This document shows positions 1 through 64,000 of a stretch of DNA of 64,000 nucleotides, piece after piece (the stretch's first letter is position 1; each line of letters opens with the position of its first letter). The notes under the pieces were generated by a model. That model saw only the letters and a program-made list of their open reading frames with translations. It ran no database searches and had not been told where the DNA came from. Source of the stretch: Paraeggerthella hongkongensis. GTDB lineage: Bacteria > Actinomycetota > Coriobacteriia > Coriobacteriales > Eggerthellaceae. The stretch lies in contig NZ_PPTQ01000003.1 of NCBI RefSeq assembly GCF_003340345.1, positions 1-64,000 on the forward strand. Direction: 5' to 3'. The position numbers and the translations under genes were made by a program.

Positions 1-41
1 CGCCCTGCGGCATAGAAGCCGCGCGGAGCCCAAGCGCCCTG

Positions 42-159
42 CGCGAGCGCGACCTTGGAGGCGGGGATCACCCGGTCCCATTCCGAACCCGGAAGTTAAG
101 ACCGCCATCGCCGAAAGTACTGCAGCGCAAGGCTGTGGGAGGATAGGACGTCGCGCTCG
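42..159 (+). rRNA. rrf: 5S ribosomal RNA
   Basis: The conserved 5S core is visible: CCCATTCCGAAC at 77-88, GGAAGTTAAG at 91-100 and TAGGAC at 144-149, spaced as in bacterial 5S RNA of about 118 nt. Ends are estimated by comparison with the usual helix I. The terminal helix is unusually extended: 34-54 and 150-170 are perfect reverse complements (21 bp), which probably forms the processing stem of the rRNA precursor. Bases 1-33 look like 23S-5S spacer; the rest of the operon lies to the left of the window. Confidence 0.93.
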
Positions 160-198
160 CGCAGGGCGCTCGGCGTATTCCGCGCGGGCCGTGGGGAG

Positions 199-240
199 GG
201 GCCCCGGAGCCGTAACAGGCCCCGGGGCCCTTTCGCGTTT
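199..240 (+). terminator. rRNA operon terminator
   Basis: A 9-bp GC hairpin (199-207 pairs with 222-230) is followed by a T-rich run at 231-240 and then a new gene. It ends transcription of the rRNA operon; no further RNA gene follows. Confidence 0.75.
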
Positions 241-327
241 TGGGGGAGGCGGGCCCCGGACGGGTGGGCGCGATGCTGCGCGCACCGCGCCGGGAAGGCC
301 GCGAACGTGAGAAGGAGGAGTGTGCGC

Positions 328-858
328 ATGCTGCAAGCGAGGACGGCTCGGTCGGACGAGTTCGATCGCGTCATGGCGTTCTACACCAGAATGATCGACG
401 AGATGCGCGGCACGGATTTCGACGTGCGTTGGAAGCACGGAGAGCATCCGTCGCCCGCGTTCTTGCGCGCATCGGTCGATGCGGGCGAGGTGTACCTTGT
501 CGAGGCTCCTGAAGACGGCGCGATCGCTTCCGCCATGGTGCTGAACGGGAGCGGGGCTTCAGGTTACGAGAACGTTCCGTGGCGCGTATCCGCCGACCTG
601 AGCGAGGTCTCGGTAATCCATGTGCTGGCTACCCTGCCCGCGTACCATGGGCGAGGATGCGCCCGCGCTTTGCTGAACGGCGGTATAGCCGCCGCGCGGG
701 CGCACGGGAAGAAGGCCCTGCGCTTGGATACGTTTGCGGATAACGAACGATCTCATCGGCTGTACGAATCATGCGGGTTTCAGAAAGTGGGAATCCATGA
801 CCTTTTCTATGACGACTTGGGTACGGTAGGGTTCGTTCTGTACGAACTTGCGCTGTAG
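328..858 (+). CDS. GNAT family N-acetyltransferase
   Basis: The 176-residue product has the GNAT fold signature: a V-x-H-V-L strand followed by a Q/R-x-x-G-x-G/A-like acetyl-CoA loop (HGRGCARALL, middle of the protein) and a C-terminal NxRSHRLYESCGF segment typical of motif B. It should transfer an acetyl group from acetyl-CoA to an unknown amine. The start at 328 is chosen because AAGGAGG (312-318) sits 9 nt upstream; an in-frame GTG at 307 lies upstream of that site and has none of its own. The gene stands alone between the rRNA terminator and the sensor kinase. The substrate cannot be told from the sequence. Confidence 0.85.
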   Translation: MLQARTARSDEFDRVMAFYTRMIDEMRGTDFDVRWKHGEHPSPAFLRASVDAGEVYLVEAPEDGAIASAMVLNGSGASGYENVPWRVSADLSEVSVIHVLATLPAYHGRGCARALLNGGIAAARAHGKKALRLDTFADNERSHRLYESCGFQKVGIHDLFYDDLGTVGFVLYELAL

Positions 859-1004
859 TGCGCTCGATTGAACTCTGCTACCTCCAATTGCGCGTTGTTG
901 CCGCGGGGCCGGCTTTGCGGGAGAATGGTCTGCGTGTATACCATGAAAGCGTGGGAGGGCGTCTCTCGGCTAGGCTCGCAGCCTGATCGCGGAAGGCAAC
1001 GGAG

Positions 1005-3782
1005 ATGAAAAAACTCGGGTCGATCATTCTTGCATGCGCCTTTGCGTGCGCATTGACGGCGATGGGCGCAGGGCTTGCGTTTGCAGATGAATCGCCCGAT
1101 CGTGCTGCTTTGCGCGTGCTGTTTCCTCAAGTTGAAGGATTCTCCATGACGGACGAGGACGGCTCTCATCGCGGGCTGGTTGTTGACTATCTGAATGAAA
1201 TCGCGAAGTACACCGGCTGGGAATACGAGTACGTGACCGTTTCGGACGATTTCGCATTAAGCAACTTTACGTCGGGCGAGTACGATCTTTTAGGCGGCAC
1301 GTACTACGTTGCTGCGGCTGCGTCGCGGATAGCCTATCCTGAATACAGCTGCGGCCCTTCGAAATCGGTGCTGTTCTCGCGATGGGATGACGGAAGTATT
1401 CGCGGATACGATTATGCCGATTTGAACGGCAAAACGATTGCCGTGTCGGCTCGAGCTACAGAAAACGTACGGCGGTTAGAAGGCTTTCTGGCTACGGAGA
1501 ATATCGACTGTACGATTAAGAAGTACACGATTGATGAGTTCGTCGACGGGTCCCTGGAGTACCTGCTTGATAGCGGGGAGGTCGACTTGCTGTTGGGAAA
1601 CGCCGTTGACAATACGGGTGCTTATCGCCCTGCTGCGATTTTTGATGGGCAGCCTCATTATTTGGTGACGACCCCCGAAAACCAAGACGTGCTAGATGGT
1701 CTGAACTGGGCCCTGGAGCATATTATGGAGGCGAATCCTAACTTCGCGGAAGAGGCGTACGCTAGAAACTTTCCCGACGCAGACATCAACATGTATCGCG
1801 TTAACCATCAAGAGCGCCTGTACGTAGAGAAAAAGAAATCGATAACAGTGGCGCTTCCTTGCGACTATAGCCCTTTGAGCGTAGGCGGCAACTCGGAGGA
1901 CGGTCGGGTTGGGGGCGTGGTCTATCGATTCCTCGATAGGATCGAGGCGTTTTCCGGCTTGAACGTTGATTGCCTGTACGTCGAATCGTACAGTGCTGCC
2001 CTTGACGCGCTGCGCAGTGGCCAGGTGGATATGCTGGGCTTTTTCTTGGGCGACGAAGACGATGCGGCGCAAGCCGGCTTGGCTCTGTCCTCCTCGTATG
2101 CGACATTCAGCAATCTGGTTGCTCGCAACAAGCTTGTTGCGTATCCTTCTGAGAATTTGCGCTATGTCGCGCTTGAGGGTACGCAGATTCCCAGCGATGT
2201 GCCGACGGGAGATGTGCGCTACGTCAAGAGCGAGCACGAAGCGCTTAATATGGTGGATAAGGGTCAGGCTGACGTCGTGTTCGGTTTGTCCGTTCAAATC
2301 GAGGGCGCGATGCAGCAGGGGGTGTACTCCAACGTCGTCCCGGTCTCTTTAACGGGCAGCGCGACCGATATCTGCTTCGCACTGCCGCGTCCGGCAGATC
2401 CCGATCTTCTGACTATCGTGAACAAGAGCCTTAACAGCATGTCCGTCAACGCAAAGGCGGCGGCGGTTGAGGAGAATCGAATAACTGCGGGGTACGGTAC
2501 CCTTACGCTGGTTGACTACTTGAGCGCAAATCCAATGCTGGTTGCCGGCCTGGCTGCTGTGACGGTGCTTCTGATTCTGGCTATTGCCGTTGGCGTAACG
2601 CGATCGAGGGTGCGTGCAGCCGATATGCGCGTTGAGGCCGAGCGGGTGGCTGCGGAGGGCCGTGCAAAAAGCGAGTTTCTTTCTCGAATGAGCCACGAGA
2701 TACGAACTCCTATGAATGCCGTTGTGGGCATCACCGATGTTCTGGATATGCAGAAAGACGATCCGGAAGCCTTGCGCAAGAACATAGCGCGACTTCGAGC
2801 GTCGTCGGACTATTTGCTGAGTTTGCTCAACGACGTTCTTGATACCAGTCGTGTGGAAAACGGCATGATGGATATTGCCTACGAGCCCTTTTCATTGACG
2901 GAAAACGTTGCCGAACTTCAGGATATGATGCAAGCGCAAGCCGATGCCCGGATCATCGATTTGCAGGTGGTAACGAAGGTTTCGCATGAAGGCGTCGTGG
3001 GCGATTCTCTGAGATTGAAGCAGGTGCTTTCGAACCTGTTGTCGAATGCCATCAAGTTCACGCCCGAGGGCGGTGTCGTGAGGCTTGTTGTTGAGGAGAC
3101 GGGTTTCGACGGGGAGCGGGCGACGTTCTTTTTCGGCGTTGCTGACAGCGGCGTGGGCATTTCCCCTGAAGATCAGAGGCGCATATTCAACGCTTTCGCC
3201 CAAGTGGGCTCAGCTGCTTCGAAGAGCCAAGGGACTGGTCTCGGTCTGCCGCTTTGCCAGAGCTTAGTGCGTCTTATGGGCGGTGAACTGCAGGTTCGCA
3301 GCGAACTTGGTTCAGGAAGCGAGTTCAGCTTCTCCCTTGTCTTTGCAATGGGAACTCCTGAACCCAGGCGGGATCGTTCGGTGGATCGGGAGCTATTCAA
3401 AGGGTTCCATATTCTGCTTGTGGAGGATGGGTCGGTAAACGCAGCTATCACGACGAATGTGCTGGAGTTGCATGGTGCTCGGGTGACCTGGGCGATTGAC
3501 GGCCGGCAGGCGGTAGACCTGTTTGCTGCAAGTCGGCTCGGCGAGTTCGATGCCGTGCTCATGGATATGAGGATGCCCGTTATGGACGGCGTGGAAGCCA
3601 CGCGTGCCATTCGGCTTCTGCCTCGGTCCGATGCGCGTGAAATCCCCATTGTTGCGATGACGGCAAATGCGTTCAAAGAGAGCGAGGGCGCGGCGCGTGA
3701 CGCGGGGATGAACGAGTTCGTTACCAAGCCTTTGGATATCGACGAGGTGTTCGACGTGCTGGGTCGTTTGCTGAAAAGATAG
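1005..3782 (+). CDS. Hybrid sensor histidine kinase with two periplasmic-type solute-binding sensor domains
   Basis: A 925-residue BvgS/EvgS-like membrane kinase. Order seen: signal peptide (1-28), two tandem type-3 solute-binding domains (about 33-260 and 278-500), one transmembrane helix (511-533), dimerisation/phosphoacceptor helix with the H-box SHEIRTP (His564), a HATPase domain with an N box near 677 and GVGIS glycine motif, and a receiver domain whose acceptor is Asp854 in VLMDMRMPVMDG. There is no HPt domain in the protein, although BvgS-type relays need one; a separate HPt protein is encoded convergently next door (3844-4197). The ligand is unknown; these sensor domains usually bind amino acids or small organic acids. 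A GGAAGG/GGAG site precedes the ATG. Confidence 0.92.
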   Translation: MKKLGSIILACAFACALTAMGAGLAFADESPDRAALRVLFPQVEGFSMTDEDGSHRGLVVDYLNEIAKYTGWEYEYVTVSDDFALSNFTSGEYDLLGGTYYVAAAASRIAYPEYSCGPSKSVLFSRWDDGSIRGYDYADLNGKTIAVSARATENVRRLEGFLATENIDCTIKKYTIDEFVDGSLEYLLDSGEVDLLLGNAVDNTGAYRPAAIFDGQPHYLVTTPENQDVLDGLNWALEHIMEANPNFAEEAYARNFPDADINMYRVNHQERLYVEKKKSITVALPCDYSPLSVGGNSEDGRVGGVVYRFLDRIEAFSGLNVDCLYVESYSAALDALRSGQVDMLGFFLGDEDDAAQAGLALSSSYATFSNLVARNKLVAYPSENLRYVALEGTQIPSDVPTGDVRYVKSEHEALNMVDKGQADVVFGLSVQIEGAMQQGVYSNVVPVSLTGSATDICFALPRPADPDLLTIVNKSLNSMSVNAKAAAVEENRITAGYGTLTLVDYLSANPMLVAGLAAVTVLLILAIAVGVTRSRVRAADMRVEAERVAAEGRAKSEFLSRMSHEIRTPMNAVVGITDVLDMQKDDPEALRKNIARLRASSDYLLSLLNDVLDTSRVENGMMDIAYEPFSLTENVAELQDMMQAQADARIIDLQVVTKVSHEGVVGDSLRLKQVLSNLLSNAIKFTPEGGVVRLVVEETGFDGERATFFFGVADSGVGISPEDQRRIFNAFAQVGSAASKSQGTGLGLPLCQSLVRLMGGELQVRSELGSGSEFSFSLVFAMGTPEPRRDRSVDRELFKGFHILLVEDGSVNAAITTNVLELHGARVTWAIDGRQAVDLFAASRLGEFDAVLMDMRMPVMDGVEATRAIRLLPRSDAREIPIVAMTANAFKESEGAARDAGMNEFVTKPLDIDEVFDVLGRLLKR

Positions 3783-3843
3783 CTTTCGGCAGGAGCGCGG
3801 CTGGGTGCAAGCGCAGGCTTGCTTGCGCGATTCTGCGGCCGCG

Positions 3844-4197
3844 CTAAGAGAGCGCGTTGATGTTCGCTCGCGCCGTCCGGTAGCTTTCAAGCGCCGCCAG
3901 GGCCAGATCGTCGACATTGTGCAGATGATTCGCCCGTATTGCTTGTACCAGGGCATCGCATCGCGCGCTGAGGGATGCGAGCCCCAAGTTCGCAGCCGTT
4001 CCTTTCACGGCGTGAGCGATGCTTTCCGCAGCTTCGTAGTCTTTCGCGCGCATCGCTTCGGGAAGCTTCTCAAGGGTGTCCTCCCGAACGAACACCTCAA
4101 GCATGGACATGAGCAGGTTCGCATTGCCGCAAAACCGCTTGAGGGTGGTTTCGACGTCGATGCCCAGTGTTTCGAGTTGTTGAAGCCGATTATCCAT
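3844..4197 (-). CDS. Stand-alone histidine phosphotransfer (HPt) protein
   Basis: A small (117 aa) all-helical protein with the HPt signature AHAVKGTAANLG; the phosphorylatable histidine is His62. HPt proteins shuttle phosphate from a receiver domain of a hybrid kinase to another receiver. It begins 8 nt after the stop of the REC-GGDEF-EAL gene, so the two are co-transcribed, and it ends 61 bp from the hybrid kinase, which lacks its own HPt. The inferred relay is kinase His564, kinase Asp854, HPt His62, then Asp54 of the upstream REC protein. The family call is firm; the relay is inferred from position. Confidence 0.88.
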   Translation of the reverse strand: MDNRLQQLETLGIDVETTLKRFCGNANLLMSMLEVFVREDTLEKLPEAMRAKDYEAAESIAHAVKGTAANLGLASLSARCDALVQAIRANHLHNVDDLALAALESYRTARANINALS

Positions 4198-4205
4198 AAA
4201 GTGCC

Positions 4206-5945
4206 TCAGGCTTTCTGCTTCAGGGCGTTTTTCGCGGTTTCGCGCACTGCGAGTGCCAAGAATTCATCTTTCGGTATGGGTTGCGCGTACAGGTATCCTT
4301 GCACGAGGTCGCATCCGACGCTTTCGAGCAGCGATGCCTGGTCGCGGGTTTCCACGCCTTCCGCGATAACCGGGAGGCCGAGGGATTTTGCCATGGGAAC
4401 TATAGCTCGCAAGATGCTTTCTTCGCGGGCGCGGTTCCTGCTTTCCCCGCCGAGGAAGCGCATATCGAGCTTGATCATGTCGATAGGAACGTCGCGGAGC
4501 ATGCTCAACGACGAATACCCCGTTCCGAAATCGTCCATGAGCACGGTGAATCCGAATCGCTGCAGTTTTCCCATTGCCTGCAGCAATTGCGGAAGGTTGT
4601 CGGCGTACGCGCTTTCGGTGATTTCCAGTCGCAATCGCGAGGGCGGAAGTTTATACCGTTTTACCAGGTCGACAAGATTGTCGCAGAGGTGCGGGTCGTA
4701 GAATTCCAGACGCGATATGTTGACCGACAGGGGGACCGGGGCAATCCCGCTGCTTTCCATGGAAGCGAGAAAGCAGCAGACTTCTTCTCGGATGTGGCTA
4801 TCGAGGCGGACGATGAAGCCGCTGTTCTCGAAAAAGGGAAGAAACTGTCCCGGCGGGATAAGACCTTTGTCGGGATGGCGCCAGCGGACGAGGGCCTCGC
4901 CGCCGACAAGAGCGCCCGAGGCAAGGTTGAAAATGGGCTGGATGAACGGTTCGAACTCCCTCTTTTCGAGCGCACGTTCCCCTTCGGCTTTCATTGTGTG
5001 CTTTACGATGAGCGACTGGTGCATGTTGGAGTCGTACAGGGCGAATCGGGTGTTGTAATTTCCTTTGATGGAACGCAGCGCAAGCGTCGCGCGGTCGCAC
5101 ATGATGTCGACCGGCATCGTGCGGTCCGTTATTTCGTACATGCCGAAGTAAAGCACGATCTCATGTTCCGCCTCCGCGTTGGCGAGGGCAAGTTCCAGCT
5201 GCGTTGCCAGATTGTCGCTCAGGGCCATATCTTTGGGCAGGCATAGCGCGAAATGATCCGCCTCCATGCGTCCGTATACGCCGCGATCTCGTATGGTCTT
5301 GTCGAGACATTGCGCGATGACCTTCAGAACCTCGTCGCCTCGGGTGCTGCCGTGCAGCTCGTTGAATATCTTGAAACGTTCGATATCGAATTGCACGATG
5401 GCGAACGCTTCATGGGGACGGGACTTGAGCAGTTCGGCGGTTTTGCGGCAGAACGCAGCACGGTTGTACAAGCCCGTGAGGCCGTCGTGTTCTGCCGCGT
5501 AAAGGAGCTCTTGCGCGCGATGGGCGGCAAGGAGCTCGGTTTCGCGCAGCGCTGCTTGCAGCTGCTCCCGTTCAAGCACGTGCTTCGTGACGATGTTGTC
5601 GACGCGTCGGCGGGCGACGGTCGTGTTGAAGGGCTTCGCTATGAAGTCATCTGCGCCGCGCAAAAGCGCCGGCTCCTCGTGAGCCGATTCGCCGGTTTCC
5701 ACGATGATGGGTATATCTGAAAGCGACGGGTCGGCCTTCATCGCGTCGATGAGCGCAAATCCGTTCATGCCTTTCATGTCTATGTCGAGTACGACGACGT
5801 CGACCTTGCGTTCGGCCATGGCGGCGAGAGCTTCCTGCCCACTGGTTGCTTCCAGGATGGAGTACGATTCGGCGAACATATTGGCCAAAAGCGTGCGATC
5901 GATTCTGGAGTCGTCGACAATGAGCATGGAGCAGAGGGCGTCCAT
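4206..5945 (-). CDS. Response regulator with degenerate GGDEF and intact EAL domains (c-di-GMP phosphodiesterase)
   Basis: A 579-residue cytoplasmic protein: receiver domain (1-125, acceptor Asp54 in LDIDMKGMNG), a GGDEF-like domain in which the signature is replaced by EADHF, so cyclase activity is unlikely, and an EAL domain that keeps EALVRW, an Asn in NISRLE, EITES, DDFGTGYSS, the IKLD-like lysine and AEGVET. It should therefore hydrolyse cyclic di-GMP when activated by phosphorylation. The start at 5945 is chosen because GGAAAGGAG lies 8 nt upstream; the frame stays open 23 codons further up without a ribosome site. It forms an operon with the HPt gene and faces the hybrid kinase. Confidence 0.92.
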   Translation of the reverse strand: MDALCSMLIVDDSRIDRTLLANMFAESYSILEATSGQEALAAMAERKVDVVVLDIDMKGMNGFALIDAMKADPSLSDIPIIVETGESAHEEPALLRGADDFIAKPFNTTVARRRVDNIVTKHVLEREQLQAALRETELLAAHRAQELLYAAEHDGLTGLYNRAAFCRKTAELLKSRPHEAFAIVQFDIERFKIFNELHGSTRGDEVLKVIAQCLDKTIRDRGVYGRMEADHFALCLPKDMALSDNLATQLELALANAEAEHEIVLYFGMYEITDRTMPVDIMCDRATLALRSIKGNYNTRFALYDSNMHQSLIVKHTMKAEGERALEKREFEPFIQPIFNLASGALVGGEALVRWRHPDKGLIPPGQFLPFFENSGFIVRLDSHIREEVCCFLASMESSGIAPVPLSVNISRLEFYDPHLCDNLVDLVKRYKLPPSRLRLEITESAYADNLPQLLQAMGKLQRFGFTVLMDDFGTGYSSLSMLRDVPIDMIKLDMRFLGGESRNRAREESILRAIVPMAKSLGLPVIAEGVETRDQASLLESVGCDLVQGYLYAQPIPKDEFLALAVRETAKNALKQKA

Positions 5946-6457
5946 GTAGCGTGCTCCTTTCCAATGCGCGGCGCCGCTTGCGATTGCGTTGCGCGGCGCG
6001 CAAAACGCAAGCATATTGTATTGCTCGGCGGCGGCGCTTGCAATGACGTATGGTTGCGGGGAGACTCCGGCTTTTGGCTGCGGGGAGGGGCGGCCGAGCT
6101 TGGCATGTGGACGCGAATTGGCACCTACGACGCTGCGGAGGGGTTTCGAGGGCTTGCTTGCGCGTGGCCCACGGACAAAATGCCTGGTCGTAATTCAAGA
6201 TGCAGCCAACATGGGGGTTCGGGCGCGCCGAAAATTGTCACAGGTGCCGATTCGCGCCCAAACCTACGGCTTCGGCCGTAATTCCGAGGTTCGAAAACTT
6301 CTTGAAACATTTCGCCGTTAATTTGAATAAGGCAAGATGAAGGCGCGTTTTCCCCTGCGGCCGTGCTATCGTATGCGGATGACTCAACGGGGGTGTGGCG
6401 GATTGCGCGCAGGGGAAGGGCCACGCCTTGAATGCGACAAGTTAGGAGCGCACGCCG
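5946..6457. other. 512-bp intergenic region between the EAL gene and glnN
   Basis: No gene is supported here. It holds the inverted-repeat element 6109-6259 (listed separately) and, directly after it, a 6-bp stem with a UUCG tetraloop at 6265-6280, a very stable RNA fold. The last 150 bp should contain the glnN promoter; a TATCGT at 6367-6372 could be its -10, but no good -35 is seen at 16-18 bp. Confidence 0.5.
6109..6259. repeat. Long inverted-repeat intergenic element A (151 bp)
   Basis: Arms 6109-6126 and 6242-6259 are 18 nt each and pair at 17 of 18 positions as RNA (16 Watson-Crick, one G-U). They enclose 115 nt. It has the same architecture as elements B (13583-13741) and C (18594-18755). 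Function unknown: structured RNA, relic of a small mobile element, or a protein-binding repeat are all possible. Confidence 0.5.
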
Positions 6458-8548
6458 ATGGCGATGATTTCGGATATCTATGGCTCGATGGTGTTCAACG
6501 AGCATACGATGCAGGAGCGATTGCCTTCCGCAACGTACAAGAGCCTGCTCAAGACCATCAAAGAGGGCAAGCCGCTCGAAATCGAGGTTGCGAACGTCGT
6601 GGCTCATGCCATGAAGGAATGGGCTATGGAGAAGGGCGCTACGCACTTCACGCATTGGTTCCAGCCTCTTTCGGGCATTACGTCGGAGAAGCACGACAGC
6701 TTCCTCGACCCGTGCAGCGACGGGCGCGCCATCATGAGCTTTTCTGGAAAAGAGCTGATCCAAGGCGAGCCGGATGCCTCGAGCTTCCCTTCCGGCGGTT
6801 TGCGCGCCACGTTCGAAGCGCGCGGCTACACGGCCTGGGATCCCACGTCCTACGCCTTCATCAAGGACGAGGTTCTATGCATTCCCACGGCGTTTTGCAG
6901 CTACACGGGCGAGGCGCTTGACAAGAAAACCCCGCTGCTGCGTTCGATGAGCGCCATCGACGAGCAGGCGAATCGCGTGCTGGCCCTGTTCGGCGAGCCG
7001 CACGAGCGCGTGGTGCCCACCGTGGGTTCCGAGCAGGAGTACTTCCTTATTTCCGAGAAAGACTACGCGAAGCGCCAGGACCTCATCATGTGCGGGCGCA
7101 CGCTGTTCGGCTATGCGCCGCTGAAGGGGCAGGAGCTGGAAGAGCATTACTTCGGCGCCATTCGCCCTTCGGTCAACGAGTTCATGAAAGAGCTCGACAA
7201 CGAGCTGTGGGCTTTGGGCGTGTCGGCGCGCACGAAGCACAACGAGGTGGCCCCCGCTCAGCATGAACTGGCTCCCATCTTCACCAACGCGAACCGGGCG
7301 ATCGACGAAAACCTGCTGACCATGGAGAAGATGCGCCTTCTGGCCAGCCACTACGGTCTTGTATGCCTGCAGCACGAGAAGCCGTTCGCGGGCATCAACG
7401 GGTCGGGCAAGCACAACAACTGGTCGCTTTCCAAGGGCAAGACGAACCTGCTCGAGCCCGGGGAAAGCCCCATGGACAACCTGCGCTTCCTGGTGTTTTT
7501 GACGGGCGTCATCCAGGCGGTCGACGATTACCAGGAATTGCTGCGCATGTCGGTGGCGTCGGCGGGCAACGATCATCGCCTGGGGGCGGACGAGGCTCCC
7601 CCGGCCATCATCTCCATTTTCTTGGGCGACGAGCTGGACGCCATCGTGGATGCGCTCGTTGACGGGCATGAGTACACGAATGCGGAAAAAGTGGCCATGG
7701 ATCTGGGCGTTGCCGTACTGCCGAACTTCCTCAAGGACAACACCGACCGCAACCGCACCAGCCCCTTCGCGTTTACGGGCAACAAGTTCGAGTTCCGCAT
7801 GCCCGGCTCTGCGGTGAACCTGTCCGATTGCAACATGATCCTCAACACGGCCATGGCGAAAAGCCTCAAGGAATTCGCCGACGCCATGGAGGGCAAGTCG
7901 GGCGAAGAGTTCGAGGCGGCGGCCATCGCGTACGTGAAGAAGACGCTCGCGAAGCACCAGCGCATTATCTTCAACGGAAACGGGTACTCCGAGGAATGGC
8001 AGGTCGAGGCCGAGCGTCGCGGGCTGGCGAACTACAAGACCACCGTCGACGCGCTTCCGTGCTTCGTCGATCCGAAGAGCATCGCGTTGTTCGAAGAGTT
8101 CGGCGTGCTGTCGGAGATTGAGGTTCGCAGCCGCTACGAGGTGAAGCTGGAGAAGTACACCAAGCTGCTGAACATCGAGGTGCGTACGATGAAGCGCATG
8201 GTGCGCCGCGCGTTCTTGCCGGCTATCAACGCGTATGCGGCCGAGATTGCCGACAGCATCACGGCGTTCAAAACGGCGGCTCCTGGCGCCGAGACCAGCC
8301 AGCAGGAAACGTTGCTGCATAAGTTGCTGGGCGGCATCAAGGAGATCGACACGCATCTGCAGAAGCTTGACTCGATGCATCACGCTGCACAGAAGATGGA
8401 GAACGAGCAGGAAAAGGCGAACGTATACGCCCACGAGATCGTTCCCGTCATGGAGGCTTTGCGCGCGGCTGTGGACAGCATGGAGATACTGGTGGATCGC
8501 GATATGTGGCCAGTTCCCACATACAACGACATTCTGTTCTACGTGTAA
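6458..8548 (+). CDS. glnN: Glutamine synthetase type III
   Basis: A 696-residue protein, the size of the long type III glutamine synthetases and far longer than GlnA (about 450-470). The N-terminal GSMVFN...ERLP block, THWFQPLSG, the GSEQEYFLI strand (metal ligands) and NGSGKHNNWS are characteristic of the family. It makes glutamine from glutamate, ammonium and ATP and is a dodecamer in characterised members. The ATG at 6458 follows TTAGGAG with about 9 nt spacing. The gene is monocistronic: a strong terminator follows within 12 bp. Regulation by nitrogen is likely but no operator was recognised. Confidence 0.96.
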   Translation: MAMISDIYGSMVFNEHTMQERLPSATYKSLLKTIKEGKPLEIEVANVVAHAMKEWAMEKGATHFTHWFQPLSGITSEKHDSFLDPCSDGRAIMSFSGKELIQGEPDASSFPSGGLRATFEARGYTAWDPTSYAFIKDEVLCIPTAFCSYTGEALDKKTPLLRSMSAIDEQANRVLALFGEPHERVVPTVGSEQEYFLISEKDYAKRQDLIMCGRTLFGYAPLKGQELEEHYFGAIRPSVNEFMKELDNELWALGVSARTKHNEVAPAQHELAPIFTNANRAIDENLLTMEKMRLLASHYGLVCLQHEKPFAGINGSGKHNNWSLSKGKTNLLEPGESPMDNLRFLVFLTGVIQAVDDYQELLRMSVASAGNDHRLGADEAPPAIISIFLGDELDAIVDALVDGHEYTNAEKVAMDLGVAVLPNFLKDNTDRNRTSPFAFTGNKFEFRMPGSAVNLSDCNMILNTAMAKSLKEFADAMEGKSGEEFEAAAIAYVKKTLAKHQRIIFNGNGYSEEWQVEAERRGLANYKTTVDALPCFVDPKSIALFEEFGVLSEIEVRSRYEVKLEKYTKLLNIEVRTMKRMVRRAFLPAINAYAAEIADSITAFKTAAPGAETSQQETLLHKLLGGIKEIDTHLQKLDSMHHAAQKMENEQEKANVYAHEIVPVMEALRAAVDSMEILVDRDMWPVPTYNDILFYV

Positions 8549-8559
8549 GGAAACGAGCA

Positions 8560-8598
8560 GCGCTCCCGATTCGCAAAACGAATCGGGAGCGCTTTTTT
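8560..8598 (+). terminator. glnN terminator
   Basis: A perfect 14-bp stem (8560-8573 with 8579-8592), a 5-nt loop and a run of six T form a classic intrinsic terminator 12 bp after the glnN stop. Confidence 0.95.
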
Positions 8599-8635
8599 GT
8601 CCTGCGTCTTTCGGGGGCTGGCGCTCTGCATCGGC

Positions 8636-9010
8636 TTAGGCTTGCTGCGCGTCCTTCGCCGCTTTGCGCGCATCTTCCAGTTCTTGCGTTCCTTGGTTCA
8701 GTAGCACCACGCCGCCGACGACCAGCGCGATGCCCACGCACGTGATTACGTTGAAGGGATCGCCCCAGGCGATAATGCCGATGGCGGCCGTCAGCACGGT
8801 GCCCACGCCGCCCCAGATGCCGTACACGAGGCCGAGCGGCAGGTGCTTCAACGTGAACGTGAGCAGCGTGAACGACACGAGATAGCCCGCAAGGGTCAGC
8901 GCGGTGAACAGCGGTACGGAAAATCCTTCCGACAGCTTCATCATGGTAGTGCCGAACACTTCGAGGATGATGGACACGCTGAGCAGCGCATAGGGATGTA
9001 CACGGTCCAT
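8636..9010 (-). CDS. Small multidrug resistance (SMR) transporter, second subunit
   Basis: A 124-residue protein with four hydrophobic helices and the SMR hallmark glutamate in helix 1 (IILEVFGTTMMK), followed by GLVYGIWGGVGTV in helix 3. SMR proteins work as dimers in the membrane and exchange protons for cationic drugs or guanidinium-like compounds. Its ATG lies 2 nt after the stop of the partner SMR gene (9013-9330), so the pair is translated together and probably forms a heterodimer like EbrAB. A charged tail of about 15 residues at the C terminus is longer than in typical EmrE. The substrate is unknown. Confidence 0.93.
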   Translation of the reverse strand: MDRVHPYALLSVSIILEVFGTTMMKLSEGFSVPLFTALTLAGYLVSFTLLTFTLKHLPLGLVYGIWGGVGTVLTAAIGIIAWGDPFNVITCVGIALVVGGVVLLNQGTQELEDARKAAKDAQQA

Positions 9011-9012
9011 GA

Positions 9013-9330
9013 TTACACTCCCATCTTCAAAACGACCACGCCGGCGATGATGGCTATAAGGCCCACGATCTTCTTCGCATTGAGGCCCTCATGCCAGAAC
9101 ACGGTGCCCACCACGGCAGTGAGCGCAATGCCGAGGCCGGTCCATACCGCGTAGGCGAAACCGAGCGGTAGTTGCTCGAGTGTTTGCGCGATCAGGTAAA
9201 ACGCAACGATGTATCCAATGACGATGCCAATAATGGGCGCTTTTCGCGTGAAGCCGTTCGAGAGCTTCATCATGGAGTCGGCAAACACCTCGAAGATGAC
9301 GGCGATGCCGAGCAGCACGTAGGGCGACAT
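9013..9330 (-). CDS. Small multidrug resistance (SMR) transporter, first subunit
   Basis: A 105-residue, four-helix SMR protein with the conserved glutamate in VIFEVFADSMMK and YAVWTGLG in helix 3. AGGAGG precedes the ATG by 5 nt. It is the promoter-proximal gene of a two-gene operon read leftward from a MerR-type promoter (9373-9403), with the merR-like regulator divergent to it. Proton-coupled export of a toxic cation is the family role; paired SMR genes usually act as obligate heterodimers. Confidence 0.93.
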   Translation of the reverse strand: MSPYVLLGIAVIFEVFADSMMKLSNGFTRKAPIIGIVIGYIVAFYLIAQTLEQLPLGFAYAVWTGLGIALTAVVGTVFWHEGLNAKKIVGLIAIIAGVVVLKMGV

Positions 9331-9372
9331 GATTCCTCCTATTCGCTTGGCTCCTATTGGCCAAGTTCTGAT

Positions 9373-9403
9373 ATCCTAAAGTATCCCCTAAGGGGAGAGT
9401 CAA
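9373..9403 (-). promoter_or_regulatory. MerR-type promoter/operator of the SMR operon
   Basis: Read on the minus strand there is TTGACT (-35, 9398-9403), a 19-bp spacer and TAGGAT (-10, 9373-9378). The spacer is centred on an inverted repeat (CTCC/CCTTAGG/GGA type). Overlong 19-bp spacers with a dyad are the hallmark of promoters that MerR-family activators untwist, and the sequence resembles the BmrR/Blt class. The adjacent merR-like gene is the obvious regulator. Confidence 0.9.
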
Positions 9404-9434
9404 TTGCTTTGTATGCAGAATGCAGAGGAGCGCC

Positions 9435-10271
9435 ATGAGAAACGACCTGCTGTCTATCGGCGAAGTGGCCCACCTCAAGGGCGTGGGCGTGAAGGCGCTG
9501 CGCTATTACGAGCGCATTGGCGTTTTGCGCCCCGCGTACGTGAACCCCGATACCGGCTATCGCTACTATGCGCTGCGTCAGATGAACGAACTGGACGTGA
9601 TCGTGTCGTGCGTGCAGCTGGGCGTGCCGCTGAAAGAGCTGGCCGACTACGTGTCCGACTGCGGCGCGATGGATATATCGTCCCTGTTGGAGCGCGCGTA
9701 CATTTTGGCAAAGGAAAAGCTGCGCGACACGCAGGCCATTCTGCTGGAATTGGACGGGTATCGTCGCGAGATTGCCGTACAGCATGCGTTGCGCACCTCG
9801 CCAGCCCCGTACGAGCGTGTGCTGGGAAAGCGCACGTTTTTGGCGATGCCCTGGGGCCACGCTGCGTTCGATGCGAAGCGCTATACGAGGGCTATGTCCG
9901 AGCTGTACGGCGAAACGAAGCGCGCATCTATGGCGCCGTTGTTCTTGCAGGGCATGATTTGCCTTCCGGGCGATGGCGGGAAGGAGGGGGCCGAGGCTCC
10001 GGAGCCGTCCTGGTACGTTGCGCTTGAGGTGCAGGCACTGCCGGGAGAAGAGCTGGCTGCGCCGCCGCAGGAGCGCGGCATGCGCCTGCTTGCGCTGCCG
10101 GGCGGCACGTTTTGCGGCCGGCGGGTCGAGCGCGAAACGTTCGAATTGTGCTATCGCGAGGTTTTCGAGGAGGCGCGAACTGCATCCGGTATCGACACTC
10201 TGCTGGCGTTCGAGATTTGGGATGCCGAGTTGAGGACCGACCGCACTATCGTCGAGGTTTTGAGAGGATAG
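9435..10271 (+). CDS. MerR-family transcriptional regulator with effector-binding domain
   Basis: A 278-residue regulator. The N terminus has the winged-helix MerR signature (LSIGEVAHLKGV...ALRYYERIGVLRP, residues 4-40), then a coiled-coil dimerisation helix, and from about residue 120 a GyrI-like/BmrR-like drug-binding domain. The ATG at 9435 follows AGAGGAG; an in-frame ATG at 9420 overlaps that site and was rejected. It is divergent from the SMR operon and should activate it when a cationic compound binds, by distorting the 19-bp spacer. Confidence 0.92.
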   Translation: MRNDLLSIGEVAHLKGVGVKALRYYERIGVLRPAYVNPDTGYRYYALRQMNELDVIVSCVQLGVPLKELADYVSDCGAMDISSLLERAYILAKEKLRDTQAILLELDGYRREIAVQHALRTSPAPYERVLGKRTFLAMPWGHAAFDAKRYTRAMSELYGETKRASMAPLFLQGMICLPGDGGKEGAEAPEPSWYVALEVQALPGEELAAPPQERGMRLLALPGGTFCGRRVERETFELCYREVFEEARTASGIDTLLAFEIWDAELRTDRTIVEVLRG

Positions 10272-10636
10272 TTCCTATCGCTTGCCAGCGGCCGGTTTCG
10301 TTCTGCCTCCGGTTTCAGGGGGCTGGGCGCGTTTCGGCGGTGTTTTTGATGCTCTTGGGCGCAGCGCGGGAGCGCGGAAAGCGCGGAGGTGCCGCCCGGC
10401 TGCTTTGGGCGGCGACGCGCTCGGTTTGCCTTTTCTGTCCCTTTCGTCGAATCGGCGACCCTTTGCCGGAACCGGTGCGTTCGCTTTAGCGCATTGGAGT
10501 ACAATAAACGCGGTAGCTTAGACGAAATCTGCACGTCAAACCGTATGGACTCGCCCTTTTGCCCATTGCGGTCAAACCGCAGCGGTGTGACCATTGCAGA
10601 CGGTAACGGTTCCGGTGTCAGCGAGAAGGGATGAAT
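10272..10636 (+). promoter_or_regulatory. merR 3' end and ilvE leader region
   Basis: No gene is seen in this 365-bp gap. A two-part hairpin (10380-10421: GCCGCCC with GGGCGGC inside AGCGCG with CGCGCT) followed by a T-rich stretch could end the merR-like transcript. Closer to ilvE, GTCAAACCG occurs twice, 36 bp apart (10535-10543, 10571-10579); the second copy lies in an 11-bp hairpin (10570-10580 with 10582-10592) that competes with a smaller one (TGCGG/CCGCA). A TACAAT near 10500 could be a -10. Leader control of ilvE is possible but unproven. Confidence 0.4.
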
Positions 10637-11560
10637 ATGGCAGGCATCACAGAAGTCGAGTACATTTGGAAAAACGGGGAGCTGGTCCCCTGGGCGGATG
10701 CCACGACGCACATCCTGTCCCATTCGCTGCATTACGGCTCCGGCGTGTTCGAGGGCATTCGCTGCTATCAGAACCCCGACACCAAGAAGAGCTACGTATT
10801 CCGCCTGCGCGACCACATGGAGCGCCTGCATCGCAGCTGTAAAATTGCCTGCATCGATCTGCCGTACACGGTTGACGAGTTGTGCGATGCTACGCTTGAA
10901 GTGATCCGCGCGAACAAGCTTGAGAAGTGCTACATCCGCCCCATCGTGTATCGTGGCTACGGCGTGATGGGCGTCGACCCGACCGGATCGACGACCGACG
11001 TGGCCATCGCTTGCTGGCCTTGGGACAGCTACTTGGGCGCCGATGCGCTCGAGCAGGGCGTGGCCGTGGGCGTGTCGTCTTGGCGCCAGCGCTCCAACAA
11101 CGCCATTCCTCCTGCGGTGAAGAGCACCGCTTCCTACATGAACTCCATCCTGGCGAAGCTGGAGGCCAAGGAGCACGGCTACGCCGAGGCCATCATGCTG
11201 AACGAGGCGGGCTTGGTGTGCGAGGGAACGGGCGAGAACCTGTTCATTGTCCGCGACGGTATCCTGTCGACGCCGCCGCTGTCCGACGGCCTGCTGGAGG
11301 GCATCACGCGCGACACGGTGCTGTGCTTGGCCGATGACCTGGAGATTCCTGCTATCGAGGAGAGCCTGACGCGGGCCGACCTCTACGTGGCCGACGAGGT
11401 GTTCATGACCGGCTCCGCCGCCGAGCTTACGCCGATCGGATCTGTGGACGGCCGCACCGTGGGCAAGCCCGGGCAGGTTACGCGCGCTTTGCAGGAGCGC
11501 TTCTTCGACGTTGTCTATGGCAATATCGAAGAGTACGCCGAATGGGTAGCGGAAGTATAG
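10637..11560 (+). CDS. ilvE: Branched-chain amino acid aminotransferase
   Basis: A 307-residue fold-type IV PLP enzyme, the usual IlvE size. HYGSGVFEGIR near the N terminus, the PLP-binding lysine (Lys162 in PPAVKSTASYMNS), and GTGENLFIVRDG are family signatures. It catalyses the last step of isoleucine, valine and leucine synthesis, moving the amino group from glutamate. The ATG at 10637 is preferred because GAAGGGA lies 5-6 nt upstream; the ATG at 10631 abuts that site. cimA starts 3 nt after its stop, so both are in one operon. Confidence 0.96.
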   Translation: MAGITEVEYIWKNGELVPWADATTHILSHSLHYGSGVFEGIRCYQNPDTKKSYVFRLRDHMERLHRSCKIACIDLPYTVDELCDATLEVIRANKLEKCYIRPIVYRGYGVMGVDPTGSTTDVAIACWPWDSYLGADALEQGVAVGVSSWRQRSNNAIPPAVKSTASYMNSILAKLEAKEHGYAEAIMLNEAGLVCEGTGENLFIVRDGILSTPPLSDGLLEGITRDTVLCLADDLEIPAIEESLTRADLYVADEVFMTGSAAELTPIGSVDGRTVGKPGQVTRALQERFFDVVYGNIEEYAEWVAEV

Positions 11561-11563
11561 CCA

Positions 11564-13144
11564 TTGAAAATCCTCACGTACGACAGCACGTTGCGCGACG
11601 GCGAGCAATGCGAAGGCATCACGCTGTCGCTTGAGGACAAGCTGCGCATCGTCGAGCGGTTGGACGCGCTGGGAATCGACTTCATCGAAGGAGGTTTCCC
11701 CGCGTCCAACCCTAAAGATATAGCGTTTTTCCAGCGCGTGCAAACCCTCCCGCTTCGCCACGCGCGCATAGCGGCGTTTGGGTCCACATGCAAAAAAGGC
11801 GTTGCTGCCGAGCAAGACCAAGGTCTTGCTGATTTGGTGGCAAGCGGGGCTCCGGTTGCCACTATCGTGGGAAAAACCTGGGATGCCCAGGTTACGCGCG
11901 CGCTTCAGACGACGCTTGAGGAAAACCTGCGAATGATTCGCGATTCCGTAGCGTTTTTGAAGCGTTGCGGCTTGCAGGTGGTGTTCGATGCCGAGCACTA
12001 CTTCGACGGCTATGCTGCCAACGCCGAGTACGCGCTTGCGTGCGTGCGTGCTGCTAGCGAAGCCGGCGCCGACTCCGTGGATTTGTGCGAGACCAACGGC
12101 GGCGCGCTGCCGTTTCAGGTGGAGGAGGTCGTGCGCGCGACGGCTGCTGCCGTTCCCGGTCAGCAACTGGGCATTCACTGTCACAATGACTCCGGGTGCG
12201 CGGTGGCCAACGCGCTTGCGGCGGTTCGTGCGGGAGCGGTGCAGGTTCAGGGTACGGTGAACGGCTTCGGCGAGCGCGTGGGCAACACCGATCTGCTCAC
12301 GGTCATTGCCGATCTTGAGCTCAAAATGGGCATGACGTGCGTGGGGAGGGACAACCTGCGCCAGCTGACCAGCGTGGCGCAGTTCGTGGCCGAGTCGTGC
12401 AACATGGCCCTGCCGACCCATCATCCGTACACGGGGGCTTCGGCGTTCGCGCACAAGGGCGGCTTGCACGCCAGCGCTATCGCCCGATTCCCCGAAGCGT
12501 ACGAGCATGCTTCGCCGGAAAGCGTGGGGAACAATGCTCGCATGCTGGTAAGCGAGCTTGCGGGCAAGGCGTCTCTTATGGCGAAGGCGCGCGGGCTGGG
12601 CATTGACCTAACGCCCCATCTTGACAAGGTCCAGGGTATTTTGGACGACATCAAGCAGCGCGAGGCGGGCGGGTACTCGTACGAGGTCGCCGACGGTTCG
12701 CTGGCATTGCTGCTGCAGCGGCATTTGGGCGCGTATCGCCCCCATTTCACGCTGGAGAGTTTTCGCGTTATCGTGGACGACCATGAGGATACGGGCGCTC
12801 TTGCGAAGGACGCGATGTCCGAAGCTACGATCAAGATTCACGTAGGCGATCGGCGATTCGTGGCCACCGGCGAAGGCGCGGGTCCCGTTGGCGCTTTGGA
12901 TAATGCGCTGCGCATGGCTATCGTGGCCTTTTATCCCCAGGTAGCAGACATGGAGTTGGTGGACTACAAGGTGCGTATCCTGGACGAGAACGTGGGCACC
13001 GACGCCATCACCCGCGTTGTCATCACCACAAGCGACGGCTCTGGCAGTTGGGGAACCGTGGGCGTGTCGGAAAACATTATCGAGGCTTCGTGGAATGCCA
13101 TCGTGGATTCCATAGAGTACGGCCTCATGAAGATGGGAGAGTAG
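11564..13144 (+). CDS. cimA: (R)-citramalate synthase
   Basis: A 526-residue member of the isopropylmalate/citramalate synthase family: DSTLRDGEQ at residue 7, HCHNDSGCAVAN (metal-binding HxH) and a C-terminal allosteric domain. The length and the GITLSLEDKLRI and HPYTGASAFAHKGG segments fit the CimA group. It condenses pyruvate with acetyl-CoA to citramalate, the first step of threonine-independent isoleucine synthesis, which fits its position after ilvE. The start is a TTG 3 nt past the ilvE stop, with only a weak GGAAG site, suggesting translational coupling. 2-isopropylmalate synthase is the main alternative. Confidence 0.9.
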   Translation: MKILTYDSTLRDGEQCEGITLSLEDKLRIVERLDALGIDFIEGGFPASNPKDIAFFQRVQTLPLRHARIAAFGSTCKKGVAAEQDQGLADLVASGAPVATIVGKTWDAQVTRALQTTLEENLRMIRDSVAFLKRCGLQVVFDAEHYFDGYAANAEYALACVRAASEAGADSVDLCETNGGALPFQVEEVVRATAAAVPGQQLGIHCHNDSGCAVANALAAVRAGAVQVQGTVNGFGERVGNTDLLTVIADLELKMGMTCVGRDNLRQLTSVAQFVAESCNMALPTHHPYTGASAFAHKGGLHASAIARFPEAYEHASPESVGNNARMLVSELAGKASLMAKARGLGIDLTPHLDKVQGILDDIKQREAGGYSYEVADGSLALLLQRHLGAYRPHFTLESFRVIVDDHEDTGALAKDAMSEATIKIHVGDRRFVATGEGAGPVGALDNALRMAIVAFYPQVADMELVDYKVRILDENVGTDAITRVVITTSDGSGSWGTVGVSENIIEASWNAIVDSIEYGLMKMGE

Positions 13145-13145
13145 C

Positions 13146-13445
13146 ATGAGCGATCTCAGGACGCCCGAAGTTGAAGATCTGCTGCACGTGTTCGCTGCGC
13201 TCGACGACGAAGACACCATTTTCGCCCTGTTGGAAGACCTGTTCACTATTCGAGAGATCAAGGATACCTCGCAACGATTGGCTGTGGCTCGACAGCTTGA
13301 TGCGGGGAAGTCGTACGCGGCCATCGAAGAAGCTACCGGTGCGTCGGCCACGACCATCGCGCGCGTGTCGAAGTGCTTGAGCTACGGGTCCGGCGGCTAC
13401 GGTGCCGCTCTTGCTGCGCTTGGCGATACCTCGAAGCGCGGGTAG
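13146..13445 (+). CDS. TrpR-like YerC/YecD family DNA-binding protein
   Basis: A 99-residue all-helical protein of the Trp-repressor superfamily, YerC/YecD branch: residues 10-80 contain the FTIREIKDTSQRL and AIEEATGASATTIARVSK helix-turn-helix segments. It starts 1 nt after the cimA stop with GGGAGAG upstream, so it is the third gene of the ilvE operon. Members of this branch are not established tryptophan sensors, and the target is unknown. A role in regulating the amino acid genes ahead of it is an inference from position. Confidence 0.9.
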   Translation: MSDLRTPEVEDLLHVFAALDDEDTIFALLEDLFTIREIKDTSQRLAVARQLDAGKSYAAIEEATGASATTIARVSKCLSYGSGGYGAALAALGDTSKRG

Positions 13446-13582
13446 GGTTTTACGAGGACGGCTTTGCGGTCCAAGGGTTGCGGCCTGCAAGTTGAGTTCT
13501 GCTCGCAGTGCGCTCCTGTTGGCACGGCGCCGATGCGTCCAATTCTGCCGTTGAGCTGTTGTCGACGCGCGGCGGCCGCAGA

Positions 13583-13741
13583 GCGTGGCGCGAAATCGCG
13601 GGTCTGCGCTCCTTGCGCGGCTTGTCGGGCGCGGTTGTTTTGTGCGCTTGCATCAACGGTCCAGGCCAGCAAAGTGCAGTACCCTCAACGATTGCCGAAG
13701 GCGCGTATCCAGAAGCGCAGACCCGCAATTCCGCGCCACGT
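13583..13741. repeat. Long inverted-repeat intergenic element B (159 bp)
   Basis: Arms 13583-13610 and 13714-13741 are 28 nt each and match at 25 of 28 positions; they enclose 103 nt. The arms carry a GGCGCG-AAT-GCGGGTCTGCG-like sequence. Same layout as elements A and C. Confidence 0.55.
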
Positions 13742-13766
13742 TCCACGTCGTTTTCGGCGTTTTCGC

Positions 13767-13810
13767 CGAAGGCCCGGACGGCTCGCGGGGCGAGTCCGAC
13801 CGGGCCTTCG
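13767..13810. terminator. Convergent hairpin between the trpR-like and DUF5692-like genes
   Basis: An 11-bp GC stem (CGAAGGCCCGG with CCGGGCCTTCG) with further imperfect pairing inside, lying between two converging genes. The following T run is weak on both strands, so termination is likely from position rather than from a canonical signal. Confidence 0.5.
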
Positions 13811-13852
13811 TGCGTTCTGGACGAAACCTTCTTGAGCAGCTGGTGTCGACCT

Positions 13853-14767
13853 CTATGCGCCGGTTGCCGTTGCGGGCGGCGCTACCGGGTCGCCGTATTC
13901 GTCGATAGTGCCGTTTGCACGGCCTTCCAGGTACTTCTGACGCGCGGCGCCGCGACGAAACGTTACCGGCGCCTTTCCGCTGTTGAGCTGGTAGCAGTAC
14001 CAGAATACGAATGGGATGCCGATGATGCCGTTGACCATGCCCCACCAGTACATGACTTCGGGGTTGAACCAGGAAGCACTGTTCATGATGGTGGGGAACA
14101 AAAGCGGGAAGCAGCTGCGCAGCAAAAGGTGCGCGCCAAGCGTGTAAATACGCCCGGTGATGTAGAGCTCCGGCCTTCGCATGACGATGGGATACAGTTC
14201 GGCCGCTGCTAGGATGCAGCAGGTGGAAGCGAAGAACTCATGGCCCTCGGCGTACACGAAGCAGGCGTTCCAGGTGGTGTAGAGGAAGTTCCACATGGGT
14301 ACGGTGTAGGACAGGATCTCGCCATGGCTGGAAGTGTCGTATTTCCAGAATTTGTCACCGAAGGGCATGGTAATGCACAGGATGAATCCAGCTAGGGCGT
14401 TCATCGTATTGCCCATCTGCACGTCGCGCAGCGTGGCTTCGGCAATGTTGCAGAACACGATTCCGTACAGCACCCATCGAACCCAGCGTTTGCGCATGAG
14501 CCGCCAGAAAGGAGTGTCTTTCTGCTCGACGGCGGCGATGCGTCCGAGCCCCGCGAAGATGAGCGGCAAAATGACGGACAGGTTTTTGGCCCAGCGGAAC
14601 CAGTCGTCGCCCGGAATGTTGGCGATCCAAAGCGGAACGGTAATCAGAGAAATTACCCATACCCACATTGACGTGCGGTAATGTCGCCTCATGAACTCGG
14701 TGAGCAGCATGAGCAACACGGTGTAGACAACCATGGAGACGGGTGTGACCCAGACGGGCACGGTCAT
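13853..14767 (-). CDS. Multi-spanning membrane protein, DUF5692-like, copy 1
   Basis: A 304-residue protein with about eight hydrophobic helices and a polar tail. It is paralogous to the divergent 14997-15959 product: both share a W-F-x-W-x-K segment, an N-I-A-E-A-x-x-R-D helix and a W-N-F-x-Y-T motif. From memory this resembles DUF5692, a family of unknown function seen in gut Actinobacteria and Firmicutes; I cannot confirm that here. The conserved charged residues inside helices (E, R, D) suggest a transport or binding role rather than a purely structural one. Its promoter shares the 29-bp palindrome at 14879-14907. Confidence 0.75.
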   Translation of the reverse strand: MTVPVWVTPVSMVVYTVLLMLLTEFMRRHYRTSMWVWVISLITVPLWIANIPGDDWFRWAKNLSVILPLIFAGLGRIAAVEQKDTPFWRLMRKRWVRWVLYGIVFCNIAEATLRDVQMGNTMNALAGFILCITMPFGDKFWKYDTSSHGEILSYTVPMWNFLYTTWNACFVYAEGHEFFASTCCILAAAELYPIVMRRPELYITGRIYTLGAHLLLRSCFPLLFPTIMNSASWFNPEVMYWWGMVNGIIGIPFVFWYCYQLNSGKAPVTFRRGAARQKYLEGRANGTIDEYGDPVAPPATATGA

Positions 14768-14878
14768 GGCGAATCCCCTTTCTGCCGAAACGACCTGGCC
14801 GTCTTTCGCGACGGCATTCGCGCTCTTTTCCCAGGTGGCGCGCTTGGCGCCAGTCTAGCATCGTCTGCGATTCGGCTT

Positions 14879-14907
14879 CTTTCACAAAAGGGCCCCTTGT
14901 GTGAAAG
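14879..14907. promoter_or_regulatory. 29-bp palindromic operator between divergent membrane genes
   Basis: CTTTCACA-AAAGGG around a central C mirrors CCCTT-GTGTGAAAG with 13 of 14 pairs matching. Position between two divergent paralogues and next to a TetR gene suggests a TetR-type operator controlling both promoters. A TATACT at 14929-14934 could be the rightward -10. Confidence 0.75.
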
Positions 14908-14996
14908 ACTTCCTTGAAAGCCCCTCGTATACTGCGGGGCGTATGGGTGGCGACGGAGGGGTTCGCCGCAAGAGAGTTTGCAAAGGGGCGATTCTC

Positions 14997-15959
14997 GTGG
15001 GCATTCTGTATCAAGCGGCCGATCCGCTGTACTGGGCCATTTGGCTGTTCATCCTGTTTGCGCTTATGGCGTTCAACGAGCTGGGCCGCACGTCGCTGTG
15101 GGCGGGCATTGCGCTGTTTGCCGTGGTGCCTATCGTTTTGACCGTGTTCGTGTGGCCGACTACGGCGGCGCCTGGCAACGAATACGGTACGGGCACGTGG
15201 TTCAACTGGGTGAAAACGTACTCGGCGTTGGCCGGCTGCCTGGGATTCATCGCGCTGCGCTTCGTGAAGTGGCGCGGCAAGGACGGCAAGGTGCACCATC
15301 TGTACGAAAAGAAGTGGGCCTTGTGCTTCCCGCCTCTTATTCTGGCGATCAATATTGCCGAAGCGGTCATCCGCGATTTCCAGGTGTTCAGCTTCGGGCT
15401 ATGGCAGGGCGGTATCGTCGAGAACCTGTGGACGATTTCGGGTCCGTGGAACATCATGAACGGCATTGCGGGCATTTTGAATATCGTTACCATTTGCGGT
15501 TGGTTCGGCATCTTCATCTCGAAGGACTCGTCTAAGGACATGATCTGGCCCGACATGATTTGGGCATGGATCATCGCGTACGATCTGTGGAACTTCGCCT
15601 ACACGTACAACTGCATTTCCGACCACTCCGCCTACTGCGGCTTGGCGCTGCTGCTGGCATGCACGATTCCCACGTTCTTCATCAAGAAGGGCGCTTGGCT
15701 GCAGCATCGTGCTCAAACGCTGGGCTTGTGGATCATGTTCGTTATGACGGTGCCCCAGTTCGCCGATGTGCTGGCTCCAATTCCGACCACGCATAATCCG
15801 GCTGCGTTCTTCGCGGTGAGCTTGGTGGCGCTTGCGTCGAACGTGGCGCTTGCCGTCTACCAGTTCCGCAAGATTCGCCGCTGCAAGTTGAACCCGGTGA
15901 AGGACGAGCTGTACGCCGATACGAAGGCGTACCAGCGGGTCGCCCAGGAAAACCGTTAG
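14997..15959 (+). CDS. Multi-spanning membrane protein, DUF5692-like, copy 2
   Basis: A 320-residue, roughly eight-helix membrane protein paralogous to the divergent gene at 13853-14767 (shared W-F-N-W-V-K, N-I-A-E-A-V-I-R-D and LWNFAYTYN motifs). The GTG at 14997 is taken as start because AAGGGG lies 8 nt upstream and the paralogue aligns from this point; the frame extends upstream to 14901, inside the palindromic operator, which makes that start improbable. Together with the paralogue and the TetR gene downstream it forms a compact regulated module. Function unknown. Confidence 0.75.
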   Translation: MGILYQAADPLYWAIWLFILFALMAFNELGRTSLWAGIALFAVVPIVLTVFVWPTTAAPGNEYGTGTWFNWVKTYSALAGCLGFIALRFVKWRGKDGKVHHLYEKKWALCFPPLILAINIAEAVIRDFQVFSFGLWQGGIVENLWTISGPWNIMNGIAGILNIVTICGWFGIFISKDSSKDMIWPDMIWAWIIAYDLWNFAYTYNCISDHSAYCGLALLLACTIPTFFIKKGAWLQHRAQTLGLWIMFVMTVPQFADVLAPIPTTHNPAAFFAVSLVALASNVALAVYQFRKIRRCKLNPVKDELYADTKAYQRVAQENR

Positions 15960-16026
15960 CATGCGTCGGCGCGAGGGCGACTGCGCCCCGCGTCGGCAGC
16001 CGCTTGACGCGCAACGCATCTTCGCC

Positions 16027-16089
16027 ATGACTGAACAGAGTCATCTTTCGTATAATGGACGCGCACAGGATCGCCCTGTGCGCGTCCAT
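16027..16089 (+). promoter_or_regulatory. TetR-gene promoter with dyads
   Basis: A perfect TATAAT (16051-16056) is flanked by two dyads: ATGACT/AGTCAT (16027-16044) over the -35 region, and a perfect 15-bp hairpin (16055-16069 with 16075-16089) spanning the expected start site. The first could be an operator; the second would be the 5' end of the transcript or also an operator. It is not similar to the 29-bp palindrome upstream. Confidence 0.6.
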
Positions 16090-16116
16090 GCGCGTTTCGG
16101 CGCGAGGGGAGATGCA

Positions 16117-16770
16117 ATGCGGTTGGGCACCCGACAGACCAGATACGAGCCGGCGCGGCGCGATTGCGGGCGTTCTTTGATCGAGCGCAAGCGACTCGAT
16201 GGCCCGGCGGGGGATATCATGGCCGCGGCCCGTTCGCTGTTCGAGCGGCAAGGCGTGCGCGCGACTACCGTGAAGGACATTGCGGCAGAGGCGGGCGTCA
16301 CGCGTGAACTGGTCTACTACTACTTCGAAAACAAGCAAGCCGTCATCGATGCGGTGCTGGACGACTACGTAGAAGACCTGGTGGAAAGCGTAGTCGTGTG
16401 GAACGAATCGCGCGCGTTCGGCGATACGCCCGGATCCCTTAAAACCTGCATCGCCACGTTTCGGCGCGCGCTGTACGACGCGGAGGGCAATCAGCGTCCG
16501 ATGATTCGCGTGCTCGAAGAGCTGGGGATGCGCGACTCGTTCGACGTGCGCGCCGTGCGCGAAACGGTGGACTGCATTCACGACCACATCGTAGTGGAGT
16601 ACGCGGAATACCACCATATTGAAATAGACCTGGTGTACGAGATGTTCTGCGTGGTCATATTCGGCTTGGTGGGCCTTGTCAAAATCAATCCCGACATATC
16701 CGACGAAGCTCTTATGAAGGTGGTTGAGCAGGCGTTGCGCCTGGACATGGATCCAATTGCGGTATCATGA
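16117..16770 (+). CDS. TetR-family transcriptional regulator
   Basis: A 217-residue regulator with the TetR helix-turn-helix at about residues 28-75 (ARSLFERQGVRATTVKDIA, GVTRELVYYYFENKQAV) and a variable helical ligand domain. The ATG at 16117 follows AGGGGAG; earlier in-frame codons overlap the promoter hairpin. It lies right after the DUF5692-like gene and is the likely regulator of that divergent pair. The ligand is unknown. Confidence 0.93.
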   Translation: MRLGTRQTRYEPARRDCGRSLIERKRLDGPAGDIMAAARSLFERQGVRATTVKDIAAEAGVTRELVYYYFENKQAVIDAVLDDYVEDLVESVVVWNESRAFGDTPGSLKTCIATFRRALYDAEGNQRPMIRVLEELGMRDSFDVRAVRETVDCIHDHIVVEYAEYHHIEIDLVYEMFCVVIFGLVGLVKINPDISDEALMKVVEQALRLDMDPIAVS

Positions 16771-16813
16771 GCGAACGAAAGCCGATGAATCGTTCGGGGC
16801 GATAGGAGCCGCA

Positions 16814-17374
16814 ATGACCACATTGTTCGTGAATGCCTGCATGAGGGGGCATGATTCCCGTACACTTACGTTGTGCCGCGAGTACCTTGCGCGGAAACAG
16901 GACGTCGTCGAAGTTGACTTGGCGGCGCTCGCGTTGAAGCCTTTTGACGCCGATATGGTGGCGGATCGCGTGGAGAAGCAGACTGCGGGTGCGTGGGACG
17001 ATCCGATATTCGCGCTGTCGCGCCAGTTCGCCGAGGCGGGTGACATTGTAATTGGCGCGCCGTACTGGGACCTCTCGTTCCCGGCTTCGCTCAAGGTGTA
17101 TCTGGAGCATGTCAGCGTGTGCGACAGCACGTTTCATTTTACCGAGGATGCGCGGTGCGAGGGCTTGTGCAAGGCGGCGACCCTCACGTACCTTACGACG
17201 TCCGGCGGCTTCGTGGGGGATGCGAACTTCGGATACGACTACCTGTGCGGCATTGCGCGCATGTTCGGAATACCGGAAACGCGCTTCGTGGCGGCGGAGG
17301 GCTTGGACATCGTGGGCATTGACGTTGAGGATCAGATGGACAAGGCGCGCGCTCAGATGGCGAAGCTCGGGTGA
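16814..17374 (+). CDS. NAD(P)H-dependent flavodoxin-fold oxidoreductase
   Basis: A 186-residue protein with the Flavodoxin_2 pattern: VNACMRG-x-SRT phosphate-binding loop at residues 5-15, GAPYWDLSFPASLKVYLEHV in the middle and TTSGGF later. These are FMN proteins such as azoreductases and quinone reductases. TAGGAG precedes the ATG by 5 nt. It starts 43 bp after tetR and is followed after 29 bp by the isochorismatase gene, so tetR to vanZ may be one transcript. The substrate is unknown. Confidence 0.88.
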   Translation: MTTLFVNACMRGHDSRTLTLCREYLARKQDVVEVDLAALALKPFDADMVADRVEKQTAGAWDDPIFALSRQFAEAGDIVIGAPYWDLSFPASLKVYLEHVSVCDSTFHFTEDARCEGLCKAATLTYLTTSGGFVGDANFGYDYLCGIARMFGIPETRFVAAEGLDIVGIDVEDQMDKARAQMAKLG

Positions 17375-17403
17375 GTTGGCGGTAGGGCAGAGGAGGAATG
17401 CAC

Positions 17404-17961
17404 GTGAGTCGCTTGCTGATTGTGGTGGACTATCAGGTTGACTTTGTAGATGGCGCGTTGGGCTTTGCGGGAGCGGAAAAGCTCGCGCAGCCTATTGCGA
17501 ACAAGATTTCGGAGTACCGGAAACGGGGGGACGACGTTGTATTTACGTTCGATACGCACGGATCCGACTACCTGAGCACCCAGGAAGGGCGCAACCTTCC
17601 GGTTGAACACTGCATCGAGAATACGCCTGGTCACAAGCTGTACGGAGCGGTTGCTTCGGAGCTGCTCGACACTGACAAAGTGTTTTTCAAGCCCGTTTTC
17701 GGCTCGGTCGAGTTGTTCGATTGGTTGAGGTCGGCCCAGCGTGCAGCCGACGAAGCGGGAGCGCTGCCGTTCGAGGAGATCGAGCTGGTGGGGTTGGTGT
17801 CCAATATATGTGTGGTGGCCAATGCGGTGCTGGTGAAGACCGCATGTCCCGATGTGCCGGTTACGGTTGATGCTGCATGCACGGGTTCGTTCGACGCCCG
17901 CTTGAACGAGGCTGCCCTCGATACGATGGAAAGCCTGCAGATCAAGGTGGCCAATCGCTGA
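17404..17961 (+). CDS. Isochorismatase-family cysteine hydrolase (nicotinamidase-like)
   Basis: A 185-residue hydrolase with the family catalytic triad: Asp9 (VVDYQVDF), Lys96 (FFKPVFGS) and Cys136 (SNICVVAN). The FDTHG motif near residue 56 resembles the metal-binding D-x-H of nicotinamidases, so nicotinamide to nicotinate is the best guess, but N-carbamoyl amide or isochorismate hydrolysis remains possible. The GTG at 17404 has AGGAGGA 6 nt upstream; the ATG at 17398 sits directly against that site. Its stop overlaps the next start by one base. Confidence 0.88.
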   Translation: MSRLLIVVDYQVDFVDGALGFAGAEKLAQPIANKISEYRKRGDDVVFTFDTHGSDYLSTQEGRNLPVEHCIENTPGHKLYGAVASELLDTDKVFFKPVFGSVELFDWLRSAQRAADEAGALPFEEIELVGLVSNICVVANAVLVKTACPDVPVTVDAACTGSFDARLNEAALDTMESLQIKVANR

Positions 17962-18431
17962 TGGGTTACCTGAAATCCAAGCGATTCACGATTCTGAGCT
18001 GGTTGGCGGTTGCTGCTTGGGCGGTGTTCATCTTTTGCATGTCGGCGAACACGGGCAGCGATCTGAATCAAGGCACGGGACTCCTTTCGCACCTGTATCA
18101 GGCGTTGAAGGAGCTGCAGGCGCACATCTTGGGACCCGAGGCCGATGCCATCAACTCGATTGCGCATTTCTGCGAATACACCGTGTTCGGTGCGTTGTGG
18201 GCGAATGCGCTGCGTTGCCACATGCCCCTTCGACGTGCTTGCGCGCTGGCTGTTGCGTGCGCCAGTCTGTACGGCGTGACCGATGAGTTCCATCAGTTGT
18301 TCGTTCCTGGTCGCATGTGCGATCCCGTGGATTGGGCGGTTGACACCGCGGGTGCCGCGTTGGGCTCGGGGATTGCGTTCTTCCTGCTGAGCCGGCGCCT
18401 TGAGGGGCGGGTTCCGAACGACGCGCGGTAG
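17961..18431 (+). CDS. VanZ-like membrane protein
   Basis: A 156-residue protein with three to four helices and the VanZ signature: WAVFIFCMSA near the N terminus, SIAHFCEYTVFG, and YGVTDEFHQLFVPGRMCDPVDWAVDTAGAALG split over the second half. VanZ proteins are of uncertain function, known for low-level teicoplanin resistance. The ATG overlaps the preceding TGA, indicating coupled translation. A 25-bp terminator follows. Confidence 0.92.
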   Translation: MGYLKSKRFTILSWLAVAAWAVFIFCMSANTGSDLNQGTGLLSHLYQALKELQAHILGPEADAINSIAHFCEYTVFGALWANALRCHMPLRRACALAVACASLYGVTDEFHQLFVPGRMCDPVDWAVDTAGAALGSGIAFFLLSRRLEGRVPNDAR

Positions 18432-18500
18432 CCTTTCCTGCTTGTTCCGCCGCAGAGATTGCGTGTCGGGTTGAGAAAACGATGCTGGCTGAGGAATGCG

Positions 18501-18563
18501 AGGCGGCCGAAGACGCGCGCAGCCGCCCGGCGACGGCTGCGCGCGTCTTCGGCCGCCTTGTTT
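18501..18563 (+). terminator. Very strong terminator after the vanZ-like gene
   Basis: A perfect 25-bp stem (18501-18525 with 18534-18558), 8-nt loop, then TGTTTT. The stem is much longer than usual terminators, so it might also act as an RNA-stabilising or bidirectional element. Confidence 0.85.
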
Positions 18564-18593
18564 TGCACGTGGGGTTCGTAAAAGCTTGATGGC

Positions 18594-18755
18594 TGGCAGG
18601 TTCTTGCGGTTTGAGGTCGTCGAACGGGGCGCCGCTTCTTTCGTCGTCTGATTTGCATTCTGTTTTACCTGATCACGGCGTTGGGTCGCTGCGTGATGTC
18701 TTCGGGTGCGCGCGATTCGCCGGCTTCGACGACCTCAAACCGTCAAAACCTGCCA
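18594..18755. repeat. Long inverted-repeat intergenic element C (162 bp)
   Basis: Arms 18594-18624 and 18725-18755 are 31 nt each and match at 28 of 31 positions; they enclose 100 nt. Same layout as elements A and B. It sits in the 625-bp gap before the heme operon. Between it and the operon, GCATAGGAA occurs twice (18789-18797, 18911-18919). Confidence 0.6.
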
Positions 18756-19056
18756 CGGAAAGCGATTTTTCGTGCGCGCGCCTTCTCTGCATAGGAAACG
18801 CTGTCACCCATTTGATGAGACTGCCGCTTTGAGCGAGCGAGGCGCGTGGCAAAACGGCGTCTTCGAGCCGTGCCGATTTTGGCGTAGCGGCAAAGTTCGG
18901 AAAAACTTTTGCATAGGAATTTGTAAAGTTCTGTGGTATCGTGTCAAAAAGTTAGCCTTAGATAACATATTACTACTAAGCTAATAATATATTTCGCATG
19001 CATGTAATGCAGGGGAAAGCCCTTTGAAGCGGGCGGTTCGACACGAAAGGATATCC
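18756..19056 (+). promoter_or_regulatory. Promoter region of the heme operon with an AT-rich inverted repeat
   Basis: Base composition drops sharply toward A+T at 18900-18995. Facing half-sites TTAGCCTTAGATAA (18952-18965) and TTACTACTAAGCTAA (18970-18984) share TTAGC-TTAG; such TTAG/CTAA dyads recall DtxR/IdeR-type iron boxes. Iron control is what one expects for a heme uptake operon, but the site does not match a consensus closely and I could not assign a confident -35/-10. Confidence 0.5.
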
Positions 19057-20583
19057 ATGGAACATTCGATGAAGGCGGGCGTTGTCGCGCGAGGCTCCGC
19101 TGTTGCGCTGGCGTTTGCTTTGGCGGCGGGCGCAGTGCCGGCGCAGGCCATGGCTGTTGGCGCAGCGCCGATGCCGACTGCAGAGGCAGCGACGGGAAGC
19201 TCTGTCTCCTTGGATAAGGATAATCTTGCGAACGGAACTTATGCGGTTCCGGTGCGCATGTTGCAGGCTTCCAACTTGAGTTCGTCTCAGGGTTCGATTG
19301 CAAGCAGTGCGCTGGATCCGATTGGTTTGCTGACGGTGCGTCATGGGGCGTACACGCTCAGCCTCAATATGAGCGGGCAGGTTCTGGGTCAGTACTGCAA
19401 CTACCTGGGATATTTCGGGTCGTATCACGTGGATGGGAACGCGCTTGCCACCAACGGATCCGATGTTGCAGTTGTGGACTTTGGCGGCGAAGCCGGTAGG
19501 CCGTTCGTGGCGGATGTTCCTTTGGGCGAGGTTGCCAAGACTTCCGGTTACGTTGCGTTGCGACTTGGCGCGCAGGCCATGGGCGACAATCGCCAGACCG
19601 CTGCGGTCCTGATCGACTGGAGCGGCTTGACGGTTGACAGCCTTGACGGCGAGGGCCGACCCTTGGAGACCCTTGTCGATGAAGCCGCCGCCATCGCGCA
19701 GGGTGGCAAGAGCGACGAGGCGTATCGATCTTTGCAGGATGCTATCGCGCGCGCCCGTGCCGTTGTCGAAAAGGGCGCCGCTGCAACGCCGGAGGAGATC
19801 GTGGCTGCCGAAGCGGATTTGGCGTCGGCTATCGAGACGTTCAATGGCTCGCCTGATGCGGTCGACCCCGTTGTTCCGGAGGGTCCCGGAACCGAACAGC
19901 CTGCTCCGACGCCTGAAAAGCCGGGTACCGACGCCTCGAACGGAAACGGGAACTCGACGACAACTCCTTCGCAGCCTCAGCAGCCGAGCGCCGCTTCTTC
20001 TCGCGCCGAATACGTTGCCGGGCATACGTATGCCGTGCCTATGAAGTTTTACAAGGCGAATTCCGGCGAGCTGTCGATGGCCGATCAGTATTTCGGCGAC
20101 ACCGCTTACGTGGTTCCTCGTTCCGATGGCATGTTCGAAGTGCGCTTTACGACGAACAGGTCGGACTACGTCGAAAAACTCTCGTACGGCGGATACGCGG
20201 CCTCGGTGGTGAGCGAAAACGGCGCAAGCCGTACGTACAGCGTGGTGATCGCAGCTTCGAAGGATACCGTGGTGCTGCCCATCACGATGACCATCAAGCC
20301 CATGCGCGAAATGGGCGGCGGCGACGTGTCTGCCGACCTGCATCTGTATTTGGGAGATGCAAAGGTGAAGGATTTGGGGTCGGGCGACGCAGGTGTTCCG
20401 ACCAGCGGAAAGACCGGCAATAGCCCCGCTTCCGGCGGTGCGCAAGGTTCGTATCTGCCGAAGACCGGAGACGACGGCTTGGCTGTTGCCGCAGGAGCCG
20501 TTGCGGTTGCGGCGGGAGCGGTTGCGGTCGGCGCGGCAGCGCGGCGACGCTTTTCGCTGCAGGGGCGAGGGGAAGGTCGTTGA
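19057..20583 (+). CDS. Cell-wall-anchored NEAT-domain protein (two NEAT domains, LPKTG)
   Basis: A 508-residue surface protein: signal peptide (1-33), NEAT domain 1 (about 55-195, GTYAVPVRM...GAYTLSLNM), a helical linker, a Pro/Thr-rich stretch, NEAT domain 2 (about 325-445, HTYAVPMKFYKAN...MTIKPMREMGG), then the sortase signal LPKTG (467-471), a hydrophobic helix and an Arg-rich tail. NEAT domains bind heme or hemoglobin in Isd-type systems. I do not see the YxxxY heme-coordinating pair in either domain, so hemoglobin binding or another heme ligand is possible. The ATG at 19057 follows GAAAGGA. First gene of the heme operon; no sortase is encoded in the window. Confidence 0.88.
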   Translation: MEHSMKAGVVARGSAVALAFALAAGAVPAQAMAVGAAPMPTAEAATGSSVSLDKDNLANGTYAVPVRMLQASNLSSSQGSIASSALDPIGLLTVRHGAYTLSLNMSGQVLGQYCNYLGYFGSYHVDGNALATNGSDVAVVDFGGEAGRPFVADVPLGEVAKTSGYVALRLGAQAMGDNRQTAAVLIDWSGLTVDSLDGEGRPLETLVDEAAAIAQGGKSDEAYRSLQDAIARARAVVEKGAAATPEEIVAAEADLASAIETFNGSPDAVDPVVPEGPGTEQPAPTPEKPGTDASNGNGNSTTTPSQPQQPSAASSRAEYVAGHTYAVPMKFYKANSGELSMADQYFGDTAYVVPRSDGMFEVRFTTNRSDYVEKLSYGGYAASVVSENGASRTYSVVIAASKDTVVLPITMTIKPMREMGGGDVSADLHLYLGDAKVKDLGSGDAGVPTSGKTGNSPASGGAQGSYLPKTGDDGLAVAAGAVAVAAGAVAVGAAARRRFSLQGRGEGR

Positions 20584-20585
20584 AC

Positions 20586-21476
20586 GTGCGGTCATCGTTC
20601 GCCGTGAAGTCCTCGCGCGCGTTTGTCGCCGTTGTTGCCCTGGCGTTCTCTGCTGCGCTTTCCGTTGGCGGTTCTCCTGCTCATGCGGCAGTTTCATCGG
20701 TTTCGACAGCTGCGGTTCATGCGAGCTACGCTAATCCCGACACCGGCGTGATCGAGGATTCGGGCGGGCAGGCAAGCGAGGCTTTGGGGACGTCGATGAG
20801 CCAAGGCATTACCGGATCCTCGGCGCTTGTCGAGAAAGATGCGGACGGAAGCGAGTTCGTGACCATCAGGCTTTCCCAGGCTGACCAGATCGGCGAGGTC
20901 AGCATTGCCTCCGACGTCGATCGTACGGGCGTTTATTCCGAGGACGTTGCGGCCGAGATAATGCAGCGCGATGCCGAGCTCAATACGGCGGACTATCGTG
21001 CGCAGGTGGCATCGGCGCAGGCTACGTTGCGCATTTCGATGTACGTGCATCCCATGGGGCGCTCGGTGGTGTACTTCGTGCAGTTGTCCGATGCGGCTCC
21101 CGGAAACTCGGAAGGTTTTGTCGAAAGCATCGTTGCTGGCCAAGGGTCCGAGCAGGGCCAAGCGCCGGACGGTGGAACGGCTCGGGGATCGAGCGAAGCG
21201 TTGGAGGGTTCTGCCGCTTCAACTGCCGCGTCCGGCGATTCCGCAGGCTCGGGCGTGAGGGAGTTCGACGGCGAAGGTCGCGAGGTGACGGGCTCTGCCG
21301 CCCCGATCTTCGCTTCTCCCCAGACGTATGCGATTGCCGCGGTTGCAGCTACGGCGGCAGTCGCGGCCGTGGCTGCGACGTACTACCTGGCGTACGGTCG
21401 CAAGCGCAAGGCGCGAAGCGATAACGCTGCCGCAGCGGCAGCGGGGCATGGCGGCAGCGCGCCGCCCGAGGCTTAG
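20586..21476 (+). CDS. Shp-like heme-binding surface protein
   Basis: A 296-residue protein with an N-terminal signal peptide (about 1-36), a globular domain (about 40-175) starting YANPDTGVIEDSGG, a low-complexity Ser/Gly/Ala linker, a C-terminal transmembrane helix and a basic tail. This order and the YANP-TG-x-x-DSGG, GQG/SQGI and VTIRL segments resemble the streptococcal Shp family, which passes heme to a substrate-binding lipoprotein, here the next gene. The GTG at 20586 has GAGGGGAAGG 8 nt upstream; a TTG at 20580 is too close. It overlaps the upstream gene context tightly. Family assignment is from memory of the motif. Confidence 0.75.
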   Translation: MRSSFAVKSSRAFVAVVALAFSAALSVGGSPAHAAVSSVSTAAVHASYANPDTGVIEDSGGQASEALGTSMSQGITGSSALVEKDADGSEFVTIRLSQADQIGEVSIASDVDRTGVYSEDVAAEIMQRDAELNTADYRAQVASAQATLRISMYVHPMGRSVVYFVQLSDAAPGNSEGFVESIVAGQGSEQGQAPDGGTARGSSEALEGSAASTAASGDSAGSGVREFDGEGREVTGSAAPIFASPQTYAIAAVAATAAVAAVAATYYLAYGRKRKARSDNAAAAAAGHGGSAPPEA

Positions 21477-21487
21477 GGCTTCGTTGC

Positions 21488-22390
21488 ATGAGCGGGAGAA
21501 CGTTTGCCCGGGTTGGGCTTGCGGCGCTGTGTCTGGCTGTGCTGTGCGCCCTTTCCTCGTGCGTGGACCAGCATCCTGCGCGCGACGGCGGGGACGAGCG
21601 ATCGGGAAAGCGCATCGTGGCCACTTCGCCGGCCGTTGCAAGCATGTGCGATCGGCTTGACCTTGACCTGGTGGGCGTTCCCGCTACGTCGCGCGCATTG
21701 CCGCAGCGATACGGCGATGCGGAGGTGGTAGGCCCTCCTATGGGACCCGACCTGGAGAAATTGTCGATGTTGCGGCCCGATTGCATCGTGGCGCCCGGAT
21801 CGCTGCTGAACGACTTGCAGCCGAAGTTCGCCCAGATAGGAGTGCCTTCCATGTTCGTTGACCTGAACAGCGTGGAGGGCTTGCATCGCTCGATGGATTA
21901 CCTGGGCGTCGCTTTCGGGCGCGAAGCCGAGGCGCTGAAGGCGCGCGCTGAATACGAAGCGTTCATGACCGCGTATCGGCAGGGAATAGAAGGGCTTGCC
22001 CGTCCGCGCGTTTTGGTTCTCATGGGCGTTCCCGGGTCGTATTTGGTGGCGACGCCGCGAAGTTACGCGGGCAGCCTTGTGCAGCAGGCCGGTGGCGAAA
22101 ACGTGTACGCAGATGCTGCGGACGCATTCGTTAACGTGAGCGTCGAGGACATGCTCGATCGCGACCCGGATGTCATTTTGCGTACGTCACATGCTCTTCC
22201 CGACCAGGTCATGGAGATGTTCGCTCAGGAGTTTTCCTCGAACGACACGTGGAAGCACTTCCGTGCCGTGCGTGCGGGGCGCGTCTACGACCTTTCGCAT
22301 GAGCGATTCGGAATGAGCGCGACGTTTGCCTATCCGGAAGCGCTCGAAGAACTTAAGCCGCTGCTGTACGGCAACGGCGAAACCGTTTAG
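21488..22390 (+). CDS. Heme ABC transporter substrate-binding lipoprotein (IsdE-like)
   Basis: A 300-residue class III binding protein with a lipobox (LSSC, Cys25). It keeps candidate axial heme ligands in the places used by IsdE: Met53 in SPAVASMCDRL and His271 in LSHERFGMSATF. It should take heme from the NEAT/Shp proteins at the cell surface and deliver it to the permease. It lies 11 bp after the Shp-like gene and 11 bp before the permease gene. A siderophore or cobalamin binder is the alternative, but the NEAT context favours heme. Confidence 0.9.
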   Translation: MSGRTFARVGLAALCLAVLCALSSCVDQHPARDGGDERSGKRIVATSPAVASMCDRLDLDLVGVPATSRALPQRYGDAEVVGPPMGPDLEKLSMLRPDCIVAPGSLLNDLQPKFAQIGVPSMFVDLNSVEGLHRSMDYLGVAFGREAEALKARAEYEAFMTAYRQGIEGLARPRVLVLMGVPGSYLVATPRSYAGSLVQQAGGENVYADAADAFVNVSVEDMLDRDPDVILRTSHALPDQVMEMFAQEFSSNDTWKHFRAVRAGRVYDLSHERFGMSATFAYPEALEELKPLLYGNGETV

Positions 22391-22401
22391 GACAAGGAGC
22401 T

Positions 22402-23394
22402 ATGCGTAAAGCCAGAAATATCGCGGCATTCGCGCTTACAGTAGGTGCCGTGGCGGCGCTGTTCGCGTTCGCCGTCAATGCGGGCACGCTCAAGGTGCCT
22501 GTCGACGAGCTGCTTGCGGGCTTGTTTGTGGCCTACGACGATCGGGTTGCAACCATTTTCGACCTGCGCTTCCCCCGTATATTCATTGCGCTTGTGGCCG
22601 GCGCGTCCTTGGCTGTGTCGGGCGTGCTGCTGCAGGCGGCCGTGCGCAATCCTTTGGCGGATCCGGGCATTATCGGCGTCAACGCGGGCGCGTCGTTCGC
22701 TGCTATTTTGGTGACGGCGTTTGCACCCTCGCTGTTCTTTTTCATGCCGATTGCCGCGTGCGCAGGGGGCCTTCTTGCGTTCGCGCTGGTGTACGCGTTG
22801 TCGTGGAAAGGGGGAGCGCTCGCGCCTGTGCGCATCATCTTGACCGGCATCGCGATGAGCACTCTGTTCGCCGGGCTGTCTTCTGCGTTCAGCACGGGAT
22901 CGGGCGGGGTGTTGACGGGCGTTGCCAGCTTGGTTGATGCGAACATCTCGGCTAAAACGTGGAGCGATTTCTTCACGCTTGCGGGGTATGCGCTTGCCGG
23001 GTTGGTTCCGGCCCTGTTTGTTGCCAGGCGTTGCGATCTTTTGTCGCTGAGCGACGAGACGGCTGCTTCGCTTGGCGTGGACGTGACGAAAAACCGCCTG
23101 GTGGTTTCCGCTTTTGCCGTTTTGTTGGCATCGGTTGCCACGGCTATCGTGGGACCGATCAGCTTTTTAGGCTTGGTGGTCCCGCATTGTGCGCGCATTT
23201 TGGTGGGGTCGGGACACCGGCTGCTTATTCCGTATTCTATGGTGCTCGGCGCGTTTTGCCTGCTGTTGGCCGACACCGTGGGACGAACCATTGCCGCACC
23301 GTACGAGATTAGCGCCGCTGTCGTCATGTCGGTAGTGGGCGGCCCCGCGTTCATTTTGCTGCTGAGAAGGGCGCGTGATACGTATGGCGGGTAA
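22402..23394 (+). CDS. Heme ABC transporter permease (FecCD family)
   Basis: A 330-residue integral membrane protein with about ten helices and FecCD signatures: LRFPRIFIALVAGASLAVSG, QAAVRNPLADPGIIGVNAGA, and the coupling loop GPISFLGLVVPHCARILVG. It forms the channel for the IsdE-like lipoprotein. AAGGAG precedes the ATG by 5 nt. Its end overlaps the start of the ATPase gene by 20 nt, so production of the two is coupled. Confidence 0.94.
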   Translation: MRKARNIAAFALTVGAVAALFAFAVNAGTLKVPVDELLAGLFVAYDDRVATIFDLRFPRIFIALVAGASLAVSGVLLQAAVRNPLADPGIIGVNAGASFAAILVTAFAPSLFFFMPIAACAGGLLAFALVYALSWKGGALAPVRIILTGIAMSTLFAGLSSAFSTGSGGVLTGVASLVDANISAKTWSDFFTLAGYALAGLVPALFVARRCDLLSLSDETAASLGVDVTKNRLVVSAFAVLLASVATAIVGPISFLGLVVPHCARILVGSGHRLLIPYSMVLGAFCLLLADTVGRTIAAPYEISAAVVMSVVGGPAFILLLRRARDTYGG

Positions 23395-24169
23395 CGCGTT
23401 CACCCTTGAGGGCGTTGGATTTTCGTACGGGTCGACCCGCGTGTTCAAGGGACTGGATCTTGTCGTGCGCGAAGGGGCGGTGACCACGCTGCTCGGAGCG
23501 AACGGTTCCGGAAAGACAACGCTGTTCAACGTGATGACCAAGCGCCTCAAGCCGCAGGAAGGCCGGGTGTTCTTGCGCGCCGGAAACGTTGCGGACGTGC
23601 GTCCTGCGGACTTCGCCAAGTTGGTGTCGGTTGTGCATCAGCACAATATGGCTCCGGCTGACGCGGAGGTGCGAACTTTGGTCGGCTACGGGCGTTCTCC
23701 CTATCGAAAGCTGGGGGTGCGACGGTCTTTGCCCGATCGGGAGCAGGATGCTCGCATGATCGAGTGGGCTCTTGCTACCTGCGATTTGAAGGATGTCGAG
23801 CATCGCGTCATTTCGTCGCTTTCGGGCGGACAGCGCCAGCGCGTGTGGATGGCCATGGCGCTTGCCCAGGGGGCGAATGTGCTGCTGCTTGACGAGCCTA
23901 CCACGTTTTTGGATGTGCGCTACCAGCTGGAAATACTCAAGTTGGTGCGCATGCTCAACGAAGAGCACGGCATGACCGTGGTCATGGTGCTGCACGATAT
24001 GAATCAAGCCATCGAGTACAGCGATGAGATCGTGGCCTTGGTGCAGGGGCGGATTGTTGCGCAGGGAGCGCCGCACGATGTGGTGACCCCCGCTTTTCTA
24101 AGCCAGGTGTACGGAGTTGACCTGGACGTGGTGCGCGTACGGGGCAAGCCGTACGTGTTAGCGGTATGA
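23375..24169 (+). CDS. Heme ABC transporter ATP-binding protein
   Basis: A 264-residue ABC ATPase: Walker A GANGSGKTT near residue 43, Q loop, signature LSGGQRQRVWMAMAL, Walker B VLLLDEPTTFLD and switch histidine VLHDMNQ. It powers the FecCD-type permease with which it overlaps. The GTG at 23375 has AGAAGG 4 nt upstream; an ATG three codons later is possible. The gene ends 59 bp before the last NEAT gene. Confidence 0.94.
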   Translation: MIRMAGNAFTLEGVGFSYGSTRVFKGLDLVVREGAVTTLLGANGSGKTTLFNVMTKRLKPQEGRVFLRAGNVADVRPADFAKLVSVVHQHNMAPADAEVRTLVGYGRSPYRKLGVRRSLPDREQDARMIEWALATCDLKDVEHRVISSLSGGQRQRVWMAMALAQGANVLLLDEPTTFLDVRYQLEILKLVRMLNEEHGMTVVMVLHDMNQAIEYSDEIVALVQGRIVAQGAPHDVVTPAFLSQVYGVDLDVVRVRGKPYVLAV

Positions 24170-24228
24170 AAGCGGCTTTCCGCAAAAGGACAAGCTATAC
24201 GAAGAATCATGAGAAAGGAGCGAACGAT

Positions 24229-26943
24229 ATGACAAGTACGTTGCAACCGGTTCGCCGGGTATGCGCGGCTGCGTTGGCGCTTATGATAGCGCTGACGGGG
24301 TTGAGCATTACGCCGAGCGTGGCTCGAGCGGAGGGCGTCGCGCCGCCGCTCGATGCAGGGTCAAGCTATACGGTTTCGGTTGACGTCCATGACGCCGGCA
24401 ATCCTTCCGAGCCGTCGATGTCTGCCGGCATGTTGGCTAAAAACGCCGAGATCGACGTGGACGGTTCGGGTCGGGCGCGCATCACGCTGCACTTCGTGCC
24501 CGCCCAGATCATGGGCCTTGATGTGCATGCGAGCGACCTTGGCGTGTATGAAGAGGGTTCCCAGAGCAACTTCATCGAAGGGGTTTCGTTCAAGTTGGGC
24601 GAAGACAACTCCGCTATCTGCCAGTTCGTCTTGCCGTATGTGCCCAATGACGGCTTGTATCGCGTTGAGATGCGCTCTGACATCATGAACAGAGACGCGC
24701 TGTTGTATGTGAAATGGCCCACGTTGAAGAAGACGGGCGGCTTGGGCGATACGCTGGCCGGTTTGGTGGAAAGCGCCAAAAAGTACTCCGCGAACGACTA
24801 CACCGAGGATTCTTTCGGTAAGTTGAAGGCCGCGATTGCGGATGCGGATGCGGTTCTTGCCAATCCTGATTCGACGCCCGAACAGTTCCAGGCGTCGATC
24901 GACGCCGTCAACAACGCTGTTCAGGGGCTGAACGCTGCGGCGAAAAGCCCCTTTGAAGCGGGTCGTACCTACTATGTCGACGTGACCGATCAGGACCCCA
25001 CGGGAAGTCGAGCGCTTGACCTTGAAGCCCGGTTCGACGTTGACGAAGCCGGCACCATCAAGGCGACGCTGCGTTTCAACCCGTACTCTGATTTTCTAGG
25101 AGCCTATCAGGTGTCGGCGGCAACGCTTCTCGATCGCGAAGGGGAGGCCGCTGCGAACAATGCGATCGAGCAGCATGACGACGGCGGGGCAACCTGGACG
25201 TTCGATCTGCCTTACTTCGCAAGCACCGGTCTGTACAAGGCGAAGGTGACGGCAACTTCGGCCAGTCCCGACAAAATACATACCCTGGCATTCGACTGGA
25301 GCACGATTCGCACCACGGCAGACTTCCGCAAGCTTGCCGCGGCCATAGAGAAGGCCTCCGGTCTTGCCGCGCCGGCCTACACGGCGTCGAGCTTCGCCGT
25401 GCTTTCCGAGGCGCTTGCTCGAGCCAAGGACGTGGCTGCCGACACCTCTCACGCGCAGACGACGGTCAACGACGCGCTCGCGGCGTTGACCGAGGCGATG
25501 GATAAGCTTTCCATTGCGGAGAATGCGGGTAGCGGCAATACGGTTAACCTGGGTATTTCCGGATTCAACGCCCCGTTTTCGGACGAGAGCGCTCCGGGCA
25601 AGCCCTGGGCTGGCAGCCGTGTATACTTCGGCAAGGACGACCAAGGGAAGCCGATTTCCTGGAGGGTTCTGCAGACTTCCAAGGATGGGGTCCTGCTCAA
25701 TTCGGAGCACACCGTTACCGGTCAGGCATGGAACACCGATATGTCCATTCCTGCCAGCGAGTTGTTCTGGAATACCGCCACGCTGCGTACGTACCTGAAC
25801 GACGAGTGGTTCAACAAGACGTTCGACGCACTGTCCAAGGAAGCGGTGAAGACCACGGAAGTGAAGTCGTTGTCTTTGGCGGACGCATCGAAAGAGGTGG
25901 CGCCTGCCACGCAGGACAAGGTTTTCGCGCTTTCGATACAGGATTACCGGAACAAGGCTTACGGGTTCGTTTCCAATGAATCGCGTGCGGCGAAGGAGAT
26001 ATCGCTTTTGACTCGCACGACCGACGAAAGCATGTCGTTCATGACGATGGTCTTGATTGTTCTGCCAGACGGAGACCTTGAAAGCGGCTTCAACACTATG
26101 ATGCCCTATACCCCCAATCTGGGAGTTCAGCCCGGTATCACGCTTGATCCGAGCAAGGTTTTGTTGACTACGCCGGCGTCTGCGGCGGCTCCTTCGGGCA
26201 TTCAGAAGCCTTTGGCCACCGAAGATAACGCTTGGAAACTCACGCTGATCAACGATGATTGGAAGTTCGATGCGAGCAGCCCTCGCGTTGACGGCGAAAA
26301 GATCTCCGTAGAGTATGCGGCCAACGCCTCCCCTTCTGGTCGAATGTCGCGAAGCGCCGTCCTCGATCAGGATGATCGCGTAGTGTCCGCCCTTGTGGTG
26401 CGCGGTGGCGATTGGAGGACCGGTACCCCTGTCGGCTACGGCACCGTGGGCAAGGTTTCGGGCGAGAGCGGTTCGGTTTCATTTGAGCTGCCCGCCGATT
26501 TCAATAAAGAAACCGACAAGCTTTACCTGTTCGCAGAGCGAATTGGCGAAGGTGCCGAGAGCAATATCGCAACGATGCCCGTAGAAGTGAGCGTTCCCGA
26601 TGCCGAGGAGCCTCCGGCTCCGGAGCCGAACGACCCCAGCACTCCGGGCGGGGACGCCCCGGGAAATTCCAACGCGTCTGACAAGCCTGTTCCATCGAAT
26701 CCTGGAAATGCCGGGACGTCCGGGTCCTCGCCTGCGCCGTCTGGCGGCCAGGGCCAGGCCGCCGGGTCGACTGATGCGGCGAAGGTCGTTGCTGCAAAAA
26801 CGGACAGCCGTGCAGCGGCGCAAGCTATTCCCAAGACGGGAGACGCTGTTTTCCCCGCTGCAGCATTTGCTGGCATTGCCGGTGCGGCGGCAGCGTTGTC
26901 GCTGATTGCGGTGCGCGCCTATCGTCGTAAGTTGGAGGGTTAG
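24229..26943 (+). CDS. Large cell-wall-anchored NEAT-domain protein with DUF6273-like domain (IPKTG)
   Basis: A 904-residue surface protein. Order: signal peptide (1-34), NEAT domain 1 (about 40-165), FIVAR-like three-helix bundle (about 175-238), NEAT domain 2 (about 243-365), a second FIVAR-like bundle (about 370-435), a DUF6273-like domain (about 445-620; VYFGKDDQGKPISWRVLQ, LLNSEHT), an Ig-like/unknown region, a Pro-rich spacer and a C-terminal anchor: IPKTG at 867-871, hydrophobic helix, basic tail. The anchor has Ile instead of Leu in the sortase motif. The ATG at 24229 follows AAAGGAG by 8 nt; the frame extends 21 codons upstream without a site. Likely heme/hemoglobin capture at the surface. 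Confidence 0.87.
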   Translation: MTSTLQPVRRVCAAALALMIALTGLSITPSVARAEGVAPPLDAGSSYTVSVDVHDAGNPSEPSMSAGMLAKNAEIDVDGSGRARITLHFVPAQIMGLDVHASDLGVYEEGSQSNFIEGVSFKLGEDNSAICQFVLPYVPNDGLYRVEMRSDIMNRDALLYVKWPTLKKTGGLGDTLAGLVESAKKYSANDYTEDSFGKLKAAIADADAVLANPDSTPEQFQASIDAVNNAVQGLNAAAKSPFEAGRTYYVDVTDQDPTGSRALDLEARFDVDEAGTIKATLRFNPYSDFLGAYQVSAATLLDREGEAAANNAIEQHDDGGATWTFDLPYFASTGLYKAKVTATSASPDKIHTLAFDWSTIRTTADFRKLAAAIEKASGLAAPAYTASSFAVLSEALARAKDVAADTSHAQTTVNDALAALTEAMDKLSIAENAGSGNTVNLGISGFNAPFSDESAPGKPWAGSRVYFGKDDQGKPISWRVLQTSKDGVLLNSEHTVTGQAWNTDMSIPASELFWNTATLRTYLNDEWFNKTFDALSKEAVKTTEVKSLSLADASKEVAPATQDKVFALSIQDYRNKAYGFVSNESRAAKEISLLTRTTDESMSFMTMVLIVLPDGDLESGFNTMMPYTPNLGVQPGITLDPSKVLLTTPASAAAPSGIQKPLATEDNAWKLTLINDDWKFDASSPRVDGEKISVEYAANASPSGRMSRSAVLDQDDRVVSALVVRGGDWRTGTPVGYGTVGKVSGESGSVSFELPADFNKETDKLYLFAERIGEGAESNIATMPVEVSVPDAEEPPAPEPNDPSTPGGDAPGNSNASDKPVPSNPGNAGTSGSSPAPSGGQGQAAGSTDAAKVVAAKTDSRAAAQAIPKTGDAVFPAAAFAGIAGAAAALSLIAVRAYRRKLEG

Positions 26944-26982
26944 CAGCTGAAGCGTGCGATGTGCGTTTTTCCGTGATACGTG

Positions 26983-27020
26983 CGGGCCTCGCCTGGCTTG
27001 AAAACCGAAGGCGAGGCCCG
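26983..27020. terminator. Convergent hairpin after the heme operon
   Basis: An 11-bp GC stem (CGGGCCTCGCC with GGCGAGGCCCG) with a 16-nt loop lies 40 bp after the heme operon and 74 bp from the end of the converging NUDIX gene. T runs are weak on both sides. Confidence 0.5.
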
Positions 27021-27094
27021 TGCTGGTTTGCTTGCGGCGTGCGAAGGCGCGAAGTCGCGTGGGCCGCTGGTGTGGGGCGTCTTTGCGCTGGCGG

Positions 27095-27709
27095 CTACCG
27101 TCTGTGCGCGAAGGCTTCCAGCACCAACTGGACGCGGGTGCCCAACGGGGTGGTGTTTTCTGCAAGGAATCGCGGGACGTCGGCGATGTCGAGCAGGAAC
27201 GGCTCGATGAGCTCGGCGGGTTCCGGTTGCGCGTCCGCCGCTTTCTCGACCTGGGCGAACACAACGTGCACGGTCTCGTCGGTTAGCCCCGTGGACGAGA
27301 AGCCGGCTTGCGGCAGCGGGTCGATTGCTTGAGCGCCTAGGTTGGTTCGCAGCGCGTACCCTGTTTCTTCGCGAAGCTCTCGATCGACGCATTCCGCCAG
27401 GCTTTCTCCCGGCTCCATGAGGCCGGCCGGAAACGCGATGCACCAACTGTTCAGCGGATAGCGAAATTCCCTGATCAGGAGCAGTTTTCCGTCGGGGGTT
27501 TGAGGCACGATGGATACGGCGTCGGGAGGAGTTGGGTTCCCGGCGGCATTTGCTTCGAGTGCGCGACGGTAGGCGTCTTCTCCTTTTCTGGATGCGCTTT
27601 CGTATTCGTACAGCGATCCGTCCGGCATGGTGTAGGTGAGCACGTACTTCTTGATCCATCCGTCTGCTACCTGTCGGATGTCTTTGAGGCGGGGCGCGGT
27701 TGCGGTCAC
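27095..27709 (-). CDS. NUDIX hydrolase (ADP-ribose pyrophosphatase-like)
   Basis: A 204-residue NUDIX protein. The box is GLMEPGESLAECVDRELREETGY split over G-x5-E-x7-R-E-x2-E-E at about residues 95-120, preceded by REFRYP, which is typical of ADP-sugar pyrophosphatases (NudF/YqkG type). It hydrolyses a nucleoside diphosphate linked to another moiety, probably ADP-ribose. The start is GTG at 27709 with AAGGAG 5 nt upstream. Monocistronic on the minus strand. Confidence 0.9.
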   Translation of the reverse strand: MTATAPRLKDIRQVADGWIKKYVLTYTMPDGSLYEYESASRKGEDAYRRALEANAAGNPTPPDAVSIVPQTPDGKLLLIREFRYPLNSWCIAFPAGLMEPGESLAECVDRELREETGYALRTNLGAQAIDPLPQAGFSSTGLTDETVHVVFAQVEKAADAQPEPAELIEPFLLDIADVPRFLAENTTPLGTRVQLVLEAFAHRR

Positions 27710-27750
27710 GGGGTCTCCTTAGGCGATTGTTGCATTTTGTATAGTGTAGC

Positions 27751-27797
27751 AATGAGGCGAGAGGGCGGAGTCATCGACTCCGCCCTCTCGCCTCATT
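27751..27797. repeat. Perfect 47-bp palindrome
   Basis: Two perfect 22-nt arms (27751-27772 with 27776-27797) around a 3-nt loop. It lies between the end of hsp20 and the NUDIX promoter, all on the minus strand. No T run follows on either strand, so it is not a canonical terminator. Confidence 0.75.
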
Positions 27798-27801
27798 CGT
27801 A

Positions 27802-27840
27802 GAGCAGGGCAGCTTTGGGGCCGCCCTGCTCGTTTCTTTT
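27802..27840. terminator. Hairpin near the hsp20 3' end
   Basis: A 9-bp stem (GAGCAGGGC with GCCCTGCTC, 27802-27810 and 27823-27831). The T-rich tail GTTTCTTTT follows on the plus strand, although the gene that ends nearby (hsp20) is on the minus strand. It may end read-through from the heme operon or, together with the 47-bp palindrome, end hsp20. Confidence 0.5.
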
Positions 27841-27877
27841 GCTGCCGTCCGCGTTTTCAGTGCGGTCCGATGCTGTG

Positions 27878-28342
27878 CTAGCCTTCGATCGAGATGGTCT
27901 TCTTCTCCTCGATCTTGGGCTGCTCTTGCTTCTTGGGCACGGCGATCTTCAGCACGCCGTCTTCGAATTTAGCCTTGATGTCGTCTTCTTCGATATCGTC
28001 TCCCACGTAGAAGGTGCGGCTGCATTTTCCGCTGAAGCGCTCCTTGCGCACGTACGTGCCCTTTTCATCCTTGTCCTCGGATTCGGATTGCGTTTGCGCG
28101 GTGATGCTAAGGTAGCCGTCCTTGAGCTCTGCCTGCACGTCTTCCTTCTTGAAGCCCGGAAGGTCGATGGTCAGCTGGTATGCCTCGTCGGTTTCCTTGA
28201 TGTCGGTGCGCATGAGGGCGGGCGACATCTTCTGCATTGCCTGCATTGGCGCGGCTGCCGTGTTGAGGAATGCGTCAAAGGGGTCGGTCATCAGCTCGCT
28301 GAGAAGGTTGCGGTTCCTGCGCATGGGTACCATCATTGCCAT
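27878..28342 (-). CDS. Hsp20/alpha-crystallin family small heat-shock protein
   Basis: A 154-residue holdase. The alpha-crystallin domain runs from about residue 42 to 140 (LTIDLPGFKKEDVQAELKDGYLSI, the A-x-x-x-n-G-v-L motif as AKFEDGVLKI) and ends with a short basic tail carrying an I-x-I motif (TISIEG). It binds unfolding proteins without ATP. The ATG at 28342 is preferred because GGAG lies 9 nt upstream; ATGs at 28357-28348 are closer to or ahead of that site. Expression is under a perfect CIRCE element, so HrcA repression is expected. Confidence 0.94.
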   Translation of the reverse strand: MAMMVPMRRNRNLLSELMTDPFDAFLNTAAAPMQAMQKMSPALMRTDIKETDEAYQLTIDLPGFKKEDVQAELKDGYLSITAQTQSESEDKDEKGTYVRKERFSGKCSRTFYVGDDIEEDDIKAKFEDGVLKIAVPKKQEQPKIEEKKTISIEG

Positions 28343-28445
28343 GTTCATCATCTCCATTTCGTGCGGCTTGCGTGCACGTCATGCAGGTACGTCGTCGCAT
28401 GGGCGTGACTCAAGCCTCGGTTGCGTCGTTTGTTTGTACGATTCA

Positions 28446-28487
28446 TTTATAGTACGCGTTTTAGCACTCGTCAAGCGAGAGTGCTAA
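28446..28487 (-). promoter_or_regulatory. hsp20 promoter with CIRCE operator
   Basis: TTAGCACTC-N9-GAGTGCTAA (28461-28487) matches the CIRCE consensus at every position. Read leftward, the promoter is TTGACG (-35, 28469-28474, in the CIRCE spacer), 17 bp, TATAAA (-10, 28446-28451). HrcA bound to CIRCE would cover the -35. The transcript would carry a 5' leader of about 95 nt. Confidence 0.95.
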
Positions 28488-28615
28488 AACGTAACATTCT
28501 CGTTGACCTTAGGGGGTTTGCAGCATGCCTTTGCGGTTTTGACGCTTCGCTGAAGGAGGGGCTTGCTCTTGGCAGATGGCCTATACTGGTGCGCATTCGA
28601 GGAAAGGATGCGCAC

Positions 28616-29146
28616 ATGACGGTAATTGGCCTTATATCCGACACTCACGGGAATCTGTCCGATGATGCGCTGGCGGCTATGGCCGACGTTGACCACATCA
28701 TTCATGCGGGAGACATCGGCAGCCCTGATATCTTGCGTGCTCTGGAGGCGCTTGCCCCCACAACGGCAGTATTGGGGAACAACGATTTCGATGAGTACGG
28801 ATCGCGCGTGGGTCGGTTCGCGCATCCGGTTATCGACGGCGTACGTTTTCTGGTCGCGCATTACCCGCGCGATGTTCGCATAGGGTTCAACGGGTGCGCG
28901 GGGCTTGCTGCGGGCGATCCCATTCCGCAGGTGTGCGTTCACGGGCACACGCACGTTCCGGAATTGCTGACCGGCGCAGACGCTCGTCCCGCGGAGTATT
29001 TTCTGTGTCCGGGAGCTGCATTTCGCCCGCGCGGCGGGTTTCCTCGTTGCACGGGGCGGATGGAGGTTGAGAACGGGCGCGTGTTGCGTGTGCGCATCAT
29101 GTCGTTGAGCGGCGACGTGATCATGAGCGCAGGGGAGCGGGCGTGA
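28616..29146 (+). CDS. YfcE/MJ0936-type metallophosphoesterase
   Basis: A 176-residue calcineurin-like phosphodiesterase with the full metal-binding set: SDTHGN, HAGDIG, GNND, an HYP histidine and the C-terminal GHTH. Such proteins hydrolyse phosphodiesters; the physiological substrate is usually unknown. AAAGGA precedes the ATG. Its stop overlaps the GTG of the nuclease gene by 4 nt (GTGA), so the two are one operon. Confidence 0.93.
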   Translation: MTVIGLISDTHGNLSDDALAAMADVDHIIHAGDIGSPDILRALEALAPTTAVLGNNDFDEYGSRVGRFAHPVIDGVRFLVAHYPRDVRIGFNGCAGLAAGDPIPQVCVHGHTHVPELLTGADARPAEYFLCPGAAFRPRGGFPRCTGRMEVENGRVLRVRIMSLSGDVIMSAGERA

Positions 29147-29913
29147 GCGACGGGCGCTTTCCGCCGGTGAAGGAGCGGGACGTTCGGCGAGCTGCGCGGC
29201 GCATGGCGAAGCGGCTGGGAAAGAGTCCGGCGGGCAGGATCGCAAGCGGTTTGCTGCTGCTTGCGCTGGCGGTTGCCGCATGGGCGGGGCCGCAGCTTGC
29301 TTCGTCGGGAGGGGGTTCGCCTGACGGGTCGGGTGCGCGTCCGACTGCGTCTGCCGGGTTGGAGGCCGCGCATGTAACGGAAGATGCGCGCCGCGCTGCC
29401 GAGCAGGACGCGAAGCGCTCGACCGACGTTCAGCGTGCGAACGCGGATCCTGCTGCGTTCGACCAGGTGACGGTCCGGCACGTTGTGGACGGCGATACGC
29501 TGGCGGTGCTTTTTGCCGATGGCGAGCGTGCGTCGGTGAGGCTTATCGGCATAGACACGCCCGAAAGCGTGGCGCCGCAAAAGGAGCGTAATCGCGAAGA
29601 GGGCGTATGGGCGTCCGACCACATGAAGGGGCTTGTGGGCGAGGGCGACACGTTGTGGCTGCAGTACGATACCAACCAGGTTGACAAGTACGGTCGTCCG
29701 CTTGCCTACGTGTGGCGAACCCTGCCCGCCAGTGCCGCCGAGGCCGACAATCCCGCTGTCATTGCGCAGCACATGTTGAATGCCATTCAGGTGATCGACG
29801 GCTACGGTCAGCCGAAAACTTACCGTCCCGACACGTATCACGACGGCTTGTTCGCCCAGTGGGGGATCGAGGCCGCCGCGGAAGGGCGCGGGGTGACGTA
29901 CTTGTGGGCGTAG
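29143..29913 (+). CDS. Membrane-anchored thermonuclease-like (SNase) protein
   Basis: A 256-residue protein with a basic N-terminal tail, one hydrophobic helix (about 34-52), a low-complexity linker and a staphylococcal-nuclease domain (about 105-256): VVDGDTL, RLIGIDTPE (catalytic Arg and calcium ligand), and YGRPLAYVW. It would face the outside of the cell and cut DNA or RNA, for nutrient use or defence against foreign DNA. GTG start overlapping the previous stop. Confidence 0.9.
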   Translation: MSDGRFPPVKERDVRRAARRMAKRLGKSPAGRIASGLLLLALAVAAWAGPQLASSGGGSPDGSGARPTASAGLEAAHVTEDARRAAEQDAKRSTDVQRANADPAAFDQVTVRHVVDGDTLAVLFADGERASVRLIGIDTPESVAPQKERNREEGVWASDHMKGLVGEGDTLWLQYDTNQVDKYGRPLAYVWRTLPASAAEADNPAVIAQHMLNAIQVIDGYGQPKTYRPDTYHDGLFAQWGIEAAAEGRGVTYLWA

Positions 29914-29972
29914 CGCTGCGAGGTCGCCGACGTCGTTGCACACACGTCGTTGCACGCACACTGCTGCAAGCA

Positions 29973-30030
29973 CATTGTCGCCCGAAACGTACGGTTTTCG
30001 CGGCAAAACCGTACGTTTCGGGCGACAATG
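29973..30030. repeat. Perfect 58-bp palindrome between convergent genes
   Basis: Two perfect 26-nt arms (29973-29998 with 30005-30030) around a 6-nt loop, between the nuclease and carbonic anhydrase genes that converge here. A 12-mer direct repeat ACGTCGTTGCAC precedes it (29930-29941, 29944-29955). No T run on either side. It could serve as a bidirectional terminator or be a dispersed palindromic unit. Confidence 0.8.
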
Positions 30031-30058
30031 CGTTCTTCGTTGCGCGCGGGGCTTGGCC

Positions 30059-30634
30059 TTAGCAGATGATGGCGAGCTCCCCGGTTTCCGAGTCCATCAC
30101 GCAGCCCGTGACGCGCACGTGCGGCGGCATGACGGGATGCGCGCGCACCATGTCGACGCTCTTCCGTACGGCCTCCTCGGTATCTCCGAAGCCGGCGAGC
30201 CAGTGGTCGAAGTCGATACCGCAATGACGTGCGAAATCAATGCGCTCAGAGGACACGCCGAGCCGTTTCATGTTCTCTACCATGCTCGCGCCGCTCATGT
30301 GTTGCGCTCCGCAGTTCGTGTGCGCAACCACCATGACGTCTTCCACGCCCAACTCGCATACGGCTATCAAGAGCGATCGCATCACGCTGCCGAACGGGTG
30401 GGAAACTTCGCCTCCTGCTACTTTGATGATCTTCGCGTCGCCGTTTTTCAGGCCGAGCGCAGCGGCCAGCAGCTCGGTCAGGCGCGTATCCATGCACGAG
30501 ACGATCGCGAGCTTTTTGTCAGGGTATTTGTCGGTGACGTAGCGCTCGAATTCGCGCTGCTCGACGAACGAGCGGTTGTGAGCGAGGATGTCCTCGACGG
30601 TGGAGGATGCGGTAATGCATTGACGTTGGTTCAT
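30059..30634 (-). CDS. Beta-class carbonic anhydrase
   Basis: A 191-residue enzyme with zinc ligands Cys47 (SCMDTR), His105 and Cys108 (VVAHTNCG) and the Asp49-Arg51 dyad of beta-carbonic anhydrases. It interconverts CO2 and bicarbonate, useful for carboxylations and pH control. GAGAGGG precedes the ATG at 30634; the frame stays open far upstream but without a start signal. Monocistronic, converging on the nuclease gene. Confidence 0.94.
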   Translation of the reverse strand: MNQRQCITASSTVEDILAHNRSFVEQREFERYVTDKYPDKKLAIVSCMDTRLTELLAAALGLKNGDAKIIKVAGGEVSHPFGSVMRSLLIAVCELGVEDVMVVAHTNCGAQHMSGASMVENMKRLGVSSERIDFARHCGIDFDHWLAGFGDTEEAVRKSVDMVRAHPVMPPHVRVTGCVMDSETGELAIIC

Positions 30635-30736
30635 GGTGCCCTCTCTTGTTTGAAGGGTAGTATGATAGCGCAACGACGGGCGTTTGCCGGGCTTTCGCGT
30701 TGTCCGTGTTGTTGGTCGAACGGCATGAAACAATGC

Positions 30737-30766
30737 GAAACGACCGCCCGATGGGGCGGCCGTTTC
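30737..30766 (-). terminator. Rubrerythrin terminator
   Basis: A 13-bp stem with one wobble position (30737-30749 with 30754-30766), 4-nt loop, 22 bp past the rubrerythrin stop; the T tract on the minus strand is short (TTGTTT). Confidence 0.65.
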
Positions 30767-30788
30767 TTGCGCAGGTGAAAAAGTTAGC

Positions 30789-31391
30789 TTAGAACGCCTT
30801 GAAGGAAGCCTTCGGGCAGAAGCAGATGGGGCACTTCTCAAAATCCTCGCCCTTGTGGATATAACCGCAGATGGGGCACAGATAGAAAGCGTCGTCGTCG
30901 GCAGCGTCGAGGTCGTTGTATGCGGCCAGGTAACGCTCGGCATGCACGGACTCAGCCAGCTTGGCGCGCGTGAACACCTGCACGGCCTTGGCGTTGCCCT
31001 CTTCCTGAGCCTTCTTGATGAATGCCGGATACATGTCGGAGGTCTCGAAGATCTCGCCCTGCGCGCCGGAGATCAGGTTCAGGTCGGTCTGAGCGCCGGA
31101 GCAATCAGGAGCTGCGGGCTTCTCGTAGCCGGGCTCCATGTCGGCGACCAGGGCGTACTCCAGGCCGATGTGGATTTGCTCGGCGGCTGCGGTTGCCTCG
31201 AACAGACGCGCGATCTGGTCGTACCCCTGTTCCTTGGCAGCCTTGGCGAAAGCGGTGTATTTCGCGGAAGCGCCGGTCTCGCCGCCGATGGCAGCCTTCA
31301 GGTTGTCGAGGGTGGAGCCAACTTCGCACGTGCCGAAGCCGTTCATGTTCGTGGAATTCTCAGCGGTGGGGATTTGCGCGCGCACTTTCAT
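30789..31391 (-). CDS. rbr: Rubrerythrin
   Basis: A 200-residue non-heme iron peroxidase: an N-terminal four-helix ferritin-like domain with paired E-x-x-H motifs (AAAEQIHIG, LAESVHAERY) forming the di-iron site, and a C-terminal rubredoxin domain whose iron ligands are Cys172, Cys175, Cys187 and Cys190. It reduces hydrogen peroxide in anaerobes. AAGGAG lies 9 nt before the ATG. The promoter contains a perfect 9-bp-arm palindrome (31431-31453), suggesting control by a peroxide or metal sensor. Confidence 0.96.
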   Translation of the reverse strand: MKVRAQIPTAENSTNMNGFGTCEVGSTLDNLKAAIGGETGASAKYTAFAKAAKEQGYDQIARLFEATAAAEQIHIGLEYALVADMEPGYEKPAAPDCSGAQTDLNLISGAQGEIFETSDMYPAFIKKAQEEGNAKAVQVFTRAKLAESVHAERYLAAYNDLDAADDDAFYLCPICGYIHKGEDFEKCPICFCPKASFKAF

Positions 31392-31430
31392 GGATGCATG
31401 CTCCTTCTCGTCTTAGTTCGTCTTCTCATC

Positions 31431-31453
31431 TTAATGAGAACAAATCTCATTAA
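31431..31453. promoter_or_regulatory. Palindromic operator upstream of rubrerythrin
   Basis: TTAATGAGA-N5-TCTCATTAA, a perfect 23-bp dyad 40 bp upstream of the start codon. The size and AT-rich ends recall Fur/PerR-type boxes, and PerR is the classic regulator of rubrerythrin, but the sequence does not match the PerR consensus exactly. Confidence 0.75.
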
Positions 31454-31542
31454 CTGAAATACTACCCTGAACGCCAGGTGCATGCAAGAGGGTAATCGAA
31501 ACGGATGACAAGGCTTCGCACAAAGTTCATACGGCTCTAATA

Positions 31543-31598
31543 TTGCGAACAGATGTACCCTTATGGTATACTATTGCCAAGAACCAAGCGCTTGGCAA
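31543..31598 (+). promoter_or_regulatory. Toxin-antitoxin promoter and operator
   Basis: TTGCGA (31543-31548), 18 bp, TATACT (31567-31572) form a good promoter. Directly after the -10 comes a dyad TTGCCAAG-N9-CTTGGCAA (31574-31598), which contains a second palindrome CCAAGCGCTTGG. Antitoxins of this kind repress their own operon, so this is the expected autoregulatory site. Confidence 0.82.
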
Positions 31599-31608
31599 GG
31601 AGAAGGAT

Positions 31609-31974
31609 ATGAACGTTGCGGTTTTGGAGAAGCCTCAAGCTATCAAAATATCGAGCAAGCGGCAGATCACCATCCCGGCGAAAATATACGAAAAGGCTGG
31701 CTTTGGGGATTACGCCTTGTGCACTTGGACCGACAAAGGGATGTTCCTTCAGCCGCTTGAGGTGGAAGACGAAGACGTGACGGTTGATATCCTGCGCCAT
31801 TTGATCTCGGAAGGCTACGAGGGTGAGGAGCTGATCGAGCAATACTGCTCTTTGAAAAAGAAAGTGGTCTCGGTGAGGGAAAGGGTTGAGGAGGCTGAGC
31901 GCGATATCGAGGAGGGGCGCTATATGACGTACGAAGATATGCGCGCTGGGATTCGGAATGAATACGGATTTTAG
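31609..31974 (+). CDS. AbrB/MazE-type antitoxin
   Basis: A 121-residue protein with an N-terminal swapped-hairpin AbrB-like DNA-binding segment (IKISSKRQITIPAKIYEKAGFG, split around residues 13-35) and an acidic helical C terminus that would wrap the toxin. It starts after AAGGAGAAGG and overlaps the toxin gene by 17 nt, the usual order of a type II toxin-antitoxin pair. It should neutralise the ParE/RelE-type partner and repress the operon through the dyad at 31574-31598. Confidence 0.85.
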   Translation: MNVAVLEKPQAIKISSKRQITIPAKIYEKAGFGDYALCTWTDKGMFLQPLEVEDEDVTVDILRHLISEGYEGEELIEQYCSLKKKVVSVRERVEEAERDIEEGRYMTYEDMRAGIRNEYGF

Positions 31975-32290
31975 TATTTGCGTAGCAGATACATTCGATG
32001 ATGATCTTCGAGATGTCCTGTCGTACCTGATGGTTGATTGCGGTTCGCCGAATGCTGCTGAACGTATGGTGCGTGCCGTGGATCGCGCAAAGGAGCTTTT
32101 AGCATGTAGTCCGTTTATAAACGCTGTTTCCAGCAGACCTCGTTGGCTCGGTCGTTCCTATAGGGAGCACTACGTTCTCAAGTACGTCATCGTGTATCGC
32201 ATAGACGGCGAGGTGGTTTGGTTCTTGCAGCTCTTTCATCAGGCGCGACTGTACGAACGGTTCGTGACGGAATGGGGTGGTTCGGAGTAA
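31958..32290 (+). CDS. ParE/RelE-superfamily toxin
   Basis: A 110-residue basic protein with the RelE/ParE fold pattern: an N-terminal helical hairpin (FDDDLRDVLSYLM), R-x-L-x-R-S-Y-REHYVLKYVIVYRI strand pair and a final strand with an Arg (ARLYERF). Such toxins cleave mRNA on ribosomes or poison gyrase; which applies cannot be told. It overlaps the AbrB/MazE-like antitoxin gene. Confidence 0.85.
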   Translation: MNTDFSICVADTFDDDLRDVLSYLMVDCGSPNAAERMVRAVDRAKELLACSPFINAVSSRPRWLGRSYREHYVLKYVIVYRIDGEVVWFLQLFHQARLYERFVTEWGGSE

Positions 32291-32397
32291 GGGGGTGAGA
32301 AGCGGAGTGCCGGCGTGGTGCGAGGGACTGCGGCAGGGGGGCGAAAGGCCGTGGTGCATGCCCTTGTTCTGCCCCTTCGCCGCGCTGCGTTCCGCAT

Positions 32398-32429
32398 AAA
32401 AAAGCGAGCGACCTGTTTGGGCCGCTCGC
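32398..32429 (-). terminator. Terminator of the MacB-like gene
   Basis: On the minus strand a 7-bp stem (GCGAGCG with CGCTCGC, extended imperfectly) is followed by a run of six T, 50 bp after the transporter stop codon. Confidence 0.85.
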
Positions 32430-32478
32430 TCGAAAAGACGGTGCGAAGCGTTAGCGTTCGCGGGCGAGAGCTGTCGTG

Positions 32479-35400
32479 CTATTCGCTCCGCAGTGCTTCC
32501 ACGGGGTCTTTGCGGCTTGCGGCGCTCGAGGGGATGAGGCCGGCCAGGAACGTGAGGAACACGCTGATGGCAACCAGGATAACGGCGGCTTGCCACGGCA
32601 GCGACGCTACGTCGGCTACGTTGAACAGGGAATACACAATCGCGTTGACGGGAATGCAGGCAAGCGCGGTGGTGCCGATGCCGATAAGCCCGGCCGTGAA
32701 GCCCACGATGATGGTCTCGGCGTTGAACACGCGGCTGATATCGCCCTTGCTCGCACCTATGGAGCGCAGGATGCCGATTTCCTTCTTGCGTTCGAGAACC
32801 GAAATGTAGGTGATGACACCGATCATGATGGATGACACCACAAGCGAGATGGCTACGAACGCTACCAGCACGTAGCTGATCATGTTCACGATGTCGGTAA
32901 CGGAAGACATAAGCGTTCCTACGAAATCAGTGTACGTGATAACCTTGTCGTCTTGACCTTCGGCGGTCATGCGATCGTTGTAGGCGTCCAGGATCTCGAT
33001 GGCCTTTTCTTTGCTTTCGAAGTCGACGGGATAGATGTCGATAGCGCCTGGTTTGTTGAGGTCGGCGTAGCCCAGTTTCTTGAGGTTGTTGTCATACGAG
33101 GCGTCTTCGCTGCTCATGAGCGACATCATAAGCTCGCCCAATTCCTCTTCGCTCATGTTCATCTGGAACGCGTCTTTGAACTTGTCGGGATCGATGGACA
33201 TGGCGGAGGCCATGTTGGCGGCCATCTGGTTCATCGATTGCTGCAGCGCGGCGGTGACCTGCGTTTGCAGCTCGGTTGCCATGGCTCCCATGTACGTGGT
33301 CATAGTCGTTTGCATATAGCCTTGCAGGGCGGTGGCGATTTGGGCTTGCAGGTCGCTTTCCGTTGCAATGCCCGCTGCGGCTGCGACGATGATGGCTTGG
33401 GCTTCGGGCGTCGCCATGTAATCGGAGAAGCTCTTGTTGAACGCGTCGGGATCGCTAGGGTCGATCGGATGGGTGAGCAGGTACTTTTTGTATCCGGCCA
33501 TGACGTTATCGACGATGTCGCGGGTTTGCTCGGGCGTGACCTCGAACTTGATCTTCCCGGCGGTCTCGTCCATGTTCGGCTCGGGGACCTGCGGCATGTT
33601 CTGAAGCCCGGACGACAGGTTGAGCGCATTGGACATGTCGACCGAGAGTTTGCTTTGGTCGATGGTGAATGCCGCTTGCAGGGCGTCGCCGTTAATGGTG
33701 AACAGCGAATCCATGGCGAAGCCGCCGTCGTTTTCATCCTCTTCGCCGAAGGGCTTTCCAGTGAACACGTTGGTGCCGGGGTTTGCCAACTGGTCTTTCA
33801 CGATGGTGCTGTTGGCTGCCTGCTCGATCACGTGGTTGGTGAGGGACGCGGGGTAGTTGATGCCCGAACTGAGCATAGTGGCGGTTGCGTCTTCGCGCGG
33901 CTGGACAATGCCTACGATTTTGACGTCCTCGCCTTTCGACACCAGATCCAGCATGTAGTTGGTGTCATCGGTTTTATCCTTCCAGACGCCGAACTCGTTG
34001 TCGCGGACGTAATAATCGGTGGCGTTCACCAGCTTGAACGACACGTCGAGAATTTGATCGTAGGAGGGCTGTTCGATGTCGGTAGGAGCCGTTATCTCTT
34101 CTTCTGCGGCAAACTTCTTCACGATGTCGTCAAGTTCGGCCGAGTCGCGAAGGCCCATGGTGTACAGCATGAGGTCGCTGATGGCTCCGTTCCCCGTTAG
34201 CACGAGTACGACCTCGTTGTAGTTGCTGGGCCATCTGCCCGCTTTCACGTCGTATTGGCTTTCGTACAGGTCGGGATCGCTGGGCATTTCGTAGAACGTG
34301 TCGGTGCTCATGGACATGGACATGAGGCTGTTCGAGCTGGTGGTCGAGCCCAGCCCCAGCGCCGAGAACGATTTGTCCGGGTTCACCTGGCGGAGCTTTT
34401 CGGTGTTCGAGCTGTATATCTGCGGCGCGACGTTGTACGTGTACTCGATTGCGTTCGTGTACTGATCGATATCGCTTTCGCCGCTGTCGAAGTACGCCTT
34501 GAGCGACGCCAGGTCGTTCGATCCAATGCTTGAAACCATGTTGGTGATCATTTCAGCCACGCGGACAGTGCCTTCTCCGTCGCTTTCTGCGGCTCCCTGA
34601 CCTGCTGAAACGTCGCTCTCAACGCCGGCGGCTCCCAGCATCATCGACGTCATGTCGAATCCGGTGCTTTGGATTTGCAGCGGGTATTCGGACAAGGTTT
34701 CTTCTTCGACGTTCTTAATGTAGTTGTTCACGCCGTTGGCAAGCGAAAGGATGGCCGCAATGCCGATGATGCCGATCGACCCCGCAAACGCCGTCATGAG
34801 CGTGCGACCCTTTTTCGTCATGAGGTTCTTGAACGACAGTGCAAGCGCGGTCAGAAACGACATGTTCGTTCGGCGTACGGGCTTGTCGCTGACGCGTAGA
34901 TCCTCCGAACTGGGGTCGAAGGGATCGGTGTCCGCGCGGATAACGCCGTCGGCAAGGGTGACGATGCGGGTAGCGTACTCTTCGGCCAGCTCGGGGTTGT
35001 GCGTGACCATGACCACAAGGCGGTCGTTCGCGATTTCGGTCAGCAGGTCCATGATCTGCACCGACGTTTTCGAATCGAGCGCGCCGGTAGGCTCGTCGGC
35101 AAGAAGAATTTCGGGGTCGTTGATGAGTGCGCGCGCGATGGCGACGCGCTGCATCTGGCCGCCGGACAGTTGGCTGGGCTTTTTGTTGACGTGATCTCCC
35201 AGTCCTACTTTGCGCAGCGCTTCGACCGCCCGATCATGGCGTTCTGCGCGAGAAACGCCTGATAGCGTAAGCGCTAACTCCACGTTGGCGAGCACCGTTT
35301 GATGCGGGATCAGATTGTAGCTTTGGAACACGAAGCCGATGCGGTTGTTGCGATAGGCGTCCCAATCGCGGTCTTTGTACCGCTCGGTGGATATGCCGTC

Positions 35401-35592
35401 GATGATAAGGTTGCCGGAGTCGTAGTGATCCAGGCCGCCCACAATGTTCAGCAGGGTTGTTTTGCCCGAGCCGGAAGGACCAAGAATGGCGACGAACTCG
35501 TTATCGCGAAAGGACACCGATACGTTGTCGAGGGCAGTTTGGGTGAAATCGGCCGTAGTGTAGGACTTGCAGATGTTCAGAAGTTGCAGCAT
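32479..35592 (-). CDS. MacB-like ABC transporter: ATPase fused to permease with very large extracellular domain
   Basis: A 1037-residue fusion. Residues 1-225 are a MacB/LolD-type ATPase (Walker [10 protein letters not shown] at 38-46, [26 protein letters not shown], switch His in THNPE). A TM helix at about 280-300 leads to an extracellular domain of some 600 residues rich in Gln/Met/Ala coiled-coil, and three TM helices with FtsX-like features close the protein (about 910-1035). Such proteins move lipoproteins, peptides or antibiotics or act mechanically rather than by import. The ATG at 35592 has AAAGG about 9 nt upstream. Monocistronic. Confidence 0.92.
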
Positions 35593-35841
35593 GGGGCGCC
35601 TTTCAATGCGCGACTCGTTGCCGGGTGCACGGCGCGCAATGTGCGTTTGCAATTAGTTTAGTTTCTATAGTAAATTTTCTCGCTTCGAATAAACCGCGAA
35701 TTCCCAATCTCCACCGAGTTACCGAACGGTTACCTTGAACGTCCTACCTTGGTTTCTTCAAGAAATTCCTTGCGAGGCCCTTCATACACGGCGTCAGCAG
35801 CGATAATGGCCCTGAACTAACGGACGTGCGAAAGGAAGCGT

Positions 35842-37293
35842 ATGGAACACGAGACAGCCTGGAAAAAGTACGACGAAGCTGACCTGGAAGCTCTTGAGCA
35901 TCTAGCTGCCGAGTACATCGATTTCATTTCCGAAAACAAAACCGAGCGTGCGTGCGCGGCAACTGCTGTGACCATGGCCGAGGCCGCTGGCTACCGGCCT
36001 TTGGCGGCTGCTGTGAGCGAAGGTCGGACGCTCAAGCCGGGCGACAAGGTATGGGCGCTCGCCCATGGCAAGGCGCTCATTTTAGTGCAGTTGGGTGTCG
36101 GTTCGCTGACGGCCGGTTTGAACATTCTGGGTGCGCACATTGATTCGCCGCGCCTTGACGTCAAGCAGAATCCGTTGTACGAGGCGAACGACTTCGCGCT
36201 TTTGGACACGCATTATTATGGAGGCATCAAGCACTACCAGTGGGTTACGCTGCCGCTTGCTTTGCATGGCGTGGTGGCGAAGACCGACGGCTCCGTGGTG
36301 GACGTGCAGGTGGGCGACGATCTGGGCGACCCGGTATTCTGCGTGACCGATTTGCTCATTCACCTGGCGAGCCAGCAGATGGGCAAGAAGGCGTCGGAAG
36401 TCGTTGAAGGGGAGGCTCTTGACCTACTGGTGGGAAACCGTCCGCTTCTGATCGAGCGGGAAGGCAAAGGCGAAGCGACGTCTGAAGCGGCGGACGACAG
36501 GCCCGCTTTCGAAAAGCTGGCGGAAAAGGAGCCGGTGAAGGCGTTCGCGCTCAAGCTGCTGGCCGAGAAGTACGACATTGCCGAAGAGGACTTCCTTTCG
36601 GCTGAACTGGAAGTGGTGCCGGCCGGTCGTGCGCGCGACTTGGGCTTCGACCGCAGCATGGTCATCGGCTATGGGCAGGATGATCGCGTATGCGCGTTCA
36701 CGTCCCTGGCCGCGCAGCTGGCCATGGCGGATCAGATGCTCGACAAGGCCGCGGTATGCGTGCTGGTGGACAAAGAGGAGATTGGCAGCGTGGGCGCTAC
36801 CGGCATGGCCTCGCGATTCTTCGAGAACACGATAGCCGAGGTCATGGAGCTTGCTGGCGAGGGCGGTCCTTTGCCGTTGGCTCGCGCGCTGGCTTCGTCG
36901 AGCATGCTGTCCTCCGACGTGTCCGCAGGATTCGATCCTGCATACGCGAGTGTTTTCGAGGCTAAGAATTCCGCTTTCTTAGGTCGCGGCCTGGTGTTCA
37001 ACAAGTATACCGGCGCGCGCGGCAAGAGCGGTTCGAACGACGCAAGCGCCGAATACATGGCGCGCATCCGCCGCATCATGGGCGATGCCGGCGTGTCGTT
37101 CCAGACGGCCGAGCTGGGCCGCGTGGATGCGGGCGGTGGCGGGACCATCGCCTACATTCCCGCCGAGCACGGCATGGACGTTATCGACTCGGGCGTGCCT
37201 GTGTTGTCGATGCACTCCCCGTGGGAGGTTACGAGCAAAGCCGACATCTACGAGGCGTTCAAGGGCTACGAAGCGTTTTTGAAGAACGCGTAG
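35842..37293 (+). CDS. M18 family aminopeptidase
   Basis: A 483-residue metallopeptidase. Zinc-site segments of the M18 family are present: GAHIDSPRLD (His), DKEEIGSVGATG (Glu pair) and a C-terminal HSPWE histidine. It removes N-terminal residues, usually acidic or neutral, from peptides in the cytoplasm. GAAAGGAAG precedes the ATG. A GATAAT at 35803-35808 may be its -10. The gene stands alone. Confidence 0.93.
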   Translation: MEHETAWKKYDEADLEALEHLAAEYIDFISENKTERACAATAVTMAEAAGYRPLAAAVSEGRTLKPGDKVWALAHGKALILVQLGVGSLTAGLNILGAHIDSPRLDVKQNPLYEANDFALLDTHYYGGIKHYQWVTLPLALHGVVAKTDGSVVDVQVGDDLGDPVFCVTDLLIHLASQQMGKKASEVVEGEALDLLVGNRPLLIEREGKGEATSEAADDRPAFEKLAEKEPVKAFALKLLAEKYDIAEEDFLSAELEVVPAGRARDLGFDRSMVIGYGQDDRVCAFTSLAAQLAMADQMLDKAAVCVLVDKEEIGSVGATGMASRFFENTIAEVMELAGEGGPLPLARALASSSMLSSDVSAGFDPAYASVFEAKNSAFLGRGLVFNKYTGARGKSGSNDASAEYMARIRRIMGDAGVSFQTAELGRVDAGGGGTIAYIPAEHGMDVIDSGVPVLSMHSPWEVTSKADIYEAFKGYEAFLKNA

Positions 37294-37308
37294 CGCGTCG
37301 ATTCCAAA

Positions 37309-37344
37309 ACTCGTGCGCACGTGGTCGATCGCGTGCGCACGAGT
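37309..37344 (+). terminator. Hairpin after the M18 aminopeptidase gene
   Basis: A perfect 13-bp stem (37309-37321 with 37332-37344) and 10-nt loop, 16 bp past the stop; the following CGATTATATT is AT-rich but not a clean T run. Confidence 0.65.
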
Positions 37345-37451
37345 CGATTATATTGCTGGTGCTTCGGCCCCCTTTCCGCTACACTGCTCGCATTGTACGT
37401 GCGCGCCCGAGCCGCTGTCCGGTTCGGGCGCTTTCAGATAGCGAGGCGCTT

Positions 37452-38843
37452 ATGGCTCGGGAGCAGTTTGGATCAAGGTTGGGGTTCATCCTCATCAGTG
37501 CGGGATGCGCTATTGGGTTGGGCAACGTTTGGCGTTTCCCCTACATTACCGGCGAGTACGGTGGCGCGGCATTCGTGCTGCTGTACCTTCTTTTCCTGGT
37601 TATTTTCGCGTTGCCCATCTTGGTCATGGAGTTCGCCGTCGGCCGCGCGAGCCAAAAAGGCGTCGCGCGCAGTTTCGACGATCTGGAGCCGCAGGGGTCC
37701 AAATGGCACCGGTTCAAGTGGGCGGCTTTGGCGGGCAACTACCTGCTCATGATGTTCTACACCACCGTGGCCGGCTGGATGCTGGCGTTCATGCTGCTCA
37801 CTGCAATGGGCACGTTCAACGGCATGGACGCTTCCGGCGTGGAGGGCGTGTTCAACGGGCTGTTGGCGAATCCCTTGGAGATGACGGCGTTCATGCTTGC
37901 GGTGGTCGTCATTGGCGTGCTGGTGACGCGCGCCGGATTGCGCAACGGCGTCGAGCGCGTTACGAAGCTCATGATGGTTGCCCTGTTCGCCGTGTTGGCC
38001 GTGCTGTGCGTCCGCGCGATCACGCTTCCGGGAGCCGAGGCTGGCCTCGAGTTCTACCTCATGCCCGATTTCGGAAAGCTGTTCGCAGGCGGGTGGGGAA
38101 CGTTTGCCGATGCGGTGTTTGCCGCCATGGGCCAGGCGTTCTTCACGGTTTCGGTGGGCGTAGGGTCCATGTCCATCTTCGGCAGCTATATTGACAAGCG
38201 TCATCGGCTGGCGGGCGAAGCCGTGCGCATCGCGGGATTGGACACGCTGGTTGCGCTTATGGCGGGTCTGATTATCTTCCCGGCATGCTTCGCTTTCGGG
38301 GTCGAGCCCGGAAGCGGCCCGGGCCTTGTGTTCATCACGTTGCCCAGCGTGTTCGAGCAAATGCCGTTCGGTCAGCTGTGGGGCACCTTGTTCTTCCTGT
38401 TCATGAGTTTTGCCGCCCTGTCGACCGTGATCGCGGTGTTCGAGAACATTATGAGCTTCGGCATGGATCAATGGGGCTGGTCCCGTAAGAAGTCCTGCCT
38501 GGTGAACGGCATTGCACTGGCGCTGCTTTCGCTGCCTTGCGTGCTGGGCTTCAACGTGTGGGCCGGTGTGGAGGTGCCGGGCATCGGCAATATCCAGGCC
38601 ATCGAGGACTTCCTCATGTCGAACAACGTGCTGCCGCTGGGCGCGCTCGTGTTCCTTTTGTTTTGCACGAGCAAGCGCGGATGGGGTTGGAAGGCGTTCG
38701 TGGCCGAGGCCGACACCGGCAAGGGCCTTGGCTTTCCCCGGTGGGCTCGAGGATACATGCGGTTCGTGTTGCCCGTTCTTATCCTGGCCGTGTTCGTGAT
38801 GGGCTACGTGCCTATCGTTCGCACGTGGATGGGGCTTGGATAG
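37452..38843 (+). CDS. Neurotransmitter:sodium symporter (NSS) family transporter
   Basis: A 463-residue transporter with about 11-12 helices. The helix 1 signature GFILISAGCAIGLGNVWRFPY (sodium and substrate site; here residues 9-29) and GGAAFVLLYL identify the NSS family (LeuT fold, MhsT-like). It should import an amino acid with sodium. The ATG at 37452 follows GCGAGG; the frame extends 77 codons upstream through the aminopeptidase terminator, which was rejected. The substrate is unknown. Confidence 0.94.
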   Translation: MAREQFGSRLGFILISAGCAIGLGNVWRFPYITGEYGGAAFVLLYLLFLVIFALPILVMEFAVGRASQKGVARSFDDLEPQGSKWHRFKWAALAGNYLLMMFYTTVAGWMLAFMLLTAMGTFNGMDASGVEGVFNGLLANPLEMTAFMLAVVVIGVLVTRAGLRNGVERVTKLMMVALFAVLAVLCVRAITLPGAEAGLEFYLMPDFGKLFAGGWGTFADAVFAAMGQAFFTVSVGVGSMSIFGSYIDKRHRLAGEAVRIAGLDTLVALMAGLIIFPACFAFGVEPGSGPGLVFITLPSVFEQMPFGQLWGTLFFLFMSFAALSTVIAVFENIMSFGMDQWGWSRKKSCLVNGIALALLSLPCVLGFNVWAGVEVPGIGNIQAIEDFLMSNNVLPLGALVFLLFCTSKRGWGWKAFVAEADTGKGLGFPRWARGYMRFVLPVLILAVFVMGYVPIVRTWMGLG

Positions 38844-38928
38844 CGTCTTTCGCGAACTGCGACGCGAATATTTCTTCATATTCGGAGTTTTCCCGGGCGG
38901 AACCTCGCGTTTCCGGCTTTCCCGTGGC

Positions 38929-38934
38929 TATAAT
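38929..38934 (+). promoter_or_regulatory. -10 element upstream of guaB
   Basis: A perfect TATAAT with TG four bases ahead (near-extended -10) lies 123 bp before the guaB start. No good -35 is present. The implied leader is about 115 nt. Confidence 0.6.
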
Positions 38935-39056
38935 AGCGGATAACACTTGAGTAACGGTTGCTATGCGGGGCGTTCGCGCACGTCGTCCCCTTGCCGACCG
39001 TCGCCCGCGCCGGCCGCGCGAGCGAAGCGACATGCCGACAGCAGATGGAGGAGTTC

Positions 39057-40580
39057 ATGGCCTATTATTTCGACGAGCCGTCCCGTACATTCAACGAGTA
39101 CCTTTTGGTTCCCGGCTACTCGCCGTCTACGTGCGTTCCGGCTGCCGTCAGCCTGAAGACGCCGCTGGTCAGGTACCGCAAGGGCGAAGAAGAGTGCCCC
39201 ATCTCGCTGAACATCCCCATGATTTCGGCTATCATGCAGGCCGTGTCCGACGACGGCATGGCCGTGGCGCTTGCCACCGAGGGCGGCATGTCGTTCGTGT
39301 ACGGTTCTCAGTCCATTGAGAGCCAGGCCGCGATGGTGGCGCGCGTGAAGGACTACAAGGCTGGTTTTGTCACGAGCGACGCCAACCTGTCTCCCGACAT
39401 GACGCTGGCCCAGGTTGTAGAGCTGAAGGAGAGGCTTGGCCACTCCACCATGCCCGTGACCGAGGACGGCACCGCTACCGGCAAGCTGCTCGGCGTGGTG
39501 ACCGAGCGCGACTACCGCTTGTCCCGCATGTCCTTGGACGAGAAGGTCGCCGATTTCATGACTCCGCGCGAGAAGCTGATCGTGGCCCCGGTCAGCACGT
39601 CCCTGAAAGTGGCGAACGACATCATCTGGGATCACAAGCTGAATTCGCTGCCCATCGTTGACGAGGACGATCACCTGGTCAGCCTGGTGTTCCGCAAGGA
39701 CTACGATTCCCATAAGTCCAACCCGAACGAAATGCTGGACGACCACAAGCGCTACATGGTGGGCGCCGGCATCAATACGCGCGACTACGCCGAGCGCATT
39801 CCCGCGTTGGTGGAAGCCGGCGTTGACGTGCTGTGCATCGACAGCTCCGAGGGCTACTCCGACTGGCAGAAGTTCACCATCGAATGGGTGCGCGAGCACT
39901 ATGGCAACACCGTGAAGATCGGCGCGGGCAACGTGGTTGACGCCGAGGGCTTCCGCTTCTTGGCCGATGCGGGTGCCGACTTCATCAAAGTTGGCATCGG
40001 CGGCGGTTCCATCTGCATCACGCGCGAGACGAAGGGCATCGGCCGCGGCCAGGCCACGGCTACCATCGAGGTTGCCGCTGCGCGCGACGCGTACTTCAAG
40101 GAGACGGGCGTGTACGTGCCCATCTGCTCCGACGGCGGCATCGTGTACGACCACCACATCTCGCTGGCGCTGGCCATGGGCTCCGACTTCGTCATGCTGG
40201 GTCGCTACTTCGCACGCTTCGACGAGAGCCCGTCGAACAAGGTGATGGTGAACGGCTCGTACATGAAGGAGTACTGGGGCGAAGGCTCGGCGCGCGCTCG
40301 CAACTGGCAGCGCTATGACCTGGGCGGCGACAAGAAGGGCATGACGTTCGAAGAGGGCGTCGACTCCTACGTGCCGTATGCCGGTGCTTTGAAGGACGGC
40401 GTGGCGCTTACGCTTTCCAAGGTGCGCTCCACCATGTGCAATTGCGGCGCGCTTACCATTGACGAGCTGCAGGACAAGGCGAAGCTGACCATCGTGTCCA
40501 GCACGTCCATTGTGGAAGGCGGCGCGCACGACGTTCTGCTGAAGGACAAGACCCCCTACGTGAGCAACACGAGCCACTAG
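39057..40580 (+). CDS. guaB: IMP dehydrogenase
   Basis: A 507-residue enzyme with the TIM-barrel halves flanking a CBS-domain insert (about 105-225) and the catalytic loop [18 protein letters not shown], whose nucleophile is Cys320. It oxidises IMP to XMP with NAD, the committed step to GMP. The ATG at 39057 has GGAGG 5 nt upstream; the open frame reaches 33 codons further back without a site. The sequence departs from the common bacterial GuaB (for example [18 protein letters not shown] in place of the usual ADGGI-R-S-G-D-I), pointing to the divergent subgroup of about 500 residues. Confidence 0.93.
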
Positions 40581-40607
40581 GGCGCGGTCGGAAAAACGGA
40601 TTCGCGA

Positions 40608-40639
40608 GCGGGGCGGCCTTCGGGTCGTCCCGCTTTTTT
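40608..40639 (+). terminator. guaB terminator
   Basis: An 11-bp GC stem with one wobble (40608-40618 with 40623-40633) closed by a TTCG loop and followed by a run of T. Confidence 0.92.
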
Positions 40640-40679
40640 GACGCGCCGAGCACGGTGCAAAGGGGGTGCTCGGCGCGTC
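40640..40679. repeat. Second hairpin directly after the guaB terminator
   Basis: A perfect 14-bp stem (40640-40653 with 40666-40679) abuts the guaB terminator and lies 41 bp from the end of the converging lysR gene. No T run on the minus strand; it may still end lysR. Confidence 0.6.
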
Positions 40680-40720
40680 GGGCAGGGCGGGCGTTTCGGA
40701 GCCGGGCGCAAATCGCTCGA

Positions 40721-41653
40721 TCAGTCTTCCCGGGCTTCCACGCTGGGATTCGCGTGAATGATGGCATGGAGTTCTTCGATGTAGCGCAGCAGCAGCGGGC
40801 TGGGGCGTCGCTCGTTGTGCATGATGTAGCCGACTTGCATGCGCTCGCCTTCGTCGGTATCCAAGGGGATGCTGGCTATGCCGGATTGCATTTCGGCCGA
40901 AAGCACGCCGGTGGACAGTGTGTAGCCATTATGGCTGGTCAGCAGGTTAGTGAGCGTGCCGCGGTCCGAAATGCGGATATTGCGCGCGTGCGGAAGATAG
41001 CTCAGGGGCTCTTCGGAATAGTAGAACGAGTTGGTGGTTCCCTGCTCGAACGAGTAACGCGGGAAGGGCGCCAGGTCGTCGGGCGCGATGCGGTCGCGCT
41101 TCGCAAGCGGATGGTGCTCGCCGACGAACACGTGAACGTCGGCGTCGAAAAGGGGCGCGTACGCCACATCGGCGTCGTCGAAGGCTTTTTGCAGGACGCG
41201 TCGGTTGAAGCTGTCGGTGTAGAGGATGCCTACTTCGCTGCGAAACGCCCGCACGTCGTCGATGATCTCCGCCGTGGTGCTTTCTCGTAGGATGAATTCG
41301 TAGTCGCAGGCATCGCATGCTTCCACTACGTTCACGAACGCCTGCACGCTGAACGCGTAATGCTGCGTGGACACGGCAAGACGCAGGTGCGCGGCTCCCT
41401 TGTTCTGGTAGCGCGCCTCCAGCATGTCGGCCTGTTCGACCACTTGGCGGGCGTACCCCAAAAGCTCCGTGCCGTCATTGGTGAGGGTGACGCCGCGGTT
41501 GCTGCGCGTGAACACGGTGATGCCCAGCTCGCTTTCCAGTTCTTTTATGGCGGTGGACAGGTTCGACTGCGAGGCATACAGGTTTTGCGCGGCGGCGTTG
41601 ATGGATCCGTATTCTGCGATGGCTATTAAGTAGCGGAGCTGTTGAAGCGTCAT
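40721..41653 (-). CDS. LysR-family transcriptional regulator
   Basis: A 310-residue regulator: winged helix-turn-helix at residues 1-60 (LRYLIAIAEYGSINAAAQNLYASQSNLSTAIKELE, split), linker helix, and a two-lobed effector domain from about residue 90. It is divergent from the PaaK-like ligase gene, the normal arrangement for LysR control, with a candidate site at 41694-41710. Its effector domain resembles the stand-alone protein at 43287-43940, which comes after the ligase. Confidence 0.94.
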   Translation of the reverse strand: MTLQQLRYLIAIAEYGSINAAAQNLYASQSNLSTAIKELESELGITVFTRSNRGVTLTNDGTELLGYARQVVEQADMLEARYQNKGAAHLRLAVSTQHYAFSVQAFVNVVEACDACDYEFILRESTTAEIIDDVRAFRSEVGILYTDSFNRRVLQKAFDDADVAYAPLFDADVHVFVGEHHPLAKRDRIAPDDLAPFPRYSFEQGTTNSFYYSEEPLSYLPHARNIRISDRGTLTNLLTSHNGYTLSTGVLSAEMQSGIASIPLDTDEGERMQVGYIMHNERRPSPLLLRYIEELHAIIHANPSVEARED

Positions 41654-41693
41654 AAGGACCCCTTTCTTCGTTCTGGTCGCTATTCTACCGGGT

Positions 41694-41710
41694 TATCGTC
41701 AATATCGATA
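41694..41710. promoter_or_regulatory. Candidate LysR binding site
   Basis: TATCG-N7-CGATA, a dyad of LysR T-N11-A type, 41 bp upstream of lysR and 218 bp upstream of the ligase gene. Confidence 0.55.
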
Positions 41711-41927
41711 GCAAAGCATCAAAACATTGAATGACTTATATGGTTGTATTGAGCGGCTGTTCGTGGTTTCATGCAATACGCTGCTTCGCGCGCAAAACGA
41801 TTCGGCGCATGCGGGCGTTTCTTTCTTCAGGGAAGCGCGCGCCGCGCAACTCGGCGAATCGTTTGAGCGATTTCGGTCGACGGTGCGCGGCGGCAGCGCG
41901 AAAGACGAAACGAACAAGGAGCATCTC

Positions 41928-43271
41928 ATGGCGAAGGACATCCCCTACGATCAGAAGTACTACGATCCGGAGATCGAGTGCATGCCGCGGCCCCAGCTGG
42001 AGGAGCTGCAGCTGCAGCGATTGCAGGATATGGTGGCCTACGCGTACGAGAATACCGTGTACTACAAGCGCGCATTCGACGAGGCCGGCGTGAAGCCTTC
42101 CGACATCGAAACGCTTGAGGACATTGCGAAGTTCCCGTTCATCGACAAGAAGACCGAGCGCGAAACGCAGCACGTGGGAAGCTTCTTCGGCGAGATGTGC
42201 TCGGTGCCCGAGGAGGAAGTCATCTTCATGGCCACGTCTTCGGGTTCCACGGGCGTGCCCACGGTGAGCCCGTTCACGCAGGAGGACTTCGACCTGTGGC
42301 AGGACACCGAGGCGCGTCTGTTCTGGCAGGCTGGCATGCGCCCGAACGATCGCTACGTGCACGCGCTCAACTTCGCGCTGTACGTGGGCGGCCCCGACGT
42401 CATCGGCGCGCAGCGGCTGGGCGCGCTGGCCATCTGGGTGGGCGCGGTGCCGTCCGACCGTCTGCTGTTCGTGCTGAAGCAGTACCAGCCGACGGTTATC
42501 TGGACATCGCCTTCGTATGCATGGCATTTGGGCGAGGTGGCGAAGGAGAAGGGATACGACCCGCGCACCGACTTCAACATCCACACCATCATCGTTGCTG
42601 GCGAGGCGGGCGGTTCCATCAAATCCACGCGCGAAAGCATCGAGGACTTGTGGGGCGCGAAGGTTGTTGACTTCTACGGCCTGTCCGACATTTACGGTGC
42701 ATGCGCTGCGGCGTGCGAGGCCCACGATGGCCTGCACATCGTGGAGGACCAGATTCTGGTCGAGACGGTGAACCCGAACACGGGCGAGGTGCTGGCTCCG
42801 GGCGAGACGGGCGAGCTGGTGTACACCACTTTGAGCAAGAAGGCGCGCCCGATGATTCGCTTCCGTACGGGCGATATCGGCTACGTGAGCACCGATACGT
42901 GCGAGTGTGGCCGCACGCTTGCACGTATTCACATTACGGGCCGTAAGGACGAGATGTTCATCGTGAGCGCCGTCAACGTGTTCCCGAGCGATATCGAGTT
43001 CGTGGTGCGCGGCCTGGAAGGGCTGACGGGCGAGTATTCCATTCGCGTGTACGAGCAGGACTTCACGTGCAAGTACGAAGTGTCCGTGGAGCGTGCGCTG
43101 GGTAGCGACGAGCCTTACGACGAGGTGGCGAAGCGCACGATGGCGGCCATCAAGGCGCATGTGGGCGTGCGTCCGCAGAAGGTCATCGTGTATGATGCGG
43201 GTAAGCTGGGAACGTCGTCGGAGCACAAGGCGTCGCGCTTCGTTGACGAGCGCAGCTGCCAGACTCGATAG
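41928..43271 (+). CDS. Phenylacetate-CoA ligase (PaaK)-like adenylate-forming enzyme
   Basis: A 447-residue member of the ANL superfamily, PaaK branch: P-loop-like ATSSGSTGVPT (about residue 100), FYGLSDIYGACAA, and the C-terminal RTGDIGY and GRKDEMFIVSAVNVFPSDIE motifs. It activates a carboxylic acid, probably aromatic, as an adenylate and then a CoA thioester. AAGGAG lies 6 nt before the ATG at 41928. It is followed after 15 bp by a protein made only of a LysR effector domain. The acid is unknown. Confidence 0.92.
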   Translation: MAKDIPYDQKYYDPEIECMPRPQLEELQLQRLQDMVAYAYENTVYYKRAFDEAGVKPSDIETLEDIAKFPFIDKKTERETQHVGSFFGEMCSVPEEEVIFMATSSGSTGVPTVSPFTQEDFDLWQDTEARLFWQAGMRPNDRYVHALNFALYVGGPDVIGAQRLGALAIWVGAVPSDRLLFVLKQYQPTVIWTSPSYAWHLGEVAKEKGYDPRTDFNIHTIIVAGEAGGSIKSTRESIEDLWGAKVVDFYGLSDIYGACAAACEAHDGLHIVEDQILVETVNPNTGEVLAPGETGELVYTTLSKKARPMIRFRTGDIGYVSTDTCECGRTLARIHITGRKDEMFIVSAVNVFPSDIEFVVRGLEGLTGEYSIRVYEQDFTCKYEVSVERALGSDEPYDEVAKRTMAAIKAHVGVRPQKVIVYDAGKLGTSSEHKASRFVDERSCQTR

Positions 43272-43286
43272 GGAAGGATTCTACCC

Positions 43287-43940
43287 ATGGCTAACACCTT
43301 TGCAGTTTCCGGTCAGCACTATCTGTTCAACGTGCAGACGTTCGCCCATGTGGTTCTGGCTTTGGGCGGCGATGCGTACGCGTATGCGCTGCGCGATCGC
43401 AGCACGCGGGGCGTCATCGATGATGTTGCGTCGGGGAAAAGCCAGCTGGGCGTGCTGTTTCAGACGTCGGCTTCCGCTGAAACGCTGAACGCTGCGCTTG
43501 ACGAAGCGGGTCTTGAATTCGTGGAGCTTATCGAGTCGGCCCCGCGCGTTGCGCTGCCGGCCAGCCACCCCATGGTGAACGCTGCCAGCCTTACTCTGGA
43601 GGATATGGAGGACTATCCCTACTTGTATTTCGAGCAGGACGAGGATTCTCCGGTTGCCTTCGCCGAAGAGGCGCTTGCGGGCGTGCCGCGTGCCAAGAGC
43701 ATTGCCTGCACCGACCGCGCGTCGCTTTCGGAGCTGATCGTGGCACTGAACGGCTATACGGTGACGAGCGGCATTTTGGTGGGTATTTCCGACGGCGCCG
43801 GGCTGAACACCGTGCCGCTTGATACCGATGTGTCGCTGCACTTGGGCTACGTGGTGCGCAAGGGCGAGCAGCTGGATGAGAATGCCCAGCGTTTCGTGGA
43901 CACGTTGAAGAAGAACCTGGTCAAGTACGCTCGATTCTAA
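43287..43940 (+). CDS. Free-standing LysR-type effector-binding domain without HTH
   Basis: A 217-residue protein that aligns with the effector half of the LysR regulator at 40721-41653: VSGQHYLFNVQTFAHVV against VSTQHYAFSVQAFVNVV, then RSTRGVIDDV against ESTTAEIIDDV, the YLYFEQ region, and a conserved LNGYTVTSGIL against HNGYTLSTGVL. The HTH and linker are absent, and the gene begins at the exact domain border with its own GAAGGA site, so it is a designed product rather than a decayed regulator. It lies 15 bp after the PaaK-like ligase gene. It could sense or buffer the ligase product, or pair with the full-length LysR. Confidence 0.85.
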   Translation: MANTFAVSGQHYLFNVQTFAHVVLALGGDAYAYALRDRSTRGVIDDVASGKSQLGVLFQTSASAETLNAALDEAGLEFVELIESAPRVALPASHPMVNAASLTLEDMEDYPYLYFEQDEDSPVAFAEEALAGVPRAKSIACTDRASLSELIVALNGYTVTSGILVGISDGAGLNTVPLDTDVSLHLGYVVRKGEQLDENAQRFVDTLKKNLVKYARF

Positions 43941-43980
43941 GTAGGTTGCCGTCGCGTGTAGGCGAAACGGCAGCTCTTGA

Positions 43981-44030
43981 AACGAGGGGGACGGGGGCGG
44001 CGATGCCGCGCTCGTCCCCCTCGTTGTTTA
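43981..44030. terminator. Bidirectional terminator
   Basis: A perfect 13-bp stem (43981-43993 with 44013-44025) with GTTT after it on the plus strand and TTT on the minus strand, between two converging genes. Confidence 0.8.
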
Positions 44031-45743
44031 CTCGTTGTCGTTCGGATGGCGCCTGCCGGCCAGGTCGCGAGCCTCTTCGCTCACGACGGGTCCCGCGTGC
44101 GCGCCGCGTTTTTCCAGCACGCGTTCGCGCCGCGCTCGTTCGGCGCGTGCTTCGCTGGGGCGCGGACGGTCGGCTTGCTGCGGGGCGGTTTCGCGCGGGG
44201 CTTCGGCTTTGGAGAAGCCCATGCGGATGCCGATGTATTCGCTGACCAGCAACACGAACAGGATGCACATCACAATGAGGTAGCCGATCACCGCGCCGGG
44301 CAATCCCGTGAAGTTCACCAGCAGGATGGGAACGAACAGCGAGAATCCGAACGTGATCAGGTACAGGCGCGTGACGGCCTTCTGGCGGCGCAGCACGGTG
44401 ATCACCTGGTACAGGAAATCGATAGCTGCCGTTACCCCGCCTGCGGCCAGCATGATGAAGCACAGGCCGCGGAATTGCTCGAAGTCAAGGCCGTACATGA
44501 AGCTCATCAGGGGAATGCCGATGGTCGCCATAACGCCTGCCACCACCAACGTGATGGCAACGATGACGGCCAGCACGGCCACGATGGTCAGATCGAACCG
44601 CTTCCGCTTGCCGGGGTCGGCCCACGCTTCGGCCATGCGGACGAGCATCGGCTTGTAGATGAGGCCGATGGTCAGCAGGATGGCCTGGGCGGGGAAGTAC
44701 AGCGCGTTGAAGTACAGCTGGTTGTCGTAGCTGAGCACGCCTTCCATCACGAATTTCGGCATGTTGTCGATGAGCGCGTACATGAACAGCGCTGCGAACA
44801 GAGGGAAGCACTGCTTGAACAGCGCACCCACGTTGCCCATGCTCACGCGGCGCGATTTCGGCGTTTCGAACAGGGCCAGCGGAAACGTGAGGAACAGGAA
44901 CGTGGCGGCGGCCACCACGGCCATGGCGATGCAGGCAACGCCGAGGTTGCGGGTGATCAGCAGCACCAACGAGAACACGATGAACACGGCGACCGAGCGA
45001 AACGCTTGGGAGATTCCGGCAAGGTAGAGCTTGTCCACTTGCTGCAGGCGCCCCTCGTACACGTCGGCTAGGCCGTCGATCATCTTGTAGAGGTACACGC
45101 CCAAGCTGATGGTCAGCATGTGATCGGTGTATCCGCGAATCGAGCAGTACGCCACGCCGACAACCACCATGAGCGCGCACGTGATCCAACGGTTTACCTG
45201 GTAGTCCGCGAACGAGTGCTCTTCGGCCAGGTCGGACACTTGAAAGGTTCGCACGCCGTAGTTGGCAAGGATCATGAGCAGCGTGCCGGTGACGAACGCC
45301 AGCGAGAACATGCCGGCTTGCTCGACGCCCACCAGCTGCGTGACCACGATGGTGAGGAAGGGAAACACCATGCCCCACGTAGCGATGCCCAGCGTGTTGC
45401 ACACGTAGTCGCGCGTGGTGCGTCCGGCGGCGTATTCTTCTTGCTGCGCCGAGAGGGAGCGTTCGGATACGGCCCCCAGAAGCCGGTTGCACCAGTGGTT
45501 GACGGCGCGCGTGATGAAGCTGGGCTTGCGAGGCTTTTTCGCCGCGCGACGTGCGCGGTTCCCGCGCTGATCGGAGGCGCTGTCGGGCTGTGTTTGCGGG
45601 TTCGGATCTTGGGCGCTGCGCCTGGTTGCGTGCAGCGGCGCGCGCTCGGTCGCCTCGTGCTCGGGCGCGGTGCGTTGATGGAGCGCCCGGGTGGGCTGGC
45701 TGCGCTGTTCTTGTTCGGAGTTGTTCCGCGGCATGCGGTCCAT
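44028..45743 (-). CDS. Polysaccharide/lipid flippase of the MOP superfamily (Wzx-like)
   Basis: A 571-residue protein: a polar Gln/Arg-rich N-terminal region of about 85 residues predicted to be cytoplasmic, about 12-14 membrane helices, and a basic C-terminal tail of about 60 residues. The helix pattern and the NYGVRTFQVSDLAEEHS segment fit polysaccharide exporters (Wzx/PST) that flip lipid-linked sugars. No glycosyltransferases lie nearby. The start is uncertain: ATG 45743 has AAGGAG 13 nt upstream, while ATG 45794 has no site. Confidence 0.8.
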   Translation of the reverse strand: MDRMPRNNSEQEQRSQPTRALHQRTAPEHEATERAPLHATRRSAQDPNPQTQPDSASDQRGNRARRAAKKPRKPSFITRAVNHWCNRLLGAVSERSLSAQQEEYAAGRTTRDYVCNTLGIATWGMVFPFLTIVVTQLVGVEQAGMFSLAFVTGTLLMILANYGVRTFQVSDLAEEHSFADYQVNRWITCALMVVVGVAYCSIRGYTDHMLTISLGVYLYKMIDGLADVYEGRLQQVDKLYLAGISQAFRSVAVFIVFSLVLLITRNLGVACIAMAVVAAATFLFLTFPLALFETPKSRRVSMGNVGALFKQCFPLFAALFMYALIDNMPKFVMEGVLSYDNQLYFNALYFPAQAILLTIGLIYKPMLVRMAEAWADPGKRKRFDLTIVAVLAVIVAITLVVAGVMATIGIPLMSFMYGLDFEQFRGLCFIMLAAGGVTAAIDFLYQVITVLRRQKAVTRLYLITFGFSLFVPILLVNFTGLPGAVIGYLIVMCILFVLLVSEYIGIRMGFSKAEAPRETAPQQADRPRPSEARAERARRERVLEKRGAHAGPVVSEEARDLAGRRHPNDNE

Positions 45744-46071
45744 AAGCTGCGTCGAGCTCCTTCGCTGCGTGTGTCGTTGTCTCTCCTTGAGCATTATAGG
45801 GGTCGTGCGCAGTTGGTCCCCTAAGATTCATAGCAGCAGCAAACGAGGGCGTGCGCGTCCTTGCGCGCTTGCGTCTGGCCGTGCTGGGCGCGGTTGGAGG
45901 TTCCGCGCCTGTTGCGACACGGGCCGGGGCGGCTCCGTTCGAGACTGTCCCCCTGTTCCCCTGTTCCCCAATCGGGGGAGTTTGACGGCTGGTCGTCTGC
46001 GCGCGCCCGCGAACGCGCGAGGGCAACGCTATACTGGCATGATCAAGACGTGACACGAATGGGAGAGTTCC

Positions 46072-47058
46072 ATGATCGAGGTACTGTGGCATGGGCGCGG
46101 CGGTCAAGGCGCGTTCACTGCGGCGCGACTGCTGGGTGCGGCCGCATCGCTTTCCGAGGGCCGCTACGCGTTGGCGTTTCCGTCGTTCGGACCCGAGCGA
46201 CGCGGCGCGCCGATGCGCGCGTTCACGAAGATGGACGATGCGCCTATCGGCGATCGGAGCGCGGTGGCGCGCGCCGATTACGTGGTGTATCTGGACGAGA
46301 CGCTGCTGGGGTCTGGCTGGGAGCATGAGCTGAAACCTGGAGGACGCGTGCTGGTGAACAGCGCTGCAACCTTCGATGACGAGCGCATCGTGGCTATCGA
46401 TGCCGACGGAATCTCCGCTTCTTTTTTGGGGCGCCCCATTCCTAACACGGTGTTTCTTGGGGCGATCGCGGGCCTGTGCGATCGGGTGTCGCTCGAGGAT
46501 CTGGATGAGGCGATTCGCCAGTACATGCCGGAAAAACTGCACGGTAAGAACCTGGCAATCGTGGAGGAAGCGCTCCGGCGGATGGCCGATGCTTCCGATG
46601 CCGAAGCAATCGATCGGCCGCCTGTTGCGGGGATTGCGGTTGAATCCGGCGAAAGCGATCTGCGCGCGGAAAACTTCGAGGCGGCCGAAGGCTTGGATGG
46701 CTCGCCCTCGGAATCGCCCGCTCGTCCGCCCGCGCGCATCTGCACCTTGCGCAGCGGGGACGCTTTGGACCCCGCCGTGTTCGCGCGCACCACGTGCTTC
46801 GAGGCAGGTTATCTGACCGCGAAGAACGCTGGCTGGCGCAACGTGCGCCCCGTGATCGACTCTTCTGCGTGCACGGGATGCCTCCAATGCTACTGGCTGT
46901 GTCCGGACGGCACGGTGTTCAAGGTTGACCAGGCTGCGTCCGTCGGCGCTCCTGTTGCCATCGACCTGGACTTCTGCAAAGGCTGCGGCGTGTGCGCGAA
47001 GGCTTGCAAGTTCAATGCGATTGCCATGATTCCCGAAAGCGAGGCGGATGCCCGATGA
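46072..47058 (+). CDS. 2-oxoacid:ferredoxin oxidoreductase, fused gamma and delta subunits
   Basis: A 328-residue fusion. Residues 1-185 are the gamma subunit (WHGRGGQGAFTAARLLG, FPSFGPERRGAP); after an acidic linker, residues 235-328 are the delta subunit with two ferredoxin-type motifs, CTGCLQCYWLCP and CKGCGVCAKACK, for two [4Fe-4S] clusters. It carries electrons from the thiamine diphosphate site to ferredoxin. GGGAGAG precedes the ATG. Its TGA overlaps the ATG of the alpha subunit gene. In pyruvate:ferredoxin oxidoreductases gamma and delta are usually separate genes. Confidence 0.92.
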   Translation: MIEVLWHGRGGQGAFTAARLLGAAASLSEGRYALAFPSFGPERRGAPMRAFTKMDDAPIGDRSAVARADYVVYLDETLLGSGWEHELKPGGRVLVNSAATFDDERIVAIDADGISASFLGRPIPNTVFLGAIAGLCDRVSLEDLDEAIRQYMPEKLHGKNLAIVEEALRRMADASDAEAIDRPPVAGIAVESGESDLRAENFEAAEGLDGSPSESPARPPARICTLRSGDALDPAVFARTTCFEAGYLTAKNAGWRNVRPVIDSSACTGCLQCYWLCPDGTVFKVDQAASVGAPVAIDLDFCKGCGVCAKACKFNAIAMIPESEADAR

Positions 47059-48329
47059 AGAGGTTCCTTTCCGGCGACGAAGCGCTGGCGGAGGGCGTGC
47101 GCCTGGCGCGTCCGCAGGTCATCAGCGCGTATCCCATTACGCCGCAAACGGTGGTGGTCGAGCGTTTGAGCGAGATGGTGGAAGAAGGCACGCTTGCCGC
47201 CGAGTACGTGCACGTGGAGTCCGAACATTCGGCGCTGTCGTGCGCCATCGGCGCGTCGGCTACGGGCGCCCGCACGTTCACGGCTACGTCGAGCCAGGGC
47301 TTGCTGTACATGGCAGAATGCCTGACCTATGCATCGGGCGGGCGGTTTCCCATTGTCATGATGAACGCGAACCGTGCAACCGCGCTGCCGTGGAACATCT
47401 ACGGCGACCAGCGAGATTCGCTCGCCTTGCTGGATCACGGTTGGATTCAGGTGTATGCGCAGGACAACCAAGAGGCGCTCGATCTTGCGCTTATGGCGTA
47501 TGCGTTGGCGGAGGACCCGGCGGTTATGACGCCGGTGATGGTGAACCTGGACGGTTTCGCGCTCACGCATACGTACGAGACCGTGGACGTGCCTTCGGCG
47601 GAGCAAGCGGACGCGTTTCTGCCGCCTTACGAGCCTGCTGGGAATCACTTCGATTTCGAGCATCCCGTGAACATCGGGTTTTCGGCAGGCCCTGAGTACA
47701 ACCGCTATTTCAAGTACTGGGAGCATCGCGACATGCTGAACGCTCCCGACGTGGTGGAGCAGATCGAGCGGCGCTTCGCCGAGGTGTTCGGGCGCCAATA
47801 CACCGGCATGATCGAAACGCTGAACTGCGAAGATGCCGACGTTGTCCTGGTCACGCTGGGGTCGGCTGCAGGCCTTGCGCGCTCCGTGGTGGAGCAGCTG
47901 CGCGCCGAGGGCGTTCGCGCGGGCATGCTGCGCATTCGCTACCTGCGCCCCATGCCCTCGGAGCTGATTGCCGAGGCGCTGCGAGGCGCGAAGGCGGTGG
48001 GCGTTCTGGAGAAGGATATCTCGTTCGGTTCGGAGGGAACCGTGTTCACGAACGTCAATTCGGCGCTGCAGCAGGCGGGCGTGTGCGTTCCCACGTACAA
48101 CTTTGTAGGAGGTTTGGGCGGCGACGACATTTCCGAATCGCAGACGATCGGTATGTTTCGCGCTCTCCAGCAGGTGGCCGACGGCGCGGGGTCCGGCAGC
48201 TTGCCGCGCGTGTCGTTTTTGGGCGTTGATGACGTTCCGCCGACCTGCCAGCCGACGGAAGCAGCCGACGCTGCGGCTTCCGTCGCTGATTCATGCGAAC
48301 CTGCGAGCTGCGACGAAAGGGGGCGATAG
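47055..48329 (+). CDS. porA: 2-oxoacid (probably pyruvate):ferredoxin oxidoreductase alpha subunit
   Basis: A 424-residue subunit: SGDEALAEGVRLARP...AYPITPQTVVVERLSE at the N terminus, VESEHSALSCAIGASATGARTFT (domain I) and the C-terminal domain II. The AYPITPQT motif is typical of PorA-type subunits. With the gamma/delta and beta proteins it oxidatively decarboxylates a 2-oxoacid to an acyl-CoA. ATG overlaps the preceding TGA; a Cys/Asp-rich tail of about 25 residues is unusual. Confidence 0.92.
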   Translation: MKRFLSGDEALAEGVRLARPQVISAYPITPQTVVVERLSEMVEEGTLAAEYVHVESEHSALSCAIGASATGARTFTATSSQGLLYMAECLTYASGGRFPIVMMNANRATALPWNIYGDQRDSLALLDHGWIQVYAQDNQEALDLALMAYALAEDPAVMTPVMVNLDGFALTHTYETVDVPSAEQADAFLPPYEPAGNHFDFEHPVNIGFSAGPEYNRYFKYWEHRDMLNAPDVVEQIERRFAEVFGRQYTGMIETLNCEDADVVLVTLGSAAGLARSVVEQLRAEGVRAGMLRIRYLRPMPSELIAEALRGAKAVGVLEKDISFGSEGTVFTNVNSALQQAGVCVPTYNFVGGLGGDDISESQTIGMFRALQQVADGAGSGSLPRVSFLGVDDVPPTCQPTEAADAAASVADSCEPASCDERGR

Positions 48330-48331
48330 GA

Positions 48332-49249
48332 ATGGCTCTCAATGCGAAGACCATAGCCAACGACGAGTTTTTCTTCGGTCACAAGGCATGCGCGGGGTGC
48401 GGCGGTTCCCTTGCCCTGCGCGCTGCGCTTAAGGTGCTGGGCCCGAACGCTGTGGCCGCGCTGCCGGCGGGCTGCATGAGCGCTGTCGGCTTCAATTTCC
48501 CGCAGCTTTCCTTTGCCAACAACGCAATGATCACGCCTTTTGCGGCTACGGCAAGCGTGCTGACCGGTATTGAGGCCGGGCTGCGCGCGCAGGGAAAGAA
48601 GCCCGACGATTGCACCGTGGTGGGCTTTGCGGGCGATGGCGGCACGGCTGACATCGGCATCCAGGCGCTGTCCGGGGCGATCGACCGCAACGACGACGTG
48701 TTGTACATTTGCTACGACAACGAGGCGTACATGAACACGGGCATCCAGAAAAGCTCGCTGACGCCTTTTGGCGCCAAGACCACCACGACGCCTGCCGGCC
48801 GCAACGTGCACGGCTGTCTGACGCAGAAGAAGAACATGTTCGAAATCGTGGCGGCGCACGGCATTCCGTATGCGGCCACGGCAAGCGTTGGCTACCTGAA
48901 CGACTTCGTCCGCAAGGTGGAGCGCGCCCGGGACATCAAGGGCACGCGCTACATTCACGTGATGGCTCCGTGCCCGACAGGGTGGGGCTGCGGCGTGGAC
49001 GAGATGGTGGACATCGCGAAGGATATCGTGGATACGGGCTTGTGGTACCTGGCCGAGTACGAAGGCGAAGCGGTGTGCGGCCAGTACGGAGGCCGCTTCA
49101 AGCTGAACAGGAACCCGAAGGATTTCGCCAGCGTTGAGGCGTACCTGCGCAGGCAGGGCCGCTTCAAGGCGCTTTCCGATGACGAGATCGCCAGCGTTGA
49201 AGCCGGTCGTGACGCTGCTTGGGAGGCCATGCGCCGAGATTGGGCGTGA
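48332..49249 (+). CDS. porB: 2-oxoacid (probably pyruvate):ferredoxin oxidoreductase beta subunit
   Basis: A 305-residue thiamine diphosphate subunit: HKACAGCGGSLALR (cluster cysteines and substrate loop), the TPP motif GDGGTADIGIQ followed by DNEAYMNTG, and PCPTGWGCG near residue 210, another cysteine used in the beta-subunit cluster. The three genes at 46072-49249 therefore encode a complete enzyme. AAAGGGGGCG precedes the ATG 2 nt after the porA stop. Confidence 0.93.
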   Translation: MALNAKTIANDEFFFGHKACAGCGGSLALRAALKVLGPNAVAALPAGCMSAVGFNFPQLSFANNAMITPFAATASVLTGIEAGLRAQGKKPDDCTVVGFAGDGGTADIGIQALSGAIDRNDDVLYICYDNEAYMNTGIQKSSLTPFGAKTTTTPAGRNVHGCLTQKKNMFEIVAAHGIPYAATASVGYLNDFVRKVERARDIKGTRYIHVMAPCPTGWGCGVDEMVDIAKDIVDTGLWYLAEYEGEAVCGQYGGRFKLNRNPKDFASVEAYLRRQGRFKALSDDEIASVEAGRDAAWEAMRRDWA

Positions 49250-49270
49250 GTGGGGCTTTAAGGATGCGAA

Positions 49271-49302
49271 AAGACGCCGCTTGAACAGCGGCGTCTTTTT
49301 TT
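49271..49302 (+). terminator. porB terminator
   Basis: A perfect 11-bp stem (49271-49281 with 49287-49297), 5-nt loop and a run of T. Confidence 0.95.
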
Positions 49303-49363
49303 CGAGGCGGAGGGACGGGCTGCTGGCCGCGTCCCTCCGTCTCGTTTTTTGCCTCGCTCTCCC

Positions 49364-49411
49364 TATACAGTAAAGCAATCACATGATATAGTGTAATCTA
49401 TCAAAAGATAG
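49364..49411 (+). promoter_or_regulatory. Promoter and operator of the zeta-type toxin-antitoxin pair
   Basis: TATACA (49364-49369), 17 bp, TATAGT (49387-49392), then a dyad CTATC-N4-GATAG (49398-49411) just downstream of the expected start site. The HTH antitoxin is the likely ligand of the dyad. Confidence 0.65.
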
Positions 49412-49427
49412 TAAAAGGGAGGTAATC

Positions 49428-49997
49428 ATGTCGCATGATCTGACTTCGCAGGATATTAAGAGGATTCGGGAAAAGTACGGGCTGACGCAGCAAGGGTTTG
49501 CGCGCTTGTTGGGACTTGGCGAGGCTAGCGTGGTTCGGTACGAAAACGGACAAACTCCCAGCAAGGCGAATGCGAACCTCATTCGTGCTGCGGATGATCC
49601 GAGGTTTCTTGCGGATTGCCTTGAGCGCGACGGGGCTTTGCTTGCGGACAGCCAGCGCGAGAAAACCGAGAAGATCGTGTATGCGCTGGTTTCTTTCGAC
49701 GAGGATGGAGACGTCATGGACATCAACGAACTGTACGAAATCACGCTTCAGCAGGAGGTTCTTAACGAGCAGGCTGCGCAGCTGATGGGGGAGATCTCGC
49801 GACTGCTTATCGCTGCTCGCAATGGAGGGGATGTCGCTTCTGCGGCGGTCTATGAAGACGTGTATATGCAGCTTGCCATGGTCAAGCCTCGCATTATCAG
49901 TGAAGGTCATTTGGACAAAGTGAAGCTTTTGGAATTGAAGGCGCAGATCGAATGCTTGGGGCGCGTGGCGGAAAGTCGCAAAGTGAAAGCTGCGTAA
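49428..49997 (+). CDS. HTH antitoxin of a zeta-type toxin-antitoxin pair (PezA-like)
   Basis: A 189-residue protein with an N-terminal XRE-type helix-turn-helix (IREKYGLTQQGFARLLGLGEASVVRYENG, split around 12-40) and a helical C terminus. GGGAGG precedes the ATG. It ends 1 nt before the zeta toxin gene. PezA has the same order (HTH, then toxin-blocking helices), and PezT is a zeta toxin. It should repress the operon and block the toxin's ATP/substrate site. Confidence 0.85.
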   Translation: MSHDLTSQDIKRIREKYGLTQQGFARLLGLGEASVVRYENGQTPSKANANLIRAADDPRFLADCLERDGALLADSQREKTEKIVYALVSFDEDGDVMDINELYEITLQQEVLNEQAAQLMGEISRLLIAARNGGDVASAAVYEDVYMQLAMVKPRIISEGHLDKVKLLELKAQIECLGRVAESRKVKAA

Positions 49998-49998
49998 C

Positions 49999-50769
49999 AT
50001 GGCAGGTATTGAAGAGTACTCGAATGAGGAATTTCAGAACGGGTTTCAAGGGATCGTCAGCGCCCTCGTGGCAGATGGGAACCTGGCGCCCCTCAGCAGC
50101 CCGCGGGCTGTTTTGCTTGGCGGGCAGAGCGGTGCGGGAAAAACAACGCTGCACAACATCTTTCTTATCGCCCAGAAGGGCAATGCGATCATCATAAATG
50201 GTGACGAGTACCGGTCTCATCATCCGCGATTCAGGGAAATCAGTGCGCGGTATGGAATTGATGCTCCGTCGTATACGGCAGCATGGGCTGGAAGCATGGT
50301 GGAGGCGCTGGTTGACGCCCTTTCAACTGCAGGGTACAACCTGATCATCGAAGGAACGCTGCGGACATCCGAGGTCCCACTCAAGACGGCAAGGCTCTTG
50401 CGCGATCGGGGATACGACGTTTCGCTGGCACTGATGGCGGTGAAGCCGGAACTATCGCTGGTAAGTTGCCAGCTGCGATACGAGCAGATGCGTATTGCGG
50501 GTACAGAGCCTCGGGCGGTCGACCCGAACCATCATCTTTTGATCGTTGAAAGCATCGTCAGTAACTTGAAAGTGCTTGAGGAATCCGGGTTGTTCGATAC
50601 CGTAAGCTTGTACGATCGCGCCGAGCGCCGATTGTTCTTCAGCAAAGATGACGGCGGGTATGCGTGCGATGCGCTCGAGCGAATCTTGTTCGGTGAGTGG
50701 AGCGACGAAGAGCGCTTGCACTTGGCGTATCTGGAACGAAAGCTGGCTGAGCTGAAAACTCTTGGCTGA
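49999..50769 (+). CDS. Zeta-toxin family kinase (PezT-like)
   Basis: A 256-residue P-loop kinase: Walker A GGQSGAGKTT (41-50), NGDEYR with the catalytic Asp69, and EGTLRTSEVP. Zeta/PezT toxins phosphorylate UDP-N-acetylglucosamine at the 3'-OH and so block cell-wall synthesis. It starts 1 nt after the HTH antitoxin gene, completing a type II pair. A long acidic C terminus follows the kinase core. Confidence 0.9.
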   Translation: MAGIEEYSNEEFQNGFQGIVSALVADGNLAPLSSPRAVLLGGQSGAGKTTLHNIFLIAQKGNAIIINGDEYRSHHPRFREISARYGIDAPSYTAAWAGSMVEALVDALSTAGYNLIIEGTLRTSEVPLKTARLLRDRGYDVSLALMAVKPELSLVSCQLRYEQMRIAGTEPRAVDPNHHLLIVESIVSNLKVLEESGLFDTVSLYDRAERRLFFSKDDGGYACDALERILFGEWSDEERLHLAYLERKLAELKTLG

Positions 50770-50875
50770 TCGCCTTGCTTTCGGCGTTTGTGCTGGCGGG
50801 ATCCATCCTGGTCAAACCCGTGCGGGCTGGAATATGGTACCCTGCTGAACACAGGGAACGGCGAAAGGGATCCAT

Positions 50876-52090
50876 ATGGGGACGGCCAGCACGACTGAGC
50901 GCATCCGCGAAATCGGGGCGGATATCGAATCCGAGGTCATCGCACTCAGGCGCGAGTTGCACAAGCATCCCGAGTTGAGCGGCAAGGAAACGCGGACGCA
51001 AGAAGCTCTTTGCATCGAGTTGGGCAAGCTGGGCGTGGAGTATCGCCGTGCAGCAGGGACGGGCGTAATCGCCACTATTCGCGGTGAAGCGAAGGGTGCG
51101 TACGACGCCGACGGTAATCCTGCCAAGCGCGTGGCGTTGCGCGCCGACATCGACGCTCTTCCCGTGACCGAGCAGACGGGCGCGCCTTACGCTTCGCAAA
51201 GCGAAGGGATCATGCACGCATGCGGCCATGATTGCCATATGGCTATGATGCTGGGCGCCGTTCGCATTCTGAACGGCTTGCGCGATCGGCTTTGCGGCGA
51301 GGTTCGCGTGCTATTCCAGCCTGCGGAGGAGATATCTATCGGCGCGCTCAAAATGATCGAAGACGGTGCGCTCGACGGGGTCGACGCGATCTACGGGGCT
51401 CATATTTGGAGCGAAGTGGATGCCGGGAAGATTTCGTGCGAGCCCGGACAGCGTATGGCTCATACCGATTGGTTCCGCATCGATATCGAAGGCGTTAGCG
51501 CACATGGATCCATGCCGCACAAGGGTGTGGACGCCGTGGTGGTGGGTGCTGAAATGGTGACGGCTTTGCAGATTCTGGTCAGCCGAGACGTTTCGCCGTT
51601 TGAACCCGTGGTGGTTACGGTGGGGGAGTTTCATGGCGGCGAAGCGCGCAACATCATGGCGGGGACGGCTTACCTGACCGGCACGGTGCGTACCTGGAGC
51701 GATAAGCTGCGCGCCGAAGTGCCTGACCGTTTGGAGCGCATTGTGGGGAAGATCGCTCGTGCGTTCAACGCTGAAGCTCGGTTCACGTTCGAGCCGGGCA
51801 ATGCGGGCTTGGCGAATGACGTTCAGTGCGCGGAAGCGGCGCGGCGCGCTGTTGTCGAGGTGCTGGGGGAAGAGGCCGTCGGCAGTTACGAGGGTACGCT
51901 TTCCGGCGAAGACTTCAGCGAGTACCTGCGTCTGGTTCCCGGAGTCATGGCGTTCGTGGGTACGCGCAATCCTGCTGTGGGCGCCGAGCATCCCCAGCAC
52001 AGTTGCTACTATGAAGTGGACGAAAGCGTGCTGGTCAAGGGATCCATGGTGGCTGCTCAGTGGGCGGTCGACATGTTGAGAGAAGGGTAG
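50876..52090 (+). CDS. M20-family metallo-amidohydrolase (amino acid amidohydrolase type)
   Basis: A 404-residue peptidase-fold amidohydrolase with RRELHKHPELSG, ALRADIDALPV, HACGHDCHMAMMLG and QPAEE, the metal and catalytic motifs of the M20D group (hippurate hydrolase, N-acyl amino acid amidohydrolases). It releases an amino acid from an N-acylated form. GAAAGGGA precedes the ATG. yaaA follows 5 bp after its stop. Confidence 0.93.
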   Translation: MGTASTTERIREIGADIESEVIALRRELHKHPELSGKETRTQEALCIELGKLGVEYRRAAGTGVIATIRGEAKGAYDADGNPAKRVALRADIDALPVTEQTGAPYASQSEGIMHACGHDCHMAMMLGAVRILNGLRDRLCGEVRVLFQPAEEISIGALKMIEDGALDGVDAIYGAHIWSEVDAGKISCEPGQRMAHTDWFRIDIEGVSAHGSMPHKGVDAVVVGAEMVTALQILVSRDVSPFEPVVVTVGEFHGGEARNIMAGTAYLTGTVRTWSDKLRAEVPDRLERIVGKIARAFNAEARFTFEPGNAGLANDVQCAEAARRAVVEVLGEEAVGSYEGTLSGEDFSEYLRLVPGVMAFVGTRNPAVGAEHPQHSCYYEVDESVLVKGSMVAAQWAVDMLREG

Positions 52091-52095
52091 GAGTC

Positions 52096-52851
52096 GTGCG
52101 CTTCATTATCTCGCCCGCCAAGAAGATGAACGTAGCGGACGATATGTTCGCATGGCGCGAGCTGCCGGCGTTCGTTGACCGTGCCGAGCAGCTGGTCGAA
52201 GCTGTGCGGGCTCTGACGTATGAAGAGGCGAAGGCGCTGTGGCAGTGCAGCGACGCGCTTGCCGAACTCAATTTCGATCGCTTCCGCACGATGGACGTGT
52301 CCGGTGGCGCGGGCTCGCTTGTTCCGGCGGTACTTGCGTACGAAGGCATCCAGTACCAGCATCTGGCTCCGCACGTTATGACCGCCGCGCAGCTGGAATA
52401 CGTGCAGGAGCATGTGCGCATCCTGTCGGGCCTTTACGGCGTGCTACGTCCGTTCGACGGCGTGGCGCCGTATCGTCTTGAGATGCAAGCCAAGTTGGCG
52501 GTGGGCCCGGCGCGCACCTTATACGAGTTTTGGGGCGATTCGCTGGCGCGCGCGTTGGCTTCGGAGGCTGACGTTGTGGTGAACTTGGCTTCGGTCGAAT
52601 ATGCGAAAGCGGTGCTTCCGCATGCGAAGTGTCTTGGCTTGCAAACCGTCACGTGTTTGTTCGGTACGATCGATGCGCGCGGCCGCTTGGCGCAGCGTTC
52701 GACGGCTGCCAAGGCGGCTCGCGGTTCCATGGTGCGCTGGTGCGCCGAATGCGCCGTCGAGTCCGTCGCTGATCTGCGCGCGTTCGACGTAGCTGGCTAT
52801 GCGTTCGACAAGGCGCGCTCTACTGACGACTGCCTGGTGTTTGTGCAGTAG
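52096..52851 (+). CDS. yaaA: YaaA family peroxide-stress protein
   Basis: A 251-residue protein with the YaaA signature FIISPAKKM at the N terminus and GLYGVLRPFD...PYRLEM in the middle. YaaA limits free iron during peroxide stress and has a DNA-binding helix-hairpin-helix. The GTG at 52096 is taken as start because it gives the canonical N terminus (VRFIISPAKKMN); an upstream in-frame ATG overlaps the M20 gene. Confidence 0.92.
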   Translation: MRFIISPAKKMNVADDMFAWRELPAFVDRAEQLVEAVRALTYEEAKALWQCSDALAELNFDRFRTMDVSGGAGSLVPAVLAYEGIQYQHLAPHVMTAAQLEYVQEHVRILSGLYGVLRPFDGVAPYRLEMQAKLAVGPARTLYEFWGDSLARALASEADVVVNLASVEYAKAVLPHAKCLGLQTVTCLFGTIDARGRLAQRSTAAKAARGSMVRWCAECAVESVADLRAFDVAGYAFDKARSTDDCLVFVQ

Positions 52852-52991
52852 GGAACAGAAAGCGTTTGCGGCGATCCTCACTTTGCGAATCAGCGTTGGG
52901 CCGGCGGGTGAGCGTCTGATGTCCTTGACGGCTCGCGGATTTGGGCGCCCTCTTTCGGCTCGGCTAGCTCCTTTTGCAGTTTGGCGTACGG

Positions 52992-54245
52992 CTAACGGAT
53001 CCCGGCCGCGTTCGCCACGCCGAACGTCTCTTCACCTTGGCTGCTCAGTTTGAACTTGAGCGGTCGGCGGCTTGTCGTTTCAACAAGATCGGTCCGTTCT
53101 AGCTCGGATGCGTATTTGCGAGCGCTTTGGGCTGTGACTTCAAGGTGCGTCGCGGCGTCCTGCAGCGTCACGTCCGCGTTCGCGCCGAAAAGCGACACCT
53201 GCACCACTTGGTACAGCAAATTACATGCCCGCTCCGACAAGTCAAACTCAGCGCGCACGCTGCCGAGTTTTTCTTCGGCTTTCATCAGCGCTTCCCGCTT
53301 TGCCTGCAGCTCGGCTACCAGTTCGTCTTGAGCCGTCCTGATCAAATTCATCATTTGCAGCACGAAGAACGTGCCCTCGGCATGGTTAAGGGGGTGCTCA
53401 GTTACCGAAAACGCCTGATAGTACACTCCTTTATGCTCGGCGATAACGCGCGAAAGCGATAGCGTGGTGGGTAGGGACAGCGGACTGCTCAAGTGCAGCG
53501 CCAGCAAGAATCGGCCCGTTCTCCCGTTTCCGTCATAAAAGGGGTGGATGTGCTCGAACAGGTAATGCGAAAGCAACGCACTGTACAGTTCCGGCACTTC
53601 CTCGGAATTGACCAGCCTGATCATAGCGTTGAGATACGAGATTATGGCGGATTCGGGTTGCACGCCACGATGGACTATCCGTTGCGAGGACGCCTTGACG
53701 TCCACGCCATCGGCGCGGAACAGCTGGCCGTCAAGCGCGTCGCCCGAGTCGAGCGTACCCGCCACGACGGCGTCGTACAGCGCACGGATGTCCTCAGGAG
53801 TCTTGGGCGGCACGACGTCGCCGCTCGTCAGGCCAAGGTACAAGTGAGCGAATTCCATGAACTGCTTTGTCCGCCGATTCTCCCCGACAGGCTGCTCGAT
53901 GCTGTCGATAGCCTCCCTAATCTGCTTGCGCGTGCTGCGAACGCCTTCCATTTCGTTCGTGCATACCACTTCGTCGACGATGAGGTTGCGTACGTAAGCG
54001 CCCTGCGCAATGCCGGGTAAGGCACTCCATGATCTTGACACCTTGCGCTCGGCGCGAAGAACCTGCTCCGTGACAAGAGACAGCTCGCGCGGCACGGCAA
54101 GAAAAAGCTCGCCTGTCTCTACGTTGATCCCGGTCCTGAATGACGAAGCGGCCGTGAGACGCTTGCGGGCTTCATGCTCGTTTTCGCCCTTGCGATCGCT
54201 CGAAGCGTCTTCGTAAAAGAGCCGGTCCATTCTTTTGTATGCCAT
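52992..54245 (-). CDS. Fic-domain AMPylator with N-terminal inhibitory motif and C-terminal winged helix
   Basis: A 417-residue protein. The Fic core HPFYDGNGRTGR begins at His234 and is complete, so it can transfer a nucleotide monophosphate to a protein hydroxyl. An inhibitory motif of the (S/T)xxxE(G/N) form, TNEMEG (Thr96, Glu100, Gly101), lies N-terminal to the core as in class II Fic proteins. Residues 330-410 form a winged helix (AATHLEVTAQSARKYASELE). AGAAGG lies 9 nt before the ATG. Its promoter is embedded in a perfect 50-bp palindrome (54293-54342). Confidence 0.93.
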   Translation of the reverse strand: MAYKRMDRLFYEDASSDRKGENEHEARKRLTAASSFRTGINVETGELFLAVPRELSLVTEQVLRAERKVSRSWSALPGIAQGAYVRNLIVDEVVCTNEMEGVRSTRKQIREAIDSIEQPVGENRRTKQFMEFAHLYLGLTSGDVVPPKTPEDIRALYDAVVAGTLDSGDALDGQLFRADGVDVKASSQRIVHRGVQPESAIISYLNAMIRLVNSEEVPELYSALLSHYLFEHIHPFYDGNGRTGRFLLALHLSSPLSLPTTLSLSRVIAEHKGVYYQAFSVTEHPLNHAEGTFFVLQMMNLIRTAQDELVAELQAKREALMKAEEKLGSVRAEFDLSERACNLLYQVVQVSLFGANADVTLQDAATHLEVTAQSARKYASELERTDLVETTSRRPLKFKLSSQGEETFGVANAAGIR

Positions 54246-54290
54246 ACCGTAAGACCTTCTTTCGAATGCTTTTCACGATTTTAACGCATG

Positions 54291-54342
54291 TTAATACTAT
54301 CTAATAGTGAAAAATCTCAATATTTCACTATTAGATAGTATT
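54291..54342 (-). promoter_or_regulatory. fic promoter inside a perfect AT-rich palindrome
   Basis: Perfect 20-nt arms (54293-54312 with 54323-54342) enclose a 10-nt loop. Read leftward, TTGAGA (-35, 54315-54320) lies in the loop and TATTAA (-10, 54291-54296) at the outer edge of the left arm, 18 bp apart. Any protein bound to the dyad would block the promoter. The Fic protein's own winged helix is the nearest candidate. Confidence 0.8.
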
Positions 54343-54674
54343 GCAGAATATTTTATGATGAATGAGCCTGTCCGGTAGCGGTTGGCTAACAACTTAAAAC
54401 ACAGGCCAACGCGAAGGAGGCTCTCGACGACGTCGAGGAAGCTTGCGAAGGGAGCGCGGCTTCGATCTGCTGACGCAGGAGAGGCATTGTTCGTCCGCTT
54501 GCGATTAAAACGATCGAGGTCTGCACGCAAGGGTTTGATTGCCCCTGCGAAGTCGTGAAGTCGATCGATAACGCTTCGCTTTCGCGCCGCAATCACTATA
54601 ATGGGAACATTCGCGAATAAACGACCCTCTGCGCGGACGCGCGCGGGCGGTGCCGACCTGACGAGGAAAGCAAC
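54343..54674 (+). other. leuS upstream region
   Basis: A TATAAT at 54597-54602 is the likely leuS -10 (no clear -35). I looked for a T-box leader but saw no AGGGTGGTACCGCG-like antiterminator. On the plus strand at about 54393-54475 a short frame (QLKTQANAKEALDDVEEA...) with high-GC third positions runs into a TGA and then continues as a second open stretch, which might be the remnant of a gene; nothing recognisable remains. Confidence 0.4.
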
Positions 54675-57254
54675 ATGACCATGAAACCTTACAATCCGCA
54701 CGAGATCGAACCCCGTTGGCAGCAGGTATGGGCCGACACCGACCTCAACAAGGTGACCGAGGATGCCTCGAAGCCTAAGAAGTACGTGCTCGAGATGTTC
54801 CCCTATCCTTCGGGCGACATTCACATGGGCCACGTGCGCAACTACACCATCGGCGACGTGATCGCCCGCTACTCCAAGATGCGCGGCTTCGACGTGTTGC
54901 ATCCCATGGGCTGGGACGCATTCGGCCTCCCGGCGGAAAACGCGGCCATCAAGCACAACAGCCACCCGGCTACGTGGACGTACGCCAACATCGAAACCCA
55001 GAAGGCCAGCTTCAAGCGCATGGGCTTCTCGTACGACTGGGACCGCACCGTGGTGGCGTGCGATCCTGAGTACTATCGCTGGGGCCAGTGGATTTTCCTC
55101 CAAATGTGGAAGAAGGGCCTGGTCGAGCGCCGCAACAGTCCGGTGAACTGGTGCCCGAACTGCGAAACCGTGCTGGCGAACGAGCAGGTGACCGAGGGCG
55201 AGTGCTGGCGCTGCCACGGCGCGGTGGAGAAGCGCGACCTGACGCAGTGGTACTTCAAGATTACCGACTACGCGCAGGAGCTCCTCGACGACTTGGATCA
55301 GCTGGACGGTTGGCCCGATCGCGTCAAGCAGATGCAGGCGAACTGGATCGGTCGCTCCGAGGGCGCGGAAGTCACGTTCACGTTGTGCGGTGCCGACGGC
55401 GAGGTTCCGGCCAACCCGACCGATGACGATCTGATCACCGTCTTCACCACGCGTCCTGATACGTTGTTCGGCTGCTCGTTCTTCCTGCTGGCCCCTGAGT
55501 ACAAGGGCCTGATGAGCTTGGTCGAGGGCACGGAATACGAATCTGCCGTCCGCGAGGTGGTCGAACAGGCGTCCAAGGTGAGCGCTGTCGAGCGCGCGCA
55601 GGGCGATCGCGAGAAGCACGGCGCGTTCACCGGCCGTTACATGGTGAACCCCATCAACGGCGAAAAGGTGCCGGTGTGGGTTGCCGACTATATCGTGAGC
55701 GATTACGGCACCGGCGCGGTCATGGCTGTTCCGTGCGGCGATCAGCGCGACTTCGAGTTCGCGCGCAAATACGACCTGCCCATCATCCCCATCATTCTGG
55801 GCGAGGACGACCCGCTGTTCGATCAGCTGAACGGGGTGCAGGATCGTTGCGTCACCTCGGTCGACTGGGATCATGCCTACGATGCCGAAGGCGTGCTGGT
55901 GCAGTCCGGCAAGTACACGGGCATGGTAGGCGGCAAGCACAGCCCGGCGGTTGACGCGATCATCGCCGACCTCGAAGCGGCCGGAAAGGGCCGCACGAAG
56001 GTCGAGTTCCGCCTGCGCGATTGGCTCATCAGCCGTCAGCGCTATTGGGGCAATCCCATTCCCGCCGTTCACTGCCCGACCTGCGGTTTGGTGCCCGTGC
56101 CCGAAGAGGATCTTCCGGTGCGCCTGCCCGAGGACATCGATTTGGCTGCTGGCGAGACGCTGGCTACCCACGAGGGCTTCGTGAACACGACGTGCCCCGT
56201 GTGCGGCGGCCCGGCTAAGCGCGAAACCGACACCATGGACACGTTCACGTGTTCGAGCTGGTACTATCTGCGCTACACCGACCCTCATAATGACGAGCTG
56301 CCGTTCGATCCTGCGAAGGCGAACCGTTGGATGCAGGTTGATCAGTACATCGGCGGCATCGAGCATGCCATCCTGCACCTCCTGTACAGCCGCTTCTTCA
56401 CGAAGGTGCTGCGCGATTTGGGACTGCTGAACGTGGACGAGCCGTTCGCGAACCTGCTGTGCCAGGGCATGGTAAAGGACGAGCACGGTGAGACCATGTC
56501 GAAGTCGAAGGGCAACGTGATTGCGCCTGAGGACATGATCGCCGAATACGGAACCGATGCCGTGCGCGCATACATCCTGTTCATGGCTCCGCCTGACAAG
56601 GATCTGCTGTGGGACGAAGGCGGCTTGGCTGGCATCTACAAGTTCATGAACCGCGCGTGGCGCATCGTGTGCGACCTGATGGGCACCGCCGATGAAGAAA
56701 CGCTGTTCCAAGCGGGATCTTCGGAGGACGAGGGCAAGAAGGCTCTTGAGAAGCTGGTACGCGAGCGCCATCGCGTGGTGGGCAAGGTGGCCGATGACTT
56801 CGATCGCAACAACTTCAACACGGCGCTTGCCGCCATCATGGAGCTGACGAATGCGGCGAGCGATTACCTGCGCAAGTGCTCCGCGGACGAGCGCGCCGCA
56901 AGCGCGTTCTCACAGACGTTCGATCGCGAGGTTGCCGAGGTTATCGTCAAGCTTATGGCTCCGTTTGCCCCGCATTGGGCCGAAGAGCTGTGGCATGATG
57001 CACTGGGCAACGAAGGCTCGGTGCATGTGCAGCTGTGGCCCGAGTTTGATCCCGAGCAGGCGAAGGCTGACGAAGTGGAGCTTGCAGTTCAGGTGAACGG
57101 CAAGGTGAAGGCGAAGATCACGGTTGCTGCCGATGCCGCCGAAGACGATATCAAGGCCGATGGTTTGGCTGCCGTCGAGGCTGCTTTGGCAGGCAAGGAC
57201 GTCAAAAAGGTTGTTGTGGTTCCCGGTCGCTTGGTCAACATCGTAGCGAAGTAG
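54675..57254 (+). CDS. leuS: Leucyl-tRNA synthetase
   Basis: An 859-residue class I synthetase: HIGH-type motif HMGH (50-53), a zinc-binding CPNCETV...CWRC segment and a CP1 editing domain, and the KMSKS-type motif TMSKSK (607-612). It charges tRNA-Leu and edits mischarged products. GAGGAAAG precedes the ATG at 54675; a second ATG two codons later is possible. A strong terminator follows 24 bp after the stop. Confidence 0.97.
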
Positions 57255-57277
57255 GGCGGCAGGCAAGATGGATAATG

Positions 57278-57309
57278 CGAAAGCGGCTCGGGTATCCGAG
57301 CCGCTTTCG
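57278..57309 (+). terminator. leuS terminator
   Basis: A perfect 14-bp stem (57278-57291 with 57296-57309) with a 4-nt loop; the T tract is short (TTTCGTT, partly inside the stem). It also lies at the 3' end of the converging flavoprotein gene. Confidence 0.85.
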
Positions 57310-57331
57310 TTGAGGGGGGGTCGATGAGGCG

Positions 57332-59146
57332 TTATCCCACGTAGTCGGCGGCGTTGTTTCCCGCTACACGACCAAACGTGTAGATGTCTGCCATGGATGT
57401 GGATCCTAGGCGGTTTGCCCCCATCTTGTGGCCGGCCACTTCGCCTGCAGCGAAGAGTCCGGGAATGGGATTGCCGTTCGCGTCGAGCACCTCGGCGTTC
57501 GCGTTGATGTGCAGGCCTCCCATGGTGTAATGCACGGCCGGCTTGTACGCCATGATGTAGTAGGGCGGCGTATCGATCTTATGCATGGTTCCGCGGTAGG
57601 CGAAATCGGGATCGGATCCTGCGTCTACGTAACTGTTCCATTGCTCGATTGTCTTTGCGAGCGCGGCGGCATCGATGCCGAAAGGTTCGCAGGCTTCTTC
57701 AAGCGTATCTGCTTTCGTACAAAGATTCCGTGAAACGAGGTTTTCAAATTCGTCTGCATGGATGTCGACCACTTTAGTCTCGTCTGCAGCCGCCTGATCC
57801 CAGATTTCGTAAGCGCGTTCGTCGGTCTGTTTGAGAATGGCTTTGGACAAAACGTCTCGTCGGCCAAGTTCTTCGACGAAGCGTTTTCCTTCCTTGTTAA
57901 ACATGACCGTGCGTTCGTCCAGGCGCATGTCGTCCAAATACAGCAGCGCTCCGGTGTTTACATCGCAGATGGGATAGGTTTGGATGAGTTCCATATCTAC
58001 GAGCTCGGCACCGATAGCGGATGCCATGGTAAGTCCGTCTCCCTGCGCTCCTACCGAATCGGTTGAATTGAATTGCTTCCCAAACTCAGGATTTGCCTGC
58101 TCGCGCATTTCGACGTTTGCGCCAAACCCGCCGCATGCCAGTACGACGGCTTTACATTCGAAGGAGTATTCGTTACCGGTGACGGTATTCGTTGCCTTGA
58201 TGCCGCCAATGCCTCCATTCGCATCTTGCACGAGCGCGGTTGCTTTCGTGTTGTCGATGAGCGTGATGTTATCGATTGACTGGGCCCGGGCGGTCAACTT
58301 GGTCGTCATGGCGTTGCCTATGTGTCCCGAAGGAATGATGGAGCGCTTGACCGAGTGGCCGCCGAAGAACAGAAGGTTGTGCTCCCAAGATATTCCTCCT
58401 TCGTAAGTGAGCCATTGCGCTGCGTCGTACACGCCGTTTGCGATGACGTTCACTAGGGCAGGGTCGCCGCGGTGGTCCCCGCCTTCTAGCATGTCATTCG
58501 CCAGCTGTTCGGAGCTGTCGCTTAATCCTGAGTTTTGCTGGATCCAATTGCCGGGCACGGCCATCTCTCCTCCGGACAATGCGGTGGAGCCCCCGAATAC
58601 TCCTAGCTTCTCCATGAGCAGTACCTTCTGGCCCTTGTTGGCCGCGCTAATGGCGGCAGTAAATCCTGCGCCGCCTGTACCCACGACTACAATATCAAAC
58701 GCTGTGGGTATATCGCTCTCTGGCTGTTGCACGGCTCTGTCGCGTTTCTTCCATTCGGATGACTTCTCTCCTGCCTTGTCAAGTGCTTCAGCAACGGCGG
58801 TGAGGTACGCCATGCTGGATAGCGAGGCGCCCGTCACGACGTCAACGTTCAACGTTTGATTGTCGACGATGAGCTTGCCCAGCTTTTTCATGCACACATC
58901 GCCCAATCCTGCGGACTCGCGAGAATCTAATACATCAATACGTTCGATAGCGCCATCTTTCGAGACAACCTCGATCTGTATGGCGCCGTGCTTTCCCATG
59001 CCGCTGCCGACGGTTGCGATGCTTGCGTCGGCGGACCGCTCTTTCGCGGCGCTTCCTGATGACGTGCATCCGCCCAATGTCAACGCGCCTCCTGCCGTCG
59101 CTAACGCAGCACCCGTAAGAAACTGTCTACGTGAAAGTCCTGCCAT
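57332..59146 (-). CDS. Exported FAD/FMN-containing fumarate reductase-like flavoprotein
   Basis: A 604-residue Tat-exported lipoprotein candidate: SRRQFLTGAAL (twin-arginine) and lipobox LGGC (Cys27). An FMN-binding domain (about 45-125) carries the flavinylation motif DxxTGAS (Asp102 to Ser108), and the rest is an FAD_binding_2 reductase (GTGGAGFTAAI; AGHKMGANRLGSTSMADIYTFGRVAG near the C terminus). Such proteins reduce an organic electron acceptor outside the cell; the acceptor is not known. ATG 59146 is preferred because AAGGAGG lies 9 nt upstream; ATG 59155 abuts that site. The divergent regulator at 59385 is its likely controller. Confidence 0.93.
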   Translation of the reverse strand: MAGLSRRQFLTGAALATAGGALTLGGCTSSGSAAKERSADASIATVGSGMGKHGAIQIEVVSKDGAIERIDVLDSRESAGLGDVCMKKLGKLIVDNQTLNVDVVTGASLSSMAYLTAVAEALDKAGEKSSEWKKRDRAVQQPESDIPTAFDIVVVGTGGAGFTAAISAANKGQKVLLMEKLGVFGGSTALSGGEMAVPGNWIQQNSGLSDSSEQLANDMLEGGDHRGDPALVNVIANGVYDAAQWLTYEGGISWEHNLLFFGGHSVKRSIIPSGHIGNAMTTKLTARAQSIDNITLIDNTKATALVQDANGGIGGIKATNTVTGNEYSFECKAVVLACGGFGANVEMREQANPEFGKQFNSTDSVGAQGDGLTMASAIGAELVDMELIQTYPICDVNTGALLYLDDMRLDERTVMFNKEGKRFVEELGRRDVLSKAILKQTDERAYEIWDQAAADETKVVDIHADEFENLVSRNLCTKADTLEEACEPFGIDAAALAKTIEQWNSYVDAGSDPDFAYRGTMHKIDTPPYYIMAYKPAVHYTMGGLHINANAEVLDANGNPIPGLFAAGEVAGHKMGANRLGSTSMADIYTFGRVAGNNAADYVG

Positions 59147-59276
59147 CTTGTTCATCCTCCTTGTTGTATCCGGTCCCGCCTCCCATGGTGCGCCACCTTT
59201 TTTGGTCGCGCTGTTCGGGACGACGAGAACATAGCACCGCAGTACCGCATCGGATGGACGCCGAAGGGGTTCAATG

Positions 59277-59307
59277 TGTAACCCAGCCTTGGTTTAAATA
59301 GGTAACC
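59277..59307. promoter_or_regulatory. Repeated GTAACCC in the divergent promoter region
   Basis: GTAACCC occurs at 59277-59283 and 59301-59307, 24 bp apart, and the first copy is part of the dyad GGGTT-N8-AACCC. Position between the reductase and the LuxR-type gene makes it a candidate regulator site. Confidence 0.45.
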
Positions 59308-59384
59308 CTAGGCAAAACGCTCGGTGCATCATGCTTTTTCAGGGTAAGATGAAAACCCGAAATTGCAGGAAGGGGAGGTTCTGC

Positions 59385-61879
<2,495 letters not shown>

Positions 61880-62003
61880 GCGTTTCGCATCGGCGCTTTC
61901 CGGCTGCTTTGACTCGCAGTTTGCGTGGATTCCCCCTTGAGTTTCGATGGCAACGCCGATGTTGCAGCGCACGGGCACCCCTCGTTTGCTATCATCGACG
62001 CCT

Positions 62004-62690
62004 ATGGCAAAGGCGAAGAAACATGGATGGGTAAAGGCGATGCTGGGTGCAGTGCTCGGATGCGTGCTTGCGGTTGGGGCGGTGTTCGCGATAACGAACG
62101 TCGTGACCGTGGTCACGGCGAAAGGGAGCATCGTAGACTCGCAGGAGGCGATTGGCTACGATGCCGACGCCATAGTGGTGTTGGGCGCATCCGTGTTCGC
62201 GGACGGAACGCCGTCGAGCATTTTGCAGGACCGGCTTGACGACGGTATCGCTTTGTACCGATCCGGCGTTGCTCCGAAGCTGATCATGAGCGGGGACAAT
62301 AGCACGATCGCGTACAACGAAGTCAAGGCCATGAAAGACTATGCCGTTTCCCAGGGGGTTCCTAGCGAAGACGTGTTCTGCGATCACGCTGGGTTCTCCA
62401 CGTACGAGAGCATGTACCGCGCCAAGCACGTGTTCGGCGCGCAGCGCATCGTGGTGGCCACGCAGACCTACCATCTGTATCGAGCGCTCTATGCGGCACA
62501 TGGCCTGGGGCTTGAGGCTATTGGAGTTCCGAGCGACTATCGCACGTACGCGAAGCAGACCCAATACGATCTGCGTGAAATACCTGCGCGCACGAAGGAT
62601 TTTTTCAAGACGCTGTTCGAGGTCCCGTCGACGTTCGTGGGCGATCCCATCAGCTTGGACCAATCGGGCGACGTGACCGAAGGCTACTGA
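62004..62690 (+). CDS. YdcF/SanA-like (DUF218) membrane-anchored protein
   Basis: A 228-residue protein with one N-terminal membrane helix (about 10-35) and a DUF218 domain: IVVLGASVFADGTPSSILQDRLD, then a MSGDNS loop and a TQTYHLYRALYAAHGLG segment. DUF218 proteins act in cell-envelope metabolism; the reaction is not defined. No ribosome site precedes ATG 62004, and TATCAT lies 8 bp upstream (61990-61995), so the message may be leaderless. ATG 61947 is also possible but adds an N-terminal stretch without a site. Confidence 0.82.
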   Translation: MAKAKKHGWVKAMLGAVLGCVLAVGAVFAITNVVTVVTAKGSIVDSQEAIGYDADAIVVLGASVFADGTPSSILQDRLDDGIALYRSGVAPKLIMSGDNSTIAYNEVKAMKDYAVSQGVPSEDVFCDHAGFSTYESMYRAKHVFGAQRIVVATQTYHLYRALYAAHGLGLEAIGVPSDYRTYAKQTQYDLREIPARTKDFFKTLFEVPSTFVGDPISLDQSGDVTEGY

Positions 62691-62722
62691 GTCGATTCTC
62701 CGAACGGGAGAGGGCGATCCTG

Positions 62723-63415
62723 CTATTCGGGCCGACGCAGCGGTTCCCCGAATGCGGTGGCTCGCGTTCTTAAAAGCTCCAACAGCAGGGCGCAAGCTTC
62801 GCACTGCACGGCATCGAGCACGGGAATCCCTGCTGCGCGTTCGAGTTCCGGTGCCAATCCTATGGTAGCGAACCCGGTGCATGCCAACGCGATCGCCTGA
62901 GCTCCTTGTGCGGAGAGGCTTTCGACGGATTTCAGAGCGCTTGCTCGCCCTTCGGGAGTTTGCAGGTCAAGGGTGCTCTTCACTCCGGCGGGTACGACGT
63001 TTGCCAGCAGCTGCGGTCCTAGGATGCGGTCGAACGCCGGCGGAGCTTCGGGCGTGATGCCCAGAACGCCGACCGGTCCGTTGAAGCGCGCGGCGGCGGA
63101 AGCGGTGCTTTCGCCTGCGCCGACAACCGGGATGCGCACGGCTGCGCGCGCTTCGAGAACCCCGGGATCGTCCGCGCAGCTCACGATAATCCCGTCGACG
63201 CCCGCCTGCTCGAGTTCCTGGGCCAGGGCCGCCACTTTGGGCGCAGCTGCGCGTTTGGTGCCCGCGTCGTGCACTCCTTCGGGCTGGTCGGGGATGCAGC
63301 GCGACAGCGTTTTCACGCCGGGGATCCACTGTTCGATCAGTTGCCCGTGCGCGTCCACCTGAGCTTGCTCCTGCGTGATCACGCGAATGATGCCCATGGT
63401 GTACGCAGGACTCAT
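62723..63415 (-). CDS. Aspartate/glutamate/hydantoin racemase-family protein
   Basis: A 230-residue racemase-fold protein with the two catalytic cysteines of the family at Cys80 (VSCADDPG) and Cys179 (ALACTGF). Substrate could be aspartate, glutamate or a hydantoin. ATG 63415 has AAAGAGG 5 nt upstream; ATG 63448 overlaps the stop of the next gene upstream (ATGA) and may be used by coupling. It is co-transcribed with the truncated LuxR protein. Confidence 0.85.
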   Translation of the reverse strand: MSPAYTMGIIRVITQEQAQVDAHGQLIEQWIPGVKTLSRCIPDQPEGVHDAGTKRAAAPKVAALAQELEQAGVDGIIVSCADDPGVLEARAAVRIPVVGAGESTASAAARFNGPVGVLGITPEAPPAFDRILGPQLLANVVPAGVKSTLDLQTPEGRASALKSVESLSAQGAQAIALACTGFATIGLAPELERAAGIPVLDAVQCEACALLLELLRTRATAFGEPLRRPE

Positions 63416-63444
63416 ATCGACCTCTTTCTTGCGGGGATCTGTTG

Positions 63445-64000
63445 TCATTCGTACCGATCGATCAAGTCGATCAGCTCCTGCTTGGAGTGTAGCGCAGTTT
63501 TTTCCAGAATGCGCCGCGTGTGCGTGCGGATGGTGCTTTCGGATACGAACAAGGCATCCGCGATGACCTTCGCCGATCGTCCGCGCGCCAGGTACGGAAG
63601 CACTTCCGCTTCGCGGCGCGTCAGGCCGTAGTACTCGGCTATCTGGTCGTAGACGCGTTCGCTGGCCGACTCCGCCTCCGCCTCGCTCATGGATCCTGCT
63701 CCGGTGGCGGCGGGCTTCGCAGCAGGCTGTTCAGGCGCTTCCGCAGCCATGCGATCTGTGCTTCGGGCGGGCGCTTCCGCAGCGTTGACCTGCGGCGCTG
63801 GCATTGCGGCGGCAATCTGGCCCGTGAGCGTTGCGGATGCGTCGCCGATGTTTGCGGAAGTGCTCTTCTCCTGTCGAGCGTCTGCTTCCTGGAAGAAGAA
63901 CGAGAATCGATGGCGCGTACTTTGAAGCACCAGGAGCATGGCGAGCACGTACACGGCGCCCACCGAGATGCCCACGATCAACATGGACGGTCTTTCCGGG
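63445..64000 (-). CDS. LuxR-family regulator with membrane segment, C-terminal part (runs off window)
   Basis: Only the last 185 residues are present: a hydrophobic helix at the start (VGISVGAVYVLAMLLVL), a low-complexity Ala/Pro linker of about 80 residues, and a LuxR-type helix-turn-helix (LTRREAEVLPYLARGRSAKVIADALFVSESTIRTHTRRIL, split). The frame is open to position 64000, so the N terminus, probably the rest of a multi-TM sensor, lies outside. It overlaps the racemase gene by 4 nt and is likely the same type as the regulator at 59385. Confidence 0.88.
   Translation of the reverse strand, partial: PERPSMLIVGISVGAVYVLAMLLVLQSTRHRFSFFFQEADARQEKSTSANIGDASATLTGQIAAAMPAPQVNAAEAPARSTDRMAAEAPEQPAAKPAATGAGSMSEAEAESASERVYDQIAEYYGLTRREAEVLPYLARGRSAKVIADALFVSESTIRTHTRRILEKTALHSKQELIDLIDRYE

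Follow-up and report, generated by a model that had tools for sequence, protein, structure and literature searches.

Can an anaerobic gut actinobacterium draw on heme through a relay of NEAT and Shp proteins, and if so, which residues would hold the heme? The question is raised by a locus of Paraeggerthella hongkongensis, a species which has been isolated from human blood. The window (the whole stretch of 64,000 nucleotides that was analysed) carries a run of genes resembling the heme uptake operon of streptococci. NEAT-based heme relays are regarded as mainly a Firmicutes trait, and part of a 2021 review describes Actinobacteria as displaying other heme-binding domains instead (PMC7815599). 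A literature search using the spelling 'heme', covering few subscription journals, returned nothing on heme uptake in Eggerthella lenta or on a NEAT domain in Coriobacteri. For Paraeggerthella together with heme, none of the papers among the matches listed was on heme uptake, as judged by title.

Gene content and predicted heme ligands

The operon (18951-26943) is real. Six open reading frames, A to F, follow each other on the same (+) strand, as had been predicted, and encode a NEAT surface protein (A), Shp (B), an IsdE-type heme lipoprotein (C), a permease (D), an ATPase (E) and a further surface protein (F). The naming of A to E in the original prediction is borne out by family matches far above chance, and a role in heme acquisition is well supported by these matches and by solved relatives. 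Stretches resembling ribosome-binding sites precede the chosen starts of A, B and F; the starts of C, D and E are the first starts of their open frames.

Gene A (19057-20583, +) encodes 508 residues, arranged as a signal peptide, a NEAT domain, a FIVAR-like three-helix linker, a second NEAT domain and an LPKTG motif, an architecture assigned from Pfam PF05031, the predicted fold and motif positions. The NEAT match is clear (E 7e-16, 59.2 bits against a cut-off of 32.8), and the FIVAR match is weak (15.9 bits, under the cut-off). The first domain, A-N1 (19204-19644, +; approximately residues 50-196), is by profile nearest to Shr NEAT2 (9w5y, E 1e-14) among solved structures. It has one of the two methionines of the Shr-type pair, with the proximal Met175 kept and Ile81 at the distal position; in the N-terminal NEAT copies of other genera the methionine sites are variable. 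Both methionines are present in A-N2 (20011-20361, +; approximately residues 319-435), where Met341 and Met416 are the predicted heme ligands. The distal methionine is found in 16/17 rows of the A-N2 alignment and the proximal one in 17/17.

Structure prediction, named in the original prediction as a check on the NEAT fold, gives this fold for both domains of A and for the first domain of F. The A-N2 model matches a mutant of IsdX2 NEAT5 (4h8q) with a VIA Z of 15.7 and an rmsd of 2.1 over 112 residues, and the whole of A, a NEAT-helical linker-NEAT build, finds its best matches in IsdH and IsdB. The Shr NEAT entries 9w5y and 9w5z are absent among the fold matches listed, which is no argument against them.

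By its sequence B is a clear Shp. Its gene (20580-21476, +) has a TTG start and encodes 298 residues with a C-terminal hydrophobic segment. The Shp domain (PF11545) is matched with an E value of 3e-49 and 167.1 bits (cut-off 26.4), and the solved Shp 2q7a with an E value of 1.5e-13. Met73 and Met159 of B align to Shp Met66 and Met153, numbered 38 and 125 in the chain of 2q7a, with a spacing of 87. In the Shp alignment the distal methionine is present in 21/21 rows and the proximal one in 19/21, the remaining two having isoleucine.

Gene C (21488-22390, +) encodes a lipoprotein that has a lipobox-like LSSC and matches Peripla_BP_2 (Pfam, E 5e-36). It also exceeds the cut-off of the IsdE equivalog TIGR03659 (334.5 against 298.65 bits). 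C aligns to the solved proteins 5joq and 2q8p (IsdE); in the 2q8p alignment Met85 and His235 of C are the counterparts of IsdE Met78 and His229, and are its predicted heme ligands. Met53 and His271, which had been proposed as the ligands of the lipoprotein, were rejected on the IsdE alignment, and the position of His271 is occupied by glutamate in IsdE (2q8p). The ligand spacings are compatible with those published for IsdE (151), Shp (87) and Shr NEAT2 (110).

The transporter is completed by D, a FecCD-family permease (22402-23394, +; PF01032, E 3e-81), and E, an ABC ATPase (23375-24169, +; PF00005, E 2e-29). In NCBIfam both resemble several models for transporters of siderophores, heme and B12, staying under the cut-off of each among the matches listed, and this breadth would fit the import of another tetrapyrrole or iron chelate, such as a corrinoid or an iron-free porphyrin, through heme-like receptors. 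With C over the IsdE cut-off and its methionine and histidine conserved, and with B and A-N2 having the methionines of a heme-type pocket, we regard such a substrate as very improbable.

A streptococcal rather than a staphylococcal plan

The absence of the YxxxY heme motif from the first NEAT protein had left its ligand in question. The motif is indeed missing at the ligand position; the sole YxxxY of A, at residue 119, lies mid-domain and away from it. The likely answer is methionine pairs, since the Shp pocket methionines are kept in B and the pair of A-N2 is kept almost throughout its alignment.

In gene content and order the operon is of the streptococcal Shr-Shp-HtsABC plan rather than the staphylococcal one. 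The original prediction read the locus as a mixture of Staphylococcus-type and Streptococcus-type parts. This is misleading and a mosaic was rejected, because Streptococcus pyogenes itself unites a NEAT protein (Shr) with Shp and HtsABC, and because the order is common in the family. The gene order is that of the streptococcal Shr-Shp-Hts operon. Like the S. pyogenes system (HtsABC is also known as SiaABC), the operon encodes a NEAT surface protein, Shp, a lipoprotein, a permease and an ATPase, with both Shp methionines kept and A-N1 nearest to Shr NEAT2. Shr has additional domains, hemoglobin-binding repeats and leucine-rich repeats. Unlike Shr, A is short and has FIVAR-like helices, and a Pfam search at E values up to 1 found NEAT and the weak FIVAR match and no Shr-type extra domains. 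The operon also differs in its extra gene F, and C resembles IsdE more closely than it does the HtsA entry that was found. A 2025 study presents methionine ligation in NEAT domains as a characteristic trait of S. pyogenes (PMC12796733).

Other systems share some of these features. The Cht proteins of Clostridium perfringens (ChtD, ChtE, ChtA) include NEAT proteins without the tyrosines, and the Shp-like ChtE and HtsA-like ChtA keep the methionine and histidine residues, according to the accessible part of the report (PMC5026354). The same part describes the permease/ATPase fusions ChtC2 and ChtC3 (PMC5026354); ATPase-bearing pairs occur here in two loci (L029 and L042). In contrast to the Cht locus, the P. 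hongkongensis operon has neither a sortase gene nor an ATPase-bearing pair, and it has gene F. NEAT proteins have also been listed for 'Eggerthella sp.', a related actinobacterium, one of the domains being without SxxxxY and YxxxY (Honsa et al., 2014, PMC4143258). In the portion of that paper available, the Eggerthella listing describes no operon with Shp and a transporter, no methionine ligands and no F-type protein.

The comparison with the Isd system of Staphylococcus aureus (IsdB, IsdH, IsdC, IsdE) has two sides. The lipoprotein is of the IsdE family, A-N2 is weakly similar to IsdC in sequence and A is built along the lines of IsdH N2-N3 and IsdB. A class B sortase is encoded elsewhere in the genome, passing the NCBIfam cut-off, with a Pfam sortase match under its cut-off. 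These points would suit a true Isd-type system, in which the NEAT domains bind heme through tyrosine and Shp takes the place of IsdC; the sortase suits the streptococcal-type reading as well. However, YxxxY is found nowhere in F and in B solely near the C-terminal hydrophobic segment, Shp is present, and A-N1 is nearest to a streptococcal domain. In addition, a search for an IsdG/IsdI-type (ABM) domain gave 0 matches in the genome, which is 99.89% complete, against matches in 11 of 14 control genomes. We therefore consider a true Isd-type system improbable. The label 'Isd-like' in the original prediction catches the Isd flavour of C, of A-N2 and of the build of A, but is too specific for an operon with this A-N1 and without the tyrosine motif where the ligand would sit.

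The fate of any imported heme was also considered. HutW-like matches score 172.4 and 117.9 bits where the cut-off is 400, and 14/14 control genomes also match. The genome also encodes ferrochelatase, and imported heme may thus be dispensable as a cofactor; these findings count against the uptake reading.

Protein F and its possible roles

Gene F (24229-26943, +) starts 59 nt past E and encodes 904 residues, arranged as a signal peptide, a NEAT/Shp-like domain (F1), FIVAR, a NEAT-like domain (F2), FIVAR, DUF6273 and an IPKTG motif. F had been described as a NEAT/FIVAR/DUF6273 protein. FIVAR (34.9 bits, cut-off 29.2) and DUF6273 (PF19789, 34.0 bits, cut-off 23.5; core match at 25753-25959, +, residues 509-577) exceed their Pfam cut-offs, but neither NEAT nor Shp is matched directly by Pfam at E values up to 1, and the NEAT part of the description stands, for F1, by profile comparison and predicted fold.

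In F1 (24343-24729, +; residues 39-167) the heme ligands are predicted to be Met153 together with Met64 (or Met68). Using alignments with no shared rows, hhalign relates F1 to Shp (probability 94.7%, E 6.4e-8) and to A-N1 (80.6%), and finds no similarity to A-N2 (0.5%). An earlier F1-Shp value (E 1.1e-15) was dropped, both alignments having contained L046:6790-7218, and iterated searches in the small library of fetched loci were likewise affected. A simple HMM built from 20 Shp rows scored L046 at 23.8 bits and the F homologue L077 at 13.1 bits, with no match to the F of the window. In L077 the Shp match reaches 20.2 bits, under the cut-off of 26.4, and the DUF6273 match 46 bits. The F1 model, of moderate confidence and built from four sequences, is a NEAT beta-sandwich matching IsdX1 (VIA Z 13.2, rmsd 2.5 over 114 residues). 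Together, profile and model suggest that F1 is NEAT/Shp-like.

F2 (24952-25317, +; residues ~242-363) is probably NEAT-like, mainly on account of its paralogy with F1 (hhalign probability 96.4%); it scores 28.8% against Shp and 15.6% against A-N1. It has no methionine at either ligand position, and its model is of low confidence (blocks 40-77). For the DUF6273 part, model confidence (blocks of ~22-41) is too low for the fold to be used. A C-type-lectin-like fold has been reported for DUF6273-like phage domains, in the part of the source available (PMC10743442).

F could be an adhesin with no link to heme uptake that happens to lie downstream of the operon and whose NEAT-like domains bind protein or glycan and not heme. 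Such a role would agree with the lectin-like fold of the phage domains, with F2 lacking methionines, with the remote similarity of F1 to Shp and with the distant F homologue, which keeps the proximal methionine of F1 and has lost the distal one. Among the fetched stretches, moreover, F follows the operon in two Paraeggerthella genomes only. Against this, F1 is Shp-like and has both methionines here, F begins close behind E, and a perfect iron box lies just 5′ of the gene of the F homologue in G024. We regard an unrelated adhesin as somewhat unlikely. Also rather doubtful in our view, and slightly more so after the comparison free of shared rows, is that F represents a hemoprotein receptor of a new class. 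In such a receptor a Shp-like NEAT with methionine ligands and a second NEAT without a ligand, with IsdH/IsdB-style three-helix linkers, would be joined to a possibly lectin-like DUF6273 module docking on glycoproteins of the host. An anaerobic gut actinobacterium might in this way strip heme, perhaps ferrous, and feed it into a methionine relay.

F seems confined to Paraeggerthella and one distant homologue elsewhere. A contig scan found one locus, in P. hongkongensis only, using two short peptide patterns that may miss relatives. Among 395 genomes of the order, 34 had any match to F at E 1e-5, of which one is a long, distant homologue (37% identity); beyond it, G048 has a match to the N-terminal part, and other parts of F are matched over short stretches.

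Probable iron control, proposed heme route and distribution

A palindrome, GTTAG-N6-ATAAC (18951-18966), precedes gene A and overlaps a promoter-like site at 18959-18988. It is a candidate DtxR/Fur-type iron box, with one mismatch to GTTAGN6CTAAC. A box with at most one mismatch was present in 8/16 upstream regions tested and absent from the other 8, and similar boxes accompany feoB, one gene each of the dtxR and FUR types and a gene for a substrate-binding protein. The box is not enriched genome-wide (19 sites against 38 for the backwards control), and in L077 four sites with at most two mismatches compare with 2.05 expected, a count reached by 24/200 shuffles. Before the operon stands a terminator-like hairpin of 20 pairs (18506-18553, +), by far the longest stem among the 15 terminator-like sites of the region (12.7 expected in shuffles). 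The operon is probably iron-controlled.

From the gene content and order, the families of A to E, the predicted NEAT folds of A-N1, A-N2 and F1, the conserved methionines and the palindrome, we infer heme binding, its ligands, the direction of transfer, iron control and the part played by F. The operon very probably serves iron-regulated heme uptake of the Shr-Shp-HtsABC type, from A via Shp to C and on to D and E, with F as an accessory. Once sorted to the wall through its LPKTG motif, A would take heme from a hemoprotein with its two NEAT domains and the three-helix linker between them, and would hand it to the membrane-anchored Shp through methionine-ligated pockets. Transfer to C would proceed by axial-ligand replacement, Met73 and Met159 of B giving way to Met85 and His235 of C, in the manner reported for transfer from Shp to HtsA. 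Import of the heme would fall to D and E. As an accessory wall-anchored protein, F could hold heme between the methionines of F1; F2 might make contact with a protein rather than with heme, and a glycoprotein or glycan of the host is a possible target of the DUF6273 part.

The order A-B-C-D-E recurs in 15/20 stretches fetched from the family. Three of the other five (from two genomes) are cut by contig ends, and two have Shp without transporter genes. Across the phylum Shp was found in 3/396 sampled genomes, each of them from the family to which P. hongkongensis belongs, and across the order in 23/395 genomes, 21 of them in the family.

What appears to be new is the architecture of F and the predicted occurrence of methionine-ligated NEAT domains in anaerobic Actinomycetota. 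A Shr-Shp-Hts-like operon with its methionine positions kept across relatives in the Eggerthellaceae would widen the statements that have tied NEAT relays to Firmicutes and methionine ligation to S. pyogenes. If this is true, gut anaerobes would gain a testable route to host heme.

The operon and proteins A to E

The six genes of the operon (A to F) lie on one strand at 18951-26943 of the window, with short gaps or overlaps between them, in keeping with the single direction originally predicted. Ahead of the operon stands a hairpin resembling a terminator, its stem 20 pairs long (18506-18553, terminator scan), and an inverted repeat spotted by eye and absent from the scan's list follows the stop of F (about 26984-27019). 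By Pfam the 5' neighbours are TetR-, flavodoxin-like, isochorismatase- and VanZ-family genes and the 3' neighbours NUDIX, HSP20 and phosphoesterase genes; no heme gene was found among the ten scanned. A NEAT search of the 2.86 Mb draft genome gave matches confined to the operon, one in A that passes the cut-off and one in the Shp gene that does not. The one sortase-like gene, located elsewhere, falls short of the Pfam cut-off (23.6 bits against 26.6) but passes that of an NCBIfam class B sortase model (158.1 bits, cut-off 153.75).

Pfam, motif positions and predicted fold give A (508 aa) a signal peptide, an N-terminal NEAT domain (A-N1), FIVAR-like helices, a membrane-proximal NEAT domain (A-N2) and an LPKTG end. 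In the structure prediction proposed as a check both domains take the NEAT fold, with block confidence mostly 79-91 for A-N1 and 82-88 for A-N2, better than for the domains of F. In Foldseek it is best matched by IsdH and IsdB constructs that carry two NEATs in complex with hemoglobin (E 2.2e-11 to 1.9e-10 in the first five rows). Over the whole chain the rmsd exceeds 20 A, so the support extends no further than the single-domain folds and their arrangement as two NEATs joined by a helical linker. The calls for the next four genes also hold: B (298 aa) is an Shp protein with a hydrophobic C-terminal segment, whose TTG start, with a ribosome-binding-site-like stretch, overlaps the stop of A; C is a lipoprotein and IsdE equivalog; D is a FecCD permease and E an ABC ATPase (both Pfam). 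The closest solved structures to C are Lmo2184 (5joq, E 4e-67) and IsdE (2q8p, E 5e-58), the HtsA-named 3eiw being a far weaker match (E 9e-12).

Protein F and its NEAT-like domains

The last gene, predicted to encode a NEAT/FIVAR/DUF6273 protein, opens with an ATG and a good ribosome-binding-site-like stretch and encodes 904 aa with two FIVAR stretches, DUF6273 and an IPKTG end. Pfam gives no NEAT or Shp match in F at E up to 1, and a simple HMM built on the Shp rows also drew a blank in the window's F. A sequence common to the alignments, and iterated searching within a small set of loci, inflate the profile scores; with that sequence left out, the first NEAT-like domain (F1) matches 20 Shp rows with 94.7% probability (E 6.4e-8), A-N1 with 80.6% and A-N2 with 0.5%, while the second (F2) matches Shp with 28.8% and F1 with 96.4%. 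A small F1/F2 profile matches solved structures weakly (9w5y, E 0.03; 2q7a, E 0.49). The F1 model, built from four aligned sequences including that of L046 (block confidence 62-83), resembles IsdX1 (Z 13.2, rmsd 2.5 over 114 residues) and Shp 2q7a (Z 9.5). The F2 model is of low confidence (blocks 40-77) and that of the DUF6273 part is unusable (about 22-41). F appears to be partly NEAT, with F1 predicted to be NEAT/Shp-like; the FIVAR and DUF6273 assignments stand, and the NEAT assignment of F1 is supported by profile comparison and predicted fold. DUF6273-like phage domains have been reported, from models, to have a C-type-lectin-like fold (PMC10743442).

F is 99% identical in P. hongkongensis DSM 16106, the nearest named relative found, and of the fetched stretches just one, L027 from the second Paraeggerthella genome, also has F behind the operon. 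The sole long F homologue (L077), with 37% identity, lies away from the operon in genome G024 and ends in cell-wall-binding repeats, not a sorting signal. It scores 20.2 bits against Pfam Shp, under the cut-off of 26.4, and the accessory protein of L046 33.8 bits, over it.

Distribution and candidate iron regulation

Shp occurs in 21/138 genomes and 12/48 genera of the family, in 23/395 genomes of the order, and in 3/396 sampled phylum-wide, all three in Eggerthellaceae. The order A-B-C-D-E is present in 15 of 20 fetched stretches, sister Paraeggerthella among them (L035 and L042 have a truncated or short A); of the other five, three (two genomes) end at contig ends and two have Shp without transporter genes. 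These stretches do not include the Shp loci of G364 and G377, which lie outside the family, or that of G088 (L012, on a short contig). Immediately 5' of A, G048 has a frame of 499 aa (L046:6631-8130) for another accessory Shp-like surface protein, whose Shp-like domain, with both methionines, is followed by MBG-like repeats; two iron-type boxes precede it. Paired frames of about 600 aa with ABC ATPase similarity, immediately 3' of the ATPase gene (L029:3372-6883; L042:1-3452), recall the Cht permease/ATPase fusions of Clostridium perfringens.

The operon's candidate iron box, GTTAGCCTTAGATAAC (18951-18966), a palindrome one mismatch away from GTTAGN6CTAAC, overlaps a promoter-like site, in a region with two such sites where 1.7 are expected. 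Of 16 upstream regions, 8 have the box at no more than one mismatch, among them that of the L046 accessory gene, and the other 8 lack it. In L077, 3/4 sites (at most two mismatches) lie within 236 nt upstream of the F homologue, and one, perfect, ends 20 nt ahead of its likely ATG; the total of four sites is not significant by itself (reached in 24/200 shuffles). With 19 box sites in the own genome and 38 for the backwards control, the genome-wide count carries no weight as evidence. Five of the 19 lie at most 250 nt 5' of iron genes (the operon, feoB, DtxR-type, FUR-type and Peripla_BP_2), a tally without control. Copies of the palindrome at G000:C23:150191-154500 (L104), C6:66262 (L097) and C51:31894 (L106) adjoin feoB, the gene of a DtxR-type repressor, a FUR-type gene divergent from an ABC transporter, and a substrate-binding-protein gene; together these sites make up a candidate iron regulon in Paraeggerthella. 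Membrane proteins of the Trep_Strep family (PF09605) are encoded at most 50 nt 3' of a box in three places (L099:3463-4137, L099:9388-10002 and L100:7962-8573), a position that points to a possible part in taking up iron or its chelates.

Predicted heme ligands and proposed heme transfer

An M78A/H229A double mutant of IsdE has been published (title cited in PMC7815599). Met49 and His200 of the 2q8p chain, 151 apart, align with Met85 and His235 of C, the predicted pair matching M78/H229; the pair originally named, Met53/His271, is not the IsdE-aligned one. The reported Shp ligands Met66/Met153 (PMC5026354) correspond to Met73/Met159 of B. Among relatives the distal Shp methionine is kept in 21/21 aligned rows and the proximal in 19/21, counting the accessory protein of L046 and leaving out the F homologue L077, L012, L024 and two extra-family genomes. 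The proximal residue is Ile in the Shp-domain proteins at L043:2085-2960 and L045:4108-5790, and transporter genes are missing from both fetched stretches.

The reported Shr NEAT2 ligands Met997/Met1107, of which a single methionine sufficed for holding heme (PMC12796733), align with Ile81/Met175 in A-N1; the predicted pair in A-N2 is Met341/Met416. With one NEAT picked per protein, the membrane-proximal NEAT has the distal Met in 16/17 rows and the proximal in 17/17, the latter among just four invariant columns. The rows in these counts are related species, several from one genus, and not independent events. A scan of all NEAT stretches (n=52, one a Shp) found the N-terminal copies variable in other genera. 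The A homologues of one genus (L038, L039 and L040) have five NEAT stretches each, with Met sites varying in the N-terminal copies and kept in the last. Candidate ligands of F1 are Met64 (or Met68) and Met153, of which L077 keeps the proximal and has lost the distal; F2 has none.

We propose that A would strip heme from a hemoprotein and B accept it between two methionines, after which C would take it over, exchanging Met73/Met159 for Met85/His235, as modelled on the Shp-to-HtsA transfer mechanism (PMC5026354). D and E would carry it inward, and F may capture hemoproteins or glycoproteins.

This type of operon is already known (Shr-Shp-Hts, Cht, Isd), and a 2014 list of NEAT proteins includes some from 'Eggerthella sp.' that lack the Tyr motif (PMC4143258). 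As far as our literature searches show, a Shr-Shp-like operon in Eggerthellaceae, its predicted methionine ligands and the architecture of F are new. No IsdG-type domain was found in the genome, and a ferrochelatase is present; because of the latter, imported heme may be an iron source or a spare cofactor.
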